Shown: piece by piece, positions 1-64,000 of the stretch
Position numbering within the stretch: the stretch's first letter is position 1
Layout: every line of letters starts with the position of its first letter
Assembly (NCBI RefSeq): GCF_040907265.1
Contig: NZ_JBFOHP010000002.1
Location: 4,464,001 to 4,528,000 of the forward strand
Reading direction: 5' to 3'
Origin: Streptomyces sclerotialus
GTDB lineage: Bacteria; Actinomycetota; Actinomycetes; Streptomycetales; Streptomycetaceae
Length of the DNA stretch: 64,000 bases
Made by a program: the position numbers and the translations under genes
The notes under the pieces: generated by a model
Told to the model about the DNA's origin: nothing
The model's database searches: none
The model's input: the letters and a program-made list of their open reading frames with translations, nothing else

Positions 1-312
1 GTACAGCGCCCTGCCCGGTGCCCCTGGTGCGGTGTCGGCTCTCTCGTGGGACGGCGGTCCGGGGAGACGGTGCGGACACGTGCCCGGTGCACGGACGGCA
101 CCGGGCCGAGGGCCGTGCTGCCGTGCGCGGTCCGCTGCGGCGGCACCGGGTAGCTGTCGGCTCAACCACCCGGCGCCTACATTTCGGTGGTTCTGCAGCA
201 TCACCGAAACGCCCTGGCTGCGTGCCCCGGGAGCAACGCGCCAAACGCCACTTCGGGAGCGGACCGGCGGGCCGGGAACATCGCGGCGGGCCGGGAACGT
301 CGCCATGAACGT
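1..312. other. No gene recognised before the tRNA-Ser terminator
   Basis: GC-rich stretch in which short open frames exist in several phases but none has a convincing ribosome binding site, recognisable domain or clear advantage over the others. It is probably the intergenic tail of a gene lying outside the window. Confidence 0.5.
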
Positions 313-346
313 CGAAGGGCCCCACCGCGAACGGTGGGGCCCTTCG
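313..346 (-). terminator. Hairpin terminator of tRNA-Ser
   Basis: A perfect 15-bp stem (CGAAGGGCCCCACCG and its complement) closes on a CGAA tetraloop. It lies 23 bases past the 3' end of the tRNA-Ser gene on the minus strand, the expected place for its terminator. Confidence 0.75.
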
Positions 347-369
347 ATGCGTGCCCGGTGAGGCACTGG

Positions 370-454
370 CGGAGGATACGAGATTCGAACTCGTGAGGGG
401 TTGCCCCCAACACGCTTTCCAAGCGTGCGCCCTAGGCCTCTAGGCGAATCCTCC
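370..454 (-). tRNA. tRNA-Ser(GGA)
   Basis: On the minus strand the acceptor arms GGAGGAT and ATCCTCC pair over 7 bp. The discriminator base is G, as in serine tRNAs. The anticodon loop is TTGGAAA inside a CACGC/GCGTG stem, giving anticodon GGA (reads UCC). The T-arm motif GTTCGAA (minus strand) is present. The length of about 85 nt fits a class II tRNA with a long variable arm. CCA is not encoded. Confidence 0.95.
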
Positions 455-571
455 GCGGAAGACATTACATGACGTGGGGGAGTGCTCGCGAACTCGATCC
501 CCGGGTGGTGATCGGCCGGGGGTCCGGGTGGGGGGTGAGGGTCGTTTCCGGGGTGCCGGATCAGGTACTGT

Positions 572-671
572 GGGCGCAGCCCCTCACGTGGCGCTATCTG
601 ACTGAACTCCCCCAGGGCCGGAAGGCAGCAAGGGTAGGTCGGCTCTGGCGGGTGCGTGGGGGGCGTTCGCG
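572..671 (+). ncRNA. ffs: Bacterial small signal recognition particle RNA (4.5S type)
   Basis: The RNA partner of Ffh in co-translational membrane targeting. The domain IV hairpin is visible at about 611-634, where GGGCC, a GGAA tetraloop and GGCAGCAAGGGT match the universally conserved SRP core. An outer helix pairs 580-588 (CCCCTCACG) with 655-663 (CGTGGGGGG) over 9 bp. Position directly upstream of dnaX is the usual actinobacterial arrangement. Both ends are estimated from the helices. Confidence 0.85.
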
Positions 672-750
672 TTTCCGGGGCGGCTGGTCCCTGCCCGCCG
701 GGTTCCGTCGGCGGGGCCCGTTGTCGGTGCGGGCCGATATCGTCGTATGC

Positions 751-3429
751 GTGTCATCCCTTGCGCTGTACCGCCGCTACCGCCCCGAGACCTTCGCCGA
801 GGTCATCGGGCAAGAGCACGTGACCGACCCGCTGCAGCAGGCCCTGCGGAACAACCGCGTCAACCACGCGTATCTCTTCAGCGGACCGCGCGGCTGCGGC
901 AAGACGACCAGCGCGCGGATCCTGGCGCGCTGCCTCAACTGTGAGCAAGGTCCCACTCCGACGCCGTGCGGGGAGTGCCAGAGCTGTGTCGATCTCGCCC
1001 GTAACGGGCGGGGGTCGATCGATGTCATCGAGATCGACGCCGCGTCGCACGGTGGTGTGGACGACGCGCGTGAGCTGCGCGAGAAGGCCTTCTTCGGGCC
1101 CGCGAGCAGCCGGTACAAGATCTACATCATCGACGAGGCCCACATGGTCACCTCGGCGGGCTTCAACGCCCTGCTGAAGGTGGTCGAGGAGCCGCCGGAG
1201 CATCTGAAGTTCATCTTCGCGACCACCGAGCCCGAGAAGGTCATCGGGACGATCCGGTCGCGTACGCACCACTACCCGTTCCGGCTGGTGCCGCCGGGGA
1301 CGCTGCGGGACTACCTGGGCGAGGTGTGCGGCCGGGAGGACATCCCGGTCGAGGAGGGTGTGCTCCCGCTGGTCGTGCGGGCCGGTGCCGGGTCGGTGCG
1401 TGACTCGATGTCGGTGATGGACCAGCTGCTGGCGGGGGCCGGTGCCGACGGTGTGACATACGCCATGGCCACGGCTCTGCTCGGCTATACGGACGGGTCG
1501 CTGCTCGACTCGATCGTGGAGGCGTTCGCCTCGGGCGACGGGGCGGCGGCCTTCGAGGTCGTCGACCGGGTGATCGAGGGCGGGAACGATCCGCGGCGGT
1601 TCGTTGCCGACCTGCTGGAGCGGCTGCGCGACCTGGTGATCCTGGCGGCGGTGCCGGACGCGGCGGAGAAGGGGCTGATCGACGCCCCGGCCGATGTCGT
1701 GGAGCGGATGGAGGCCCAGGCGTCCGTCTTCGGCGCGGCGGAGCTCAGCCGCGCGGCCGATCTGGTCAATTCCGGGCTGACGGAGATGCGCGGGGCGACC
1801 TCGCCGCGGCTCCAGCTGGAGCTGATCTGTGCGCGGGTGCTGCTGCCCGCCGCGTACGACGACGAGCGTTCGGTGCAGGCGCGGCTGGACCGCCTGGAGC
1901 GCGGCGTCGGGGTGGCGGCGCTCGGCGGCGGCATGCCGGATGGCGCTCCCGGAGCGGCCGGAATGCCGGTCGTGCAGTCCGGCGGCGAGCCCGCTGCGGG
2001 GTACGTGCCCGGGCCCGACGCCCATGCGGCGCCGGGCGTGCCGGCGGGGCCGAGCGGGCCCGCGGCGGCGCGGGCAGCGGTGCGCGGCGCGATGAGCGGT
2101 GCGGGCGGCGGCCAGGGGGCCGGCCCGGCCGGTGGTGGGGCAGGTGGCCCGGCCGGTGGCCCCCCGGGCGCTGGAGTCGGCGCGGACGCCGGGGCCGGCC
2201 GGCCGGCGGCCGGCGGGATGCCCGGCGCGGGTGCCGGTGCCGGAGCCGGGCCCGGTGATGCCTCCGACGCGGCGGCGGGGCCCGCCCAGCAGGGCGGTGG
2301 CGGCGCTCCGGCGGGCGCATGGCCTACGGGTACGCAGCAGCCGGGCCGTACGCCGGGTGACGGCGCGCGGGCCACCGGGACCGGTGAGGAGGCCGGTGCC
2401 GGGGCGCGGCGGCCGGGTGCCTGGCCCGGTGGCGCGAGCGGACCGGGCGGTGCGGGCGGACCGGGTGGAGCTGCTGGAGCGGGCGGCTCCGGTGGTGCCG
2501 CCGGGCCTGCCGGGGACGGAGGCGAGAACGGCGCTGCCGGTGGTCGCCGGCCCGGCAGCTGGCCGACCGCGGCCGCGCCCGGGAGCCAGGCAGGCCAGGG
2601 CGGCGCGCCCGGCCGGCAGCCCGGCGACCAGCCGTCGTACGGCCGGCAGGCGTCCGCCCCGCAGCAGGCGGCGCCGCAGCAGCCCGCGGCCCAGCAGGGC
2701 GGGGGCGCGCCGGGTGGCGGCGGGCAGAGCAATGCCCAGGGGACGCAGCAGGTACGGGCGATGTGGCCGGACATCCTGGAGGCGGTGAAGGGCAAGCGGC
2801 GCTTCACCTGGATCCTGCTCAGCCAGAACGCCCAGGTGGCCGGGTTCGACGGCACGACCCTCCAGGTCGGCTTCCCCAACGCCGGTGCGCGCGACAGCTT
2901 CGCGAACGGCGGCAGTGAGGACGTACTGCGGGAGGCGCTGGCCGAGCGGTTCGGCGTGCAGTGGCGGGTCGAGGCGATCATCGACCCGTCGGGCGGTGCC
3001 AACCCGCCGAGCGGCGGTCCGGCCCCGCGCGGTGGTGGTGGCTTCGGCGGCAGCGGCACCGGAGGCCCCGGCGGGGGCTTCGGCGGAGGCAGCGGCGGCG
3101 GTGGATACGCCGGTGGCGGCGCCCCGGCCGCGCCGCCACAGCCCGCAGCGGCTCCTGCGCCGCCCGCGCAGGGCACGCCCGACCAGGGCGGCGGCCAGGG
3201 CGCGCAGCGGGCGCGGCAGGCCGTGGCCGCCTCGGCCGGGGCGCAGCAGGCGCAGAGCAGCCCTGCCGCGGAGCCCGCGTACCGCGAGCCGGAGCCTCCG
3301 CCGGTGTCCATCGAGGACGACATGCCGGCCGAGGACGACGCCGACCTCGTCGACTCCGCCCTCAGCGGCTATGACCTCATCGTCCGCGAGCTGGGCGCGA
3401 CGGTCATAGAGGAGTACAACAACGAATGA
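751..3429 (+). CDS. dnaX: DNA polymerase III subunit gamma/tau
   Basis: Clamp-loader ATPase that loads the beta clamp at the replication fork. The GTG start is chosen because the family N-terminus (SSLALYRRYRPETFAEVIGQ) begins there; reading further upstream would run through the SRP RNA. Residues 45-52 form Walker A (GPRGCGKT), DEAH at 128-131 is Walker B, and C64, C73, C76 and C79 are the zinc ligands. The AAA+ and collar domains end near residue 390. A Gly/Ala/Pro-rich linker of roughly 300 residues follows, then a tau-like domain beginning near MWPDILEAVKGKRRFTWILL, and another Gly/Pro-rich stretch. At about 892 residues it is long because of the linkers. Confidence 0.95.
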   Translation: MSSLALYRRYRPETFAEVIGQEHVTDPLQQALRNNRVNHAYLFSGPRGCGKTTSARILARCLNCEQGPTPTPCGECQSCVDLARNGRGSIDVIEIDAASHGGVDDARELREKAFFGPASSRYKIYIIDEAHMVTSAGFNALLKVVEEPPEHLKFIFATTEPEKVIGTIRSRTHHYPFRLVPPGTLRDYLGEVCGREDIPVEEGVLPLVVRAGAGSVRDSMSVMDQLLAGAGADGVTYAMATALLGYTDGSLLDSIVEAFASGDGAAAFEVVDRVIEGGNDPRRFVADLLERLRDLVILAAVPDAAEKGLIDAPADVVERMEAQASVFGAAELSRAADLVNSGLTEMRGATSPRLQLELICARVLLPAAYDDERSVQARLDRLERGVGVAALGGGMPDGAPGAAGMPVVQSGGEPAAGYVPGPDAHAAPGVPAGPSGPAAARAAVRGAMSGAGGGQGAGPAGGGAGGPAGGPPGAGVGADAGAGRPAAGGMPGAGAGAGAGPGDASDAAAGPAQQGGGGAPAGAWPTGTQQPGRTPGDGARATGTGEEAGAGARRPGAWPGGASGPGGAGGPGGAAGAGGSGGAAGPAGDGGENGAAGGRRPGSWPTAAAPGSQAGQGGAPGRQPGDQPSYGRQASAPQQAAPQQPAAQQGGGAPGGGGQSNAQGTQQVRAMWPDILEAVKGKRRFTWILLSQNAQVAGFDGTTLQVGFPNAGARDSFANGGSEDVLREALAERFGVQWRVEAIIDPSGGANPPSGGPAPRGGGGFGGSGTGGPGGGFGGGSGGGGYAGGGAPAAPPQPAAAPAPPAQGTPDQGGGQGAQRARQAVAASAGAQQAQSSPAAEPAYREPEPPPVSIEDDMPAEDDADLVDSALSGYDLIVRELGATVIEEYNNE

Positions 3430-3439
3430 GGCGCTGAGG

Positions 3440-3511
3440 ACGAGACGGATGAGGACGAGGCGGATGAGGACGAGGACGAGGCGGATGAGGACGAGGACGA
3501 GGCGGATGAGG
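3440..3511 (+). repeat. 21-bp tandem repeat just after the dnaX stop
   Basis: The unit GCGGATGAGGACGAGGACGA plus a final G occurs at 3460-3480 and 3481-3501, flanked by shorter copies on both sides. The array begins about 10 bases after the dnaX stop. In the dnaX frame it reads as an acidic Asp/Glu heptad (ADEDEDE). It lies outside any chosen gene. Confidence 0.8.
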
Positions 3512-3722
3512 CACTGACCGGCCGCTGCACAGGCGCCCGGCCCGCCGTACGGAACGTAACGGTTGTGCCCCGATGTGTCGCTTTCCGTAATCGCCGCAGC
3601 GTCCCGGGGGCGCGGCGGAGACGTACACCCGTGCTCCTCCCCGCGACGTAGGGCGTCACGCTGCCGGAGCACGTAGGCTCGGGCTACCGCACCCATTTGT
3701 AGTCGTACGGCAGGAGTCCGCA

Positions 3723-4082
3723 GTGATCCCCGGTGGTCAGCCCGATATGCAGCAGCTGCTCCAGCAGGCCCAGAAGATGCAGCAGGACCTCGCGGCGGCC
3801 CAGCAGGAGCTGGCGCAGACGCCCGTGTCGGGGTCGGCGGGCGGTGGTCTCGTCAAGGCGACGGTGACCGGCGCCGGCGAGCTCAAGGGCCTGGAGATCG
3901 ACCCCAAGGCGGTGGACCCGGAGGCGGCGTCGCCCGAGGAGACGGCCGAGACCCTCGCCGACCTCGTGATCGCCGCCGTCCAGGACGCCAACGCCGCGGC
4001 CGCGAAGCTCCAGCAGGACAAGCTGGGACCGCTCGCGCAGGGCCTCGGCGGCGGCAGCGGCATCCCCGGCCTGCCCTTCTGA
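3723..4082 (+). CDS. YbaB/EbfC family nucleoid-associated protein
   Basis: Small dimeric DNA-binding protein of the YbaB/EbfC family, nearly always encoded between dnaX and recR. The 119-residue product has the family's Gln-rich N-terminal coiled coil ([20 protein letters not shown]) followed by the [20 protein letters not shown] core and a Gly-rich tail. The GTG start is preceded by a purine-rich AGGAG at about 3711-3715. The dnaX-ybaB-recR order supports a role in nucleoid organisation or repair, though the precise function of the family is not settled. Confidence 0.92.
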
Positions 4083-4342
4083 GGCCTCCCCTTCCGACGG
4101 ACAGCCGGGCCGATTCCCCCAGCGGGGAGCCGGCCCGCTTCCCGAGAGCCGGAATCGAAGGCTCCGCCGGGGGCGAAGACTCCGCCGGGGGCGAAGGCTC
4201 CGCCGGGGAAGAACGGAAGAAGACCGGAAGGCCGGCAGGCCAAGAGTTCCGGCAGGTCCCCTCTCCGGGGGACCGAGACCTCCCCTTCGGGCGGGAGGGC
4301 AACTAGCGTACGGAGCAGGGCGGACAAGGGAGAGAGCGTTCC

Positions 4343-4942
4343 GTGTACGAAGGCGTGGTCCAGGACCTGATCGACGAGCTGGGGCGGCTGCCCGGCGTCG
4401 GTCCCAAGAGCGCGCAGCGGATCGCCTTCCACGTCCTCCAGGCCGAGCCGACCGACGTCCGCCGGCTGGCGAACGCGCTGATGGAGGTCAAGGCCAAGGT
4501 CCGGTTCTGTGCCGTGTGCGGCAATGTCGCGCAGGACGAGCAGTGCCAGGTCTGCCGTGACCCGCGCCGGGACCCCTCGGTCATCTGCGTCGTCGAGGAG
4601 CCCAAGGACGTCGTCGCGATCGAGCGGACGCGGGAATTCCGCGGCCGGTACCACGTACTGGGCGGGGCGATCAGCCCCATCGAGGGCGTGGGCCCGGACG
4701 ACCTGCGGATCAGGGAGCTGCTGGCCCGGCTCGCCGACGGCACCGTCGGCGAGCTGATCCTGGCCACCGACCCGAACCTGGAAGGCGAGGCCACCGCCAC
4801 GTACCTCGCGCGCATGATCAAGCCCATGGGTCTGAAGGTGACGCGCCTGGCCAGCGGCCTGCCGGTCGGGGGCGATCTGGAGTATGCCGACGAGGTCACG
4901 CTCGGGCGGGCCTTCGAAGGACGGAGACTTCTCGATGTCTGA
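4343..4942 (+). CDS. recR: Recombination mediator RecR
   Basis: RecFOR-pathway protein that helps load RecA on gapped DNA. The 199-residue length is typical. A helix-hairpin-helix sits at residues 15-29 ([15 protein letters not shown]), a four-cysteine zinc finger at C56, C59, C68 and C71, and a Toprim domain starts near [10 protein letters not shown] at residue 81. The GTG start follows GGGAGAGA. The stop overlaps the next start by 8 bases, so the two genes are translationally coupled. Confidence 0.96.
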
Positions 4943-5594
4943 TCCCACGCTGCACAACGCCTCGCAGAACCCGGACGACTTCGCCGTACAGGTCGCCGAC
5001 TCGATCGACAGCTTCATCGTGGCGGTCACGGAAGTGGCCCGCGGAGACGAGCCGGGCAGCGCCGTGCCCTTCCTGCTGCTGGAGATCTCGCAGCTGCTGC
5101 TGACCGGCGGCCGGCTGGGCGCCCACGAGGACATCGTCCCGGAGGAGCGGTACGAGCCGGACATCGGCCCCGAGCCGGACGTGGACGAGCTGCGGGAGCG
5201 GTTCGCTGCGCTGCTGGACCCGGTGGACGTCTACAACGAGCTGTTCGACCCGTACGTACCGCGCAGCGCGCCGGTGGCCTGCCGGATCTCCGACGACCTC
5301 GCCGACATCATCACCGACCTGCGGCACGGCCTCGCGCACTACCGTGCCGGGCGGATCACCGAGGCGCTGTGGTGGTGGCAGTTCTCGTACCTGTCCAACT
5401 GGGGGCCCACCGCGAGTGCCGCGCTGCGCGCCCTGCAGTCGCTGGTCGCGCACGTCCGCCTGGACCAGCCGCTGGACGAGCTGGACGGCCTGGACACCGA
5501 CACGGGCGTCGACGGCGGGGGTGACCTGGAGGAAGAGGCCGGGAAGGTCATGGCGGCGGAGATCGCCGGGCCGCTCGGCCTGCGTCAGGGCTGA
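4935..5594 (+). CDS. DUF5063 domain-containing protein
   Basis: A 219-residue soluble protein of unknown function matching the actinobacterial DUF5063 family, recognised from its place after recR and the Trp-rich core ([19 protein letters not shown]). It is acidic and mostly helical, with no signal peptide or membrane segment. The ATG at 4935 overlaps the recR stop by 8 bases and has GGACGGAGA upstream. The coupling suggests co-expression with recR, but no biochemical role can be read from the sequence. Confidence 0.8.
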
Positions 5595-6069
5595 GCGCCA
5601 GGCGCCGAGGCCTGAGCGCCAGGCGCCGGAGTCCGGTCGTCAGTGCGGGCACGTGCGGCCCGGCGTGCCCTCGGGCGTCGGTGCGTAACGCCGCACGCCC
5701 TGTGAGCTGGCTTACGTTTCCGGGTGGTTTCCGTGTGCTCTTGCCCGGAGCGGGCAGGTGGCCAGCCGAGCGGGCGCGACGGGGCGCCACGCCGGCCGTT
5801 TCGGGAGATACTCGGAAGAAGGACACGGGACGGCTCGTACCGGGTCAGGGCGGTGGGCGCTGCGGTCGGACACGACCGTCACGCTGACCGTTTCGATCAG
5901 GTAGCGAGCAATGTGTCTCACGATGTGGTATTGGCGAGGCGGATTCCGCCTGCTCGATAGACTGAGCCGACCGCATGGCCCCTGAACCCAGGGGTCCGGA
6001 AACGCCCGCAGACCTGCGGCATCCGCAGGCCACGGGGATCCGACAGACAGTTGCGAGGAGCGAGCACAC
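5595..6069. other. Intergenic region with the aspartokinase promoter
   Basis: No gene is seen in these 475 bases. A 17-base direct repeat (CTGAGCGCCAGGCGCCG) lies at about 5592-5629. A weak inverted repeat (GGCGTGC/GCACGCC) lies near 5660-5700 and may end the recR operon. The AT-richer stretch 5900-5965, including TAGACT near 5956, probably carries the ask promoter. A GAGGAGCGAG ribosome binding site precedes the ask start. Confidence 0.4.
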
Positions 6070-7337
<1,268 letters not shown>

Positions 7338-7341
<4 letters not shown>

Positions 7342-8516
7342 CACCGTCTGATGGGCTGATGCCGGCGGCCGACGGGCTGCCGGCACCGGCCCATGGGGCG
7401 CCGCCGGCGGACGGTATCCCGACGGCGGCGGCCCGCGCGGGCCGCGCGGACGACCGTGCGGCCCGTAAGCCGAACCTCGCCGTGGTCGGCGCGACCGGCG
7501 CCGTCGGCGGCGTACTGCTCGGCATCCTCTCCGAGCGTGCCGACATCTGGGGTGAGGTACGGCTGATCGCCTCGCCCCGCTCGGCAGGGCGCAAGCTGAC
7601 CGTACGGGGCGCGGAGACCGAGGTCCTCGCGCTCGCCGAAGAGGTCTTCGACGACATCGACATCGCGCTCTTCGACGTGCCGGACGAGGTCTCGGCGACG
7701 TGGGTGCCGGTCGCCGCCGCCAAGGGCGCGGTGGTCGTCGACAACTCCGCCGCCTTCCGGATGGACCCCGACGTCCCGCTGGTCGTGCCGGAGGTCAACG
7801 CGCGCGCCGCCCGCGCACGGCCGCGCGGCATCATCGCCAACCCGAACTGCACGACCCTCTCGATGATCGTCGCGCTGGGCGCGCTGCACGCCGAGTACGG
7901 GCTGAGCGAGCTGATCGTCTCCTCGTACCAAGCGGTTTCCGGAGCGGGCAAGGCCGGCGTCGACGTCCTGCGCAGCCAGCTCTCCGCGACGTCCGGTACG
8001 GAGCTGGGCACGACGCCCGGGGACGTGCGGCGGGCCGTCGGTGACGACCTCGGGCCGTTCCCCGCGCCGGTCGCGCTGAACGTCGTGCCGTGGGCCGGTT
8101 CCCTGCGGGAGGACGGCTGGTCCTCCGAGGAGCTGAAGGTCCGCGACGAGTCCCGCAAGATCCTCGGCCTGCCCGAGCTGCGGGTGACCGCGACCTGCGT
8201 CCGCGTACCGGTGATCACCACGCACTCGCTGACCGTGCACGCGCGCTTCGAGCGTGAGGTCACGGTGGCCGGGGCGCACGAGATCCTGGCCGCCGCGCCC
8301 GGTGTCGTGCTGTGCGACGACCCGGAGGAGGGCGAGTTCCCCACACCGGCCGACGTGGTCGGCACGGACCCGACCTGGGTCGGCCGGGTACGCAGGTCCC
8401 TGGACGACCCGCTCGCGCTGGAGCTCTTCGTGTGCGGCGACAACCTCCGCAAGGGCGCGGCGCTGAACACCGCCCAGATCGCCGAGGTGGTCGCGGCGGA
8501 GCTGGCGGGCGGCTGA
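7338..8516 (+). CDS. asd: Aspartate-semialdehyde dehydrogenase
   Basis: Reduces aspartyl phosphate to aspartate semialdehyde, the step after Ask. The NADP-binding motif GATGAVG is at residues 51-57 and the catalytic cysteine is C171 in NPNCTTLSM. About 44 residues of Ala/Pro-rich sequence precede the conserved domain, so the true start could be downstream. The ATG at 7338 is chosen because it makes the usual 4-base ATGA overlap with ask. The total is 392 residues. Confidence 0.94.
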
Positions 8517-9000
8517 GCGGTCGGCCGGAGTTCCACGTCTCGTCCGCCGGCGGTGTTCGGCCGCGTACCGGTTGGCGGTGTACCGGCCGGCGGTGCTTGA
8601 AGACTTAAGGAACCCACTCCCCAAGTCCGCGCCGGGTGGGTAATAATTCGAGGACTACTTGTGAAAGTCCTGTGAGCGGTCCGTCGGCCCTGGTCGCTTG
8701 GTCTGGGTCGATGTCCTGTTCGACTATTCGCTCCCCGTCGTGCTGCAACCGCAGCCGCGCGGGGAGCGTCTTTGTCGCCGCCCTTCCTGGGCGTTCGGCA
8801 CGGCACGGTTCGGCGACGCGCCCTCACGGCGTACGGCGAAGGCCTCACGAGGGCCGCGGTAAGTGCGTAATACCGCCCTTATGGGCACGGGCAATATGGG
8901 GCATCAAGGAAGAGCTGGTACGCATGAGGGCATTCAACGCATCGCCAAAAACGGTGCCTTGCGCGTACAACCCTGACGGGGGGAAGCGTGTCCAACAGGC
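8517..9000. other. Intergenic region between asd and the sigma factor
   Basis: No convincing gene is seen in 484 bases. A hairpin lies at 8729-8768. AT-richer stretches such as AAGACTTAAGG near 8600 and GGGTAATAATTCGAGG near 8640 are plausible promoter material for the downstream sigma factor, but no consensus was firm enough to assign. Confidence 0.4.
8729..8768 (+). terminator. Possible hairpin terminator downstream of asd
   Basis: A 9-bp stem CGCTCCCCG/CGGGGAGCG encloses a 22-base loop and is followed by TCTTTG. It sits about 210 bases past asd, so it may end a long ask-asd transcript or act in the sigma-factor leader. Confidence 0.45.
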
Positions 9001-9666
9001 GTGGCAGAGGTACTCGGCATCGCGATCGGCCCAGGGGGCACAGGCGGCACAGCTGTGGCGCGGCCGTCGCGTACTCGCATCCCCGGTGGCATGCCGGTGA
9101 TCGCGCCCTGGCCCGCCGCGCGCCCCTCGCAGGCGCCGTCCCCGCACGGGAACGCTGACGAGGCGATGGCAGCGGGCACCACAGTCGACCACCTCACCGA
9201 GACCTACAGAGCGCACTACCGCTCCCTGCTCGGTCTCGCCGCGCTGCTCCTGGACGACACCGCGTCCTGTGAGGACGTCGTCCAAGAGGCGTTCATCCGC
9301 GTGCACTCGGCGCGCGGACGCGTACGCGACCCGGAGAAGACCCTCGCCTATCTGCGGCAGACGGTCGTCAACCTCTCCCGCTCCGCTCTGCGCCGCCGCA
9401 TCCTCGGGCTGAAGCTGCTGTCCAAGCCGATGCCCGACATGGCGAGCGCCGAGGAGGGCGCGTACGAACAGCTGGAGCGGGACCAATTGATCAAGGCGAT
9501 GCGTGGTCTGCAGCGGCGCCAGCGCGAGGTCCTCGTGCTGCGTTACTTCGCTGACATGACCGAGGCACAGGTCGCCGAGACGCTGGGCATATCGCTCGGC
9601 TCGGTGAAGGCGTACGGCTCACGGGGTATCGCGGCGCTGCGCGTCGCCATGGAGGCTCCGGCATGA
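9001..9666 (+). CDS. SigE-family RNA polymerase sigma factor (ECF type)
   Basis: Alternative sigma factor of about 221 residues. Region 2 is visible from YRAHYRSLLGLAALLLDDTA through EDVVQEAFIRVH. Region 4 is the C-terminal helix-turn-helix (REVLVLRYFADMTEAQVAET...GSVKAYGSRGI). About 50 Pro/Ala-rich residues precede region 2, so the GTG at 9001 may be too early and a later start is possible. The stop overlaps the next gene by 4 bases. That partner has one membrane segment, the usual setting for a sigma/membrane-regulator pair. Confidence 0.88.
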   Translation: MAEVLGIAIGPGGTGGTAVARPSRTRIPGGMPVIAPWPAARPSQAPSPHGNADEAMAAGTTVDHLTETYRAHYRSLLGLAALLLDDTASCEDVVQEAFIRVHSARGRVRDPEKTLAYLRQTVVNLSRSALRRRILGLKLLSKPMPDMASAEEGAYEQLERDQLIKAMRGLQRRQREVLVLRYFADMTEAQVAETLGISLGSVKAYGSRGIAALRVAMEAPA

Positions 9667-11021
9667 CCAGCAAGCAGTACGGCCCGTACGAGCCCGGCTC
9701 CGACGGCTCGACGGGCCCGCACGGAACGGCGCGCCCGGAGGACGGGCAGCCGCAGCAGCACACACCCCAGGACACGGGCGCGCCGAATGACAACGGTGCC
9801 ATGGAGGGCTCCGAGCGGGACGACGGCCCGGGGGCGGGGGGTGACGGTTCCGCAGATGGCGGGGCCGGTTCCGCCGGGATCGGTTCCGCGAGTGGGTCCG
9901 TTCCCGCCGGGTCCGGTTCCCCGAATGAGCCCGGTGGGTTCGGTGAGCCCGGTGGGTTCAGTGGGACCGGTGAGCCCGGTGGGCCCGGTGGCGGTCTCGG
10001 CGGGCCGGGCGAGGAGGAGCTGCGTAACCTCCTGCAGTCCGCCGTCCGGGACCTGGAGCCGTCCCCCGACTCCCTCGACCACCTGCGCCGCGCGGTGCCC
10101 GCCCGGCGCAGGCGCCGCCGGCACGCCGTGGTCGGCGCCGCGGCCGTACTGCTCTTCGGCGGTACGGCGATGCCCGCCATGCTGCACGTCGCGAACGGCG
10201 GGGACGACACCTCCGGCCGCCAGGCCAACGCCGCCAGCAGTTCCCGGGCGCACGTCACGACCGGCGGCACGCACGGCGGCACCGCCCGGCACCCCAGCGA
10301 CCGCCCGGCCGGCAAGGACGGCAAGAAGGACGACAAGGACGGCGAGAAGACCGGCAAGGACAAGGACAAGGCGGAGGACGGCGCATCCGAGCAGTCCGGC
10401 GGCCCCGCCGCCGACCCGGCCGCGACGATGGACGTCACCTCCCCGGCCTGCCTGCGCGCACAGCTCGGCAACGGCAGCGCCAGCTCCGCCGCGCCCGACG
10501 CCGAGGGCCGCGTCTACGGCGCCCTCCGGATCGTCAACGTCTCCGCCACGACCTGCTCCGTCGACGGCGGCGGCAGCGTGACCGCGGCAGCCCAGGGCAG
10601 CGCCGACCCGACGCGCGTCCAGGTCGTCGACCACACCACGGGCGACGCCGCCTCCGGCCTGCCCGACCCGGCCGCGGTGCCCGGCCGGATCGTGCTCAAG
10701 CCCGGCGAGGCGTACGAGGTGAAGTTCGCCTGGATCCCGGCGGAGGGCGGCGGCCCTTCGGGCTGCGCGACCCCCGGTACCCCGACGCCCGGCACGTCGG
10801 AGGGGACGGGCTCCGGTGAGCCGAGCAACACCTCCTCCGCCGAGGGCGGCGGCGACCAGGCGGGCAGCGGCAGCGAGGGCCCCGGAGACGGCGGTACGCA
10901 GGCGGCCAGCGTGGCGGTCAGCCACACCCCGGAGGCCGGCGAGCCGTCCGCGGCATCCACCACGATCAACGACGCGTGTGCCGGCACGATCTACCGGACC
11001 GGCGCCCTGCCGGGGCAGTAG
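9663..11021 (+). CDS. Single-pass membrane protein coupled to the sigma factor
   Basis: A 452-residue protein with no recognised enzyme domain. The N-terminal 115 residues are Gly/Pro-rich and disordered. A short helical stretch (EEELRNLLQSAVRDLEPSPD) and an Arg cluster come next, then one transmembrane segment at about residues 155-175 (VVGAAAVLLFGGTAMPAML). A Lys/Asp-rich linker leads to an extracellular domain of unknown type with paired cysteines. The ATGA overlap with the sigma factor gene and the topology suggest an anti-sigma-like regulator. No zinc anti-sigma motif is seen, so this is inference. Confidence 0.75.
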   Translation: MTSKQYGPYEPGSDGSTGPHGTARPEDGQPQQHTPQDTGAPNDNGAMEGSERDDGPGAGGDGSADGGAGSAGIGSASGSVPAGSGSPNEPGGFGEPGGFSGTGEPGGPGGGLGGPGEEELRNLLQSAVRDLEPSPDSLDHLRRAVPARRRRRRHAVVGAAAVLLFGGTAMPAMLHVANGGDDTSGRQANAASSSRAHVTTGGTHGGTARHPSDRPAGKDGKKDDKDGEKTGKDKDKAEDGASEQSGGPAADPAATMDVTSPACLRAQLGNGSASSAAPDAEGRVYGALRIVNVSATTCSVDGGGSVTAAAQGSADPTRVQVVDHTTGDAASGLPDPAAVPGRIVLKPGEAYEVKFAWIPAEGGGPSGCATPGTPTPGTSEGTGSGEPSNTSSAEGGGDQAGSGSEGPGDGGTQAASVAVSHTPEAGEPSAASTTINDACAGTIYRTGALPGQ

Positions 11022-11140
11022 CCGGCGCCCTGCCGGGGCGGCAGCAGGCGAACGCGGGCGGTGCGGTGCACGAGCCGCGAGGCCCGGCGGATACGGGCCC
11101 GCCGTCCGGGTACGAGGCACGTGCCCGTACCTTTGATGGT

Positions 11141-12100
11141 GTGTACCGGTTCCTGCTCACCCCGCGATGGTGGGGAATCAACGTCTTCGTCCTGCTGGCG
11201 ATCCCCGTGTGCGTCTTCATGGGCAGCTGGCAGCTGAGCCGCTTCGAGGACCGAGTCGACACGCACCAGCAGCAGGAACACCGGGCGGCCGACGCCGAGG
11301 CCGCGGCCGCCCGCCCGGTGACCGAGCTACTGCCCGTCGACAAGAACACCTCGGGCCGGCGCGCCACCGCGACCGGGCACTACGACACCGGTCATCAGCT
11401 GCTCGTCCCGGACCGGAAGCTCGGCGAACGGACCGGCTTCTACGTGCTGACCATGCTGCGTACGGACGGCGGCAAGGCGCTGCCGGTCGTACGCGGCTGG
11501 CTGCCGGGCGACGCGGACGCGAAGGCCGACGCGGCGAAGGTGCCGGCGCCGCCGCGCGGTGAGGTGACCGTCACCGGCGCGCTGCAGGCCTCGGAGAACC
11601 AGGGCACGCAGGGCGCGCAGACGGGCGGCGGCCTGCCGAAGGGCCAGCTCGGCATGATCAGCGCGGCGTCGCTGGTCAACATCGTGCCGTACGACGTGTA
11701 CGACGCGTGGGTCACCGTCTCCGACGCCCAGGCCCCGCTGAAGGCCGTACCGCCGACCGCGGCCGAGGGCAGCGGGCTGGACCTCAAGGCGTTCCAGAAC
11801 CTCGGCTACACCGGCGAGTGGTTCGTCTTCGCGGGCTTCGTGCTCTTCATGTGGTTCCGCCTCTTCCGCCGCGAATCCGAAGCCGCCCGCGACGCGGCCC
11901 TGGGCATCCCGACGGATGAACCGGGCATCCCGACGGATGAACCGGGCGGCCCGGCAACGCGCCCGGGCACTCAGGTGGGATCGGGCACTCAGGTGGGATC
12001 GGGCACTCAGGTGGGATCGGGCACTCAGGTGGGATCGGACACTCAGGTCGGAGGGGAGACGACGGGGGCGGCTGAGCCGGGCGTCACCTCGCGGTCCTGA
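11141..12100 (+). CDS. SURF1 family cytochrome oxidase biogenesis protein
   Basis: SURF1 proteins assist cytochrome c oxidase assembly in the membrane. The 319-residue product has the family topology: a first membrane helix at about residues 10-30 (GINVFVLLAIPVCVFMGSWQLSRFEDR), a periplasm-side domain with VVRGWLP, and a second helix near residues 230-247 (GEWFVFAGFVLFMWFRLFRR). The GTG start is chosen because MYRFLLTPRWWG is the family N-terminus. The cytoplasmic tail is unusual: GIPTDEP occurs twice and GTQVGS is repeated four to five times. Confidence 0.9.
   Translation: MYRFLLTPRWWGINVFVLLAIPVCVFMGSWQLSRFEDRVDTHQQQEHRAADAEAAAARPVTELLPVDKNTSGRRATATGHYDTGHQLLVPDRKLGERTGFYVLTMLRTDGGKALPVVRGWLPGDADAKADAAKVPAPPRGEVTVTGALQASENQGTQGAQTGGGLPKGQLGMISAASLVNIVPYDVYDAWVTVSDAQAPLKAVPPTAAEGSGLDLKAFQNLGYTGEWFVFAGFVLFMWFRLFRRESEAARDAALGIPTDEPGIPTDEPGGPATRPGTQVGSGTQVGSGTQVGSGTQVGSDTQVGGETTGAAEPGVTSRS
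11965..12054 (+). repeat. 18-bp tandem repeat in the SURF1 tail
   Basis: GGGCACTCAGGTGGGATC occurs four times exactly (11965-12036), followed by one degenerate copy to 12054. The unit length is a multiple of three, so copy changes would add or remove GTQVGS units without shifting the frame. Confidence 0.9.
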
Positions 12101-12315
12101 GGGAAGCGTCCTCGCCTTCCCGGGGGCCTCCCGGGGGCCTCCCCCCCCGCCCCCACCCCTCCCACCCCTCCACTGAAGCTCAGCTCGGACCGTGGGCTGG
12201 AGGCGGCGGTCTCGCGCCTCAGCCCTGATCACCGTTCCGCAGCTCCGGCCGCCCGCACCGCGGCCGTGGCGTCTCAGGCCGCGGTGCAGCGTGCTCGTGG
12301 TTTCTCAGGTGCTGG

Positions 12316-14118
12316 TCAGATGGCCTCCAGGTGGCGGCGGGCGAAGTCCAGTTCCAGGCGGAGCTGCTTGATGCGCTCCTCCACCACGAGGGAGCCGTGG
12401 CCCGCGTCGTAGCGGTAGACCTCGTGCGGGTGGCCGCGGTCCTTGAGGCGGTCGACGTAGTTCTCCACCTGGCGGATGGGGCAGCGCGGGTCGTTCACCC
12501 CGGCGGAGATGTACACGGGGGCGCGCACCGCGTCCACGTACGTCAGCGGGGAGGACGCCTCGAAGCGCTCCGGCACCTCCTCGGGCGTGCCGCCGAGGAG
12601 CGTGCGGTCCATCGCCTTCAGGGCCTCCATCTCGTCGTGGTACGCCGTGACGTAGTCGGCGACGGGGACGGCGGCCAGGCCGAGGGCCCAGGAGTCGGGC
12701 TGGGTGCCGAGGCCGAGGAGGGTGAGGTACCCGCCCCAGGAGCCGCCGGAGAGGACGAGCTTGGCCGGGTCCGCGAGGCCGGACTCCACCGCCCAGTCGC
12801 GGACCGCGGCGATGTCCTCCAGTTCGATCAGGCCGACGCGGTGCTTGAGCGCGTCCGTCCACTCCCGGCCGTACCCCGTCGAGCCGCGGTAGTTGACCCG
12901 TACGACCGCGAAGCCGTGGTCCACCCAGGCGGCCGGCGCCGAGGCGAAGGCGTCGCTGTCGTGCCAGGTCGGGCCGCCGTGGATGTCGAAGACGGTCGGG
13001 AAGGGGCCCTCGCCGGCGGGCTTCTGGACCAGGGCGTGGATGCGGCCGCCGGGACCCTCGACCCAGGCGTCCGTCACCGGGACGGAGCCCGGGGCCTTCA
13101 TCCCGGGCGGGTCGAGGACGACCGCGCCGCTCGTGGAGCGGACCTCCGGGGGCTGGGCCGCGGAGGACCAGAGGAACTCCACCGTGCCGTCGGGGCGGGG
13201 CGTGGCGCCCGAGACCGTGCCCGTCGGGGTCTCGACGCGGGTCAGTTCGCCGTCCTCCGGCGCGTACCGCCACAGCTCGCCGCGGGCCTGGAACTCGTGC
13301 TCCACCAGCAGGGCCGATCCGTCCGGGTACCAGTCGGCGCCGACGTCGCCGGGCAGTTCGAGGGCGAGCGGGGTCTCCTCGCCGGTCAGCGGGTTCCAGA
13401 TCATCGGCTCCCAGCGGCCGCGGCGCTGGTGGCCGACGAGCAGCCGGGCGTCGCCGTCGACCGGCGCGAAGCCCATCACCGACAGGCCCAGCTCCTCGGT
13501 GCCGCCCTTGGTGTCGTCCAGCTCGGCGACGGTGGAGCCGTCGGGGCGCACGACGCGGATCGCGGAGTGCATCGCGTCACCGTGCTCGGTGTGTTCGATG
13601 GCGATCAGGGAGCCGTCGTGGGAGAGGGCGCCGACGCCGGCCGACTCGCGGTGGCGGTAGATCTCCACCGGGTCCTGGCCGGGCCGGACGACGTGGATCG
13701 TCGAGCCTTCCTCGTCGGTGGAGCGGCCGATGACGGCCGTGCCGTCCCGGCCGAGGGCGAGCCCGCCGGGGTAGGAGGGGGCGAGGCCGGGCGCGGCGGG
13801 CTCGTCCTCGCCGCCGCCGAACGGCTGGCGCATCCAGATGCCGAACTCGTCGCCGTCGGTGTCCGAGAACCACCAGATCCACTCGCCGTCGGGAGTGAGC
13901 GTCCCGTCCGTCGTGCCGTTCGGCCGGTCCGTGACCTGGCGCTGCGCACCGCTGGTCCGGTCCCACGCGTACAGCTCGAAGGTGCCGGTGGCGTTCGACA
14001 CGAACAGGGAGCGCTCGGGGGCGTCCTCGGCCCACTCGGGCAGCCCGACGCGGGGGGCCCGGAAGCGCTTCTCCCAGTCCGGCATGGACTCGGTGGTGGC
14101 AGTGGTCTCGTCAGTCAT
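12316..14118 (-). CDS. S9 family prolyl oligopeptidase-type peptidase
   Basis: Serine peptidase or acylaminoacyl-peptidase-like enzyme of about 600 residues. The N-terminal two thirds form a beta-propeller (YELYAWDR-like repeats; here FELYAWDRTSGAQRQVTDRP). The C-terminal alpha/beta hydrolase carries the nucleophile elbow GGSWGGY, a charge-relay Asp in SAGVNDPRCP and the catalytic His in YDAGHGSL. No signal peptide is seen, so it is probably cytoplasmic. The ATG at 14118 (MTDETTATTESMPDWEKRF) is chosen from family N-termini; an earlier ATG at 14148 is possible. Confidence 0.93.
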   Translation of the reverse strand: MTDETTATTESMPDWEKRFRAPRVGLPEWAEDAPERSLFVSNATGTFELYAWDRTSGAQRQVTDRPNGTTDGTLTPDGEWIWWFSDTDGDEFGIWMRQPFGGGEDEPAAPGLAPSYPGGLALGRDGTAVIGRSTDEEGSTIHVVRPGQDPVEIYRHRESAGVGALSHDGSLIAIEHTEHGDAMHSAIRVVRPDGSTVAELDDTKGGTEELGLSVMGFAPVDGDARLLVGHQRRGRWEPMIWNPLTGEETPLALELPGDVGADWYPDGSALLVEHEFQARGELWRYAPEDGELTRVETPTGTVSGATPRPDGTVEFLWSSAAQPPEVRSTSGAVVLDPPGMKAPGSVPVTDAWVEGPGGRIHALVQKPAGEGPFPTVFDIHGGPTWHDSDAFASAPAAWVDHGFAVVRVNYRGSTGYGREWTDALKHRVGLIELEDIAAVRDWAVESGLADPAKLVLSGGSWGGYLTLLGLGTQPDSWALGLAAVPVADYVTAYHDEMEALKAMDRTLLGGTPEEVPERFEASSPLTYVDAVRAPVYISAGVNDPRCPIRQVENYVDRLKDRGHPHEVYRYDAGHGSLVVEERIKQLRLELDFARRHLEAI

Positions 14119-14299
14119 GCGACCCATTCTGCGCCCGGCGTGGGACATCCCGCCGGGCTGCCTGTTCGCCTGTGGAAAACTCTCGTCACGGGCATGTCAG
14201 CCGTACCGTCCGCGATCCGGCCGGAGGCGGCCACCGGCCCGCCGTGCGCGGCCAGTAGAGTGCGGCTCCGAATCCGCTCGAACTCCGAGGTAGCCGGCT

Positions 14300-15745
14300 G
14301 TGACCCCCGCCACGTCCCCACCCCCCACGCCACCGGTCGTGACCGTCGTCGGGATCGGAGCCGACGGGTGGGCCGGCATCCCCGACGCGTCACGGGACGT
14401 CCTGCGGGACGCGGACGTGCTCATCGGCGGGCCGCGCCAGCTGGACCTGCTGCCGGCGGAATGCGCGGGGCGGCGGGTGCCCTGGCCGACCCCGCTGCGG
14501 CCCGCCGTGCCCGGGCTGCTCGCGGCGCACGCCGGCCGCAAGGTCGCGGTGCTGGCCAGCGGCGACCCCATGTTCTACGGCATCGGGCGGACGCTCACCG
14601 AAGTGCTCGGCGACGGAGCCGTCGGGACCGACGCGCTGCGCATCCTGCCGCACCCCTCCTCCGTCTCCTACGCCTGCGCCCGGCTGGGCTGGCCGGTGGA
14701 GGAGACCGAGGTCGTCACGCTCGTCGGCCGGCCGGCCGCGCAGCTGACCGCCGCCCTGCACGACGGCCGGCGGGTGCTCGTCCTCAGCGCCGGCCCCGGC
14801 ACCCCGGCCGAGGTCGCCCGGCTGCTGGGTGAGCAGGGCTTCGGGCCGACCCGGATGCGGGTGCTCGAACAGCTCGGCGGCGAGCGGGAGCGCGTCGTCG
14901 CCGGTACCGCTGAGGACTGGCAGCACCCGCCCGGGGACGCGCTGAACGTCATCGCCCTGGAGTGCCGCCGCGCCCCGGACGCACTGCGGCTGGGCGCCGT
15001 ACCGGGACTGCCCGACGACGCGTACGAGAGCGACGGACAGCTGACGAAGCGTCATGTTCGTGCCGCCACTCTGGGCGCGCTCGCGCCGGAGCCGGGTGAG
15101 CTGCTGTGGGACATCGGCGGCGGCTCCGGTTCGATCGCCATCGAGTGGATGCGGACGCACCGCTCGTGCCGCGCCGTCTGCGTCGAGCGCGACCCCGTAC
15201 GGGCCGAGCGCATCGGGCGCAACGCCGACCGGCTCGGCGTACCGGCCCTGCGGGTCGTCACCGGTTCCGCTCCCGAGGCGCTGGCCGAGCTGCCGAGCCC
15301 GGACGCGGTCTTCATCGGTGGCGGGCTGACCAGTCCCGGGCTGCTCGCGGCCTGCTGGGCGGCGCTGCCGCCGGGCGGCCGGCTGGTCGCCAACACCGTG
15401 ACGCTGGAGTCCGAGGCGCTGCTCGCCGACTGGTACCGGCGGCACGGCGGCGAGCTGGTACGGCTGGCCGTCGCGCACGCCGTGCCGGTGGGCGGCTTCA
15501 CCGGCTGGCGGCAGGCCATGCCGGTCACGCAGTGGGCCGTACGCAAGGCTCCGGGGCCGGCCCGGGACGCCGGCGTCCCTGCGGCAGGGACCTGGGCCGA
15601 ACCGGCGGGGGCCGGTGGCGCTCCCCGGACGGCGGCCGGGCCCGGCCGTGGGTCCGGAGGAGCCGCGGGTGCCCAAGGCACCGAAGGCCCCGAAGGACCT
15701 GACGGCACCGACGACTACGAAGCACTTCCAGGAGACGACAGATGA
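14300..15745 (+). CDS. cobL: Precorrin-6Y C5,15-methyltransferase (decarboxylating), CbiE-CbiT fusion
   Basis: Methylates C5 and C15 of the corrin ring and decarboxylates the C12 side chain. The N-terminal CbiE half (to about residue 205) starts VTVVGIGADGWAGIP and has the SGDPMFYGIG signature of tetrapyrrole methylases. The C-terminal CbiT half has the SAM-binding loop DIGGGSGSIAIEW. The last 70 residues are a Gly/Ala/Pro-rich tail not needed for either domain. The GTG start opens the B12 cluster. The stop overlaps cobM by 4 bases. Confidence 0.95.
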   Translation: MTPATSPPPTPPVVTVVGIGADGWAGIPDASRDVLRDADVLIGGPRQLDLLPAECAGRRVPWPTPLRPAVPGLLAAHAGRKVAVLASGDPMFYGIGRTLTEVLGDGAVGTDALRILPHPSSVSYACARLGWPVEETEVVTLVGRPAAQLTAALHDGRRVLVLSAGPGTPAEVARLLGEQGFGPTRMRVLEQLGGERERVVAGTAEDWQHPPGDALNVIALECRRAPDALRLGAVPGLPDDAYESDGQLTKRHVRAATLGALAPEPGELLWDIGGGSGSIAIEWMRTHRSCRAVCVERDPVRAERIGRNADRLGVPALRVVTGSAPEALAELPSPDAVFIGGGLTSPGLLAACWAALPPGGRLVANTVTLESEALLADWYRRHGGELVRLAVAHAVPVGGFTGWRQAMPVTQWAVRKAPGPARDAGVPAAGTWAEPAGAGGAPRTAAGPGRGSGGAAGAQGTEGPEGPDGTDDYEALPGDDR

Positions 15746-16491
15746 CCGTGTACTTCATCGGCGCGGGCCCCGGTGCGGCCGACCTGATCACGGTGCGCGG
15801 TGCCCGTACGCTCGCCGCCTGCCAGGTCTGCCTGTACGCGGGCAGCCTCGTGCCGCGCGAACTGCTCGCCGAGTGCCCGCCGGACGCACGCCTGGTGGAC
15901 ACCGCGCAGCTGAACCTCGACGAGATCACCGCCGAGGTGCTCCGTGCGCACGAGGCCGGGCACGACGTGGCCCGGCTGCACTCCGGCGACCCGTCGGTCT
16001 TCTCCGCCGTCGCCGAGCAGATGCGACGGCTGGACGCGGCGGGGGTGCCGTACGAGGTGGTGCCCGGCGTCCCGGCGTTCGCGGCGGCCGCCGCGGCGCT
16101 CAAGCGGGAGCTGACCGTGCCCACGGTCGGCCAGACGGTGATCCTCACCCGTATCGCGCAGCAGGCGACCGCGATGCCCGAGGGCGAGGACCTCGCCACT
16201 CTCGGGCGCAGCGGCGCCCTTCTGGTGCTGCACCTGGCCGCCCGGTACGCCGACCGCGTCGTCGAGGAGCTGCTGCCGCACTACGGGGCGGACTGTCCGG
16301 CCGCGGTGGTCGCGATGGCCAGCCGGCCCGACGAGGTCGTGCTGCGCGGCACCCTGGAGGACATCGCCGGCCAGGTGAAGGCCGCGGGGATCGTCCGTAC
16401 GGCCGTCATCATCGTCGGCCGCACGCTCGGCGCCGAGCAGTTCCGGGACAGCCACCTGTACTCGCCGGAGCGCGACCGCCACGTGTGCTGA
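15742..16491 (+). CDS. cobM: Precorrin-4 C11-methyltransferase
   Basis: SAM-dependent methylase of corrin C11. The 249-residue protein shows the family N-terminus VYFIGAGPGAADLITVRGAR, LHSGDPSVFSAVAEQ, and [20 protein letters not shown] coupling to cobL and the pathway context support the assignment. It faces cbiD tail to tail with a gap of 37 bases. Confidence 0.95.
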   Translation: MTVYFIGAGPGAADLITVRGARTLAACQVCLYAGSLVPRELLAECPPDARLVDTAQLNLDEITAEVLRAHEAGHDVARLHSGDPSVFSAVAEQMRRLDAAGVPYEVVPGVPAFAAAAAALKRELTVPTVGQTVILTRIAQQATAMPEGEDLATLGRSGALLVLHLAARYADRVVEELLPHYGADCPAAVVAMASRPDEVVLRGTLEDIAGQVKAAGIVRTAVIIVGRTLGAEQFRDSHLYSPERDRHVC

Positions 16492-16528
16492 GCCGTTACG
16501 TGTGCCGAGCCGCCACGTGTGCCGAGCC

Positions 16529-17695
16529 TCAGCGGGGAGTGCTGCGCCCCACCACGTTGCCCGCGCGGTCGATGCAGAGGACGTCGACCACCACGGGGGC
16601 GCCGCGCAGCACTTCGAGGGCCTGGTCCCGGGCGGTGGCCGCCACCAGGTCGCCCAGCGGGACCCCGGCCGCCGTACACAGGTGCAGCGCGGCGAGCCCG
16701 GTGTTGGCGGCGGCCACCTCCGTGGCCAGCGCCTCGTCCGCGCCGCCGCGGCGGGCCAGTTCGGCGAGGAAGCCCTTGTCGACCTGGGAGCGCGCCGAGT
16801 GCAGGTCCAGATGGCCGGCGGCCAGCTTGGAGAGTTTGGCGAAGCCGCCGCACACCGTCAGCCGGTCGACCGGGTGCCGTCGGACGTACTTCAGTACCGC
16901 GCCCGCGAAGTCGCCCATGTCCAGCAGGGCGTCCTCGGGCAGGCCGTACTCGGCCACCACCGTCTTCTCGGACGTCGAGCCGGTGCAGCCGGCCACGTGC
17001 GTACGCCCGGCCGCCCTGGCCACGTCCACGCCGCGCCGGATCGAGTCGATCCACGCCGAGCACGAGTACGGCACGACGATGCCGGTCGTCCCGAGGATCG
17101 ACAGGCCGCCCAGGATGCCGAGCCGCGGGTTCCAGGTGGAGCGGGCGATCTCCTCGCCGTGGTCCACCGACACGGTGAGCTCGACGTCCGCAGCGCCGCT
17201 CCCGTGACGCGCGGCGACCTGCGCCAGGTGGTCGCGCATCATCTGGCGCGGCACCGGATTGACGGCGGGCTCTCCGACGTCCAGGGGGAGCCCGGGACGG
17301 GTCACCGTTCCCACGCCGGGCCCGGCCTTGAAGACGACACCGGAGCCGGGCGGCAGGGCGCGTGCGGTGACGCGGACGAGTGCGCCGTGGGTGACGTCGG
17401 GGTCGTCCCCCGCGTCCTTGACCACGCCCGCCGTGGCACGCCGCCCGGACGGCCCGCCGGAAGGCCCTCCGGGCGCCTCCCCGGGCCGGTCCTCGGTGAG
17501 CTCCTCGACCGCCAGCGCGAAGGCCGGGGTCTGGCCCTTGGGCAGCGTGATCGTCACCGGGTCGGGGAAGTCGCCGGTCAGCAGCGCGGTGTAGGCGGCG
17601 GTGGCCGCCGCCGTGGCGCAGGCACCGGTCGTCCAGCCGGGCCGCAGACCGGTGTGCTTGAGTTGGGCGCTGCGCCCGCCACTCGCCTCACTCAT
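16529..17695 (-). CDS. cbiD: Cobalt-precorrin-5B C1-methyltransferase CbiD
   Basis: Methylates C1 of the ring. The signature LRPGWTTGACATAAATAA sits near the N-terminus, followed by the TITLPKG stretch. NPRLGILGGLSILGTTGIV and the GDFAGAVLKYVRR region mark the family core. CbiD belongs to the anaerobic-type route and here replaces CobF, although CobG and CobN are oxygen-route proteins. Its start codon lies only 11 bases from the divergent cobK start and lacks an obvious ribosome binding site. Confidence 0.94.
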   Translation of the reverse strand: MSEASGGRSAQLKHTGLRPGWTTGACATAAATAAYTALLTGDFPDPVTITLPKGQTPAFALAVEELTEDRPGEAPGGPSGGPSGRRATAGVVKDAGDDPDVTHGALVRVTARALPPGSGVVFKAGPGVGTVTRPGLPLDVGEPAVNPVPRQMMRDHLAQVAARHGSGAADVELTVSVDHGEEIARSTWNPRLGILGGLSILGTTGIVVPYSCSAWIDSIRRGVDVARAAGRTHVAGCTGSTSEKTVVAEYGLPEDALLDMGDFAGAVLKYVRRHPVDRLTVCGGFAKLSKLAAGHLDLHSARSQVDKGFLAELARRGGADEALATEVAAANTGLAALHLCTAAGVPLGDLVAATARDQALEVLRGAPVVVDVLCIDRAGNVVGRSTPR

Positions 17696-17706
17696 GGAAG
17701 GACCCG

Positions 17707-18489
17707 ATGCACACCGCGACGCACGTACTGATCCTCGGCGGTACGACAGAGGCCCGCCGTCTCGCCGCGGTGCTGGCCGACGGCCCGCTCGCCGGCGGCG
17801 TACGCGTGACGACCTCCCTCGCGGGCCGCGTCGCCCGCCCCGTGCTGCCGCCGGGCGAAGTACGCATCGGCGGCTTCGGGGGTGCGCAGGGGCTGGCCCA
17901 GTGGCTGCGCGCGCACCAGGTGGACGTGCTCATCGACGCCACCCATCCTTTCGCCGGAACGATCAGTTTCAACGCGGCGACGGCCGCGGGCATGGCCCAT
18001 GTTCCCCTCTTGGCGCTGCGCCGGCCCGGCTGGGTCCCCGGGGACGGCGACGACTGGCACCCGGCCGGATCACTCCAGGAAGCCGCCGCACTCCTCCCGG
18101 AGCTGGGCCGGCGGGTCTTCCTCACCACCGGCCGGATGGGGCTGGGCGCCTTCGCGGACCTCACGGACCTGTGGTTCCTCATGCGGTCCGTCGACGCGCC
18201 CGAAGGGCCGTGCCCGCCCCGCATGGAGGTGCTGCTCGACCGCGGCCCGTTCACCCTGGAGGGCGAGCGGGCGCTGCTCCGCGAGCACCGGATCGACGTC
18301 GTGGTCACCAAGGACAGCGGGGGAGCGGCCACCGCGCCCAAGCTCACCGCCGCCCGTGAGGCCGGTGTCCCGGTGGTCGTCGTCCGCCGCCCGGCGGCCC
18401 CGGCCGGCGTCCCCGTGGTGGACGACCCCGGACAGGCCGCCCACTGGCTGGCGGAGCACCTGGGCGGGGCCTTCCGTACGGAGGCGTGA
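17707..18489 (+). CDS. cobK: Precorrin-6A reductase (CobK/CbiJ family)
   Basis: Reduces the macrocycle using NAD(P)H. The 260-residue protein begins with the nucleotide-binding HVLILGGTTEARRLAAVLAD. DATHPFAGTISFNAA and VVTKDSGGAATAPKL are typical CobK segments. GGAAGGA at 17697-17703 is the ribosome binding site and occupies most of the 11-base gap to cbiD. It ends tail to tail with cobIJ. Confidence 0.94.
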   Translation: MHTATHVLILGGTTEARRLAAVLADGPLAGGVRVTTSLAGRVARPVLPPGEVRIGGFGGAQGLAQWLRAHQVDVLIDATHPFAGTISFNAATAAGMAHVPLLALRRPGWVPGDGDDWHPAGSLQEAAALLPELGRRVFLTTGRMGLGAFADLTDLWFLMRSVDAPEGPCPPRMEVLLDRGPFTLEGERALLREHRIDVVVTKDSGGAATAPKLTAAREAGVPVVVVRRPAAPAGVPVVDDPGQAAHWLAEHLGGAFRTEA

Positions 18490-18528
18490 GGCGCGCGGCC
18501 CCGGCCCCGGAGCGCGGCGGCAGCGCCG

Positions 18529-20115
18529 TCAGCCCTCCGGGTACCGCCGCGGCGTCCAGACGAGCTGCTCGCCGTTCCCGCGCCGTACGGCCTGCGTCTG
18601 CGAGGAGCCGACGATCAGGAGCGTGCGCATGTCGACCTCGGCCGGGTCCAGGTCGGCCAGCCGTACGATGCGGACGCTCTCCTCGGGGCCGCCGATGTCG
18701 CGGCCGAGTACCACCGGGGTGTCCGGCGCCCGGTGCTCCAGGAGCAGTTCGCGGGCCTTGCCGACCTGCCAGGTCCGGCTGCGCGAGCCGGGGTTGTAGA
18801 GCGCCAGCACCAGGTCGGCCGAGGCCGCGGCGCCCAGCCGTTCGGCGATGACCTCCCAGGGCTTGAGCCGGTCCGACAGCGAGATCGTCGCGTAGTCGTG
18901 GCCGAGCGGGGCGCCCGCGCGGGCGGCCGCGGCGTTCGCGGCGGTCACCCCGGGCAGCACCCGTACGGGCACGTCCGCGTACTCCGGTTGTGCGGCCACC
19001 TCCAGGACGGCGGTCGCCATGGCGAACACCCCGGGGTCACCGCCCGAGACGACGGCCACCCGCCGCCCCCGCCGCGCCAGGTCCAGGGCGAACTCGGCAC
19101 GCTCGGACTCGACCTTGTTGTCCGAACCGTGCCGCAGCTGGCCCGCCCGTACCGGTACCCGGTCCAGGTAGGTCGTGTAGCCGACCAGGTCGGTGGCGTT
19201 GTCCAGGGCGCCGCGCGACTCGGGCGTCAGCCAGGGGGCGCCGGCCGGTCCGGTACCGACGACCGTCACCTCGCCGCCCTCAGGGGCCGGGACCGCGGGC
19301 CCCGTGTCCACGCGCGACGGCAGCACGGCCACCGAGAAGTACGGCACCGACTCCGGGTCCACGTCCGCCAGCGCCGCGGTGCGCTCGCCGTCCATGTAGG
19401 CCCGCTCCACGTACCGCGCGTCCGCCAGCCGGCCCGCGCGCTCCAGGGCGCGGCGCACGGTCGGGAACGTACGGCCGAGCTTCATCACGACCGCCGAGTC
19501 GGCGGCGGCCAGCCGGGCCGTCAGCTCGTCCTCGGGCAGCGTGCCGGGCACGATCGTCAGGGTCTCCTCGGCCTCGACGAGCGGCGTGCCGAGCCGGGCC
19601 GCCGAGGCGCTCACCGAGGTGATCCCGGGGACGACCTCGGTCGGGTAGCGGTGCGCGAGCCGCTTGTGCATGTGCTGGTACGAGCCGTAGAACAGCGGGT
19701 CGCCCTCGGCGAGTACGGCGACCGTGCGGCCCGCTTCGAGGTGCGCCGCCAGCCGGGCCGCGGCCTCCTCGTAGAAGTCGTTCAGGGCGCCCCGGTAGCC
19801 GCCGGGGTGATCCGTCGTCTCGACCGTGACCGGGTAGCGCAGCAGCTCCTCGATGTGGTCGGGCCGCAGGTACCGCTCGGCGATCGCCCGGGCGCGGGAC
19901 CGGCCGTGCCGGGCGCTGTGGTACGCCACCACGTCCGCCTCCGAGATGACCTCCACGGCCCGCAGGGTCAGCAGGGACGGGTCGCCGGGACCCAGCCCGA
20001 CCCCGTACAGCTTCCCGGCGCCCACGGCCCTCTCAGCGGCCTCGGTGCCCCCGCTGTTCTCGATGTGCCCGGCGGCCCCGGTGCTCATGGCGGCGCCTTC
20101 CGTCGGGGTGCTCAT
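18529..20115 (-). CDS. cobIJ: Fused precorrin-2 C20- / precorrin-3B C17-methyltransferase
   Basis: Two SAM-dependent tetrapyrrole methylases in one 528-residue chain. The CobI half begins near residue 35 ([20 protein letters not shown]) with [19 protein letters not shown]. The CobJ half begins near residue 283 ([18 protein letters not shown]) with [19 protein letters not shown] and [14 protein letters not shown]. CobIJ fusions are common in actinobacteria. The ATG would overlap the intact cobH stop as ATGA. The extended N-terminus of about 33 residues could mean a later start. Confidence 0.94.
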
Positions 20116-20761
20116 TCCGCGGTGCTCGCAATCGCGTTGACGGCGGCCGCGGCCATCGCGCTGCCGCCGCCGCGCCGCCCCGCACCACCAGGTAGTCCAG
20201 GCCCAGCGCGTTCGCCGCCAGGGCGTCCTTCGACTCGGCGGCGCCGATGAAGCCCACCGGTATGCCGAGGACGGCCGCCGGGCGCGGCGCGCCCTCCGCG
20301 ACCATCTCCAGCAGGCGGAACAGGGCGGTCGGCGCGTTGCCCACAGCCACCACCGAGCCCTCCAGCAGGCCCCGGTCGCGCCACAGTTCCAGCGCGGCGG
20401 CGCTGCGCGTGGTGTCCAGCTTGGCGGCCAGCTCCGGTACGGCCGGGTCCGACAGGGTGCACACCACGTCGTTGTCGGCGGGCAGCCGCTTGCGGGTCAC
20501 GCCGCTGGCGACCATCTGCGCATCGCACAGGACGGGCGCGCCGGCCCGCAGCGCGGCCCGGGCCCGGCCGATGACCTCCGGGCTGAAGGCGAGGTCGCGC
20601 ACGAGGTCGGTCATGCCGCAGGCGTGGATCATCCGCACCGCGACCTGGGAGACGTCGGCGGGCAGCCCCGCGAGGTCCGCCTCCGCGCGAATGGTGGCAA
20701 AGGACTGGCGGTAGATCTCCGCCCCGTCCTTCTCGTAGTCGAACACTGTGCTCTCGCTCAT
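20112..20761 (-). CDS. cobH: Precorrin-8X methylmutase CobH, frameshifted near its 3' end
   Basis: Moves the C11 methyl group to C12 to give hydrogenobyrinic acid. The protein starts [20 protein letters not shown] and has the catalytic-His segment MIHACGM. As written, the frame leaves the family after LDYLVVRG at about 20177 and runs on in Arg-rich sequence to 20033, inside cobIJ. Reading the -1 frame from there restores [18 protein letters not shown] and a stop at 20112-20114 that overlaps the cobIJ ATG by 4 bases. One missing C in a GC-run explains this. The coordinates given are those of the restored gene. It overlaps cobG by 4 bases. Confidence 0.88.
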
Positions 20762-22191
20762 CTCGTCGCTGTGGTCGCTGTGGTCGTGCGCGCTGCCGCC
20801 ACGGCGACGGCAAGGTCGTCGGCCCCCGCCACGTCCTCCGGCTCCGCCACGCGACCCGGTGACCCGTTGACGTGTGAAGACTCGTTCATGTGAGGGGCGC
20901 CGTCCACGACAGTACGCAGCCCCTCACCGCGCAGCGATACCTGGTACCCGTCTCCGGTGGCGACGACGTCCACCCACTCACCCTGAGGGTGGCCGCAGCG
21001 GCGCTCGCAACCGGACCAGTGGACGGCCCGGCCGCCACCCGCACCCAGCGCGGTGGCGGCGTCCGCCCGTACGTCGGCCAGTGACTTGGCGCACCCGGGG
21101 CGGCCGATGCACGCACCGACGCCGTACCAGGGCGACGCCGGGTCGGTGATCAGCCCGGCGGCCGCCAGCCCGGCGAGCCGGTCAGCGGCGCGGGCGCGGC
21201 CGAAGCCGGGCAGGACCGCGCCGCGCCAGGGGGTGAGCCGCAGTTCGCCGCTGCCGTCCTCGCGGGCCGCGGCCACCAGGTGCCGCCACTGCGCCACCGT
21301 GAGCCGCCCCAGCGGGGCGACCACGGAGAGGGCCGCCGTGCCACCGGGGCCGTGCACCGTCCCCGGGGCGGGCGCGGGCCCCGAGGGGAGGCCCGCCGCG
21401 ACCGGATGCGTCACGGGGACGCCGGCCGCCTCCAGGCGCCGAGCCGTCTCCCGGAGCAGCGACCCCGCGCTCCCGAAGCCACCGCTCCCGAAGCCATCGC
21501 TCCCGAAGGCGTCACCGCCTCCAGGCAGATCGCTCACCCGCCACGCCTTCGTGCCGCTCGCCGCCGCCGCTTCCAGGAAGGTCTCGGCGGCCGTCAGCGC
21601 GGCCCGGGCCGCGTACGCGCCGGTCACCCGCAGTGCCGCCGGGGCCTGCCAGACGAAGAGCAGTGCGTCCCCGCCGGCCAGGGCGACCAATGTCACATCC
21701 GGGCCGAGCGCGGAAACGTCACCGCGGCCGTCGTCCAGGGCGAACAGGAAGCGCCCGGACAGCCCGGTCGCGGCCTCGCTCGCGCAGAGCAGCCGGTCCA
21801 GCTCCCGAAGCCACGGCTGGACGTCCGTACGGCCCGATCCGTCCAGCCCGGAGAGCGGCGTGGCCACGATGTTGCGGACCCGTTCATGGCGGTACGAAGG
21901 GAGCAGTCCGGCCGCGTCGAGCAGCGCGGCGAGATCCCCGCCACAGTCGCCGTCCAGGCCTCGCACCTGCACGTTCCCGCGCGAGGTGAGGTGCAGTGCG
22001 CCGTCACCGAGGCGCTCCGCCGCCACCGCGAGCGCGTCCGCCTGACCGGCGGTCAGCACGCCTCCGGGGATGCGCACGCGGGCCAGCGCGCCGTCGTCCG
22101 CGGCGTGCAGCCGCAGCGTGCCCGGGCAGGCGTCACCGCGAACCCGTATGGGGGGTTCGTCCCGGGATGGTGGGTTGGTCGCCGTGGGCAT
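20758..22191 (-). CDS. cobG: Precorrin-3B synthase CobG
   Basis: Oxygen-dependent Fe-S enzyme, related to sulfite/nitrite reductases, that contracts the ring in the aerobic pathway. Two ferredoxin-like halves are visible, with [12 protein letters not shown] early. The four cluster cysteines lie in [10 protein letters not shown] and [15 protein letters not shown]. An inserted [13 protein letters not shown] repeat sits mid-protein. Start at 22191 ([14 protein letters not shown]); an ATG 12 bases upstream is possible. ATGA overlap with cobH makes cobG-cobH-cobIJ one operon. Confidence 0.93.
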
Positions 22192-22261
22192 GGCGGCGAG
22201 CATACCGACCCCGTCCCGGCCGTCCGCCCCACGCCAGGGAGGTGGCCCTTACTATGCTCAC

Positions 22262-22400
22262 GGCGGACCATCCGGTCCGTCACCATCGCCGGCGACGGCG
22301 ACAAGGGGAGGAAGCCCGGTGCGAATCCGGCGCGGTCCCGCCACTGTGAGCCCGGCCCCGGCGGCCGGGTGAGCCAGGAACTCCCTTTCCTTTGCTCTCG
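22262..22400 (+). promoter_or_regulatory. Cobalamin (B12) riboswitch upstream of cobN
   Basis: The conserved core is visible: AAGGGGAGGAAGCCCGGTGC, then GAATCCGGCGCGGTCCCGCC and ACTGTGAG (22321-22350). The B12-box equivalent GAGCCAGGAACTCC follows at about 22371-22384. It lies in the cobN leader on the plus strand and should repress cobN when adenosylcobalamin is abundant. Outer boundaries are estimated. Confidence 0.92.
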
Positions 22401-22471
22401 GCCCGCCTGAGCAGGGGAGATCCATTCCGACACCGCCCGGGGCGCGGACCCCGAGGAAGGCCCGACGCCGC

Positions 22472-25400
22472 ATGCTGCCCACGTCCGGGGAGAACGCCCC
22501 CCAGTCCGGCGAGACCGTCCCGCAGACCGGGAACTCGCAGTCCGGAGATCCGCAGTCCGGGGAGGCCGCTCCCCGTCAGATCCTGCTCCTGTCGACCTCC
22601 GACACCGACCTGCTCAGCGCACGCGCGGCCGGCGGCCCGGTCGGGTACCGCTTCGCCAACCCCGCCCGGCTCGACCTCGACGAGCTGCCCGCCCTGCTGG
22701 ACGGCTGCGACCTGGTCGTCGTACGCCTCCTCGGCGGCATCCGCGCCTGGCAGGAGGGCCTGGACCAGCTGCTCGCCGACGGCCGCCCGGTCGTCGTGCT
22801 CACCGGCGAACAGGCCCCCGACGCCCAGCTGATGGCCGCCTCGACCGTCCCGGTCGGCATCGCCGCCGAGGCGCACGCCTACCTCGCGCACGGCGGCCCG
22901 GCCAACCTGGAGCAGCTGGCCCGCTTCCTCTCCGACACCGTGCTGCTCACCGGCCACGGCTTCGAGCCGCCCGCCGCCGCGCCCTCCTGGGGGCCGCTGG
23001 AGCGCACGGCCCGTGAGGACGTCGCCGCGGACGCCCCCACAGTGGCGGTGCTCTACTACCGCGCCCACCACATGAGCGGCAACACCGCCTTCGTGGACGC
23101 GCTGTGCGGCGCCGTCGAAGAGGCGGGCGGCCGCCCGATGCCGCTGTACGTCGCCTCGCTGCGCGCCCCCGAGCCGGAGCTGATCGACGAGCTGCGCGCC
23201 GCCGACGTGATCGTCACCACGGTGCTCGCGGCGGGCGGCACCAAGCCCGCCACGGCCTCGGCCGGCGGCGACGACGAGTCCTGGGACGCGGGCGCCCTCA
23301 CCGGCCTCGACGTACCGGTTCTGCAGGCGCTCTGCCTGACCGGTTCGCGCGCCGACTGGGAGGAGAACGACGAGGGCGTCTCGCCGCTGGACGCGGCCAG
23401 CCAGATCGCCGTGCCCGAGTTCGACGGCCGTCTGATCACCGTCCCGTTCTCCTTCAAGGAGATCGACGAGGACGGCCTCCCGGCGTACGTCGCCGACCCC
23501 GAGCGGGCGGCGCGGGTCGCCGGCACCGCCGTACGCCACGCCCGGCTGCGCCACATCGCGCCCGCCGACAAGCGTGTGGCGCTCGTGCTGTCCGCGTACC
23601 CGACCAAGCACTCGCGCATCGGCAACGCGGTCGGCCTGGACACCCCGGCCTCCGCCGTCGAGCTGCTGCGCCGCCTCCGGGAGGAGGGGTACGACTTCGG
23701 GCCCGAGGAGGAGATCCCGGGCCTGGTCTCGGGCGACGGCGACGAGCTGATCCGCGCGCTCATCGAGGCCGGCGGCCACGACCAGGACTGGCTCACCGAG
23801 GAGCAGCTCGCCCGTAACCCCGTCCGCATCCCGGCCGCCGACTACAAGCGCTGGTACGCGACGCTCCCCGCCGAGCTGCGCAAGGCCGTCGAGGAGCACT
23901 GGGGCCCGGCGCCCGGCGAGATGTTCCTCGACCGCAGCCGCGTGAGCCAGGGCGGCGACCCCGAGGGCGACATCGTGCTGGCCGCCCTGCGCCGCGGCAA
24001 CCTGCTGATCCTCATCCAGCCGCCGCGCGGCTTCGGCGAGAACCCGATCGCGATCTACCACGACCCCGATCTGCCGCCCTCGCACCACTATCTGGCCGCG
24101 TACCGCTGGATCGCGGCCACCCAGGACGACGGCGGTTTCGGCGCGGACGCCATGATCCACCTGGGCAAGCACGGCAACCTGGAGTGGCTGCCCGGCAAGA
24201 ACGCGGGCCTCTCCGCCGCCTGCGGCCCCGACGCCGCCCTCGGCGACCTGCCGCTCATCTACCCGTTCCTGGTCAACGACCCGGGCGAGGGCACCCAGGC
24301 CAAGCGCCGCGTCCACGCCACCCTCGTCGACCACCTCGTCCCGCCGATGGCCCGCGCCGACTCCTACGGCGACATCGCGCGCCTGGAGCAGCTGCTCGAC
24401 GAGTACGCGCAGATCTCCGCCATGGACCCGGCCAAGCTGCCCGCCATCCGCGCGCAGATCTGGACGCTGATCCAGGCCGCCAAGCTCGACCACGACCTGG
24501 GCATGGAGGACCGCCCGGACGACGACGGCTTCGACGACTTCCTGCTGCACGTCGACGGCTGGCTGTGCGAGGTCAAGGACGCGCAGATCCGTGACGGCCT
24601 GCACGTGCTCGGCGGCGCGCCGACCGGCGCCCCGCGCGTCGACCTGGTCCTCGCGATTCTCCGCGCCCGCCAGATCTGGGGCGGTACCTCCGCCCTGCCC
24701 GGCCTGCGCGAGGCGCTCGGCCTGGACGAGTCGGCGGCGACCCGTACGACCGCGGACGCCGCCGAGGAGCAGGCCCGCGCGCTGGTCCAGGCGATGGAGG
24801 ACGCAGGCTGGGACCCGGCAGCGGTGGCGGACGTCGCGGCGGACCACGGTCAGCAGGTCGCCGACATCCTCGACTTCGCCGCCCGCGAGGTCGTCCCGCG
24901 CCTGGCCGGCACGACGGCCGAGCTCGACCACGTCGTGCACGCCCTGAAGGGCGGCTTCGTACCGGCGGGCCCGTCCGGCTCGCCTCTCCGAGGGCTGGTC
25001 AACGTCCTGCCGACCGGCCGCAACTTCTACTCGGTCGACCCCAAGGCCGTGCCCTCGCGCCTCGCCTGGGAGACCGGCCAGGCCCTGGCCGACTCCCTCC
25101 TGGAGCGCTACCGCACCGATAACGGCGACTGGCCCACCTCCGTCGGCCTGTCCCTGTGGGGTACGAGCGCGATGCGCACCGCCGGTGACGACGTCGCCGA
25201 GGCCCTCGCGCTGCTCGGCGTCCGCCCCGTGTGGGACGACGCCTCCCGCCGCGTCACCGGCCTGGAGCCCGTCCCGCTCGACGAGCTGAACCGGCCCCGC
25301 ATCGACGTCACGCTGCGCATCTCCGGCTTCTTCCGGGACGCCTTCCCGCACACCATCGGCCTGCTGGACGACGCGGTACGCCTGGTCGCGGGCCTCGACG

Positions 25401-26200
25401 AGCCCGCCGAGCAGAACTTCGTACGCGCACACGCCCAGGCCGACCTCGCCGAGCACGGTGACGAACGCCGCGCCACCACCCGTATCTTCGGCTCCCGCCC
25501 GGGGACGTACGGCGCGGGCCTGCTCCAGCTGATCGACTCGCGCGACTGGCGCACCGACGCCGACCTCGCGGAGGTCTACACGGTGTGGGGCGGCTACGCG
25601 TACGGCCGTGGTCTGGACGGCCGTTCGGCCCGCGAGGAGATGGAGACGGCGTACAAGCGCATCGCCGTCGCCGCGAAGAACACCGACACCCGCGAGCACG
25701 ACATCGCGGACTCCGACGACTACTTCCAGTACCACGGCGGCATGGTCGCCACCGTACGGGCGCTGCGGGGCACGGCCCCCGAGGCGTACATCGGCGACTC
25801 CACCCGCCCTGAGACGGTGCGTACGCGCACCCTCGTGGAGGAGACCTCGCGCGTCTTCAGGGCGCGGGTCGTGAACCCCAAGTGGATCGAGGCGATGCGC
25901 CGCCACGGCTACAAGGGCGCCTTCGAGCTCGCCGCGACGGTCGACTACCTCTTCGGGTACGACGCCACCACCGGCGTGGTCGCCGACTGGATGTACGACA
26001 AGCTCACCCAGGCCTACGTGCTGGACCCGGAGAACCGCGCGTTCCTCCAGGAGGCCAACCCCTGGGCGCTGCACGGGATCGCCGAGCGCCTCCTGGAGGC
26101 GGAGTCGCGCGGCATGTGGGCCGAGCCCGATCCGGCCGCGATCGAAGCGCTCCGCGAGATCTTCCTGGAGACGGAGGGCGAGCTGGAGGGCGAGGGCTGA
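22472..26200 (+). CDS. cobN: Cobaltochelatase subunit CobN
   Basis: Large subunit of the ATP-dependent aerobic cobaltochelatase that inserts cobalt into hydrogenobyrinic acid a,c-diamide. The 1242 residues match the CobN/magnesium chelatase H family, with segments such as KRVALVLSAYPTKHSRIGNA, AMIHLGKHGNLEWLPGKNAG and GTYGAGLLQLIDSRDWRTDA. About 35 Ser/Gly-rich residues precede the family start ILLLSTSDTDLLSARA, so translation may begin later. No CobS/CobT partner is in the window. It is the riboswitch-controlled gene. Confidence 0.95.
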   Translation: MLPTSGENAPQSGETVPQTGNSQSGDPQSGEAAPRQILLLSTSDTDLLSARAAGGPVGYRFANPARLDLDELPALLDGCDLVVVRLLGGIRAWQEGLDQLLADGRPVVVLTGEQAPDAQLMAASTVPVGIAAEAHAYLAHGGPANLEQLARFLSDTVLLTGHGFEPPAAAPSWGPLERTAREDVAADAPTVAVLYYRAHHMSGNTAFVDALCGAVEEAGGRPMPLYVASLRAPEPELIDELRAADVIVTTVLAAGGTKPATASAGGDDESWDAGALTGLDVPVLQALCLTGSRADWEENDEGVSPLDAASQIAVPEFDGRLITVPFSFKEIDEDGLPAYVADPERAARVAGTAVRHARLRHIAPADKRVALVLSAYPTKHSRIGNAVGLDTPASAVELLRRLREEGYDFGPEEEIPGLVSGDGDELIRALIEAGGHDQDWLTEEQLARNPVRIPAADYKRWYATLPAELRKAVEEHWGPAPGEMFLDRSRVSQGGDPEGDIVLAALRRGNLLILIQPPRGFGENPIAIYHDPDLPPSHHYLAAYRWIAATQDDGGFGADAMIHLGKHGNLEWLPGKNAGLSAACGPDAALGDLPLIYPFLVNDPGEGTQAKRRVHATLVDHLVPPMARADSYGDIARLEQLLDEYAQISAMDPAKLPAIRAQIWTLIQAAKLDHDLGMEDRPDDDGFDDFLLHVDGWLCEVKDAQIRDGLHVLGGAPTGAPRVDLVLAILRARQIWGGTSALPGLREALGLDESAATRTTADAAEEQARALVQAMEDAGWDPAAVADVAADHGQQVADILDFAAREVVPRLAGTTAELDHVVHALKGGFVPAGPSGSPLRGLVNVLPTGRNFYSVDPKAVPSRLAWETGQALADSLLERYRTDNGDWPTSVGLSLWGTSAMRTAGDDVAEALALLGVRPVWDDASRRVTGLEPVPLDELNRPRIDVTLRISGFFRDAFPHTIGLLDDAVRLVAGLDEPAEQNFVRAHAQADLAEHGDERRATTRIFGSRPGTYGAGLLQLIDSRDWRTDADLAEVYTVWGGYAYGRGLDGRSAREEMETAYKRIAVAAKNTDTREHDIADSDDYFQYHGGMVATVRALRGTAPEAYIGDSTRPETVRTRTLVEETSRVFRARVVNPKWIEAMRRHGYKGAFELAATVDYLFGYDATTGVVADWMYDKLTQAYVLDPENRAFLQEANPWALHGIAERLLEAESRGMWAEPDPAAIEALREIFLETEGELEGEG

Positions 26201-26226
26201 GGACCGCCTGAGGTACGAAGGCCCCC

Positions 26227-26252
26227 GGGCCCCGGCTACCGCGCCGGGGCCC
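26227..26252. terminator. Hairpin between convergent cobN and merR
   Basis: A 10-bp perfect stem GGGCCCCGGC/GCCGGGGCCC with a 6-base loop lies 27 bases past cobN and overlaps the last merR codons. It can serve as the cobN terminator. Confidence 0.55.
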
Positions 26253-26640
26253 GCGTGAGGCGTTCGCGCAGGGTGCCGGCGAACTCCTCGGCCCGCGCGA
26301 GCTGGGTGCGCAGGTCCGCGACCCGCTGCTGCGCGGCCTCCTCGAAGTGCCGCAGCCGGGCCAGGAGTTCGGCGTGCTCGTCGGCGGGGAGCGGCTCCCC
26401 GGAGTCGAGGCGGTCGGTGGCCTCCAGCAGCGCGCGCATCTCGTCCAGGCTGAACCCCAGCGGTTTCATCCGGCGGATGACCATCAGCCGCGCGACGTCG
26501 GCCTCGGTGTAGAGGCGGAAGCCGCCCTGCGAGCGGGCGGACGGAATGACCAGCCCGGTCTCCTCGTAGTGCCGGATGGTGCGCAGCGACAGCTCCGTAC
26601 GCGCGGCGACCTCGCCGATCTGCATGTGCTCGCTGCTCAC
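26236..26640 (-). CDS. MerR family transcriptional regulator
   Basis: A 134-residue MerR regulator. The N-terminal winged helix-turn-helix reads MQIGEVAARTELSLRTIRHY, then TGLVIPSARSQGGFRLYTEA, followed by a coiled coil (residues about 75-130). No conserved metal-binding cysteines are seen in the short C-terminus, so the inducer is unknown. The GTG at 26640 follows GGGAAGG; an ATG at 26625 is an alternative. It is divergent from a SulP transporter, with a MerR-type palindrome in the intergenic region, so it probably controls that gene. Confidence 0.9.
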   Translation of the reverse strand: MSSEHMQIGEVAARTELSLRTIRHYEETGLVIPSARSQGGFRLYTEADVARLMVIRRMKPLGFSLDEMRALLEATDRLDSGEPLPADEHAELLARLRHFEEAAQQRVADLRTQLARAEEFAGTLRERLTRAPAR

Positions 26641-26703
26641 GTGGTGGTCGCCTTCCCTGTCCTCTGTCTGCCTGTCACCGGAGTCACACGGGCCGGCGCC
26701 CAT

Positions 26704-26727
26704 CTCTACCCTTACGTCAGGGTAGAG
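26704..26727. promoter_or_regulatory. MerR-type operator palindrome
   Basis: CTCTACCCT and AGGGTAGAG form a perfect 9-bp inverted repeat around TACGTC in the 171-base merR/sulP intergenic region. This is the spacing and composition typical of MerR operators that sit between the -35 and -10 boxes. Confidence 0.75.
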
Positions 26728-26811
26728 TTTTGAGTCCGGGGGTCGTTTCGCGCTGCCCGTCCTCATAGGTGCGGGAGTGCGCCCCTGCTGCACCTCCGCG
26801 CACCACCGAGT

Positions 26812-28341
26812 GTGCCCGAACACGACAGGCGCCTTCCTCCCTTGTCCTCTTCCGTATTCTCCCCGGCCGCGCGGCTGCGCGGTGCCCGCCCGCCGTGGCT
26901 GTCCCCGAAGGTCTTCCGTACGGAGGTGCTGGCCGGTCTGGTCGTCGGCCTGGCGCTGATCCCCGAGGCGATCTCGTTCTCGGTGATCGCCGGGGTCGAC
27001 CCCGAGGTGGGGCTGTTCGCCGCCTGCACCATGGCCATGGTGATCGCCTTCGTCGGCGGCCGGCCCGCGATGATCTCCGCGTCCACCGGCGCGGTCGCCC
27101 TGGTGGTGGCCCCGGTCGCCCGTGAGCACGGCCTCGGGTACCTGATCGCGACCGTGATCCTCGCCGGTGTCTTCCAGATCGTCCTCGGCGCCCTGGGCGT
27201 CGCCAAGCTGATGCGGTTCGTGCCGCGGCCGGTGATGGTCGGCTTCGTCAACGCCCTGGGCATCCTGCTCTTCACCGCCCAGATCCCCAATCTGCGCGAC
27301 GTGCCGTGGGCGGTCTACCCGCTGGTGGCGGCCGGCCTGCTGCTCATGGTGTTCTTCCCGAGGATCACCAAGGCGGTGCCCGCGCCGCTCGTCTCCATCG
27401 TCGTCCTCACCGTGATCACGATCGCGGCCGGCATCGCCGTGCCCACCGTCGGCGACAAGGGCAAGCTGCCGTCCGCCCTGCCCGTACCGGGCCTGCCGGA
27501 CGTACCGTTCAGCCTCCACACCCTCACCGTCATCGCCCCCTACGCGCTGGCGATGGCGCTGGTCGGGCTGATGGAGTCGCTCATGACGGCCAAGCTGGTG
27601 GACGAGATCACCGACACTCGCTCCGACAAGACCCGCGAGTCCATCGGCCAGGGCATCGCCAACATCGTCACCGGCTTCTTCGGCGGCATGGGCGGCTGCG
27701 CGATGATCGGCCAGACGATGATCAACGTGAAGAACGGCGCCCGCACCCGGCTCTCCACCTTCCTCGCCGGCTTCTTTCTCCTCATCCTGTGCATCGTCCT
27801 GGGCCCGGTCGTCTCCGAGATCCCCATGGCCGCACTGGTCGCGGTGATGGTGCTGGTCTCGGTCGGCACCTTCGACTGGCACTCGATCAAGCCCGCGACC
27901 CTCAAGCGGCTGCCGGCCGGCGAGACCGTCGTCATGGTCCTCACGGTCGCCGTCGTGGTCGCCACCGACAACCTCTCCATCGGCGTCGTCGTCGGCACCG
28001 TCACCGCAATGGTGATCTTCGCCCGCCGCGTCGCCCACCTGGTGAACGTCACCGCGGTCACCGACCCCGACAACACCCAGGTCGTCTACTCGGTCACCGG
28101 CGAGCTCTTCTTCGCCTCCACCAACGACCTGGTCACGCAGTTCGACTACGCCGGCGACCCGGGCAAGGTCGTCATCGACCTGACCGCGGCCCACGTGTGG
28201 GACGCCTCCTCCGTCGCCGCGCTGGACGCCGTGGAGACCAAGTACACCCAGCGCGGCAAGACCGTGGAGATCATCGGGCTGAACGAGCCCAGCGCCCGCC
28301 TCCACAGGACGCTGAGCGGGGAACTCGCGGACAGCCACTGA
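26812..28341 (+). CDS. SulP family inorganic anion transporter
   Basis: Membrane permease of the SulP (SLC26) family for sulfate, bicarbonate or similar anions. The 509 residues contain the transmembrane core from EVLAGLVVGLALIPEAISFSV onwards, with FGGMGGCAMIGQTMINVKNG typical of the family. A C-terminal cytoplasmic STAS domain begins near residue 415 (TQVVYSVTGELFFASTNDLV). No carbonic anhydrase is attached, unlike the second SulP at 57.2 kb. The GTG start has a weak ribosome binding site. A divergent MerR gene likely regulates it. Confidence 0.92.
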   Translation: MPEHDRRLPPLSSSVFSPAARLRGARPPWLSPKVFRTEVLAGLVVGLALIPEAISFSVIAGVDPEVGLFAACTMAMVIAFVGGRPAMISASTGAVALVVAPVAREHGLGYLIATVILAGVFQIVLGALGVAKLMRFVPRPVMVGFVNALGILLFTAQIPNLRDVPWAVYPLVAAGLLLMVFFPRITKAVPAPLVSIVVLTVITIAAGIAVPTVGDKGKLPSALPVPGLPDVPFSLHTLTVIAPYALAMALVGLMESLMTAKLVDEITDTRSDKTRESIGQGIANIVTGFFGGMGGCAMIGQTMINVKNGARTRLSTFLAGFFLLILCIVLGPVVSEIPMAALVAVMVLVSVGTFDWHSIKPATLKRLPAGETVVMVLTVAVVVATDNLSIGVVVGTVTAMVIFARRVAHLVNVTAVTDPDNTQVVYSVTGELFFASTNDLVTQFDYAGDPGKVVIDLTAAHVWDASSVAALDAVETKYTQRGKTVEIIGLNEPSARLHRTLSGELADSH

Positions 28342-28409
28342 ACTGGCTGGGGACGCCGGTGCGAGGGTGAGCGGTGATGCGGGGCGGGCCGGCTACCGGG
28401 CCGGCCGAC

Positions 28410-29699
28410 TCAAGGCCGGAGGCGGAGGCTGCGGGGCCGGAGGCGGCCGCTGCGGGTCCGGCCGAGGAGTACGAGCAGCACACAGCTCAGCACCGCGAGC
28501 CCCGCGGTCGCGGCCAGCAGCCAGGGCATCGGGAAGGCGGCGGCGAGGGCGCCGAGCAGCAGTGGAGCGAACATCCCGAGGTAGGCCAGGCTCCAGAAGT
28601 AGGACGTGAGGCGGGCCAGCGCGGCCGGGGCGGCGAGTACGGCGACGGTGGCCAGTCCGTAGGTCAGGGCGAGCCCGTACCCGGCGCCCAGCACCGCCCC
28701 GGCGACCAGCCCGAGCACCGGCTGCCCGTACCCGGCTGCCGGTACGGCCAGGACGAACCCCGCGGCCATGACCAGCAGCCCGGCGGCCCCGGTGAACAGC
28801 CGGCTGCGCCCGCTCAGCCGCCGGGCCAGTGGCTGTACCGCCACCCCCGAGCCGGGCACGACCGCGGTCGCCACCCCGGCGTACACCACCTGCCAGCCGG
28901 TGAGACCGCCGTCCACCAGCCCGGGAAGGGTGGCGAAGCCCACCATCGGCGCGGCGAAGACCCAGGGGGCCATGGGCAGGACGGCCCGCAGGAAACCGGT
29001 GCCGCCGCCGCGCCCGTCGGCCGCCCGCGCGGAGCCACGGCCCGTGGCGGTACGGCCCTCCGGGCGTCCCTCCGGCCGGGTCTCCGGGCTCCGCCGGGCG
29101 AGGCAGCCGGCGAGTACGGCCAGCACGAGATGCGGCAGGTACGCGAGCACCATCGGCCAGGGCGCCCACTGGGCGATCAACGAGGCGGACAGCCCGCCCG
29201 AGGCGAAGCCGAGCGAGACGAAGACGCCGGAGCGCCGGGCGGCCACCGTCTCCGTACCCGCCGGCGCGTACGGCGGCGAGGAGAGCTCCTTCACCCACGC
29301 GCCCCCGGCCGCCAGCAGCGCCCCGGCACTGACGCCGGTGAGCAGCCGCCCGGGCGCCAGCCAGAACGCCGAGCCCGCACCCAGCATCAGCAGCAGCGTG
29401 GCGGCCAGATTGAGGGCGAGGGCGCCGAGCGCCACCGGGCGCCGCCCGTACCGGTCGGCGAGCGGGGCGGCGGTGAGCAGTCCGGGTATCAGCCCCACCG
29501 CGTACACCGCGAGCAGCGCGTTCACCGCGGCGTCCGAGAGCCCGGCGGCGCGGTAGGCACCGAGCAGCGCGGCGAACTGGTTGGCGCTCCAGCCGGAGGC
29601 CGTCATCATCAGCGCCGCCCGCAGCCCGTACCGGCGAGGGGCGGGCGCAGCGGCGCGGGCAGGGCGGGTCGGGAGCAGTTCAGCGGTGTCGGTCACCAT
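28410..29699 (-). CDS. MFS transporter
   Basis: About 429 residues with roughly twelve hydrophobic segments. The loop 2-3 motif DRYGRRPVALGALALNLAA is the major facilitator signature. A basic central loop (RRSPETRPEGRPEGRTATGR) separates the two halves, and the C-terminus is Arg-rich. ATG at 29699 (MVTDTAELLPTRPARAA) is chosen; further upstream the frame would enter the regulatory region. It is divergent from a LysR regulator that probably controls it. The substrate cannot be read from sequence. Confidence 0.9.
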   Translation of the reverse strand: MVTDTAELLPTRPARAAAPAPRRYGLRAALMMTASGWSANQFAALLGAYRAAGLSDAAVNALLAVYAVGLIPGLLTAAPLADRYGRRPVALGALALNLAATLLLMLGAGSAFWLAPGRLLTGVSAGALLAAGGAWVKELSSPPYAPAGTETVAARRSGVFVSLGFASGGLSASLIAQWAPWPMVLAYLPHLVLAVLAGCLARRSPETRPEGRPEGRTATGRGSARAADGRGGGTGFLRAVLPMAPWVFAAPMVGFATLPGLVDGGLTGWQVVYAGVATAVVPGSGVAVQPLARRLSGRSRLFTGAAGLLVMAAGFVLAVPAAGYGQPVLGLVAGAVLGAGYGLALTYGLATVAVLAAPAALARLTSYFWSLAYLGMFAPLLLGALAAAFPMPWLLAATAGLAVLSCVLLVLLGRTRSGRLRPRSLRLRP

Positions 29700-29738
29700 G
29701 CCGTTGTACGGGCCACGATCCCTGGTCGGCCGCCCGCA

Positions 29739-29753
29739 TTCACGATTCGTGAA
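29739..29753. promoter_or_regulatory. LysR-type operator palindrome
   Basis: TTCACGATTCGTGAA has 7-bp perfect arms and fits the T-N11-A LysR box. It lies in the 98-base gap between the divergent MFS and LysR genes, 45 bases upstream of the lysR start. Confidence 0.7.
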
Positions 29754-29797
29754 CGGACATACGCGCAGATAGGGACCGCGTCGTACGCTGAGGAACC

Positions 29798-30724
29798 ATG
29801 GACCTCCGGCTGCTCCCGTCATTCCTGGCCGTGGTCGAGGAACAGCACTTCGGCCGGGCGGCGGCCCGCCTCTTCCTCTCCCCGCCGGCCGTCACCCAGC
29901 ACATCCGCCGGCTGGAGAGCGAGCTCGGCACCCCGCTGCTGCACCGGAACCCGGTACGACCGACCGCCGCCGGCGTACGTCTCGCCGAGCACGCCCGGAC
30001 CCTGCTGGCCGCGGCGGACGCGGCGGTCGAGGACGTGCACGAGGCGGTGCGCCGGGAGCGGGAACGGGAGCGGTCCAGGCGCCCGCTGCGGGTCGGCATC
30101 ATGGCCCACGGCTCGGCGGAGATCACCCCGGCCGCGGTGAACGCCTACCGCAGGGCCCGCCCGGAGGTCCCGGTCGAGGTGGTCCAGCTCGACTTCACCG
30201 AGCACGTCACGGCGCTCGTGGAGGACCGGGTGGACCTGGCCTTCATCAGACCGATGCCCGACGACGACCGGCTGGCCGGTGACGTACTCCTCACCGAGCA
30301 GCGCATCGTGGTCGTCCCCGAGTCCGCCCAGCTCGCCGACGCCCGCACCGAGGGCGTACGCGTCGCCGACCTGGCCGACCTGCCCATCTTCCGGGTGCCG
30401 GACCATACGCCGACGATCTTCAAGGACTACCTCTACTTCCACAACGAGGCCGCCCGCCGCGGACAGAGCATGGCGCTCTTCCCGCAGGAGGTCCTCACCG
30501 GCGTCCTCACCGGCCTCGGCGCCGGCTCCGGCCTCCGCTCCTTCGCCCGCTACTACAACTGGCCCGGCGCGGTCTTCGTACCGGTCCTGGACGCACCCCC
30601 GGAGTCCAGCCACCTGGCGGCCCGCGCCGACGACCCCGACCCCGAAGTAGCCGTCTTCCGCGCCCTGACCACCACCCTCGCCCGCGAACTGGCCCCACGC
30701 ATCAACGCCATGCCCCTGCCGTGA
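29798..30724 (+). CDS. LysR family transcriptional regulator
   Basis: A 308-residue LTTR. The N-terminal helix-turn-helix (MDLRLLPSFLAVVEEQHFGR, RLFLSPPAVTQHIRRLESEL) is followed by a linker helix and a periplasmic-binding-like effector domain from about residue 90. Divergent from the MFS gene with a T-N11-A palindrome between them, it probably senses the transporter's substrate. The stop lies next to the following lipoprotein gene. Confidence 0.93.
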   Translation: MDLRLLPSFLAVVEEQHFGRAAARLFLSPPAVTQHIRRLESELGTPLLHRNPVRPTAAGVRLAEHARTLLAAADAAVEDVHEAVRRERERERSRRPLRVGIMAHGSAEITPAAVNAYRRARPEVPVEVVQLDFTEHVTALVEDRVDLAFIRPMPDDDRLAGDVLLTEQRIVVVPESAQLADARTEGVRVADLADLPIFRVPDHTPTIFKDYLYFHNEAARRGQSMALFPQEVLTGVLTGLGAGSGLRSFARYYNWPGAVFVPVLDAPPESSHLAARADDPDPEVAVFRALTTTLARELAPRINAMPLP

Positions 30725-30789
30725 CCCCACCACCGGCGGCACCGGCACCGCCCCGGAGAGGCAGCCACACGCCGTGCAAGACTCCCCGG

Positions 30790-31413
30790 ATGTCCTTCCG
30801 CCGCCGCCCACTCGCCCACCTGCCGGCCCGCGGCCGCCCGGCCCTACGCGCCGCCTGCGCCGCGGCGTTGATGCTCAGCGGCTGTCTCAGCGGCTGCGGG
30901 GACAACGACTCCGGCGGGAGCTCGCAGGCGGGCTTCGTCAAGGGTGACGACGGCTTCGACACGGTGCCCGTCGCCGCGCGGAAACCGGCACCCGCCATCG
31001 ACGGCAGGACGACGCACGGCGATCCCCTGAACATCGCCGACTACAAGGGAAAGGTCGTCGTCCTCAACATCTGGGGCTCCTGGTGCGGTCCCTGCATCGC
31101 CGAGGCACCCGGCTTCGCCGAGGTCGCCGAGGAGAACCGGAGCAAGGGCGTGCAGTTCGTCGGCATCAACACCCGCGACAGCAGCACCGCACAGGCCATC
31201 AGCTTCGAAGAGCGGCACGAGTTGCCGTACCCCAGCCTGTTCGACCCGTCGGGAAAACTCATGCTCCGATTCCCCAAGGGTAGCCTGAACCCTCAGTTCC
31301 TGCCGTCGACCATCGTCGTCGACCGCCACGGCCGCACCGCGGCCCGAGCCATCGGCCCCCTCGGCGAACAGCAGCTCCGCAAGATGATCCAGCCCTTGAC
31401 GGCCGAAGACTGA
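30790..31413 (+). CDS. TlpA/ResA-like thioredoxin-fold lipoprotein
   Basis: Membrane-anchored thiol-disulfide oxidoreductase of 207 residues. A basic N-terminus and hydrophobic segment lead to a lipobox-like LMLSGC32. Thioredoxin fold follows, with the active site WCGPC at residues 98-102 and the cis-Pro region FLPSTIVVDRHG. Such proteins reduce haem-ligating or other exported thiols. The ATG at 30790 gives a normal signal peptide. A GTG at 30721 overlapping the lysR stop is an alternative start. Confidence 0.9.
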   Translation: MSFRRRPLAHLPARGRPALRAACAAALMLSGCLSGCGDNDSGGSSQAGFVKGDDGFDTVPVAARKPAPAIDGRTTHGDPLNIADYKGKVVVLNIWGSWCGPCIAEAPGFAEVAEENRSKGVQFVGINTRDSSTAQAISFEERHELPYPSLFDPSGKLMLRFPKGSLNPQFLPSTIVVDRHGRTAARAIGPLGEQQLRKMIQPLTAED

Positions 31414-31436
31414 GGCCCCATGACTGCGTGGCTGTC

Positions 31437-31844
31437 TCACCTCTTGAACGCGAGATATATGTACTTCCCGCCGGCGCCCTTGTTGAGGTCGAAGTCGATG
31501 AGCGAATAGCCGTGCGGCAGGTTGTGCCCGCCCCGACCGTACGAAGCGATCACCTTGAGTTCCTGGATCGCGTCCTTGCGGTCGCCCCTCCGGAAACAGG
31601 TCCAGATGTACGCTCCGCCGGCCCCTTCGTTCAGGTCGGCATCGATCATTTCGTACCCCGGAGGCACATCCCCCTTGTCTGTGACGAAGCGGATGTCGGT
31701 GAGGGGTGCGTGGGTGCCGTCCTCCTCGAAGGCGAAGTACAGGTACTTGCCGCCTGCGCCGTCATTCAGGTCGACCGGGTCCTTGGTCCAGCCGTGGGGC
31801 GCCTGCTGGTCACCCTCGAGCACGGTCAGGTTCGTCACAGCCAT
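31437..31844 (-). CDS. MABP-type beta-prism protein with three repeats
   Basis: A 135-residue protein made of three related units with the signatures DLNDGAGGKYLYFAF, DLNEGAGGAYIWTCF and DLNKGAGGKYIYLAF. The DLNxGAGGxYIY pattern is that of the MABP domain, a beta-prism linked in eukaryotes to acidic-membrane binding. No signal peptide or membrane segment is seen. The ATG at 31844 has AAGGAG 6 bases upstream. It is convergent with the TlpA-like gene and starts the lower-GC islet. The bacterial function is unknown; membrane or lipid binding is inference. Confidence 0.8.
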   Translation of the reverse strand: MAVTNLTVLEGDQQAPHGWTKDPVDLNDGAGGKYLYFAFEEDGTHAPLTDIRFVTDKGDVPPGYEMIDADLNEGAGGAYIWTCFRRGDRKDAIQELKVIASYGRGGHNLPHGYSLIDFDLNKGAGGKYIYLAFKR

Positions 31845-32146
31845 GACGTTCTCCTTGTCCGCTTCCCGTACCTGAAACTGCGGAGGTCGCCGGACCGACA
31901 CCGGGAACACCGGGAACACCCGGAATGCCGGAACAATGTGCTGTCGCGGCCCCACCTCCGCCCATACGGGGGCACCATGCCAGAACCGACCGAACGACTC
32001 ACCCCCGCATGACACCCTTCGGCCCGAATACATCGGTACATGTCTTCAGAGGCGGGTTCATCGAACAGGCGCCTATTGGGCTCGCATCGATTCCGGCAAA
32101 CGCGCCCCGGTCTGTCCGGAGACATCCACCCGACTCAGGAGTCCAT
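31845..32146. other. Intergenic region between the MABP gene and the fkbM remnant
   Basis: Divergent promoter region of 302 bases. A CCGGGAACA motif is repeated near 31900-31925. No gene is seen. Confidence 0.4.
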
Positions 32147-32931
32147 GTGACTGCTGCTCTTCACCGGATCAAGCGGGACCTGGCGCGCTGGTACGTCCGG
32201 TACGCGCCGGGCGCCATCGGTAAGTCCGCCGTACTGGACACCTACCTGAACGCCGAGCTACGCGACCATCCCGTGGTCCGCCAGGCCCGTGCGCGCTTCG
32301 GATCCACCTTCACCACGGATACGCAAGACCTCATCCAGCGCTACATCCACCTCTTCGGGGGGTGGGAGCCGCACCTGACGACATGGCTCACGCGACGACT
32401 CGAGCCGGGCGACGCATTCGTGGACGTCGGGGCCAACATCGGCTACTACAGCCTGCTCGCCTGCTCGCCTGCTCGCCTGCTCGCCTCTCGCCTCTCGCCT
32501 CGTGGGTGAGAGCGGCGGGCGAAGCGGAGTCCACGTTCGAGGCGCGGGCCCACCCCCTGCCCGACGTGCTGACGGCGGACGAGATCGCCAAGGCCCGCGT
32601 CATCAAGATCGACGTCGAAGGCGCCGAAGGCGCCGAAGGGGCCGCCGTGCGCGGCCTGGCGCCCGTCCTGGACCAGCTCCGTCCCGACGCCGAGCCGGCC
32701 ATCGAGGTCACCCCGCAGCGGATGGCGGAGTTGGGGCACTCCGCCGAAGAGCTGCTGGAGACGTTCACGAAGCGCGGCTTCCCCATGTACCGGCTGGCCA
32801 ACGACTATGCGGCGGGCAGCTACCCCGCCGCTCTGCGCCGCGGCGCTCAGGCCCCGGTCCGCCGGCGCGGCCCGGTCACCGACGAGAGCGAGCTGATCTT
32901 CTCCCGGGTGGACGCCGACGTACTGCTGTGA
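32147..32931 (+). pseudogene. FkbM family methyltransferase remnant with internal deletion and frameshift
   Basis: The 5' part (to a TGA at 32507-32509) encodes the N-terminal region and the SAM-binding motif FVDVGANIGYYSLLA. It then turns into repeat-derived sequence. The 3' part resumes in another frame with EARAHPLPDVLTADEIAKAR, IKIDVEGAEGAEGAAVRGL and an intact C-terminus ending at 32931. The middle of the methyltransferase domain between these motifs is missing. GTG at 32147 with CAGGAG upstream would be the original start. SAM-dependent O-methylation is the family activity; this copy should be inactive. Confidence 0.82.
32451..32496 (+). repeat. Octamer tandem repeat at the fkbM break
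   Basis: GCCTGCTC occurs four times in a row (32451-32482), followed by two GCCTCTC units (32483-32496). It lies exactly where the methyltransferase reading frame breaks. The unit lengths are not multiples of three. Confidence 0.9.
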
Positions 32932-33214
32932 GGCCGGCAGCGGAAGCGGCATCCATGATGAATAAGCCCCTTCGGGTTGTTCCTTGTGACGACGATCATC
33001 ACCTCGAGTGGAACCGAATCACCTGACCCCGCATCTGCACTGGAATGTGCCCGAATTTCTTTCACTCGCCGCAGCCGGACACCCGGCCGCCGAGACTGAA
33101 AGCGCTTGCACATTGAGTACCGAAGAGCAAATGAGACTTCCGCATCGCGCATCAGTATGATCTTGCCGACGACGGCTGCTGACCACGGCCGCCAGCTCTA
33201 CACAGGGGGATGCT

Positions 33215-33766
33215 ATGTCTCGTAGATCGACCATGCGAGCAGTCGGAGTCGCGCTGGCTCTTCTGCCCACCGCTTTCGCGACTACCGCAGCTCACGCCAG
33301 TACTGGCGAATCTTCACCCGGCTCCGCCATGCAGAAGCGGAACGGTGAAATCTCCACTCGGGCAGCTGTCGGGAACTACAGCAAGGTCATCAGTAAGACA
33401 TCGAAGAAGAACTACACGAATACCAAGAATGAAATAGCCCGCTGCACGGCGCAGACCAAGGGTATGACCTGCATGATCAATAAGACGGCGTCGGCGACGC
33501 GCACGATCGACGCGGGGTTCGGCCTGAGCCGTGACGGTGTCGCGGCGAGTCTGAACATCAGCAAGGCGAAGACGCAGTCCGTGTCGGTGACGTGCAGCGC
33601 AAAGGTGAGCAAGGGGCACTCGCTCGTCGCCTACCCGATCGGCACCCGGTACAAGTACAAGATTGAAAAGCACATCACCACGCCCCTTGACTACAAGGCC
33701 GGCACGAGTGGGTGGAAGTACGCTTTCGATCCTGCGCCCGCGAAGGTAAGCTGCAAGGTCATATGA
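33215..33766 (+). CDS. Secreted cysteine-containing protein of unknown function
   Basis: A 183-residue exported protein. The Sec signal peptide is RRSTMRAVGVALALLPTAFA with likely cleavage after AHA at residue 28. The mature part is Thr/Ser/Lys-rich and probably all beta. Cysteines at 77, 86, 127 and 180 could form two disulfides. The region 85-130 alternates polar and hydrophobic residues, followed by VAYPIGTRYKYKIEKH. Related small secreted proteins are common in Streptomyces but I do not recognise a function. Codons are visibly AT-richer than the neighbours. It overlaps the next gene as ATGA. Confidence 0.82.
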   Translation: MSRRSTMRAVGVALALLPTAFATTAAHASTGESSPGSAMQKRNGEISTRAAVGNYSKVISKTSKKNYTNTKNEIARCTAQTKGMTCMINKTASATRTIDAGFGLSRDGVAASLNISKAKTQSVSVTCSAKVSKGHSLVAYPIGTRYKYKIEKHITTPLDYKAGTSGWKYAFDPAPAKVSCKVI

Positions 33767-34179
33767 GCCTCCGTCGTAGTCATTTCACGTCCGCACTTCC
33801 CCGCGTCGGCGCGGTGGCGGGTGTCGCGGCAGTAGCGATGGTTCTGGCGGGATGCGGTGCGGAAAACAAGCCGCACGTGCCGGTGGACTCGCTCGTCGGC
33901 CAATCCGTGGCTCAGGTGGAAGGGAAACTGCCGCAGGACGCCTCAATGGTCTCGTACGACCTGTCAAAGCCTGTCACCGGTAAGGATGCCAAGTACGGCA
34001 TCTCGGATGACGACTCCCACGGCGATTGGTTCGTGGTGGCGGCATGTGCGAATACGAAGAACGTGGAAAACGACACCCGGCTCGCAGTGGGGGTGCTGAA
34101 CGCCGACGCGTACTCCAAGAACATCGCACGCAAGGCGAAGAACCACGCTTTCAACCGCTACTTGTCGGAATGCGGGTAA
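33763..34179 (+). CDS. Small lipoprotein with a PASTA-like segment
   Basis: A 138-residue lipoprotein. The signal sequence ends with the lipobox VLAGC at residues 27-31. The mature start HVPVDSLVGQSVAQVEGKLP resembles the opening of PASTA-type domains, but only one degenerate unit is present. A pair of cysteines (near residues 89 and 137) could form a disulfide. The ATGA overlap with the secreted protein suggests the two act together at the cell surface. Function unknown. Confidence 0.78.
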   Translation: MSLRRSHFTSALPRVGAVAGVAAVAMVLAGCGAENKPHVPVDSLVGQSVAQVEGKLPQDASMVSYDLSKPVTGKDAKYGISDDDSHGDWFVVAACANTKNVENDTRLAVGVLNADAYSKNIARKAKNHAFNRYLSECG

Positions 34180-34291
34180 CCAATTCCTGGCGCGGTCGGG
34201 ACTCCGAGGCGCCACAGCCAGGAAGTGAAGCGTAGACCTCGCCTCACAGTCCGGTATTCACCGGACACGCCTGCTTGCAGTGAGCGACACA

Positions 34292-34321
34292 GCCCCCGGC
34301 CGTACCCCTACGGCCGGGGGC
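34292..34321. terminator. Hairpin terminator after the lipoprotein gene
   Basis: A perfect 13-bp stem GCCCCCGGCCGTA/TACGGCCGGGGGC closes on CCCC. It lies between the lipoprotein gene and the convergent glycosyltransferase remnant. Confidence 0.75.
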
Positions 34322-34428
34322 GCGGCGCTGCCGGCTCCGGACTCTTCGCATCCGGCTGAAGCGCCGCTGCTTTGCCGACGCAGGTAGGTCCGGCGAGGAG
34401 GTCATCGACACGGCTGGTGGAGCCGGGA

Positions 34429-35006
34429 TCAGCCCGCTCCGTGGCGCCAGTTCTCCATCGCGGCCAGAGCGCGCGCCCGAGTCTGTACGACCGCGAAGCG
34501 CGCCTTACGTTCCCCCTCGTCGGAATGCGCCACCTGGCTGGTGACCTGACCAAGCCACTTCCGGTAGAGCAGGCCTGTCTCCGCGGTGAACCAACCGCGG
34601 CTCACCGCGGACAGCGCCAGCAGCAGGCCCGTGTCCTCAGACGCCGGCAGGGCCATCCAGCCGCCGAGGGCCAGGAGGAGGCCGTGGCGGACGCACAGGG
34701 TGGTCGGATGCACCTGGGGGCGGAAGTTGTGCGCCTCCCAGTGCGCGAGCACGGCTCCGCGCTCGCACACGCCCTCGGGCGGGGACGGGCCATCGTCGCG
34801 CCACCGTGTCGGCCCTGGCCGAAGCTGATCCGCGGATCATCGGGGACATACGGGCGGACCTCGTCGGTCTTCCCGTCCTCCTGGATCACCCACTGCCAGT
34901 CCGAGCCCTCGGGCAGCCCTTGCTCCGTCAGCGACTTGTAGGCGTCAGCGAGGAATGGAGCGGCCGGCGGGTGGACGGCCGTCATGACCGTGACGATGTC
35001 CGGCAT
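34429..35006 (-). pseudogene. Family 2 glycosyltransferase remnant
   Basis: The 5' part (from ATG 35006) reads MPDIVTVMTAVHPPAAPFL, SDWQWVIQEDGKTDEVRPYV and DPRISFGQG, a normal GT2 N-terminus. The frame then shifts near 34780. The other frame continues GPSPEGVCERGAVLAHWEAH, then LGGWMALPASEDTGLLLAL and ETGLLYRKWLGQV to a stop at 34429-34431. The stretch between them, which should carry the catalytic DxD motif, is missing. Deletion plus frameshift makes it a pseudogene. It lies 2 bases downstream of the gntR remnant. Confidence 0.8.
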
Positions 35007-35008
35007 CG

Positions 35009-35345
35009 TCACCACCGGTACAGGGGCGTCGTGAAGACCAGTTCGGTGGCGTCGCCGGGCAGGAGCACGTCGAAGCCCCCACCACCTGGCCGCCGGTATC
35101 GATGGAGAGCTTCCGGAGAACGAACGCTGAGAACACTGAGACGCCCTTCTGGAAGCCGAGCTCCTCGGCCTCCTCTGCTGTCGGAGGCCGGGCGGTGATC
35201 CGCTCCACCCTTGGCCGCGGCTCGCGGATGAGGTTGATCACACCATGCCGCTTGTCGATCAGACCTTCGGCGAGCAGCTCGCCCAGCGCGCCGCCACAGC
35301 CGCGTCTCCCTGCTCCCCGAGGCAGACGCGGAACGTCAGTCACGC
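35009..35345 (-). pseudogene. GntR family regulator remnant (UTRA domain part)
   Basis: The readable part GELLAEGLIDKRHGVINLIR, VERITARPPTAEEAEELGF and GVSVFSAFVLRKLSIDTGGQ is the end of a GntR winged helix and the start of the UTRA effector domain. The frame breaks at a five-G run near 35070. Adding one G restores FDVLLPGDATELVFTTPLYR and a stop at 35009-35011. The DNA-binding N-terminus is missing on the tRNA-Pro side. It is doubly damaged. Confidence 0.72.
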
Positions 35346-35373
35346 AGCACGCAGATCGACACGCAACAACAGC

Positions 35374-35406
35374 AAGGGCCTGGTTCTCAGTGAGAACCAG
35401 GCCCTT
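35374..35406 (-). terminator. Terminator of tRNA-Pro
   Basis: A 16-bp perfect inverted repeat (AAGGGCCTGGTTCTCA and its complement around a single base) lies 17 bases past the tRNA 3' end. On the minus strand it is followed by a T-rich GCTGTTGTTGCG. Confidence 0.85.
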
Positions 35407-35423
35407 GACCTGTGTTTCTTCAG

Positions 35424-35497
35424 TCGGGGTGGCGGGATTTGAACCCACGACCTCTTCGTCCCGAACGAAGCGCGCTGCCAAGCTGCGCTACACCCCG
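35424..35497 (-). tRNA. tRNA-Pro(CGG)
   Basis: On the minus strand the acceptor arms CGGGGTG and CACCCCG pair over 7 bp, with discriminator A. The anticodon loop TTCGGGA in a CTTCG-type stem gives anticodon CGG (reads CCG). The T-loop motif GGTTCAAATCC (minus strand) is present. Length is 74 nt without encoded CCA. It bounds the degraded islet to its left. Confidence 0.95.
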
Positions 35498-35509
35498 AAG
35501 CAACGAGCT

Positions 35510-36280
35510 CTACTTTAGCGGACCGATCCCCGTACGCGAAATCCGATACCCGGGGCGCGGAGGAGCGGGCCTGAGCTGGTCGATCGCGAGGAGGACGGTG
35601 GCGAGCGCGTAGAGGGTGAGAAGGCACAGGAGGGCGGCTGTCAGGGCGGAGAGATAGCCGTGTGCCGTGGCGTCCAGGAAGGGCCAGGGGTAGCGGCCGG
35701 CGGCGCCCGGAGTGATCAGTGCGCCGCGGAGGACGGCGAAGAGGAGATAGAGGAAGGGGTAGGCGAGCCACTGCCAGGTGTGGCGCAGCCGGTACTGGCG
35801 CGGGGCGCTCAGGAAGAGCCAGTCCAGTACGGCGCCGAGGGGGACGGCGGTGTGCAGGAGCAGGGCGGCGGCCGTGCCGGTCGTGGCGGAGCCGCCGGGG
35901 CCGCCGGGGCCGGGCACGAGGTGCGTGTGATGGAGCAGGGCGGCGAAGACCACGTAGAGCAGGAGCGCGCCGGTGATCCGGGCGGAGACGGGGCGGCGGC
36001 CGCTGCCGGCGCGGTAGGCGGACCACAGGGTGCCGAGCGCGAACACGGTGCCGACCTGGACCGAGAAGTCGCTGAACAGGCGCGGCAGGTCGGTGGCGCG
36101 ACTGATCTCCAGGGCGATGCCGGTGGCCGCGGCCGCGGCGAGCAGGACGCGGAGGACGGCGGCGAGCGGGCGTCGGACGTGCGGCGCGACCGCTGAGGAC
36201 GGGGTGAGTGCCGAGGCGCCGGCCGGGCCGGTCGCGTAGTGCGAGGAACGGGTGGGGTCGGACCGGGTCGGGTCGATCAT
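35510..36280 (-). CDS. Pr6Pr family membrane protein
   Basis: A 256-residue integral membrane protein with about six hydrophobic helices. It has the [10 protein letters not shown] loop and [20 protein letters not shown], typical of actinobacterial Pr6Pr/FAR-17a-like proteins. The N-terminal 35 residues are Ser/Thr-rich and probably cytoplasmic. No catalytic role is established. It ends 12 bases from the tRNA-Pro gene on the same strand. Confidence 0.82.
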
Positions 36281-36395
36281 CTCTCCACGCTAGACGGGTC
36301 GTGGGGGGACTGGGGACGGTGCGGCCCCCGGAGTGGGAGCGGCCGGCGGGCCGGTGGCAGCGGTACGGCGATGCCGGCCGCGCTGTGCTCCGGGG

Positions 36396-36420
36396 GCCGT
36401 ACGGCGGTTCGGCGTACGGC
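36396..36420. terminator. Possible terminator of the phosphoesterase gene
   Basis: A 7-bp inverted repeat GCCGTAC/GTACGGC with an 11-base loop lies 21 bases past the metallophosphoesterase stop. It is modest evidence. Confidence 0.35.
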
Positions 36421-36441
36421 GGGCCGACGGGGCCCGGTGTG

Positions 36442-37368
36442 TCAGGCCTGTTCCGTCAGCGTCAGCAGGGTCGCCTCGGGCGGGCAGGCGAAGCGGACGG
36501 GGGTGTAGCGGTTGGTGCCGCAGCCCGCGGAGACGTGCAGGTACGAGGTGTGCTCGCCGGCGGTGTGGGTGGAGAGGCCCTTGACCCGGCCCGTGTCCAG
36601 GTCGCAGTTGGTGACCAGGGCGCCGTAGAAGGGGATGCACAGCTGGCCGCCGTGGGTGTGCCCGGCGAGGATCAGCGGGTAGCCGTCGGCGGTGAAGGCG
36701 TCCAGGGAGCGCAGGTACGGGGCGTGTACGACGGCGAGGGAGAGATCGGCGCCGTCCTCGGGCCCGCCGGCCACCTCGGCGTACCGGTCGCGCTTGATGT
36801 GCGGGTCGTCCAGGCCGGTCAGTGCGATCTCGATGCCGTCGAGCTTCAGGCGGCCGCGGTTGTTGGACAGGCCGACCCAGCCCGCCTCGTCGAAGGCGTC
36901 GCGCAGCTCTTCCCAGGGGTTGTGGACGGCGCCGACGACCGGCGGATTGCCGTTCAGGCCGTGTCGCCCCTGAACCTTCTCGATCAGATAGCGGGCGGGA
37001 TTGCGCAGCTTCGGACCGTAGTAGTCGTTCGAACCGAACACGTACGTGCCGGGGAACTCCATCAGCGGGCCCAGTGCGTCCAGTACCTCCGGCACTCCTT
37101 CGGGGTCGGAGAGATTGTCGCCGGTGTTGACGACGAAGTCGGGGCGGAGGCCCGCCAGGGACTGCAGCCAGCGCCGCTTCTTGTTCTGCCCGCTGACCAT
37201 GTGGATGTCCGACACCTGCAGCACCCGCAACGGCCGCATGCCGCGGGGGAGTACGGGGATCGTCACCCGGCGGAGCCGGAAGGAGCGGGCCTCGATGCCG
37301 GCGGCGTAGGCGAGGCCGGCCGCGCCGACCGCCGTAAGGGACAGGGGTACTCCGTATCGCGCGCGCAT
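36442..37368 (-). CDS. Metallophosphoesterase (YkuE-like)
   Basis: A 308-residue calcineurin-like phosphoesterase. Metal-ligand motifs are clear: DIHMVSG, GDNLSDPEG, GSNDYYGPK (GNH variant), and GHTHGGQLCIP. A single N-terminal hydrophobic segment (LSLTAVGAAGLAYAAGI) suggests membrane anchoring or export. The substrate is unknown. ATG at 37368 is chosen from family N-termini; ATG at 37377 is possible. The second motif has GSND in place of GNHD. Confidence 0.9.
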   Translation of the reverse strand: MRARYGVPLSLTAVGAAGLAYAAGIEARSFRLRRVTIPVLPRGMRPLRVLQVSDIHMVSGQNKKRRWLQSLAGLRPDFVVNTGDNLSDPEGVPEVLDALGPLMEFPGTYVFGSNDYYGPKLRNPARYLIEKVQGRHGLNGNPPVVGAVHNPWEELRDAFDEAGWVGLSNNRGRLKLDGIEIALTGLDDPHIKRDRYAEVAGGPEDGADLSLAVVHAPYLRSLDAFTADGYPLILAGHTHGGQLCIPFYGALVTNCDLDTGRVKGLSTHTAGEHTSYLHVSAGCGTNRYTPVRFACPPEATLLTLTEQA

Positions 37369-37632
37369 GACACCCATCGTGGCAGAGAGCGGAGACGGGG
37401 ACAGCACGGGGCGGGATGATCTTGTTGTCGTACGGACGCGGGTGCCGGACGGCGGGGACGGACCCGGGTGTCGGACGCCGGTGACGGCCGGCCGTACGGT
37501 CGCCGACGGCTGCCGGTCGTACGACTGCCGGTCTTACGACTGCAGAGGCTGTTGGGGCCGCCGGGGTCCCGGGAAGGCGTTCCGGCCCGATAACTCCGCG
37601 CGGTACACCTCGGGTCCTGGCAAACTTAGGTC

Positions 37633-38097
37633 ATGACCACGCTCAAGACGAAGCTGCAGGACGACCTCACCGCAGCGATCAAGGCGCGCGACGAGCTGCG
37701 CTCCTCCACCCTCCGCCTCACGCTCACCGCGATCCAGAAGGAGGAGGTCGCGGGGACCGAGGCCCGCGAGCTGTCGGACGGCGAGGTCGAGAAGATCATC
37801 GCGCGTGAGGCGAAGAAGCGCCGGGAGGCCGCCGAGGCGTTCGACAAGGGCGGCCGGACGGAGCAGGCCGCGCGGGAGAAGGCCGAGGGCGAGGTGCTCG
37901 CCGACTACCTCCCCAAGCAGCTCACGGACGAGGAGCTGGAGAACATCGTCGCCGAGGCGGTGGCCGAGGCCAAGGGCAGCGGCGCCGAGGGCCCGAAGGC
38001 CATGGGCGCGGTCATGAAGATCGTGAACCCTAAGGTCGCGGGCCGTGCCGAGGGCGGCCGGGTGGCCGCCGCGGTGAAGAAGCTGCTGGCGGGCTGA
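37633..38097 (+). CDS. GatB/YqeY domain-containing protein
   Basis: A 154-residue YqeY-type protein: an N-terminal helical part (LKTKLQDDLTAAIKARDELR) and a C-terminal domain related to the tRNA-binding tail of GatB (PKAMGAVMKIVNPKVAGRAE). The family may help amidotransferase-like or tRNA functions but has no proven reaction. Highly charged and soluble. It faces the PBP gene tail to tail across a strong hairpin. Confidence 0.92.
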   Translation: MTTLKTKLQDDLTAAIKARDELRSSTLRLTLTAIQKEEVAGTEARELSDGEVEKIIAREAKKRREAAEAFDKGGRTEQAAREKAEGEVLADYLPKQLTDEELENIVAEAVAEAKGSGAEGPKAMGAVMKIVNPKVAGRAEGGRVAAAVKKLLAG

Positions 38098-38118
38098 CCC
38101 CGCGCGTACTGATGCGCG

Positions 38119-38150
38119 AAGGGGCGCCTCCCTGCGGGGAGGCGCCCCTT
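38119..38150. terminator. Bidirectional terminator between yqeY-like and PBP genes
   Basis: A perfect 14-bp stem AAGGGGCGCCTCCC/GGGAGGCGCCCCTT with a TGCG loop lies between two convergent genes and has T/A tracts at both ends. Confidence 0.85.
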
Positions 38151-38183
38151 ACGTCGTGCGTCACGCGGTCCAGCGCGCCGCGC

Positions 38184-40403
38184 TCACCCGTTGTGCCCGC
38201 GGCCGTTTCCCCCGCCCGGCCAGCTCCAGCCGCCGTTGTCGCCGCCCCCTATGACGTCGGGCAGGTCCGGCAGGTCGGGGAGGTCGATGCCGCCCCCGCC
38301 GGGCTTGTCGTCCGTGTGGGCCGGTGGCTTGGCACGGTTCTTCTTCTTGCTCTTGGGGTCGCGGATGGGCACCGTGTGGAAGCCCGGCGCGGGCTTCCCG
38401 GCCAGCGCCCCGGCCATCGCGTCCCGCCAGATCGGCCCCGGCACCTGGCCACCGAAGACCTTGTCGTACGGGCGGCCGCCGATGGTGATGTCGACCATCC
38501 GCCGCTTGTGCTCGGGGTCGCCGACCCAGACCGCACCCGCCATGTTCGGGGTGTAGCCCACGAACCAGGCGGCGTAACGGCCGTCCGTCGTACCGGTCTT
38601 GCCCGCGCTCGGCCGGCTGCTGAGCCCGGCCTCCTTGCCGGTGCCGTCCTCGACGACGCCCTGGAGAAGGGTGTTTATGGTGTCGGCCGTCTTCTCCGAC
38701 ATGGCCCGGCGGCAGCTGGTCTGCGGGACCTTCATCGCCTTGCCGTCCGGGCCGGTGATCGACTCGATGGCGACCGGCGTGCAGTACTCGCCGCGGTTGG
38801 CGAACGCGGCGTACCCCGCGGCCATGGTCAGCGGCGACATCTCCTGCGTGCCCAGAGTGATAGACGGGACCTGGTCGATCTCCTTGCCGTCGGCGCGCTT
38901 GATGCCCATCCGGTCGGCCATCTTCGTGACCGGGCAGATGCCGATGTCGCTGATCAGCGACACGAAGTAGGTGTTGACCGACTTGGCGGTCGCCTCCTTC
39001 ATGCCGTACGGGCCCTTCTCGCTGCTGTTCTCGTTCTCCACCGGGGCGCTGCCGTTCCACATGCCCTTACAGGTGGAGACCGGGCTCGGGTACTGCATGC
39101 GGTACGGGGACGGGTAGACCTTGTCCGGGCTGACGCCCTGCTCGATCGCGGCCGCCGCGATCACCGGCTTGAAGGTCGAACCGGGCTGGTATCCGGCGCC
39201 GCCGCCCATGTCACCGTCCACGGACAGGTTCATCTGGGTCTGGTTGCCCTTGAAGCCGTACGGCCGGGACTGGCCCATGCCGCGAATCTTGCCCGTGCCC
39301 GGCTCGACCAGCGCCGCCGCGGTGGCGACCGGGTCCGAGTCGTACACGTGATCGCTGACCGACTTCTGCACCGCCTTCTGGGCCTGCGGGTCCAGCGTCG
39401 TACGGATCGTCATGCCGCCGCGCTGCCAGCGGGCCAGCCGGGCCTTGGGCGTCTTGCCGAAGACCGGGTCGTTCAGGAAGGCCTCGCGGACGTAGTCGCA
39501 GAAGAACCCGGCACCGTCGACGGCGGTGATGCAGCCGTTGCGCGGGGTGCTGAGGTGCAGCTCGATCGGCTTCTTGGCGGCGGCGTCGGCCTGCGCCCGG
39601 GTGATGTCGTGGACGTCGGCCATCCGCTGCAGCACGGTGTTGCGCCGCTTGGTGGCCTCCTCCGGGTCGTTGACCGGGTCGTACCGGCTCGGCGACTGGA
39701 CGATGCCGGCCAGCAGCGCGGCCTCGGGGAGGTCCAGGTCCTTGGCGGACTTGCTGAAGTACCGCTGGGCCGCGGCCTCGACGCCGTACGCCTGCTGCCC
39801 GAAGAAGGTGATGTTCAGGTAGTTCTGCAGGATCTTCTTCTTGCCCAGCTCCTTCTCGACCTGTATCGCGTACTTCAGCTCGCGCACCTTGCGGCCGATG
39901 GTCTGCTGGGTGGCCTCCGCGACCTTGTCCCGGTCGTTGCCCGCCTCCTCGACGAAGACGTTCTTCACGTACTGCTGCGTCAGCGTCGAGGCACCCTGCG
40001 AGACCCCGCCGGACTGCGCGTTCTTGTTGACCGCGCGCAGGATGCCCTTCATGTCGACCGCGCCGTGCTGGTAGAAGCGCGAGTCCTCGATCGCGACGAT
40101 CGCCTTCTGCATGTACGGGGAGATGTCCTTCAGCTCCACCACCTTGCGGTTACGGAAGTAGACCTTGGCGATCTCGCCGCCGTTCGCATCCAGGATCTTC
40201 GTCTGCTGGCTGAGCGGCGGCGTCTTCATGTTGGCCGGGATCTCGTCGAATCCCTCGACCGTCCCCTTGGCGGCGAGGCCCAGCGCGCCGGCGGCAGGGA
40301 GGGCCAGTCCCGCCAGCACAGCTCCGGCCAGGACGCTGACGCCGAGGAACTTCGCGGCCTGCTGGGTCGCGGTGAGGCCGCCACCGTCGCGCTTCTTACC
40401 CAT
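38184..40403 (-). CDS. Class A penicillin-binding protein (transglycosylase/transpeptidase)
   Basis: Bifunctional peptidoglycan synthase of 739 residues. One membrane helix lies at about residues 18-46. The glycosyltransferase domain has the catalytic EDSRFYQHGAVD (E106) and GASTLTQQYVKN. The transpeptidase has the active-site SxxK S409-TFK in QPGSTFKP, SVN at 475-477 and KTGTT near residue 595. The tail is Lys- then Gly-rich and disordered. Position next to wblA is conserved in Streptomyces. Confidence 0.95.
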   Translation of the reverse strand: MGKKRDGGGLTATQQAAKFLGVSVLAGAVLAGLALPAAGALGLAAKGTVEGFDEIPANMKTPPLSQQTKILDANGGEIAKVYFRNRKVVELKDISPYMQKAIVAIEDSRFYQHGAVDMKGILRAVNKNAQSGGVSQGASTLTQQYVKNVFVEEAGNDRDKVAEATQQTIGRKVRELKYAIQVEKELGKKKILQNYLNITFFGQQAYGVEAAAQRYFSKSAKDLDLPEAALLAGIVQSPSRYDPVNDPEEATKRRNTVLQRMADVHDITRAQADAAAKKPIELHLSTPRNGCITAVDGAGFFCDYVREAFLNDPVFGKTPKARLARWQRGGMTIRTTLDPQAQKAVQKSVSDHVYDSDPVATAAALVEPGTGKIRGMGQSRPYGFKGNQTQMNLSVDGDMGGGAGYQPGSTFKPVIAAAAIEQGVSPDKVYPSPYRMQYPSPVSTCKGMWNGSAPVENENSSEKGPYGMKEATAKSVNTYFVSLISDIGICPVTKMADRMGIKRADGKEIDQVPSITLGTQEMSPLTMAAGYAAFANRGEYCTPVAIESITGPDGKAMKVPQTSCRRAMSEKTADTINTLLQGVVEDGTGKEAGLSSRPSAGKTGTTDGRYAAWFVGYTPNMAGAVWVGDPEHKRRMVDITIGGRPYDKVFGGQVPGPIWRDAMAGALAGKPAPGFHTVPIRDPKSKKKNRAKPPAHTDDKPGGGGIDLPDLPDLPDVIGGGDNGGWSWPGGGNGRGHNG

Positions 40404-40795
40404 GAGGGCACCCTACGTTCTCAATCACCGGACAGGGGCGCATCTGTTCGCTTACTCTGTTCACGCCTGTCACAGCAGCGTGGTTCCGCACCAGCACATC
40501 TCCCTCTTCTGCCGCGGGACCGGTGCCCCGATCGCCCGCTTGCGTCACCTGCGCTCGCCCGTGACCTGTGGGAAACACCCTGAACTGTCCTGCCCTGCCA
40601 GAAAAGCGACGTATGCCCTGCGCTCACTCCGTTGGGTGATCTGCCGCATACGCATAGTCCGTTCGGACCATTCAAGATTGGGCCCGAAGGGGGTGTTGCG
40701 CCCTGCCTGCCTTCCGTAACGTCCTCAACTGGCAACGGTGAATATGCCGCTTGCCGCCGTGGGGGAGCCTCGATTCGGGAGAGGACGGCGCCAGC
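40404..40795. other. Divergent promoter region of the PBP gene and wblA
   Basis: No gene is seen in these 392 bases. AT-richer patches at about 40590-40690 and 40715-40745 likely carry the wblA control region, which in Streptomyces is long. I could not assign a consensus promoter or operator with confidence. Confidence 0.4.
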
Positions 40796-41134
40796 ATGAG
40801 CTGGGTAACCGACTGGAGTGCACAGGCAGCCTGCCGCACGACCGATCCGGACGAGCTGTTCGTTCAAGGAGCAGCGCAGAACCGCGCAAAGGCGGTCTGC
40901 ACCGGATGCCCCGTGCGGACCGAATGCCTCGCCGACGCCCTGGACAACCGCGTCGAATTCGGCGTGTGGGGCGGGATGACGGAGCGCGAGCGGAGGGCGT
41001 TGCTGCGCCGCCGCCCGACCGTCACCTCGTGGCGTCGGCTGCTGGAGACGGCTCGTACGGAATACGAACGCAGCGCGGGAATTCTCGTGGACTGCGAAGA
41101 AGAGGAGTACGACAACTTCGCCGCGGTCGGCTGA
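40796..41134 (+). CDS. wblA: WhiB-like iron-sulfur regulator WblA
   Basis: A 112-residue WhiB-family [4Fe-4S] protein. Cluster cysteines are C13, C35, C38 and C44 (TDWSAQAACRTTDPDELF and AKAVCTGCPVRTEC). The turn GVWGG at 56-60 is followed by the basic MTERERRALLRRRP. The size, C-terminus (DNFAAVG) and the PBP/ArsA neighbours match WblA, a global regulator that affects sporulation and antibiotic production. The start ATG gives MSWVTDWSAQ. Confidence 0.93.
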   Translation: MSWVTDWSAQAACRTTDPDELFVQGAAQNRAKAVCTGCPVRTECLADALDNRVEFGVWGGMTERERRALLRRRPTVTSWRRLLETARTEYERSAGILVDCEEEEYDNFAAVG

Positions 41135-41671
41135 GCCGGCCCGTGGCGCCCGGCCGTCAGGCCGGGAAATGAGCACCCGGCGCAGGACCGGCCGGGCCTG
41201 GTGAGCGCCGACTGCGGCATGGCCGCCGGCGCTTGAGTCGGCGCGCGGTCACCGCGTTCACGAGCGCGGTGGAAGTGCGGCACGTGATGGTGGCTTCGGC
41301 CGCCGTCGTGCACCCTCGCACGGAGGACGGCGCGGGTTGTGCCGCCTCGCGTCACGTCACCATGCCTGAGCCGATGCCGTACCGGGACGCGGAAGCCAGG
41401 TCGGCTTTCCGCACTCGCCGATGCGGGGCCTCCCCACCCCTCTCCCTCCGGCATGCCGGGCCTTACGTCGGCTTGCACCGGCCGTCTTACCGCCTGGGCT
41501 CTCTTGCCGTCGCGCGAGCGGTACGTGCCGACGCCACCATGCGAGTGGTACGTGTCGCGGGCGTGCCGACGGGTGCCGCGGGGCTCAGCCCGGTGCCCTT
41601 ACGGGCCGCCGGCCGTGCCCGAGCAGGCGCACGCCGAGCAGGGCACGTGCCCGAAAGGGCAGGACCGCTGG
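41135..41671. other. Intergenic region between convergent wblA and ArsA genes
   Basis: Apart from a small terminator at 41149-41166, no gene, RNA or repeat could be supported in these 537 bases. Open frames exist in both strands but lack domain or start evidence. Confidence 0.45.
41149..41166 (+). terminator. Probable wblA terminator
   Basis: A 7-bp stem CCCGGCC/GGCCGGG with a GTCA loop, 14 bases past the wblA stop, is followed by AAATG. Confidence 0.5.
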
Positions 41672-43048
41672 CTAGCTCGCGTCGTCGTACGCCTCGTCGG
41701 CGTGCCCGGACGCGAGGCGGTCGCCGATCTCCCGCAGCCCCGCGACGTCATGGACGTCACCGGGCAGCGCGGCGATCTCGGCCACCGGTACCTCCGGGTG
41801 CAGCGCGGTGAAGCGGTCGCGGGTGCGCCGCTCGCGCGCCAGAACCTGCATGCGTTCGGCGTGCAGGGTCAGCAGGCCGGCGGCGAGTCGCGCCGACCGG
41901 GCCTCGGGGGACTGCTTCGATTCGGGAGTTACGGAGGGATCGTGCTCTTGCAGCGCCGGCGCAGCGGGGGAGGGAGCGTCGGCGGTACGTGATCCAGCCT
42001 TCCCGCCTCCGAGATCCACAATTCCGCCCTCGTCAAGATTTTCGGCGTCTTCCCCGTCCACCGAAGCGGAATCTTCTGCTCCGGCCAGGTCGGTCAGCGC
42101 CTCGGCCGCCGCCAGCGCCCGCTCGGCGCTCAACTGGTCGGCCCCGCTGCCGTGTACGCGGTTCAGCACGAGGCCGGCCAGCGGCATCTGTTCGGCGGCC
42201 AGCCGCTCCACGAAGTACGCCGCCTCGCGCAGCGCGTCCCGCTCCGGCGCGGCCACCACGAGGAAGGCCGTACCGGGTGCCTGCAGCAGCCGGTACGTGG
42301 CGTCCGCGCGGGTGCGGAAGCCGCCGAACATGGTGTCCATGGCGGCCACGAACGTCTGGACGTCCTTGAGCAGCTGGCCGCCCATCAGCTTGCTCAGCGT
42401 GCCGGTCATCATCGACATGCCGACGTTGAGGAACTTCATCCCGGCCCGGCCGCCGACCTTCGCGGGCGCCATCAGGACGCGGATGAACTTGCCGTCCAGG
42501 AAGGACCCCAGCCGCTTGGGCGCGTCCAGGAAGTCCAGCGCGGACCGGCTCGGCGGGGTGTCGACGATGATCAGGTCCCACTCGTCGCGGGAGCGCAGCT
42601 GGCCCAGCTTCTCCATGGCCATGTACTCCTGCGTGCCGGCGAATCCGGCCGACAGGGACTGGTAGAAGGGGTTCTCCAGGATGGCCCTGGCCCGCTCCTT
42701 GTCCGCGTGCGCCTCGACGATCTCGTCGAACGTGCGCTTCATGTCCAGCATCATCGCGTACAGCTCGCCGCGGCCTTCGGGGCCGCGTACGTCCTTGACC
42801 TGCCGCGGGATGTTGTCCAGCTCGGAGATGCCCATCGACTGCGCGAGCCGGCGGGCCGGGTCGATGGTGAGGACGACGGCCCTCCGGCCGCGCTCCGCCG
42901 CGCGGACGCCCAGCGCGGCCGCCGTGGTGGTCTTCCCGACGCCGCCCGCGCCACAGCAGACGATGATGCGGGTCTGCGGGTCGTCGAGCAGCGTGTCCAC
43001 GTCCAGATGCGGAGCCGAAGCGTCCAAGGTCGTGTACTCCGATGTCAT
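41672..43048 (-). CDS. ArsA family ATPase
   Basis: P-loop ATPase of 458 residues related to arsenical pump ATPase and Get3. The deviant Walker A is GAGGVGKTTTAAALG near residue 32, with the DTPPSRSALDFLDAP segment downstream. A variable acidic insert lies near residues 325-385 (EDSASVDGEDAENLDEGG). Paired with another ArsA-type ATPase upstream by an ATGA overlap. The pair is conserved beside wblA; no arsenic genes are nearby, so arsenic export is unlikely. Its real cargo is not known. Confidence 0.9.
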   Translation of the reverse strand: MTSEYTTLDASAPHLDVDTLLDDPQTRIIVCCGAGGVGKTTTAAALGVRAAERGRRAVVLTIDPARRLAQSMGISELDNIPRQVKDVRGPEGRGELYAMMLDMKRTFDEIVEAHADKERARAILENPFYQSLSAGFAGTQEYMAMEKLGQLRSRDEWDLIIVDTPPSRSALDFLDAPKRLGSFLDGKFIRVLMAPAKVGGRAGMKFLNVGMSMMTGTLSKLMGGQLLKDVQTFVAAMDTMFGGFRTRADATYRLLQAPGTAFLVVAAPERDALREAAYFVERLAAEQMPLAGLVLNRVHGSGADQLSAERALAAAEALTDLAGAEDSASVDGEDAENLDEGGIVDLGGGKAGSRTADAPSPAAPALQEHDPSVTPESKQSPEARSARLAAGLLTLHAERMQVLARERRTRDRFTALHPEVPVAEIAALPGDVHDVAGLREIGDRLASGHADEAYDDAS

Positions 43049-44127
43049 ATCGGTCCCTGTGTCCGCAGGTCCCGGGCCAGCCGGTAGAGCCCCGCGAGGT
43101 CGACGCCCTCGGGGAGCTGCTCCAGTTCGTACGTGGGCAGCCCGAGCCCGGTGATCTCGGTGTGTTCCGCTCGCTCCAGCGCGACCCGCTCGGCGTGCTC
43201 GCGGGCCTGCTCCAGCAGCGGATCGATGAGCCGTTCCACCCGCCCGTCTCCCGCCACCGCCCCGGCAGGAGGCGCTGCGCGCCGCCCCTCCTTGTCGTCG
43301 CCACGGCGCGCCCCGCCCAGGCCCGCGCTGGACAGCGCCGCGGCGATGCCCGCGCGGGCGCCGTTCGCTGCCAGGTCCACCTCGTCGGGGTCGAGCACGG
43401 GCGGCCGGACCATGTTGATGACCACGCCGCCCACCGGGAGGCCGGCGGCGCGCAGTTCGGCGACGCCGTCCACGGTCTCCTGGACCGGCATCTCCTCCAG
43501 CAGCGTCACCAGGTGGACGGCCGTCTCCGGCGACTTCAGCACCCGCATCACGGCCTGCGCCTGATTGTGGATCGGCCCTATCTTGGCCAGCCCGGCCACC
43601 TCGTCGTTGACGTTCAGGAAGCGCGTGATGCGGCCCGTGGGCGGCGCGTCCATGACGACCGCGTCGTACACGAAGCGCCCGTGCTTGTCCTTCCTGCGGA
43701 CGGCCTCGCACGCCTTGCCGGTCAGCAGGACGTCCCGCAGACCCGGCGCGATGGTCGTGGCGAAGTCGATGGCGCCGAGCTTCTTGAGGGCGCGCCCGGC
43801 ACCGCCGAGTTTGTAGAACATCTGGAGGTAGTCCAGCAGCGCGCGCTCGGCATCGATGGCCAGCGCGTGCACCTCGCCCGCCCGTCTCCCGCCACCGCCC
43901 CGGGAGGAATCGCTGCGCGATGCCCCTGCTGAATCAGGAGCTACGGCGATCTTGCGCTCCTCATAGGGCAGCGCCTCGGTCTCGAACACTTGGGCAATGC
44001 CCTGCCGGCCCTCGACCTCGACCAGGAGGGTGCGCCGTCCCTCCGTGGCCAGGGCGAGGGCGAGGGCGGCGGCGACCGTGGTCTTGCCGGTACCGCCCTT
44101 GCCGCTGACGACATGGAGCCTGCTCAC
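43045..44127 (-). CDS. ArsA family ATPase (upstream partner)
   Basis: A 360-residue P-loop ATPase. The N-terminus MSRLHVVSGKGGTGKTTVAA contains the signature KGGTGKTT Walker A, followed by the MDAPPTGRITRFLNVNDEVA segment. Two Gly/Arg-rich inserts (near residues 68-82 and 270-290) are not part of the family core and look locally expanded. It overlaps the second ATPase by 4 bases; the two probably form a heteromeric complex (inference). It is divergent from DUF4177-ridA. Confidence 0.9.
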   Translation of the reverse strand: MSRLHVVSGKGGTGKTTVAAALALALATEGRRTLLVEVEGRQGIAQVFETEALPYEERKIAVAPDSAGASRSDSSRGGGGRRAGEVHALAIDAERALLDYLQMFYKLGGAGRALKKLGAIDFATTIAPGLRDVLLTGKACEAVRRKDKHGRFVYDAVVMDAPPTGRITRFLNVNDEVAGLAKIGPIHNQAQAVMRVLKSPETAVHLVTLLEEMPVQETVDGVAELRAAGLPVGGVVINMVRPPVLDPDEVDLAANGARAGIAAALSSAGLGGARRGDDKEGRRAAPPAGAVAGDGRVERLIDPLLEQAREHAERVALERAEHTEITGLGLPTYELEQLPEGVDLAGLYRLARDLRTQGPI

Positions 44128-44288
44128 GCCATGGAGCCTAACCAGTCCACCCGCCGGCTACGCACGAGACGCCGGGCCTGTCGTGTATGCCTCGGTCGGC
44201 GGCGCGCCTCCGGGGGCCGGGAACGCGCATACAGGGGCGCCGCGGACGCGCGTCCTCGGGCGCCGTGTACAGGCATTACGCTCGCCCC

Positions 44289-44450
44289 ATGACGAAGTGG
44301 GAATACGCGACCGTGCCCCTGCTGGTGCACGCGACGAAGCAGATTCTGGACACCTGGGGCGAGGACGGCTGGGAGCTCGTCCAGGTCGTGCCGGGCCCGA
44401 ACAACCCCGAGCAGCTGGTGGCCTACCTGAAGCGGGAGAAGCAGGCATGA
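44289..44450 (+). CDS. DUF4177 domain-containing small protein
   Basis: A 53-residue soluble protein (MTKWEYATVPLLVHATKQIL, then WGEDGWELVQVVPGP). The WEY-start and GWELV pattern is that of DUF4177. ATG at 44289 leaves a short leader. The stop overlaps the ridA start as ATGA. Function unknown. Confidence 0.85.
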   Translation: MTKWEYATVPLLVHATKQILDTWGEDGWELVQVVPGPNNPEQLVAYLKREKQA

Positions 44451-44911
44451 GCCAGGTCGAGGACAAGATCGAGTCGCTCGGCCTGAAGCTCCCCGACGTC
44501 GTGCCGCCGCTGGCCGCCTACCAGCCGGCCGTGCGCTCCGGGAACTACGTGTTCACCTCCGGCCAGCTGCCGATGGTGGACGGTGCCCTGCCCGCCACCG
44601 GCAAGGTCGGCGCCGAGGTCGGTGCCGAGCAGGCCAAGGAGCTGGCCGGCGTCTGCGCGCTCAACGCGCTGGCCGCCGTGAAGTCCGTGACCGGCGACCT
44701 GGACAAGATCGTCCGGGTCGTGAAGGTCGTCGGCTTCGTGGCGTCCGCGCCGGACTTCACCGGCCAGCCCGGCGTCGTCAACGGCGCGAGCGAGCTGCTC
44801 GGCGAGATCCTCGGCGACAAGGGCGTGCACGCCCGCTCCGCCGTGGGCGTGGCGGTCCTGCCGGTCGACGCGCCGGTCGAGGTCGAGATCCAGGTCGAGA
44901 TCGCGGACTGA
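44447..44911 (+). CDS. RidA family protein (YjgF/YER057c/UK114)
   Basis: A 154-residue RidA-like protein. Members hydrolyse reactive enamine/imine intermediates or have other roles. The segments NYVFTSGQLPMVDG and ALNALAAVKSVTGDLDKIVR are family features. The usual catalytic Arg near the C-terminus (in R-x-A-V-x-V) is R126 within HARSAVGVAVLPVDAPVEVE. It is coupled to the DUF4177 gene, and a strong terminator follows. Confidence 0.9.
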   Translation: MSQVEDKIESLGLKLPDVVPPLAAYQPAVRSGNYVFTSGQLPMVDGALPATGKVGAEVGAEQAKELAGVCALNALAAVKSVTGDLDKIVRVVKVVGFVASAPDFTGQPGVVNGASELLGEILGDKGVHARSAVGVAVLPVDAPVEVEIQVEIAD

Positions 44912-44933
44912 GCGGCCGGCCCGAGCACGGCTT

Positions 44934-44983
44934 CGAGGGGCGGTACGGAACGCGGCGCGCGCTGCGGACCGTGCCGCCCCTCG
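44934..44983 (+). terminator. Terminator of the DUF4177-ridA operon
   Basis: A 15-bp stem CGAGGGGCGGTACGG pairs with CCGTGCCGCCCCTCG (one G-T wobble) around a 20-base loop and is followed by CGTCTTC. Confidence 0.75.
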
Positions 44984-45135
44984 CGTCTTCAGGCCCGCGC
45001 GCTCGCCACCCCTCTCGCCTACGGGGCCCCTCGCCCACCGCCCCCCTCGTGCGCCCGGGAGATCGGCCTCTGTGGAGATCGTCCGGCGGTCGGCGCCCCC
45101 TCGAACATCCGCGCACGAACGCATAGCATCCGGCC

Positions 45136-46053
45136 ATGTCGACGACGACCAATGGCCAGTGGTACCCGCCCGAATGGCCGGACCGGATCCGGGCCCTCGC
45201 CAGTGGGGAGCTGACGCCGGTCACGCCCCGAAGAGCGGCGACCGTCATGCTCCTGCGCGACTCCGGCCACGGCCCGGCCGTCCACATGCTGCGCCGGCGC
45301 GCCTCGATGGCCTTCGCGGGCGGCGCGTACGCGTATCCGGGCGGCTCCGTCGATCTCCGGGACGAGCGGCCGGTCGCCTGGGCCGGGCCCGCGCGAACCG
45401 AGTGGGCCGCCCGGCTGGACGTCGAGGAGTCCGTGGCACAGGCGGTGGTGTGCGCGGCGGTCCGCGAGACTTTCGAGGAGGCCGGTGTACTGCTCGCGGG
45501 GCCGTCGGCAGACACCGTCGTGGCCGACACCACCGGGGACGACTGGGAGGCCGACCGCGCCGCTCTGGTGGCCCGTGAGCTGTCGTTCGCCGACTTCCTG
45601 GACCGCCGGGGCCTGGTGCTGCGCAGTGACCTCCTGGGGGCCTGGGCGCGCTGGATCACCCCCGAGTTCGAGCCGCGGCGCTACGACACCTGGTTCTTCG
45701 TGGCCGCGCTGCCCGAAGGCCAGCGCACCCGTAACGCGTCCACCGAGGCCGACCGCACGGTGTGGACCCGGCCCGCCGAGGCGGCGGCCGGCTACGACCG
45801 CGGCGAGCTGCTGATGATGCCGCCGACCATCGCCACGCTGCGCACCCTGGAGCCGTACGGCAGCGCCTCCGAAGCGCTCGCCGCGTCCGCCCGGCAGGAC
45901 CTCACGCCCGTACTGGCGCGTGCGGAGCTCGTCGCGGGCGAGATCGTGCTGAGCTGGCCCGGCCACGAAGAGTTCACCAAACACATCCCCTCGGGCGCGG
46001 CGGCCGGCCACGGTGGCGCCGCGTCCGGCTCCCCCGAAGGGCCCGCCGCATGA
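45136..46053 (+). CDS. NUDIX hydrolase
   Basis: A 305-residue protein with a NUDIX fold. The Nudix helix appears as AVRETFEEAGVLL (REx2EE core), separated from the GGAYAYPGGSVD segment by an insertion longer than usual. The C-terminus is Ala/Gly-rich. It overlaps an MBL-fold gene by 4 bases. This NUDIX-MBL pair before crp is conserved in Streptomyces. The substrate is not evident. Confidence 0.88.
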   Translation: MSTTTNGQWYPPEWPDRIRALASGELTPVTPRRAATVMLLRDSGHGPAVHMLRRRASMAFAGGAYAYPGGSVDLRDERPVAWAGPARTEWAARLDVEESVAQAVVCAAVRETFEEAGVLLAGPSADTVVADTTGDDWEADRAALVARELSFADFLDRRGLVLRSDLLGAWARWITPEFEPRRYDTWFFVAALPEGQRTRNASTEADRTVWTRPAEAAAGYDRGELLMMPPTIATLRTLEPYGSASEALAASARQDLTPVLARAELVAGEIVLSWPGHEEFTKHIPSGAAAGHGGAASGSPEGPAA

Positions 46054-46880
46054 CCGACGCAGCCGCACTCCCCGGCCAGCCGCGCGGCGGCGTCATCTCG
46101 GGCGCCGCGACCGCCCGCGCGCACTGCGTACTGGCCCCGAACCCGTCCGCGATGACCCTGGACGGCACCAACACCTGGATCGTCGCCGAGCCGGACTCCG
46201 ACCGCGCCGTGGTCATCGACCCGGGGCCGCTGGACGAGGGGCACCTGAAGACGGTCGTCGACACCGTCGAGAGGGCCGGCCGGCGCGTCGAGCTCACCCT
46301 GCTCACTCACGGGCACCCCGACCACGCCGAAGGCGCCGCCCGCTTCGCCGAGCTGACGCGTACGCCCGTACGGGCCCTGGACCCCGCGCTGCGCCTCGGG
46401 GACGAGGGCCTCGCCGCGGGGGACGTGATCACGACCGGCGGCCTGGAGCTGCGCGTCGTGCCCACGCCGGGGCACACCGCCGACTCGCTCTCGTTCCACC
46501 TCCCGGCCGACGCGGCGGTGCTGACCGGTGACACGGTCCTGGGGCGGGGGACGACCGTGGTGGCGCATCCGGACGGCCGTCTCGGCGACTACCTGGACTC
46601 GCTGCGGCTGCTGCGCTCCCTGACGGTCGACGACGGCGTGACCACGGTCCTGCCGGGACACGGGCCGGTGCTGAACGACGCGCAGGGCGCCGTGGAGTAC
46701 TACCTGGCGCACCGGGCCAAGCGGCTCGCCCAGGTGGAGACCGCGGTCGAGGCGGGGCACCGTACGGCCGCCGACGTCGTCGCCCACGTGTACGCCGACG
46801 TCGACCGCTCCCTGTGGCCCGCGGCCGAGCTGTCCGTACGGGCGCAGCTGGAGTACCTGGGGGAGCACGGCCTGGTCTGA
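46050..46880 (+). CDS. MBL-fold metallo-hydrolase (LACTB2-like)
   Basis: A 276-residue metallo-beta-lactamase-fold enzyme. The zinc motif is THGHPDHAEG, followed by PTPGHTADS, TGDTVLG and LPGHGPV, giving the full set of metal ligands. The C-terminal helical part (AHRAKRLAQVETAVEAGHRT) matches the LACTB2-like group, some of which are RNA endonucleases. The ATGA overlap couples it to the NUDIX gene; a terminator lies 63 bases downstream. Confidence 0.9.
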   Translation: MTDAAALPGQPRGGVISGAATARAHCVLAPNPSAMTLDGTNTWIVAEPDSDRAVVIDPGPLDEGHLKTVVDTVERAGRRVELTLLTHGHPDHAEGAARFAELTRTPVRALDPALRLGDEGLAAGDVITTGGLELRVVPTPGHTADSLSFHLPADAAVLTGDTVLGRGTTVVAHPDGRLGDYLDSLRLLRSLTVDDGVTTVLPGHGPVLNDAQGAVEYYLAHRAKRLAQVETAVEAGHRTAADVVAHVYADVDRSLWPAAELSVRAQLEYLGEHGLV

Positions 46881-46942
46881 AGGACGGGTCCCGGCCCGGA
46901 ACCGCATGGCCCGGGGTCACGCGTACGACCGGGGGCCGCGCA

Positions 46943-46977
46943 TACGAAAGGCCCCGCCGGAGCGGGGCCCTTTCGTA
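46943..46977. terminator. Terminator between MBL gene and crp
   Basis: TACGAAAGGCCCCGC pairs with GCGGGGCC-CTTTCGTA (one bulged C) around CGGA, leaving the T-rich CCCTTTCGTA. It lies between two convergent genes. Confidence 0.8.
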
Positions 46978-47015
46978 GGTGCCGCGTCACGCGTCTGCGC
47001 GTACGGGGCGGTGCG

Positions 47016-47690
47016 TCAGCGGGAACGCTTCGCGAGGCGCTCGACGTCCAGGAGGATCACCGCGCGGGCCTCCAGACGCAGCCAGCCACGGCCGGCGAAG
47101 TCCGCGAGCGCCTTGTTGACGGTCTCCCGGGAGGCGCCGACCAGCTGGGCCAGCTCCTCCTGCGTCAGGTCGTGGACGACGTGGATGCCTTCCTCGGACT
47201 GCACGCCGAAGCGGCGCGAGAGGTCCAGGAGGGCGCGCGCCACACGGCCGGGGACGTCGGAGAAGACCAGGTCGGACATCTGGTCGTTGGTCTTGCGCAG
47301 CCGGCGGGCGACGGCGCGCAGCAGTGCCGTGGCCACCTCCGGGCGGGCGTTCAGCCAGGGCTGGAGGTCGCCGTGGCCCAGACCCAGCAGCTTCACCTCG
47401 GTGAGCGCGGTGCCCGTGGCCGTGCGCGGGCCCGGGTCGAAGAGGGACAGCTCACCGATGAGCTCACCGGGACCGAGGACGGCGAGCATGTTCTCGCGGC
47501 CGTCGGGGGAGGTGCGGTGCAGCTTCACCTTGCCGTCGGTGACCACGTACAGGCGGTCGCCCGGGTCCCCTTCGTGGAACAGGGCGTCACCACGGGCAAG
47601 CGTGACCTCGGTCATCGAGGCACGCAGCTCGGCAGCCTGCTCGTCATCGAGCGCCGCGAAGAGCGGTGCGCGCCGCAGAACGTCGTCCAC
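47016..47690 (-). CDS. crp: Crp/Fnr family regulator Crp
   Basis: cAMP-receptor-type global regulator of 224 residues. The N-terminal cyclic nucleotide domain shows GDALFHEGDPGDRLYVVTDG and the phosphate-binding region PGELIGELSLFDPGPRTATG. The C-terminal winged helix recognition segment is TQEELAQLVGASRETVNKAL. The GTG at 47690 is preferred because it has AAGGAG 7 bases upstream, and the length then equals Streptomyces Crp. An ATG at 47711 is possible. It is divergent from nth. Confidence 0.95.
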   Translation of the reverse strand: MDDVLRRAPLFAALDDEQAAELRASMTEVTLARGDALFHEGDPGDRLYVVTDGKVKLHRTSPDGRENMLAVLGPGELIGELSLFDPGPRTATGTALTEVKLLGLGHGDLQPWLNARPEVATALLRAVARRLRKTNDQMSDLVFSDVPGRVARALLDLSRRFGVQSEEGIHVVHDLTQEELAQLVGASRETVNKALADFAGRGWLRLEARAVILLDVERLAKRSR

Positions 47691-47872
47691 GAGTTCTCTC
47701 CTTGTCGACATGCTCCGGGTGACGTAGGTCCCCATCATGCCGGAATGCAAAACAGTGCGATCAATCACAAGGATGCCGGACAGGTGTCCGCCGCCATAAG
47801 GCAGGGGGCCGATTGGGGGCGCGATTCCTGGCGATCGGGCCGGATGTCGGTGGGTGGCCTTAGTCTGGCCGA

Positions 47873-49300
47873 GTGTCCAATACGCCGGTGAGAGCACAGG
47901 ACAAGGGGGCCGGACGAGTGAGCGCAGGCCGCGATTCTGCTGTGGGCGAACAGGCGAGCGCGAATGCCGCGAAGCCCTCGAAAGCGGACTCGGAGCTGGT
48001 GGGGTCCGCTACCGCCAAAAGGGCTCCTGCGGCGGAGAAGGCCGGGGTGACGGACGTGTCGAAGGCTTCCGGACCGGACGCCGCCGGCCCGGCGCCGGAC
48101 GCGGCCCGGGCCCGAAGGAAACCGGCCACCGCGAGGCAGTCCGTGACGGCCGCGGAGGAGGGCACGGCGACGGCGAAGAAGCCCACGTCAGCGGCCCGAA
48201 AGACGGCGTCGGCGGGGAAGCGGGCGACCGCGTCGGCGAAGAAGGCGACCGCCGCCGGGACGGCCGTTGAGAAGGTGTCCACCGGCCTGTCCCCGGCCGG
48301 GAAAACCGCGGCGGAAAAAGCTGCCGCGAAGAAAACCCCGGCGAAGAAGACTGCGGCGAAGACCGCGGAGAAGAAGACCACGGTGAAGAAGTCCGCCGCC
48401 AAGGAATCCGCCGCCGAGAAGACCGCCCCCGCCGGGGCCCCGGCCAAGACCGCGGCCAAGACACCGGCCAAGACCCCGGCCAAGAAGGCCGCTTCCGCCA
48501 AGGCACCCGCCGAGAAGGCAGCGCCCGCCAAGAAGCCCGAGTCCCGTGTCGCGCTGGTCCGTCGCGCCCGCCGGATGAACCGCGAGCTCGCCGAGGTGTA
48601 TCCGTACGCCCACCCCGAGCTGGACTTCCGTAACTCCTTCGAGCTGCTGGTCGCCACGGTCCTGTCGGCCCAGACCACCGACCTCCGGGTCAACCAGACC
48701 ACCCCGGCCCTCTTCGCCGCGTATCCGACGCCCGAGGACATGGCCGCCGCCGACCCCGAGGCGCTGGAGGAGCTGATCCGCCCGACCGGCTTCTTCCGGG
48801 CCAAGGCGAGGTCGCTGCTCGGCCTGTCGGCCGCGCTGCGCGACCGGTTCGGCGGTGAGGTCCCCGGCCGCCTGGAGGACCTGGTCACCCTGCCCGGCGT
48901 GGGCCGCAAGACCGCCAATGTGGTGCTGGGCAACGCCTTCGGCGTCCCCGGGCTCACGGTCGACACGCACTTCGGGCGGCTGGTCCGCCGCTTCGGCTGG
49001 ACCACCCAGCAGGATCCGGAGAAGGTCGAGGCGGAGATCGCCGAGATCTTCCCCAAGAGCGAGTGGACGATGCTCTCGCACCGCCTGATCTTCCACGGCC
49101 GCCGCGTGTGCCACTCCCGCAAGCCCGCCTGCGGAGCCTGCCCCGTCGCGCCGCTGTGCCCGTCGTACGGCGAGGGCGAGACCGACCCCGAGAAGGCGAA
49201 GAAGCTGCTCAAGTACGAGATGGGCGGCAAGCCGGGACAGCGGCTGCGGCCCCCGGCCGACTTCCCCGGTGAGCCCGCGCCGCCTCTGGGGGCCGGATGA
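47873..49300 (+). CDS. nth: Endonuclease III with a long histone-H1-like N-terminal extension
   Basis: Base-excision repair glycosylase/AP lyase for oxidised pyrimidines. The catalytic core begins near residue 228: [20 protein letters not shown], the helix-hairpin-helix [14 protein letters not shown] with the catalytic Lys, [12 protein letters not shown] with the catalytic Asp, and the four-cysteine cluster [17 protein letters not shown]. Before it lie about 225 residues of Ala/Lys/Pro repeats ([14 protein letters not shown]) like a histone H1 tail. The GTG start is 182 bases from crp. Family members of 210-260 residues lack this tail. Confidence 0.93.
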
Positions 49301-49374
49301 CGGGCGGATGACGGAGGACGGCCCTGGGGCCGGGACGTCGGTGACCATCGCAGCGAAGGCCTGAGGGGGCGCGT

Positions 49375-50154
49375 ATGACGAGAGCACAGGAGACGGCACG
49401 TGGGGCGTACGACCAGGACGCCTACGGACGGCGGACGGACGGACAGGGAGCGTACGGACAGCAGACGGCCGGCGCGGGGGCGGCCGCCGGGGACGTGCGC
49501 ATCACGACCGAGGGCCTGCCGGCATGGCTGCGCCCGGTGGCCGACGCGGCGGCGACGGTCCAGCCGCACCAGCTGAGCCGCTTCCTGCCGCCCGCGACGG
49601 GCGGCCGGCAGTCCGCCGTGCTGATCCTCTTCGGGGAGGGCGCCCGCGGCCCCGAGCTGCTCCTCATGGAGCGCGCCGGGACGCTGCGCTCGCATGCGGG
49701 CCAGCCGTCCTTCCCCGGCGGCTCGCTGGACCCGGAGGACGGTGACCCGGACGGTGACGGCCCACTGCGGGCGGCGCTGCGCGAGGCTTGGGAGGAGACC
49801 GGCCTGGACCCGTCGGGCGTGCAGCTCTTCGGAGTGCTGCCCCGGCTCTACATCCCGGTGAGCGGCTTCGTGGTGACGCCGGTGCTCGGCTGGTGGCGCG
49901 AGCCCAGCCCGGTCGGCGTGGTCGACCAGGCGGAGACGGCCCGGGTGTTCACGGTTCCCGTGGCCGATCTCACGGACCCCGCGCACCGCGTGACGTCCCG
50001 CCACCCGAGTGGCCACGTCGGCCCGGCCTTCACGGTCGAAGGGGCTCTGGTCTGGGGTTTCACCGCCGGGCTCATCGACCGCATCCTGCATTACGCGGGG
50101 TGGGAAGTGCCCTGGGACCGGGACAAGCAGGTCCCGCTCGACTGGCGCTCGTGA
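49375..50154 (+). CDS. NUDIX hydrolase, CoA pyrophosphatase type
   Basis: A 259-residue CoA diphosphatase-like NUDIX protein. LLLMERAGTLRSHAGQPSFP is the CoA-specific motif and ALREAWEETGLDP the Nudix helix. The spacing includes an acidic insertion (DPEDGDPDGDGP). About 35 residues of Gln/Gly/Tyr-rich low complexity precede the domain. It ends 13 bases upstream of marP. Confidence 0.9.
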   Translation: MTRAQETARGAYDQDAYGRRTDGQGAYGQQTAGAGAAAGDVRITTEGLPAWLRPVADAAATVQPHQLSRFLPPATGGRQSAVLILFGEGARGPELLLMERAGTLRSHAGQPSFPGGSLDPEDGDPDGDGPLRAALREAWEETGLDPSGVQLFGVLPRLYIPVSGFVVTPVLGWWREPSPVGVVDQAETARVFTVPVADLTDPAHRVTSRHPSGHVGPAFTVEGALVWGFTAGLIDRILHYAGWEVPWDRDKQVPLDWRS

Positions 50155-50167
50155 GACGGTGGCGGGC

Positions 50168-51367
50168 GTGAACGTCCTGGACATCCTGCTGTTGGTCGCC
50201 GCCGTGTGGTTCGCGGTCGTCGGTTATCGCCAAGGTTTCGTCGTCGGCATCCTGTCCGTGATCGGGTTCCTCGGCGGCGGCCTGATCGCGGTCTACCTGC
50301 TGCCCGTGATCTGGAACGAAGTGACCGAGGACGCCACACCGGGCTCCTTCGCCGCCATCGCGGCGGTCGCGATCGTGATCGTGTGCGCTTCCGTGGGGCA
50401 GGCGCTCACCACCCACCTGGGCAACAAGCTCCGGAGATACATCACCTGGTCACCGGCGCGCGCCCTGGACGCCACGGGCGGCGCGCTGGTGAACGTCGTG
50501 GCGATGCTGCTGGTGGCCTGGCTCATCGGCTCGGCCCTCGCGGGCACGTCGCTGCCCACGCTGGGCAAGGAGGTACGCAACTCCAAGGTGCTGCTCGGCG
50601 TCTCCCGGGTGATCCCGGCGCAGGCCGGCACCTGGTTCGCCGACTTCTCCTCCGTCCTCGCGCAGAACGGCTTCCCGCAGGTCTTCACGCCGTTCTCGAA
50701 CGAGCCGATCCAGGAGGTCCGGCCGCCCGACCCGGCGCTGGCCGGCAGCCCCGTCGCCGCACGGGCCAAGCAGAGCATCGTGAAGGTCGTCGGCACGGCG
50801 AGCAGTTGCGCGAAGGTCCTCGAAGGCAGCGGCTTCGTCTTCGCCCCGCACCGCGTCATGACCAACGCGCACGTCGTGGGCGGCGTGACCGAGCCGACCG
50901 TGCAGATCGGCGGCGAGGGGCAGCGGTACGACGCGAAGGTCGTGCTCTACGACTGGCAGCGCGACATCGCCGTGCTGGACGTCCCCGAGCTGCAGGCGCC
51001 CGCGCTGCGCTTCACCGACCGGGACGCGCAGCGTGACAACAGCGCCATCGTCGCCGGCTTCCCGGAGAACGGCGGCTACGACGTCCGCTCGGCCCGCGTC
51101 CGCGGCCGCATCCAGGCCAACGGCCCGGACATCTACCACCGCGACACGGTCGCCCGCGATGTGTACTCCCTCTACGCCACGGTCCGGCAGGGCAACTCCG
51201 GCGGCCCGCTGCTCACCCCGGACGGCGAGGTCTACGGCGTGGTCTTCGCCAAGTCCCTGGACGACGACAGCACGGGGTACGCCCTGACGGCCGACGAGGT
51301 CCGCTCCGATGTCGAGCGGGGCCGTACTGCCCAGCGACCGGTCGACAGCCAGGGCTGCGCGATGTGA
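50168..51367 (+). CDS. MarP family membrane serine protease
   Basis: A 399-residue protease with four N-terminal transmembrane helices (residues about 3-125, CvpA-like) and a periplasmic trypsin-like domain. The catalytic triad is in MTNAHVVGG (His), RDIAVLDVP (Asp) and QGNSGGPLL (Ser). Mycobacterial MarP protects against acid and oxidative stress; the same role is inferred. GTG at 50168 has GGTGGCGGG upstream. Confidence 0.92.
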   Translation: MNVLDILLLVAAVWFAVVGYRQGFVVGILSVIGFLGGGLIAVYLLPVIWNEVTEDATPGSFAAIAAVAIVIVCASVGQALTTHLGNKLRRYITWSPARALDATGGALVNVVAMLLVAWLIGSALAGTSLPTLGKEVRNSKVLLGVSRVIPAQAGTWFADFSSVLAQNGFPQVFTPFSNEPIQEVRPPDPALAGSPVAARAKQSIVKVVGTASSCAKVLEGSGFVFAPHRVMTNAHVVGGVTEPTVQIGGEGQRYDAKVVLYDWQRDIAVLDVPELQAPALRFTDRDAQRDNSAIVAGFPENGGYDVRSARVRGRIQANGPDIYHRDTVARDVYSLYATVRQGNSGGPLLTPDGEVYGVVFAKSLDDDSTGYALTADEVRSDVERGRTAQRPVDSQGCAM

Positions 51368-51855
51368 GAAGGGGCCCGGGGCGGCCGCTGCCGCTTCCCG
51401 GCTCCCGGGTCCTGCCCCGGAGCGCCTGCCGTCCTGTGAGCCCGTCCTGCGGGCGCACAGCGGCGTGGCCGGGAAGGTCCGGGTCAGCTCCGCGGGTGGC
51501 GGAGCCGCGCGGTCATCCAGCGCGCACGGCGGCGCAGGATGCGCGGAATGCCGAGTGGATCGGCGAGCGCATGAGGTCCGCCCGCCCGGAGGTCCGGGGC
51601 GCTCCTCTCCTTGGTGCCCAGCGCAGCGGCGTCGCTGCGGCGGTTGCGTGCCACGTCACGGTAGTCGTGCGTCCAGCCCATACCCTCGACTCTGCCCGTG
51701 CCCTGCGGTCCGTAACCGCACCGGTGTCGGTCAATTGGCCTATGCGGGAGGCAAGTGGCTGTTCGTCAGACGGACGTTCGTATCCGTTCGGCGGAGCGTC
51801 ACATCCGTCACCGGAACACCGCTGACGAGGGCGCCCCGTCGCGCACGCCGCGAGG
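51368..51855. other. Intergenic region between marP and the alpha/beta hydrolase
   Basis: The 488 bases between convergent genes contain one plausible small protein gene at 51484-51681 on the minus strand. Small inverted repeats lie at about 51428-51463 and 51494-51506; neither is clearly a terminator. Confidence 0.4.
51484..51681 (-). CDS. Small basic hypothetical protein
   Basis: A 65-residue frame with strong G/C third-position bias. It begins MGWTHDYRDVARNRRSDAAA and ends with an Arg-rich helix (PRILRRRARWMTARLRHP). No domain is recognised. The ribosome binding site (GAGGGT) is very close to the ATG. It lies 174 bases downstream of the alpha/beta hydrolase on the same strand. It could be spurious, but codon use argues for a real gene. 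Confidence 0.5.
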   Translation of the reverse strand: MGWTHDYRDVARNRRSDAAALGTKERSAPDLRAGGPHALADPLGIPRILRRRARWMTARLRHPRS

Positions 51856-52809
51856 TCACCGGTCCGGCTCGGGATCCTTCAGCCAGTTGATGAGCTCGGT
51901 GGTGAAGGCGACCGGATCCTCCTCGTGGGGGAAGTGCCCCAGGCCGTCGAAGAGCCGCCAGCGGTACGGCGCCTCGACGTACTCCCCGGAGCCGGCCGCG
52001 CTGCGGGTACGCATCACCGGGTCGAGCGAACCGTGCAGGTGCAGCGTCGGTACCCGTACCGGCCATTTCATCCGGCGGTTGAACTGGATCCCGTCCGGCC
52101 GCGCCATCGACCGCACCATCCAGCGGTACGGCTCGATCGAGCAGTGCGCCGTGGACGGGATGGTCATCGCCCGCCGGTACGCGTCGACCGCCTCGTCCTC
52201 GGGCAGCCGCGGCCCGGACCAGTCCCGGATCAGCCGGCCGACCAGCGCCGCGTCGTCCGCCACCAGGGCCCGCTCGGGCAGCCAGGGCCGCTGGAAACTC
52301 CAGATGTGCGAGGACCGGCGGGTCTGTTTGGCGTCGGAGAGCATGGCCGAGCGCCAGCGCCGCGGGTGCGGCATCGAGGCCACCGCGAGCCGCCGTACGA
52401 GCTTGGGCCGCATCACCGCGGCCGTCCAGGCCAGGTAGCCGCCCAGGTCGTGCCCGACGAGCGCGGCGTCCGGCTCGCCGAGCGAACGCACCACGCCGGT
52501 GATGTCCAGCGCGAGGTTGGCCGGGTCGTAGCCGCGGGGCGTGCGGTCGCTGCCGCCCACGCCCCGCAGGTCCATCGCCACCGCCCGGAAGCCCGCCTCG
52601 GCGAGCGCGGGCAGCTGGTACCGCCAGGTCCACCAGAACTGCGGGAAGCCGTGCAACAGCAGGACCAGCGGCCCGTCGCCCATCTCGGCGATGTGGAAGC
52701 GCGCACCGTTGGCCGCGACGTCCCGGTGCGTCACTTCGTGCCCGCCGGGGACGTCGAGCCGTACGACCGACGCGGGCGAGGGAGCCGGCGAGGTTTCGGA
52801 AGCCGTCAT
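51856..52809 (-). CDS. Alpha/beta hydrolase (epoxide hydrolase-like)
   Basis: A 317-residue hydrolase. The oxyanion segment LLHGFPQFWWTWRYQLPALA and the nucleophile elbow VGHDLGGYLAW (nucleophile Asp) indicate an epoxide-hydrolase/haloalkane-dehalogenase-type enzyme. The C-terminal acid is in LHGSLDPVM and the catalytic His in GLGHFPHEE. The ATG overlaps the stop of the holin-like gene (ATGA). The substrate is not known. Confidence 0.92.
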   Translation of the reverse strand: MTASETSPAPSPASVVRLDVPGGHEVTHRDVAANGARFHIAEMGDGPLVLLLHGFPQFWWTWRYQLPALAEAGFRAVAMDLRGVGGSDRTPRGYDPANLALDITGVVRSLGEPDAALVGHDLGGYLAWTAAVMRPKLVRRLAVASMPHPRRWRSAMLSDAKQTRRSSHIWSFQRPWLPERALVADDAALVGRLIRDWSGPRLPEDEAVDAYRRAMTIPSTAHCSIEPYRWMVRSMARPDGIQFNRRMKWPVRVPTLHLHGSLDPVMRTRSAAGSGEYVEAPYRWRLFDGLGHFPHEEDPVAFTTELINWLKDPEPDR

Positions 52810-53288
52810 ACGGCCGAGCGTGTCACACTCTCGACCGCCGGGTGCTCCTCCACGGCCGGCCGCGGGTGCGGCTTGACGTTCCCCAGGACGGCCGCGGTCT
52901 GCTTGGCCGACGCGACGGTCTTCTGGGGGCCCTTGCCCGCCTTGGCCTTCTTGAAGAACACCAGGGCGATCAGGCCCAGCAGCCCGGCAACGAGCACGTT
53001 GGCCGCGAAGGAGAGCAGGAAGCAGACCGAGAGGTGCCAGCCGCTCCACGCCTGGATGCCGTAGGCCAGCGCGAAGCTGAGCATCGGCAGCGAGAACAGC
53101 AGCACGATCGCCGCCGCCCCGCCCGCGAGTCCGCCGACGCCGGCCCGCTTCACGTCGTTCCGCAGCTCGGCCTTGGCCAGCGCGATCTCGTCGTGGACCA
53201 GTGCGGACACTTCGGTGGTGGCGTGGGCCACCAGCTCTCCGAGGCTGCGGTCCGTGCCGCGGGCCGCGCCGTCGTCTGCTGTGCTCAT
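52806..53288 (-). CDS. Phage holin family protein (DUF1469-like)
   Basis: A 160-residue membrane protein with two hydrophobic segments (AAAIVLLFSLPMLSFALAYG and CFLLSFAANVLVAGLLGLIA). The amphipathic N-terminus (SLGELVAHATTEVSALVHDE) is typical of the actinobacterial holin-superfamily/DUF1469 proteins. These are chromosomal and not evidence of phage. It sits between nhaA and the hydrolase in one operon; its function is unknown. Confidence 0.88.
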   Translation of the reverse strand: MSTADDGAARGTDRSLGELVAHATTEVSALVHDEIALAKAELRNDVKRAGVGGLAGGAAAIVLLFSLPMLSFALAYGIQAWSGWHLSVCFLLSFAANVLVAGLLGLIALVFFKKAKAGKGPQKTVASAKQTAAVLGNVKPHPRPAVEEHPAVESVTRSAV

Positions 53289-53330
53289 CGACTGCTCCCG
53301 TTCTCTGTCTCCCGGTGATTACCTCTCAGA

Positions 53331-54728
53331 TCATGCCGGACCATCCTGCCCGGAGTCGGAGGCGGCGGCCACCTCGGCCCGTCGTCGGTGTTCGGCCGCC
53401 TTCTCTTCGAGGAGCGCGGCCATCCTGAGGTGGTAGGCGGGCGTGCCCTCTTCGTAGATGTCCGGGATGCCGTCCCGGTCGTCGTCGCGGTTCTCCTCCT
53501 CGTACAGCCGCCGGTACTTGGCGTTCCGGATCTTCAGCAGCACGGTGGCGAGTACGGCGGCCGTCAGGGAGCCGGTGAGCACGGCGGCCTTGACCTCTTC
53601 GGTGAGCGCCGGGTCCGAGGAGAACGCCAGCTCGCCGATGAGCAGCGAGACCGTGAAGCCGATGCCGGCCAGCGCCGACACCGCGAACACGTCCGGCCAC
53701 TTCAGGTCGGGATTGAGCGAGGCCTTGGTCAGCCGGGTGGTCAGCCACGTACCGCCGAAGATCCCCACCGTCTTGCCGATGACCAGGCCGAGTACCACGC
53801 CGAGCGTCTCGGGCCTGGTGAAGACGTCGTGCAACGCGCCGCCGGTCACGGACACCCCGGCCGAGAAGAGGGCGAACAGCGGTACGGCGAGACCGGCCGA
53901 CAGGGGGCGCACGAGATGCTCGATGTGCTCGCCGGGGGAGTGCGACTCGCCCTCACGCCGGTGGCAGCGGAGCATCAGGCCCATGGCCACGCCCGCGATG
54001 GTCGCGTGGACGCCGCTGTTGTACATCAGGCCCCAGATGACCAGGGCGAGCGGTACGTACACGTACCAGCCGCGTACTCCCTTGCGCAGCAGTACGTAGA
54101 AGACCACCAGCCCGAGTACCGCGCCGCCGAGCGCCCAGAAGTTGATCGACGAGGTGAAGAAGACCGCGATGATCAGAATCGCGAACAGGTCGTCGACGAC
54201 GGCCAGGGTCAGCAGAAACGCGCGGAGCGCCGAGGGCAGGGACGTACCGATGACCGCCAGCACGGCCAGCGCGAAGGCGATGTCCGTCGCGGTGGGGACC
54301 GCCCAGCCGGCCGGTGAGCCGCCGCCCGTGGTGTTGACGACGGTGTAGACGACCGCGGGCATGACCATGCCGCACAGCGCCGCGACGACCGGCAGCGCGG
54401 CCGCCTTGGGGTCGCGCAGCTCGCCCGCGACCAGTTCGCGCTTCAGCTCGATACCGGCAACGAAGAAGAAGATCGCCAGCAGACCGTCGGCCGCCCAGTG
54501 CTGGACGGAGAGGTCCAGGCCGAGGGAGGCCGGGCCGAGGTGGAAGCCGCGTACCGCCTCGTAGCTGTCGCCGAGCGGGGTGTTGGCCCAGAGGAGCGCC
54601 ACCACTGCGGCCACCAGCAGCAGGACACCGCCCACGGTCTCCGTACGGAGGAGGTCCGCGAGGTGGTTCCGCTCAGGCAGGGACATCCGTCCGAAGAGGA
54701 CGGAGCGGCGGGGAGCGGGCGAGTTCAC
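53331..54728 (-). CDS. nhaA: Na+/H+ antiporter NhaA
   Basis: A 465-residue secondary transporter that exports Na+ in exchange for H+. The core ion-binding segments are TATDIAFALAVLAVIGT and LAVVDDLFAILIIAVFF (two adjacent Asp). About eleven membrane helices are visible. A charged C-terminal tail (NRDDDRDGIPDIYEEGTPAY) extends past the usual end. GTG at 54728 has GGAGG 7 bases upstream. It starts a nhaA-holin-hydrolase operon. Confidence 0.95.
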   Translation of the reverse strand: MNSPAPRRSVLFGRMSLPERNHLADLLRTETVGGVLLLVAAVVALLWANTPLGDSYEAVRGFHLGPASLGLDLSVQHWAADGLLAIFFFVAGIELKRELVAGELRDPKAAALPVVAALCGMVMPAVVYTVVNTTGGGSPAGWAVPTATDIAFALAVLAVIGTSLPSALRAFLLTLAVVDDLFAILIIAVFFTSSINFWALGGAVLGLVVFYVLLRKGVRGWYVYVPLALVIWGLMYNSGVHATIAGVAMGLMLRCHRREGESHSPGEHIEHLVRPLSAGLAVPLFALFSAGVSVTGGALHDVFTRPETLGVVLGLVIGKTVGIFGGTWLTTRLTKASLNPDLKWPDVFAVSALAGIGFTVSLLIGELAFSSDPALTEEVKAAVLTGSLTAAVLATVLLKIRNAKYRRLYEEENRDDDRDGIPDIYEEGTPAYHLRMAALLEEKAAEHRRRAEVAAASDSGQDGPA

Positions 54729-54967
54729 GCGGTGACCTCCGGGCGACGGCAGCTGGACATGGCTGTGCAGTTGCCGACCAGACTTCCCGGCGCGCCCCAT
54801 ATGTTTCGCGTCTTTCTTGACGCGTTCTTCACTCTACCTGGGTGGCGCACAAACGATCCGGTGATCGTTACCTTACGGACATGACGCGCATTGCGGGCGC
54901 GAGGGGCCGCCGGTCCTCCGGTGATCGGCCGCACCGCCCGGCCCGGCCCGTACGGGCCCGCGCACGG

Positions 54968-55006
54968 CAGAGGGGCGCCCGCCGGTGCTCGGCGGGCGCC
55001 CCTCTG
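54968..55006 (-). terminator. Terminator of acs
   Basis: A perfect 17-bp stem CAGAGGGGCGCCCGCCG/CGGCGGGCGCCCCTCTG with a GTGCT loop lies 13 bases beyond the acs stop on the minus strand. Confidence 0.88.
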
Positions 55007-55019
55007 TGCTGCGTACCGG

Positions 55020-56981
<1,962 letters not shown>

Positions 56982-57069
56982 GGCATCTCCCAGTCTCAGG
57001 GCGTCCGGTGTGTCCCAGGCCATAGCTCATCAGCCCATGGGGCGCCCTGACAAGGGCTGTTGATAAAAA

Positions 57070-57085
57070 TTGGTGTAGACCTTTC
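57070..57085. promoter_or_regulatory. DasR-like (dre) operator candidate upstream of acs
   Basis: ATTGGTGTAGACCTTT matches the dre core TGGTCTAGACCA at 10 of 12 positions. It lies about 90 bases upstream of the acs start within an AT-rich promoter stretch. Assignment is inference from pattern only. Confidence 0.4.
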
Positions 57086-57203
57086 CATGATTCTGTGGGC
57101 GGCGGGTGAATCCGGCGCGCTGCCGCCCGGAACAGAAGCGCCGCAGGTCACGGCGTTCCCTCCAGCCGTTTCGCGCTCGGAGAACGCCGTGACGCGCGGT
57201 GGC

Positions 57204-59546
57204 CTACGCCGTGACCGGTGTGGCCTCGGGCCGTACGGCCGAGAAGCGGTCCGAACCGTGCTCCAGTACGTACGCCTGCGCCTCGCCCACGTGGAAGTAC
57301 ATGCCGTGCAGCGACAGCGAGCCGTCGGCGACCCGGCGGGCCACGCACTGATGCGTCATCAGGTGATCGAGCTGCTGCATGACGTTGACGAGTGCCAGCC
57401 GCTCCAGGTCGTCGGCGACCGGACGGTCCGACAGGCGGACGGCCGCGCCTTCCGGACGCTCCATCCGGTCGAGGCTCGGGCGGCCGTGGCGCAGCCAGCG
57501 CGCCAGCGGGGTCTGCGCGCCGGGCTCATGGCGGTGCGTCCCCAGGAGCGCTTGCATCGCGCCGCAGCCCGAGTGCCCGCACACGGTGATCGAGCCGACC
57601 TTCAGCACCTCGACGGCGTACTCGATGGCGGCCCCCACGGAGTCACACGCCGCCTCCGTACCCGGCGGCGGCATCAGATTGCCGATGTTGCGCACCGTGA
57701 AGAGGTCACCCGGACCGCTCGACGTGATCATGCTCGTGACGAGGCGGGAATCGGCGCAGGTCAGGAAGAGGTTCGTGGGCCGCTGCCCCTCCCGGGCGAG
57801 CCGTGACAGCTCTTCGCGGACCAGTGGGGCGGTGTGCCGCTGGAAGGCGCTGACCCCGCCCAGCAACTGGCCGCCGCCCAGAAGCTGGGCGTCACCCGTG
57901 ACGGAGGGCCGCGCGGGCCGCGTGCAGTGGTGGTTGCGCCACGGCGTCCAGGGGCGGCAGACGTGCGTGCCGGCCGGCTCGCCGATCGGCCGGCCGCCGC
58001 GCCCGCCCAGAGTGACCTCGCCGCCGCGCGCCCGGTGGGCGCTCGACCAGGACCGCAGCGCTTCGTAGGCGGCGTGGTCCATGAACGACCCGTGCAGCTC
58101 GATGACCGCATGGGCCGTCGCGGGTACCTGGGCCAGCCCGCGGGTCAGCCGCGGCACGGCCAGGAACGTCAACTGGCCGGTGACACGCACCCGGTACCGC
58201 GGGCCGTCCTCGATGAGGGAGATCCGGGTATGGGTGAGCCGGCGCAGCGCCAGGAAGACGGCGACGGCGATACCGAGGCCGACCCCCTGCAGCACCCCGA
58301 AGACCACCACTCCGCCCAGCGTGACGGCGTAGACGGGGAATTCGCGGTGCCGCTGCACGTGCCGGATGTGCGCGAAGCTCACCATCCGTACGCCGACGAG
58401 CATCACCAGTGCGGCGAGCGCGGCCAGCGGGATGAGTTCCAGCGCACCGGCGAGCAGTCCGGAGCACAGGACGACCCACACACCGTGCAGCACCGTCGAC
58501 GCGCGCCCTGTCGCGCCTGCCTTCACGTTCGCCGAGCCGCGCATCGCGCCGCCGGCGATCGGCAGGCCGCCCAGCAGCCCGGAGACGACGTTCGACGCGC
58601 CCTGGCCGACCAGTTCGCGGTCCAGGTGGGTGGGCGCCGGACCGGGGCCCGGCTGTTCGGTGGCCAGCTTGTCGACCGCGACGGCCGACAGCAGCGACTC
58701 CATGCTCGCCACCAGGGTGACCGTCAGGACGGCCGCGACCAGGCCGAGCACCGGTGTGTCGGGGAGGGAGGGCAGCGTCGGCGCGCTCCATGAGGGCAGC
58801 TCGACCCGCGGCACCGTGAAGCCCGCGCTCAGGGCGGTCGCCACGGCCACCGCGGGCAGCGGCGCGGGTACCTTGCGCAGCGCGTGGCCCACGCGTCCGG
58901 GCAGCCTGGGCCAGCCGGCCAGGATGACGACGGTGAGCGCGGCGATCACTACGGAAGCGCCGTGCAGACTCGCCAACTGGCCGGGCAGCTCCGCGATGTT
59001 GGTGAGCGAGGAGCTGTGCGCGCCGCCGCCGAGCATCACGTGCAACTGGCCGAGTGCGATGGTCACGCCGATGCCGGCGAGCATGCCGTGCACGATGGCG
59101 GGGCTGATCGCGAGCGCCGCACGGGCCACCCGGAGCGCGCCCAGGAGGAGCTGCGCGAGGCCGGCCAGGACGGTGATGGCGCAGGTGGTCCGCCAGCCGT
59201 ACCGCTGCACGAGGTCGGCGGTGACGATCAGGAGACCGGTGGCGGCACCGCTGACCTGGAGCGGGGCTCCGCCGAGCAGGCCGGTCACCAGGCCGCCGAC
59301 GGCCGCAGCGATGAGCCCGGCCTGCGGGGGCGCGCCGATGGCCAGCGCGATGCCGAGGGAAAGGGGGATGGCGATCAGGAAGATGACGAAGGAGGCGCCC
59401 AGGTCGCGGTGCCAGTCTCCTCCAGGGGATCGGTGGAAGGGCCGGGACAGCCTTCCGGTGGACGGCTGTCGGGTGGGGTCCTGCTGCTCGGTGCTCGGGT
59501 CCTGGGACCTCGGCGTGGCCGGCTCGGATGCGTGAGGCTGCGGCAT
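57204..59546 (-). CDS. SulP anion transporter fused to a beta-carbonic anhydrase
   Basis: A 780-residue two-domain protein. The N-terminal SulP part has about ten to twelve membrane segments (from LGASFVIFLIAIPLSLGIAL) and a STAS-like domain near residue 425-510. The C-terminal beta-carbonic anhydrase (from about residue 560) has the zinc ligands in LFLTCADSRL and VCGHSGCGAM. Combining bicarbonate transport with CO2/bicarbonate interconversion suggests inorganic carbon uptake. The ATG has GGAGGAG upstream. Its acs neighbour is 222 bases downstream. Confidence 0.95.
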   Translation of the reverse strand: MPQPHASEPATPRSQDPSTEQQDPTRQPSTGRLSRPFHRSPGGDWHRDLGASFVIFLIAIPLSLGIALAIGAPPQAGLIAAAVGGLVTGLLGGAPLQVSGAATGLLIVTADLVQRYGWRTTCAITVLAGLAQLLLGALRVARAALAISPAIVHGMLAGIGVTIALGQLHVMLGGGAHSSSLTNIAELPGQLASLHGASVVIAALTVVILAGWPRLPGRVGHALRKVPAPLPAVAVATALSAGFTVPRVELPSWSAPTLPSLPDTPVLGLVAAVLTVTLVASMESLLSAVAVDKLATEQPGPGPAPTHLDRELVGQGASNVVSGLLGGLPIAGGAMRGSANVKAGATGRASTVLHGVWVVLCSGLLAGALELIPLAALAALVMLVGVRMVSFAHIRHVQRHREFPVYAVTLGGVVVFGVLQGVGLGIAVAVFLALRRLTHTRISLIEDGPRYRVRVTGQLTFLAVPRLTRGLAQVPATAHAVIELHGSFMDHAAYEALRSWSSAHRARGGEVTLGGRGGRPIGEPAGTHVCRPWTPWRNHHCTRPARPSVTGDAQLLGGGQLLGGVSAFQRHTAPLVREELSRLAREGQRPTNLFLTCADSRLVTSMITSSGPGDLFTVRNIGNLMPPPGTEAACDSVGAAIEYAVEVLKVGSITVCGHSGCGAMQALLGTHRHEPGAQTPLARWLRHGRPSLDRMERPEGAAVRLSDRPVADDLERLALVNVMQQLDHLMTHQCVARRVADGSLSLHGMYFHVGEAQAYVLEHGSDRFSAVRPEATPVTA

Positions 59547-59898
59547 TCCCGTCTCCTCCGGGGCGACGCGGCCGCGCTTCGAGGCGCGGCCGTGGGGCGG
59601 CGGTGTACTGCGGGGCTGAGCCGGCCGGGGTGCGTCGCGGTGGGTGACGGTCCGGTGACTCTTCGGCTTCGGTAAAGGGATCGTAATGACGCGCCGGAGC
59701 CCGAAGTAGTCGTGACAGGCAAATGAGCTGGTTGTTCCGCCTATCAGGTGAACGCAGGCACCGGCTTCCGGCGTGTGCGTTGCCGCGCGGTCCGGTGTCG
59801 CGACGGCCGCGGTCCCGGCCGTGAAGGCGTCAGGAGCGGTTCCTGCGGCGGCGGACGCCCCGGTGGGCCGCTGGCCGGGGCGGGCCGCCGTACGGCCG
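59547..59898. other. Intergenic region upstream of the SulP-carbonic anhydrase gene
   Basis: The 352 bases between two minus-strand genes contain the promoter region of the SulP fusion, AT-richer at about 59670-59755. No gene, operator or RNA could be supported. Confidence 0.4.
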
Positions 59899-60897
59899 TC
59901 AGGCGGGCTGTGGCGCGGCCGCGGCCGGCGCTTCGGAAAGGACGAACCCGGGGTCGACCTGAGCCGTCAGATCGGCTCCCGTCTTCCCATTGCCCCAGCT
60001 CTCGGCGTTCTTCACGTGGAAGTGCACCATCTGCCGTGTGTAGCGCTCCCAGTCGCGCCCTTCGTACGCGGCGTCGGCGGCGGCGTGCAGCGTACGCAAC
60101 GCCTGCTGGTTGACGTCCTCCAGCTGCGCGTAGGGTGCCGGCCGGCCCTTCTCCATGGCCCGCACCCAGTCGGACTGGCCGACCGTCACCAGCAGGTCGT
60201 CGCCCACCTGGTCGCGCAGGAAGGCGAGGTCGTCCGGGCCCTGCACCTTGTTGCCGACCACCTTCAGCTCGACGCCGAAGTCCCGCGCGTACTCCTTGTA
60301 CTGGCGGTACACGGCGACCCCCTTACGGGTCGGCTCCGCGACCAGGAAGGTCATGTCGAAGCGGGTGAACATCCCTGAGGCGAACGAGTCCGAGCCCGCC
60401 GTCATGTCGACGACCACGTACTCCTCCCGGCCGTCCACGAGGTGGTTCAGGCACAGCTCCACCGCGCCGACCTTGGAGTGGTAGCAGGCCACCCCGAGGT
60501 CGGACTCGGTGAACGGCCCGGTGGCCATCAGCCGGACCGTGCGGTCGTCGAGGCGTACCTCCCGGGCGCAGGCGGCGTAGACCGGGTTGTCCTCGACGAC
60601 CCGCAGCAGCCGGGAGCCCGCACCCGGCGGCGTCGTTTTGATCATCGTGTCGGCGGACTCGATGCGCGGGTTGGTGCCGCGCAAGTAGTCCTTGATGAGC
60701 GGCAGATGGGCGCCCATCGCGGGGAGCGCGGCCGCCTGGCTCTCATCGAGGCCGAGAGCGGCCCCCAGGTGCTGGTTGATGTCGGCGTCCACCGCGATCA
60801 CGGGGACGCCGGCGGCGACGAGGTGGCGGATGAACAGGGAGGACAGCGTGGTCTTGCCACTGCCGCCCTTGCCTACGAAAGCGATCTTCATGTTCAC
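59899..60897 (-). CDS. CooC/ParA-like ATP-binding protein
   Basis: A 332-residue MinD/ParA-type NTPase. The N-terminus MKIAFVGKGGSGKTTLSSLF has the deviant Walker A KGGSGKTT, and DADINQHLGAALGL follows. VVDMTAGSDSFASGMF lies in the switch II region. CooC-like proteins load metals into enzymes, but no carbon-monoxide dehydrogenase is near, so its client is unknown. Start is GTG 60897 or ATG 60891. It is divergent from a Fic-like gene across 95 bases. Confidence 0.88.
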   Translation of the reverse strand: MNMKIAFVGKGGSGKTTLSSLFIRHLVAAGVPVIAVDADINQHLGAALGLDESQAAALPAMGAHLPLIKDYLRGTNPRIESADTMIKTTPPGAGSRLLRVVEDNPVYAACAREVRLDDRTVRLMATGPFTESDLGVACYHSKVGAVELCLNHLVDGREEYVVVDMTAGSDSFASGMFTRFDMTFLVAEPTRKGVAVYRQYKEYARDFGVELKVVGNKVQGPDDLAFLRDQVGDDLLVTVGQSDWVRAMEKGRPAPYAQLEDVNQQALRTLHAAADAAYEGRDWERYTRQMVHFHVKNAESWGNGKTGADLTAQVDPGFVLSEAPAAAAPQPA

Positions 60898-60992
60898 AAA
60901 GCGTAATTGTGTAATCGCCTTGCGTAAGAGGTTTACGTGAAGAAGACCACTCCAACGAGGGGCCCGCCCTTGTGGTGCGTAGGGTCGTCCCC

Positions 60993-61814
60993 ATGAGTAC
61001 GACAGCCGACCCGCTCGCGACCCTCGCCGAGCTCCCCGGAGTGGCCGACAGCGTGGACTCCGTACGCAAGAGCATCGACCGGGTCTACGGGCACCGCATC
61101 ATGCGGCGCCGCAGCAATGAGGTCACCGCGGAGGCGGCCCTGCGCAGCGCGCGCGGTTCGGCGGCGCTGTCCGGTGCCGACTGGGCGCTGGAAGAGGTGC
61201 GCAGGCGTACGGACTTCAGTGGTGACGGGGAGGCGCGCACCGTAGGTGCGGCGCTGCGGCTGTCGGCCGAGGCGGGACAGCTCCTCAGTGTGTGGCGGCA
61301 GTCGCCGCTTCGGGTGCTGGCACGGCTGCACCTCGTGGCGGCGGGTGGCGACGCCCCCGACGAGAGCGTGGGCCGGCCCCGGCTGGCGGGCGAGACCGTG
61401 GACGAGCCGCTGATCGAACTGGATCTCCCGGACGCCGACGAGGTGGCCGGGCGGCTGGACGGGCTGGCGCGTCTGCTGCTGTCGGGAACCAAGGCTCCGG
61501 CACTGGTCACCGCCGCCGTGGTCCACGGAGAGCTGCTCGCGCTGCGGCCCTTCGGGTCCGGCAACGGCCTGGTGGCCCGCACGGCGGAACGTATCGTCCT
61601 GGTCGGCAGCGGCCTCGACCCGAAGTCGATCTGCCCCTCGGAGGTCGGCTACGCGGAGCTGGGCCGGGCGGCGTACGTCGCGGCCCTGGAGAACTACGTC
61701 TCGGGCACTCCGGAAGGCATGGCGGCCTGGATCGCGCACTGCGGGCGCGCGGTCGAGCTGGGTGCGCGCGAGAGCACGGCGGTGTGCGAAGCGCTGCAGC
61801 GAGGCGCCGCCTGA
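60993..61814 (+). CDS. Fic-fold protein with degenerate catalytic motif
   Basis: A 273-residue protein. LRPFGSGNGLVARTAERI corresponds to the Fic signature HPFx(D/E)GNGRxxR with the catalytic His replaced by Arg, D/E by Ser, and the first Arg by Leu. The upstream ARGSAALSGADWALEEV resembles the Fic N-terminal inhibitory or substrate helix. AMPylation is therefore unlikely unless it uses another mechanism. This gene precedes the HAD/Ssd region in Streptomyces genomes as I recall them. ATG at 60993 (MSTTADPLATLAEL) is chosen. Confidence 0.78.
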   Translation: MSTTADPLATLAELPGVADSVDSVRKSIDRVYGHRIMRRRSNEVTAEAALRSARGSAALSGADWALEEVRRRTDFSGDGEARTVGAALRLSAEAGQLLSVWRQSPLRVLARLHLVAAGGDAPDESVGRPRLAGETVDEPLIELDLPDADEVAGRLDGLARLLLSGTKAPALVTAAVVHGELLALRPFGSGNGLVARTAERIVLVGSGLDPKSICPSEVGYAELGRAAYVAALENYVSGTPEGMAAWIAHCGRAVELGARESTAVCEALQRGAA

Positions 61815-62210
61815 CGGGCCGGAGAGGGCTGAAAAGCTCCACACAAGGGTTGCGGCGGTACCTGGTCCTGCTCGGTACCGCCGCGCTGCACATCCGTCGG
61901 GTTACCAAGCGTGCTCGATAGTTGCCGACAGGTCGGAGTCTTTGTCCGTCACCTGATGCGGCTGGCCCGTAATCGACGGGTCGGCGTCGCGTGGGTTCCT
62001 GACGTCTGTGCTCGGTCCGTGGGGCCTTGCTGCGTTACAGGTTTTCCTCTCGGAGATCCTTGGTCTCGCGGGCCGTTAATTCCTTTGTACTCCTGCGGAC
62101 CGCCAAGCGGAACCCCTCGCTGCACATCTTTACTTTTGCCTGCAAAAGCGGGTGATTCGGGCGCACTTCTCGGGCGTTCGGTGCCCGGGCTGCGGGGAGG
62201 TGCGGCCGGC
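61815..62210. other. Intergenic region between convergent Fic-like and HAD genes
   Basis: 396 bases, lower in GC than the flanks at about 62040-62150. A short hairpin (CTTTTGCCTGCAAAAG) lies at about 62131-62146 and could be a terminator. No gene is supported. Confidence 0.45.
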
Positions 62211-63092
62211 TCAGGCCGAGAGGGCGCGCGCCGGAGCGCCGCGGCGCCGGCTGGCGTACCAGACCAGGCCCGCCGTGGCCGCCGCCGCGCCCACCGCGAC
62301 GGCGACCAGCGCCGGCCTGGGCGGCATGGAGAGCGACGGAATCCGCTGCTTCAGGCGCACCGGACGGTCGAAGGCGAGGACCGGCCAGTCGCGGGCGGCG
62401 GCCTCCCGGCGCAGCGCCCGGTCGGGGTTGACCGCGTGCGGGTGGCCGACGGCCTCCAGCATCGGGACGTCGGTCGCCGAGTCGCTGTACGCGTAGCAGC
62501 GCGCGAGGTCGTACCCCTCGGACGCGGCCAGCTCCCGGATCGCCTCGGCCTTGGTGGGGCCGTAGGCGTAGTACTCGATCTCGCCCGTGAAGCGGCCGTC
62601 CGTGCCGACGACCATGCGTGTGGCCACGACCCGGTCGGCTCCCAGCAGCTCGCCGATCGGCTCGACCACCTCGGCGCCGGAGGTGGAGACGATGACGACA
62701 TCACGGCCGGCGGTGTGGTGCTCCTCGATGAGGGAGGCCGCCTCGTCGTAGATGAGCGGATCGATGAGGTCGTGGAGGGTCTCGGCGACGATTGCCCGTA
62801 CCTGGGCCACGTCCCACCCACGGCAGAGCGCGGAGAGGTACTCCCGCATCCGCTCCATCTGGTCGTGGTCCGCGCCGCCCGCGAGGAAGACGAACTGGGC
62901 GTACGCGGTCCGCAGTGCGGCCCTCCGATTGATCAGGCCGCCTTGGTAGAACGACTTGCTGAAGGTCAGCGTGCTCGACTTAGCAATGACTGTCTTGTCC
63001 AGGTCGAAGAACGCGGCCGTCCGAGGGGCCGAGTGGGGCGCTGAAGGAAGCGAGCTTCGGTTTTCCACAAGGCGAGCATAGGGGGGCACCAT
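62211..63092 (-). CDS. HAD-IB family phosphatase
   Basis: A 293-residue phosphoserine-phosphatase-like enzyme. Motif I is AAFFDLDKTVIAKSS with nucleophile and acid Asp, motif II is VVIVSTSGAEVVEPIG, and motif III/IV is YAYSDSATDVPMLEAVG. A C-terminal membrane helix (ALVAVAVGAAAATAGLVWYA) followed by Arg residues anchors it. It is divergent from ssd across the 6C RNA region, an arrangement also seen at the mycobacterial ssd locus. ATG at 63092 or a GTG at 63068 are possible starts. Confidence 0.9.
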   Translation of the reverse strand: MVPPYARLVENRSSLPSAPHSAPRTAAFFDLDKTVIAKSSTLTFSKSFYQGGLINRRAALRTAYAQFVFLAGGADHDQMERMREYLSALCRGWDVAQVRAIVAETLHDLIDPLIYDEAASLIEEHHTAGRDVVIVSTSGAEVVEPIGELLGADRVVATRMVVGTDGRFTGEIEYYAYGPTKAEAIRELAASEGYDLARCYAYSDSATDVPMLEAVGHPHAVNPDRALRREAAARDWPVLAFDRPVRLKQRIPSLSMPPRPALVAVAVGAAAATAGLVWYASRRRGAPARALSA

Positions 63093-63177
63093 TCGGCGTA
63101 AGGTGTGGCGCGTGGGTTTGCCTGAGAAGGCTCTCGGGTACACCATGGAAGTCACGGATCGTTCGCGACCGTGCTAA

Positions 63178-63262
63178 CCCGGCCCGACTCCTCCCCCCCC
63201 GAGTCGGCCGTGGGGACGACCCCCGCTCTCCCCCCCGGCGGGGGTCGTCGCATGTCCAGGCC
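63178..63262 (+). ncRNA. 6C small RNA
   Basis: Two adjacent hairpins each have a C-run loop. CCGACTC/GAGTCGG at about 63184-63207 has a CTCCCCCCCC loop. GACGACCCCCGC/GCGGGGGTCGTC at 63215-63249 has a TCTCCCCCCCG loop. This is the defining shape of the actinobacterial 6C RNA. It lies between the HAD-IB and ssd genes on the ssd strand, as the mycobacterial 6C RNA does. A possible -10 (GTGCTAAC) lies near 63170. Ends are estimated. Confidence 0.85.
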
Positions 63263-63532
63263 CGTTTTCGGGGCATGGGGGTGACTTTTCGATCTTCCTT
63301 TGGCGATCAAGCGCCGGGCGTCGCCGCGGTCGCCGTTCGTAACTTACCGTAATCAGAAGACTGCTCTCAGGAAGTTTTCCATAGTCGCTGGTATAGGTGA
63401 CGGGGATATTCACAGCCCCAGTAGTTGTCCACAGTTTTCGACCAAGATCCACGGGATTTTCCGGATCGCTGCACCGTGAAAGTCCGCGAAGTTCGCGGAT
63501 GTGCGAGTTGTGTAGCGACAGGGGGACGGAAC

Positions 63533-64000
63533 GTGGCCGGAAGCAACGATTCGGATGGGGCGGAGCGGGACGGACAAGAGCCGGGACCGCTGATCATCAC
63601 GGAGGACGAAAACCTCCTCGACGATCTTCTGAGGCTCTGCGCGGCGGCGGGCACGGTGCCGGTCGTGGCGCACGGCGGGGGTGCCCGAGCGGCCGGCTGG
63701 GATTCGGCCCCGCTGGTGATCGTCGGGGAGGACTGTGTGCACCGGCTTCGGGGCCTCGCGCGCCGGTCCGGTGTCGTCCTCGTCGGACAGCATCGAGACG
63801 ACACCCGCGTATGGCAGCAGGCGGTCGAGATCGGTGCCGAGAAGGTCCTCGGGCTGCCGGACGGTGAGAGCTGGCTCGTGGACCGCATCGCGGACGCGGT
63901 GGAGGGCGACGGCGGTCCGGCTCTCACGGTGGGCGTCCTCGGCGGGCGGGGCGGCTCCGGCGCGAGCACCCTCGCCTGCGCCCTGGCCGTGACGGCGGCA
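63533..64000 (+). CDS. ssd: Septum site-determining protein Ssd, partial
   Basis: MinD/CpaE-like regulator of septation and the first gene before the tad-type pilus cluster in actinobacteria. Only the first 156 codons are in the window; the frame is open at the end. The N-terminal receiver-like region (PLIITEDENLLDDLLRLCAA) is followed by the ATPase start VGVLGGRGGSGASTLACALA, a P-loop in which the usual Lys is Ala. GTG at 63533 has GGGGGACGGA upstream. Confidence 0.88.
   Translation, partial: MAGSNDSDGAERDGQEPGPLIITEDENLLDDLLRLCAAAGTVPVVAHGGGARAAGWDSAPLVIVGEDCVHRLRGLARRSGVVLVGQHRDDTRVWQQAVEIGAEKVLGLPDGESWLVDRIADAVEGDGGPALTVGVLGGRGGSGASTLACALAVTAA

Follow-up and report, generated by a model that had tools for sequence, protein, structure and literature searches.

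A frame break in cobH of a Streptomyces sclerotialus genome assembly, with an isolated assembly error as the favoured reading

The cob cluster and the deposited cobH gene

The window, i.e. the whole stretch of 64,000 nucleotides analysed from contig NZ_JBFOHP010000002.1 of Streptomyces sclerotialus, harbors a cobalamin biosynthesis (cob) cluster between positions 14300 and 26200. On the minus strand, cobG (20758..22203; intact, TIGR02435 at 245 bits vs. a cut-off of 234.8) adjoins cobH, which is deposited as an ORF of 242 residues (20033..20761) encoding a precorrin-8X methylmutase (PF02570, NF006136) with an aberrant C-terminus. The next gene on this strand is cobIJ (18529..20115), encoding the precorrin-2 C20- and precorrin-3B C17-methyltransferase and intact as judged by family models; cobM, cbiD, cobK and a CbiE-CbiT (CobL-like) gene, positioned at 14300-18489, all pass their family models as well. 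Divergent from cobG on the plus strand is the cobaltochelatase subunit gene cobN (22472..26200; TIGR02257 at 1145 bits vs. a cut-off of 822), with a cobalamin riboswitch upstream (22308..22383, plus strand; RF00174 at 38.9 bits, gathering threshold 31.5). A scan for sigma-70-like sites yielded no promoter inside the region, and no terminator was found there. Neither cobIJ nor cobG showed any frame break against the six relatives tried for each. CobG itself is only about 59-64% identical to its six relatives and contains a small repeat of 16 residues; cobIJ has a first ATG at 20115 and another, also in frame, at 20088, and carries 20-30 extra N-terminal residues compared to several relatives.

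Within cobH, residues 1-195 (20177..20761, minus strand) are in the frame of the family, as supported by family profiles, the CobH sequences in the PDB and the alignment of relatives. Pfam PF02570 (CbiC) matches residues 15-196 of the ORF (E 2.3e-60; 204.1 bits vs. a cut-off of 22.5), NCBIfam NF006136 matches residues 7-198 (319.1 bits vs. a cut-off of 276), and the PDB sequences can be aligned only as far as residues 198-201. Beyond the break, the ORF continues for 46-47 residues unrelated to the family, with its last 83 bases (20033..20115, minus strand) lying inside cobIJ. The true CobH tail is located directly downstream of the break in another frame (20112..20176, minus strand), retaining 17 of 18 consensus residues with a score of 75, a value reached by none of 5000 base shuffles (best shuffle, 33). 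In addition, the G+C content at the third codon position of the cobH frame falls from 0.90-1.00 before the break to 0.60-0.70 after it. The frame break is therefore confirmed as a real feature of the deposited sequence, and the first-pass annotation was right in describing a break that spoils the C-terminus, with the family match ending at residues 196-201 and the tail found in another frame. Both of the ATGA overlaps that it had described are also present, one formed by the stop of the restored tail and the start of cobIJ (20115-20112) and the other between cobG and cobH (20761-20758); cobH genes ending in ATGA or GTGA are found in relatives too. The genome entry G000 matches the window exactly at cobH but, as the same assembly, provides no independent evidence.

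Apart from its tail, the gene product shares 74-84% identity with 14 relatives across the alignment, in which the conserved N-terminal and central CobH motifs are retained. Compared with the known family (NF006136; PF02570; PDB 3e7d and 1f2v/1i1h), cobH of the window shares residues 1-195, the position between cobG and cobIJ, the ATGA overlaps and scores above the cut-offs; in contrast, where the family has a GRRGGSA loop and a last helix, the deposited frame has the 46-47 unrelated residues.

Size of the lesion

The change resides in a GC-rich, GGC-repeating stretch (20158..20181, minus strand) that would fall within the stem of a predicted hairpin and contains no homopolymer longer than four bases. 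In relatives, the corresponding loop reads V-R/H-G-R-R-G-G-S-A. To count it, we examined 161 relative loci, some genomes being represented twice and the window's own locus set aside; excluding 17 distant loci (L015-L031, save L030, which reads EKGGSA at this position), GRRGGSA was in frame in 144 of 144 CobH-type loci, 138 parsed by pattern and six that the pattern had missed and that were checked separately. In the deposited cobH, both this loop and the C-terminal helix are out of frame.

The segment running from the CGG codon to the ATG comprises 29 bases in the window vs. 27 in relatives, and a frameshift-aware aligner placed a single net +2 event at 20172 against all seven relatives tried, although its costs prefer one event over two, so that this placement does not settle the mutational path. 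The first-pass annotation had attributed the break to one missing C near 20177. An added C indeed restores the frame, but the product then reads GRRGGGSAM with a surplus glycine, whereas all 144 loci have two glycines; taking out two bases can instead yield GRGGGSAM, and neither version occurs in relatives. RGRRGGSAM was not obtained with any of the insertions of one base or deletions of two bases that were tried. A single missing C was therefore rejected as the full cause, since the extra GGC would stay unexplained and no CobH-type relative examined has the three-glycine product. Compared with relatives, the lesion is a net gain of two bases that takes no fewer than two events to reach from the closest relative sequences (three loci, at two events each); one lost base together with one extra GGC is, for instance, a path that would produce it.

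Comparison with the genus and with the rest of the assembly

Using a full-length relative CobH of 213 residues as query against 295 genomes of the same genus (the window's own included), we obtained matches in 280 and none in 15. Two CobH/CbiC lineages split the genus: 173 of the 280 matching genomes, the window's own among them, have the close CobH type, and 107 have only a distant CbiC. The C-terminus was compared across the 173 CobH-type genomes, drawing on the best 150 of the 280 matches and on a repeat query of the other 23 CobH-type genomes together with the distant G135; genus labels were taken from the relatives' records, and most of the 80 relatives kept (of 568 confirmed) are Streptomyces. 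In 172 of 173 genomes the alignment reaches residue 211 or 213 of 213, ending at 211 in three (G052, G064 and G177), while in the window's genome it stops at residue 201. Aligning CobH of related genomes, a check proposed at the outset, thus found all 172 others reaching the C-terminus in one frame, and the break is peculiar to this genome. Literature searches, in sources available in part, returned no description of this cobH frameshift. A second cobH might have rescued the defect, but this was rejected, as no further CobH/CbiC was found in the genome at E <= 0.001.

To gauge the assembly, we surveyed frame breaks over 1.2 Mb of G000 and 400 kb each of the relatives G015 and G013; G012 was dropped as a comparison region because it is hardly syntenic (5-6 orthologues). 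Earlier frameshift-aware surveys omitted queries longer than 900 or 1300 residues and matches shorter than half the query, thereby missing one break, and a split-hit survey, being insensitive to short tails, did not flag cobH against G015. The final survey used wider filters: queries over 2000 residues were to be excluded, none was in fact dropped for length, and 154, 97 and 103 were dropped for low identity or score. Counting breaks past residue 110 with two query genomes behind them, G000 had one in 149 gene spans besides cobH, G015 none in 120 and G013 one in 126; events up to residue 110 were disregarded as mostly over-long start sites, a rule that could hide true breaks near gene starts. 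The G000 break is found at C2:4548071, about 20 kb past the end of the window, where a gene of about 1100 residues, in one frame in both relatives compared (G015 and G013), has a net -1 change in a run of five C.

Internal events backed by a single query were also seen. Those in G000 fell at two places of one 1258-residue query and three of one 871-residue query, and were ascribed to the queries because both break in G015 too. G015 had four more places from three queries (3555147, 3628563, 3628652 and 3726999), besides cobH matched by the window's own CobH, and G013 had three (4604985, 4861606 and 4865581), of which 4865581 mirrors the G000 break at 4548071. The assembly is neither plainly bad nor spotless.

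Error or mutation, and the consequences for CobH

The choice posed by the first-pass annotation, assembly error vs. real mutation, was the right question to ask, and we incline, with modest confidence, toward an isolated assembly error. An error in the GC-rich, GGC-repeating stretch would have left a net surplus of two bases in the deposited cobH; in the cell, the gene would be read to the usual family end, with its stop in the ATGA overlap, followed by cobIJ. We infer that the base change is absent from the living strain. Several observations are in line with this reading: 1) the C-terminus is reached in all 172 other CobH-type genomes; 2) the tail is undecayed, the remaining cob genes of the window satisfy the models of their families and two metH genes are kept, the intact tail and whole neighbors suggesting that the event is either recent or not real; 3) a second frame break is present at 4548071, which raised the weight we give to error, and the cobH stretch is GC-rich and able to form a stem. 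Assemblies commonly retain a few indels each, and it is this, together with the lack of cobH loss in the 172 other genomes, that makes us lean toward error. Against it, the assembly is not error-ridden, with one other two-query break in 149 spans; the lesion is not a lone homopolymer drop, as two events or more separate it from the closest relative sequences; and the predicted fold does not stand out from shuffles in strength (z -0.85, 42/200 as good).

Alternatively, the break may be a real and recent loss-of-function mutation, which we regard as possible but rather less than even. The GGC-rich stretch would have gained a net two bases through slippage or templated misrepair, depriving CobH of its loop and helix and stopping synthesis at precorrin-8X, with the strain living on imported cobalamin or on MetE and other cobalamin-independent enzymes. 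A lesion of two events is more readily explained by mutational rearrangement than by a dropped base and speaks somewhat for a real change; there is also no general surplus of frame breaks in the assembly and no second CbiC/CobH found in the genome, and the loss would be survivable in principle given metE and a pair of ribonucleotide reductase large subunits. Elsewhere, cob genes do suffer loss mutations: according to PMC12713380, roughly 30% of the clinical isolates of M. tuberculosis carry a frameshift in cobB, which, like cobH here, is one broken gene within an otherwise kept cobalamin pathway; the cobB break, however, spans many isolates and the cobH break a single assembly. Speaking against a real mutation are the absence of C-terminus loss from the 172 other genomes, the lack of further decay in cobH (tail 17/18) or in the neighboring cob genes, and the two metH copies, which point to a cobalamin-using cell.

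The catalytic residue of CobH is a histidine, and residues 1-195 of the window's protein retain the conserved family positions, including H46. If the change were real, CobH might still fold and turn over with an altered or truncated C-terminus, in as much as the shifted tail begins with GGAAAAA, which loosely resembles the family GGSAMAA and is set over it by MAFFT. We consider this very unlikely, since the GRRGGSA loop is retained in 144 of 144 loci and since AlphaFold models, built on small alignments of 14-15 sequences, differ in this very segment: a relative's CobH (mean pLDDT 84.1) has a C-terminal helix at residues 198-209 with a last full block at 91, whereas the window's CobH (mean 70.2) has no structure after residue 196, with residues 197-242 all below 50. 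CobH as written lacks both the conserved loop and this confidently predicted helix, and is probably inactive.

Programmed recoding, in which ribosomes would shift -1 (or +2) at GGGGCGG to make full-length CobH, appears extremely improbable. Recoding is known in the wider family of the pathway, as the passages of PMC9227772 on chlD describe programmed frameshifting that may yield two chelatase subunits from some genes. Both cases involve a frame change within a tetrapyrrole/cobalamin gene, but the chlD signal is described there as highly conserved, in contrast to a cobH break in one of 173 genomes. The 172 other genomes align through the site in one frame, there is neither an in-frame X_XXY_YYZ heptamer nor a homopolymer over four bases, the structure predicted by folding without pseudoknots does not surpass 200 shuffles, and a -1 shift would still yield GRRGGGSA with an extra glycine. 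Hence the earlier suggestion that the strain may rely on frameshifting found no support, and a programmed frameshift at cobH was rejected. The broader proposition that cobalamin is still made, either with CobH of altered C-terminus or through a strain-specific form of recoding, as yet undescribed, in the GGC-rich stretch, is likewise most improbable.

By its gene content, this genome appears equipped both for cobalamin use and, as far as methionine is concerned at least, for doing without it, as it has metE, two full-length metH genes (G000:C2:1923758-1927195 and 1448823-1452227) and the two ribonucleotide reductase large subunits. A third, partial metH match with an internal TGA is located at 7231480-7232283.

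In PMC7242693, CobH is described as carrying out the last step to hydrogenobyrinic acid, from precorrin-8X. If the lesion is real, cobalamin synthesis would halt at this intermediate in a producer that is complete but for this one lesion, offering a small natural experiment on losing B12 synthesis. If, as we favor, it is an assembly error, the record needs correcting, or else CobH will be annotated as broken or odd and the strain wrongly called a B12 non-producer. In either case the frame break is ordinary and the gene a known one, and neither an error nor a mutation would be surprising. As to the surroundings, lysC and the cob cluster are about 14 kb apart in this genome, compared with about 137 kb in G015, about 146 kb in G004, about 215 kb in G006 and G012 and 3.1 Mb in G013, and these differing distances indicate that the cluster has moved.
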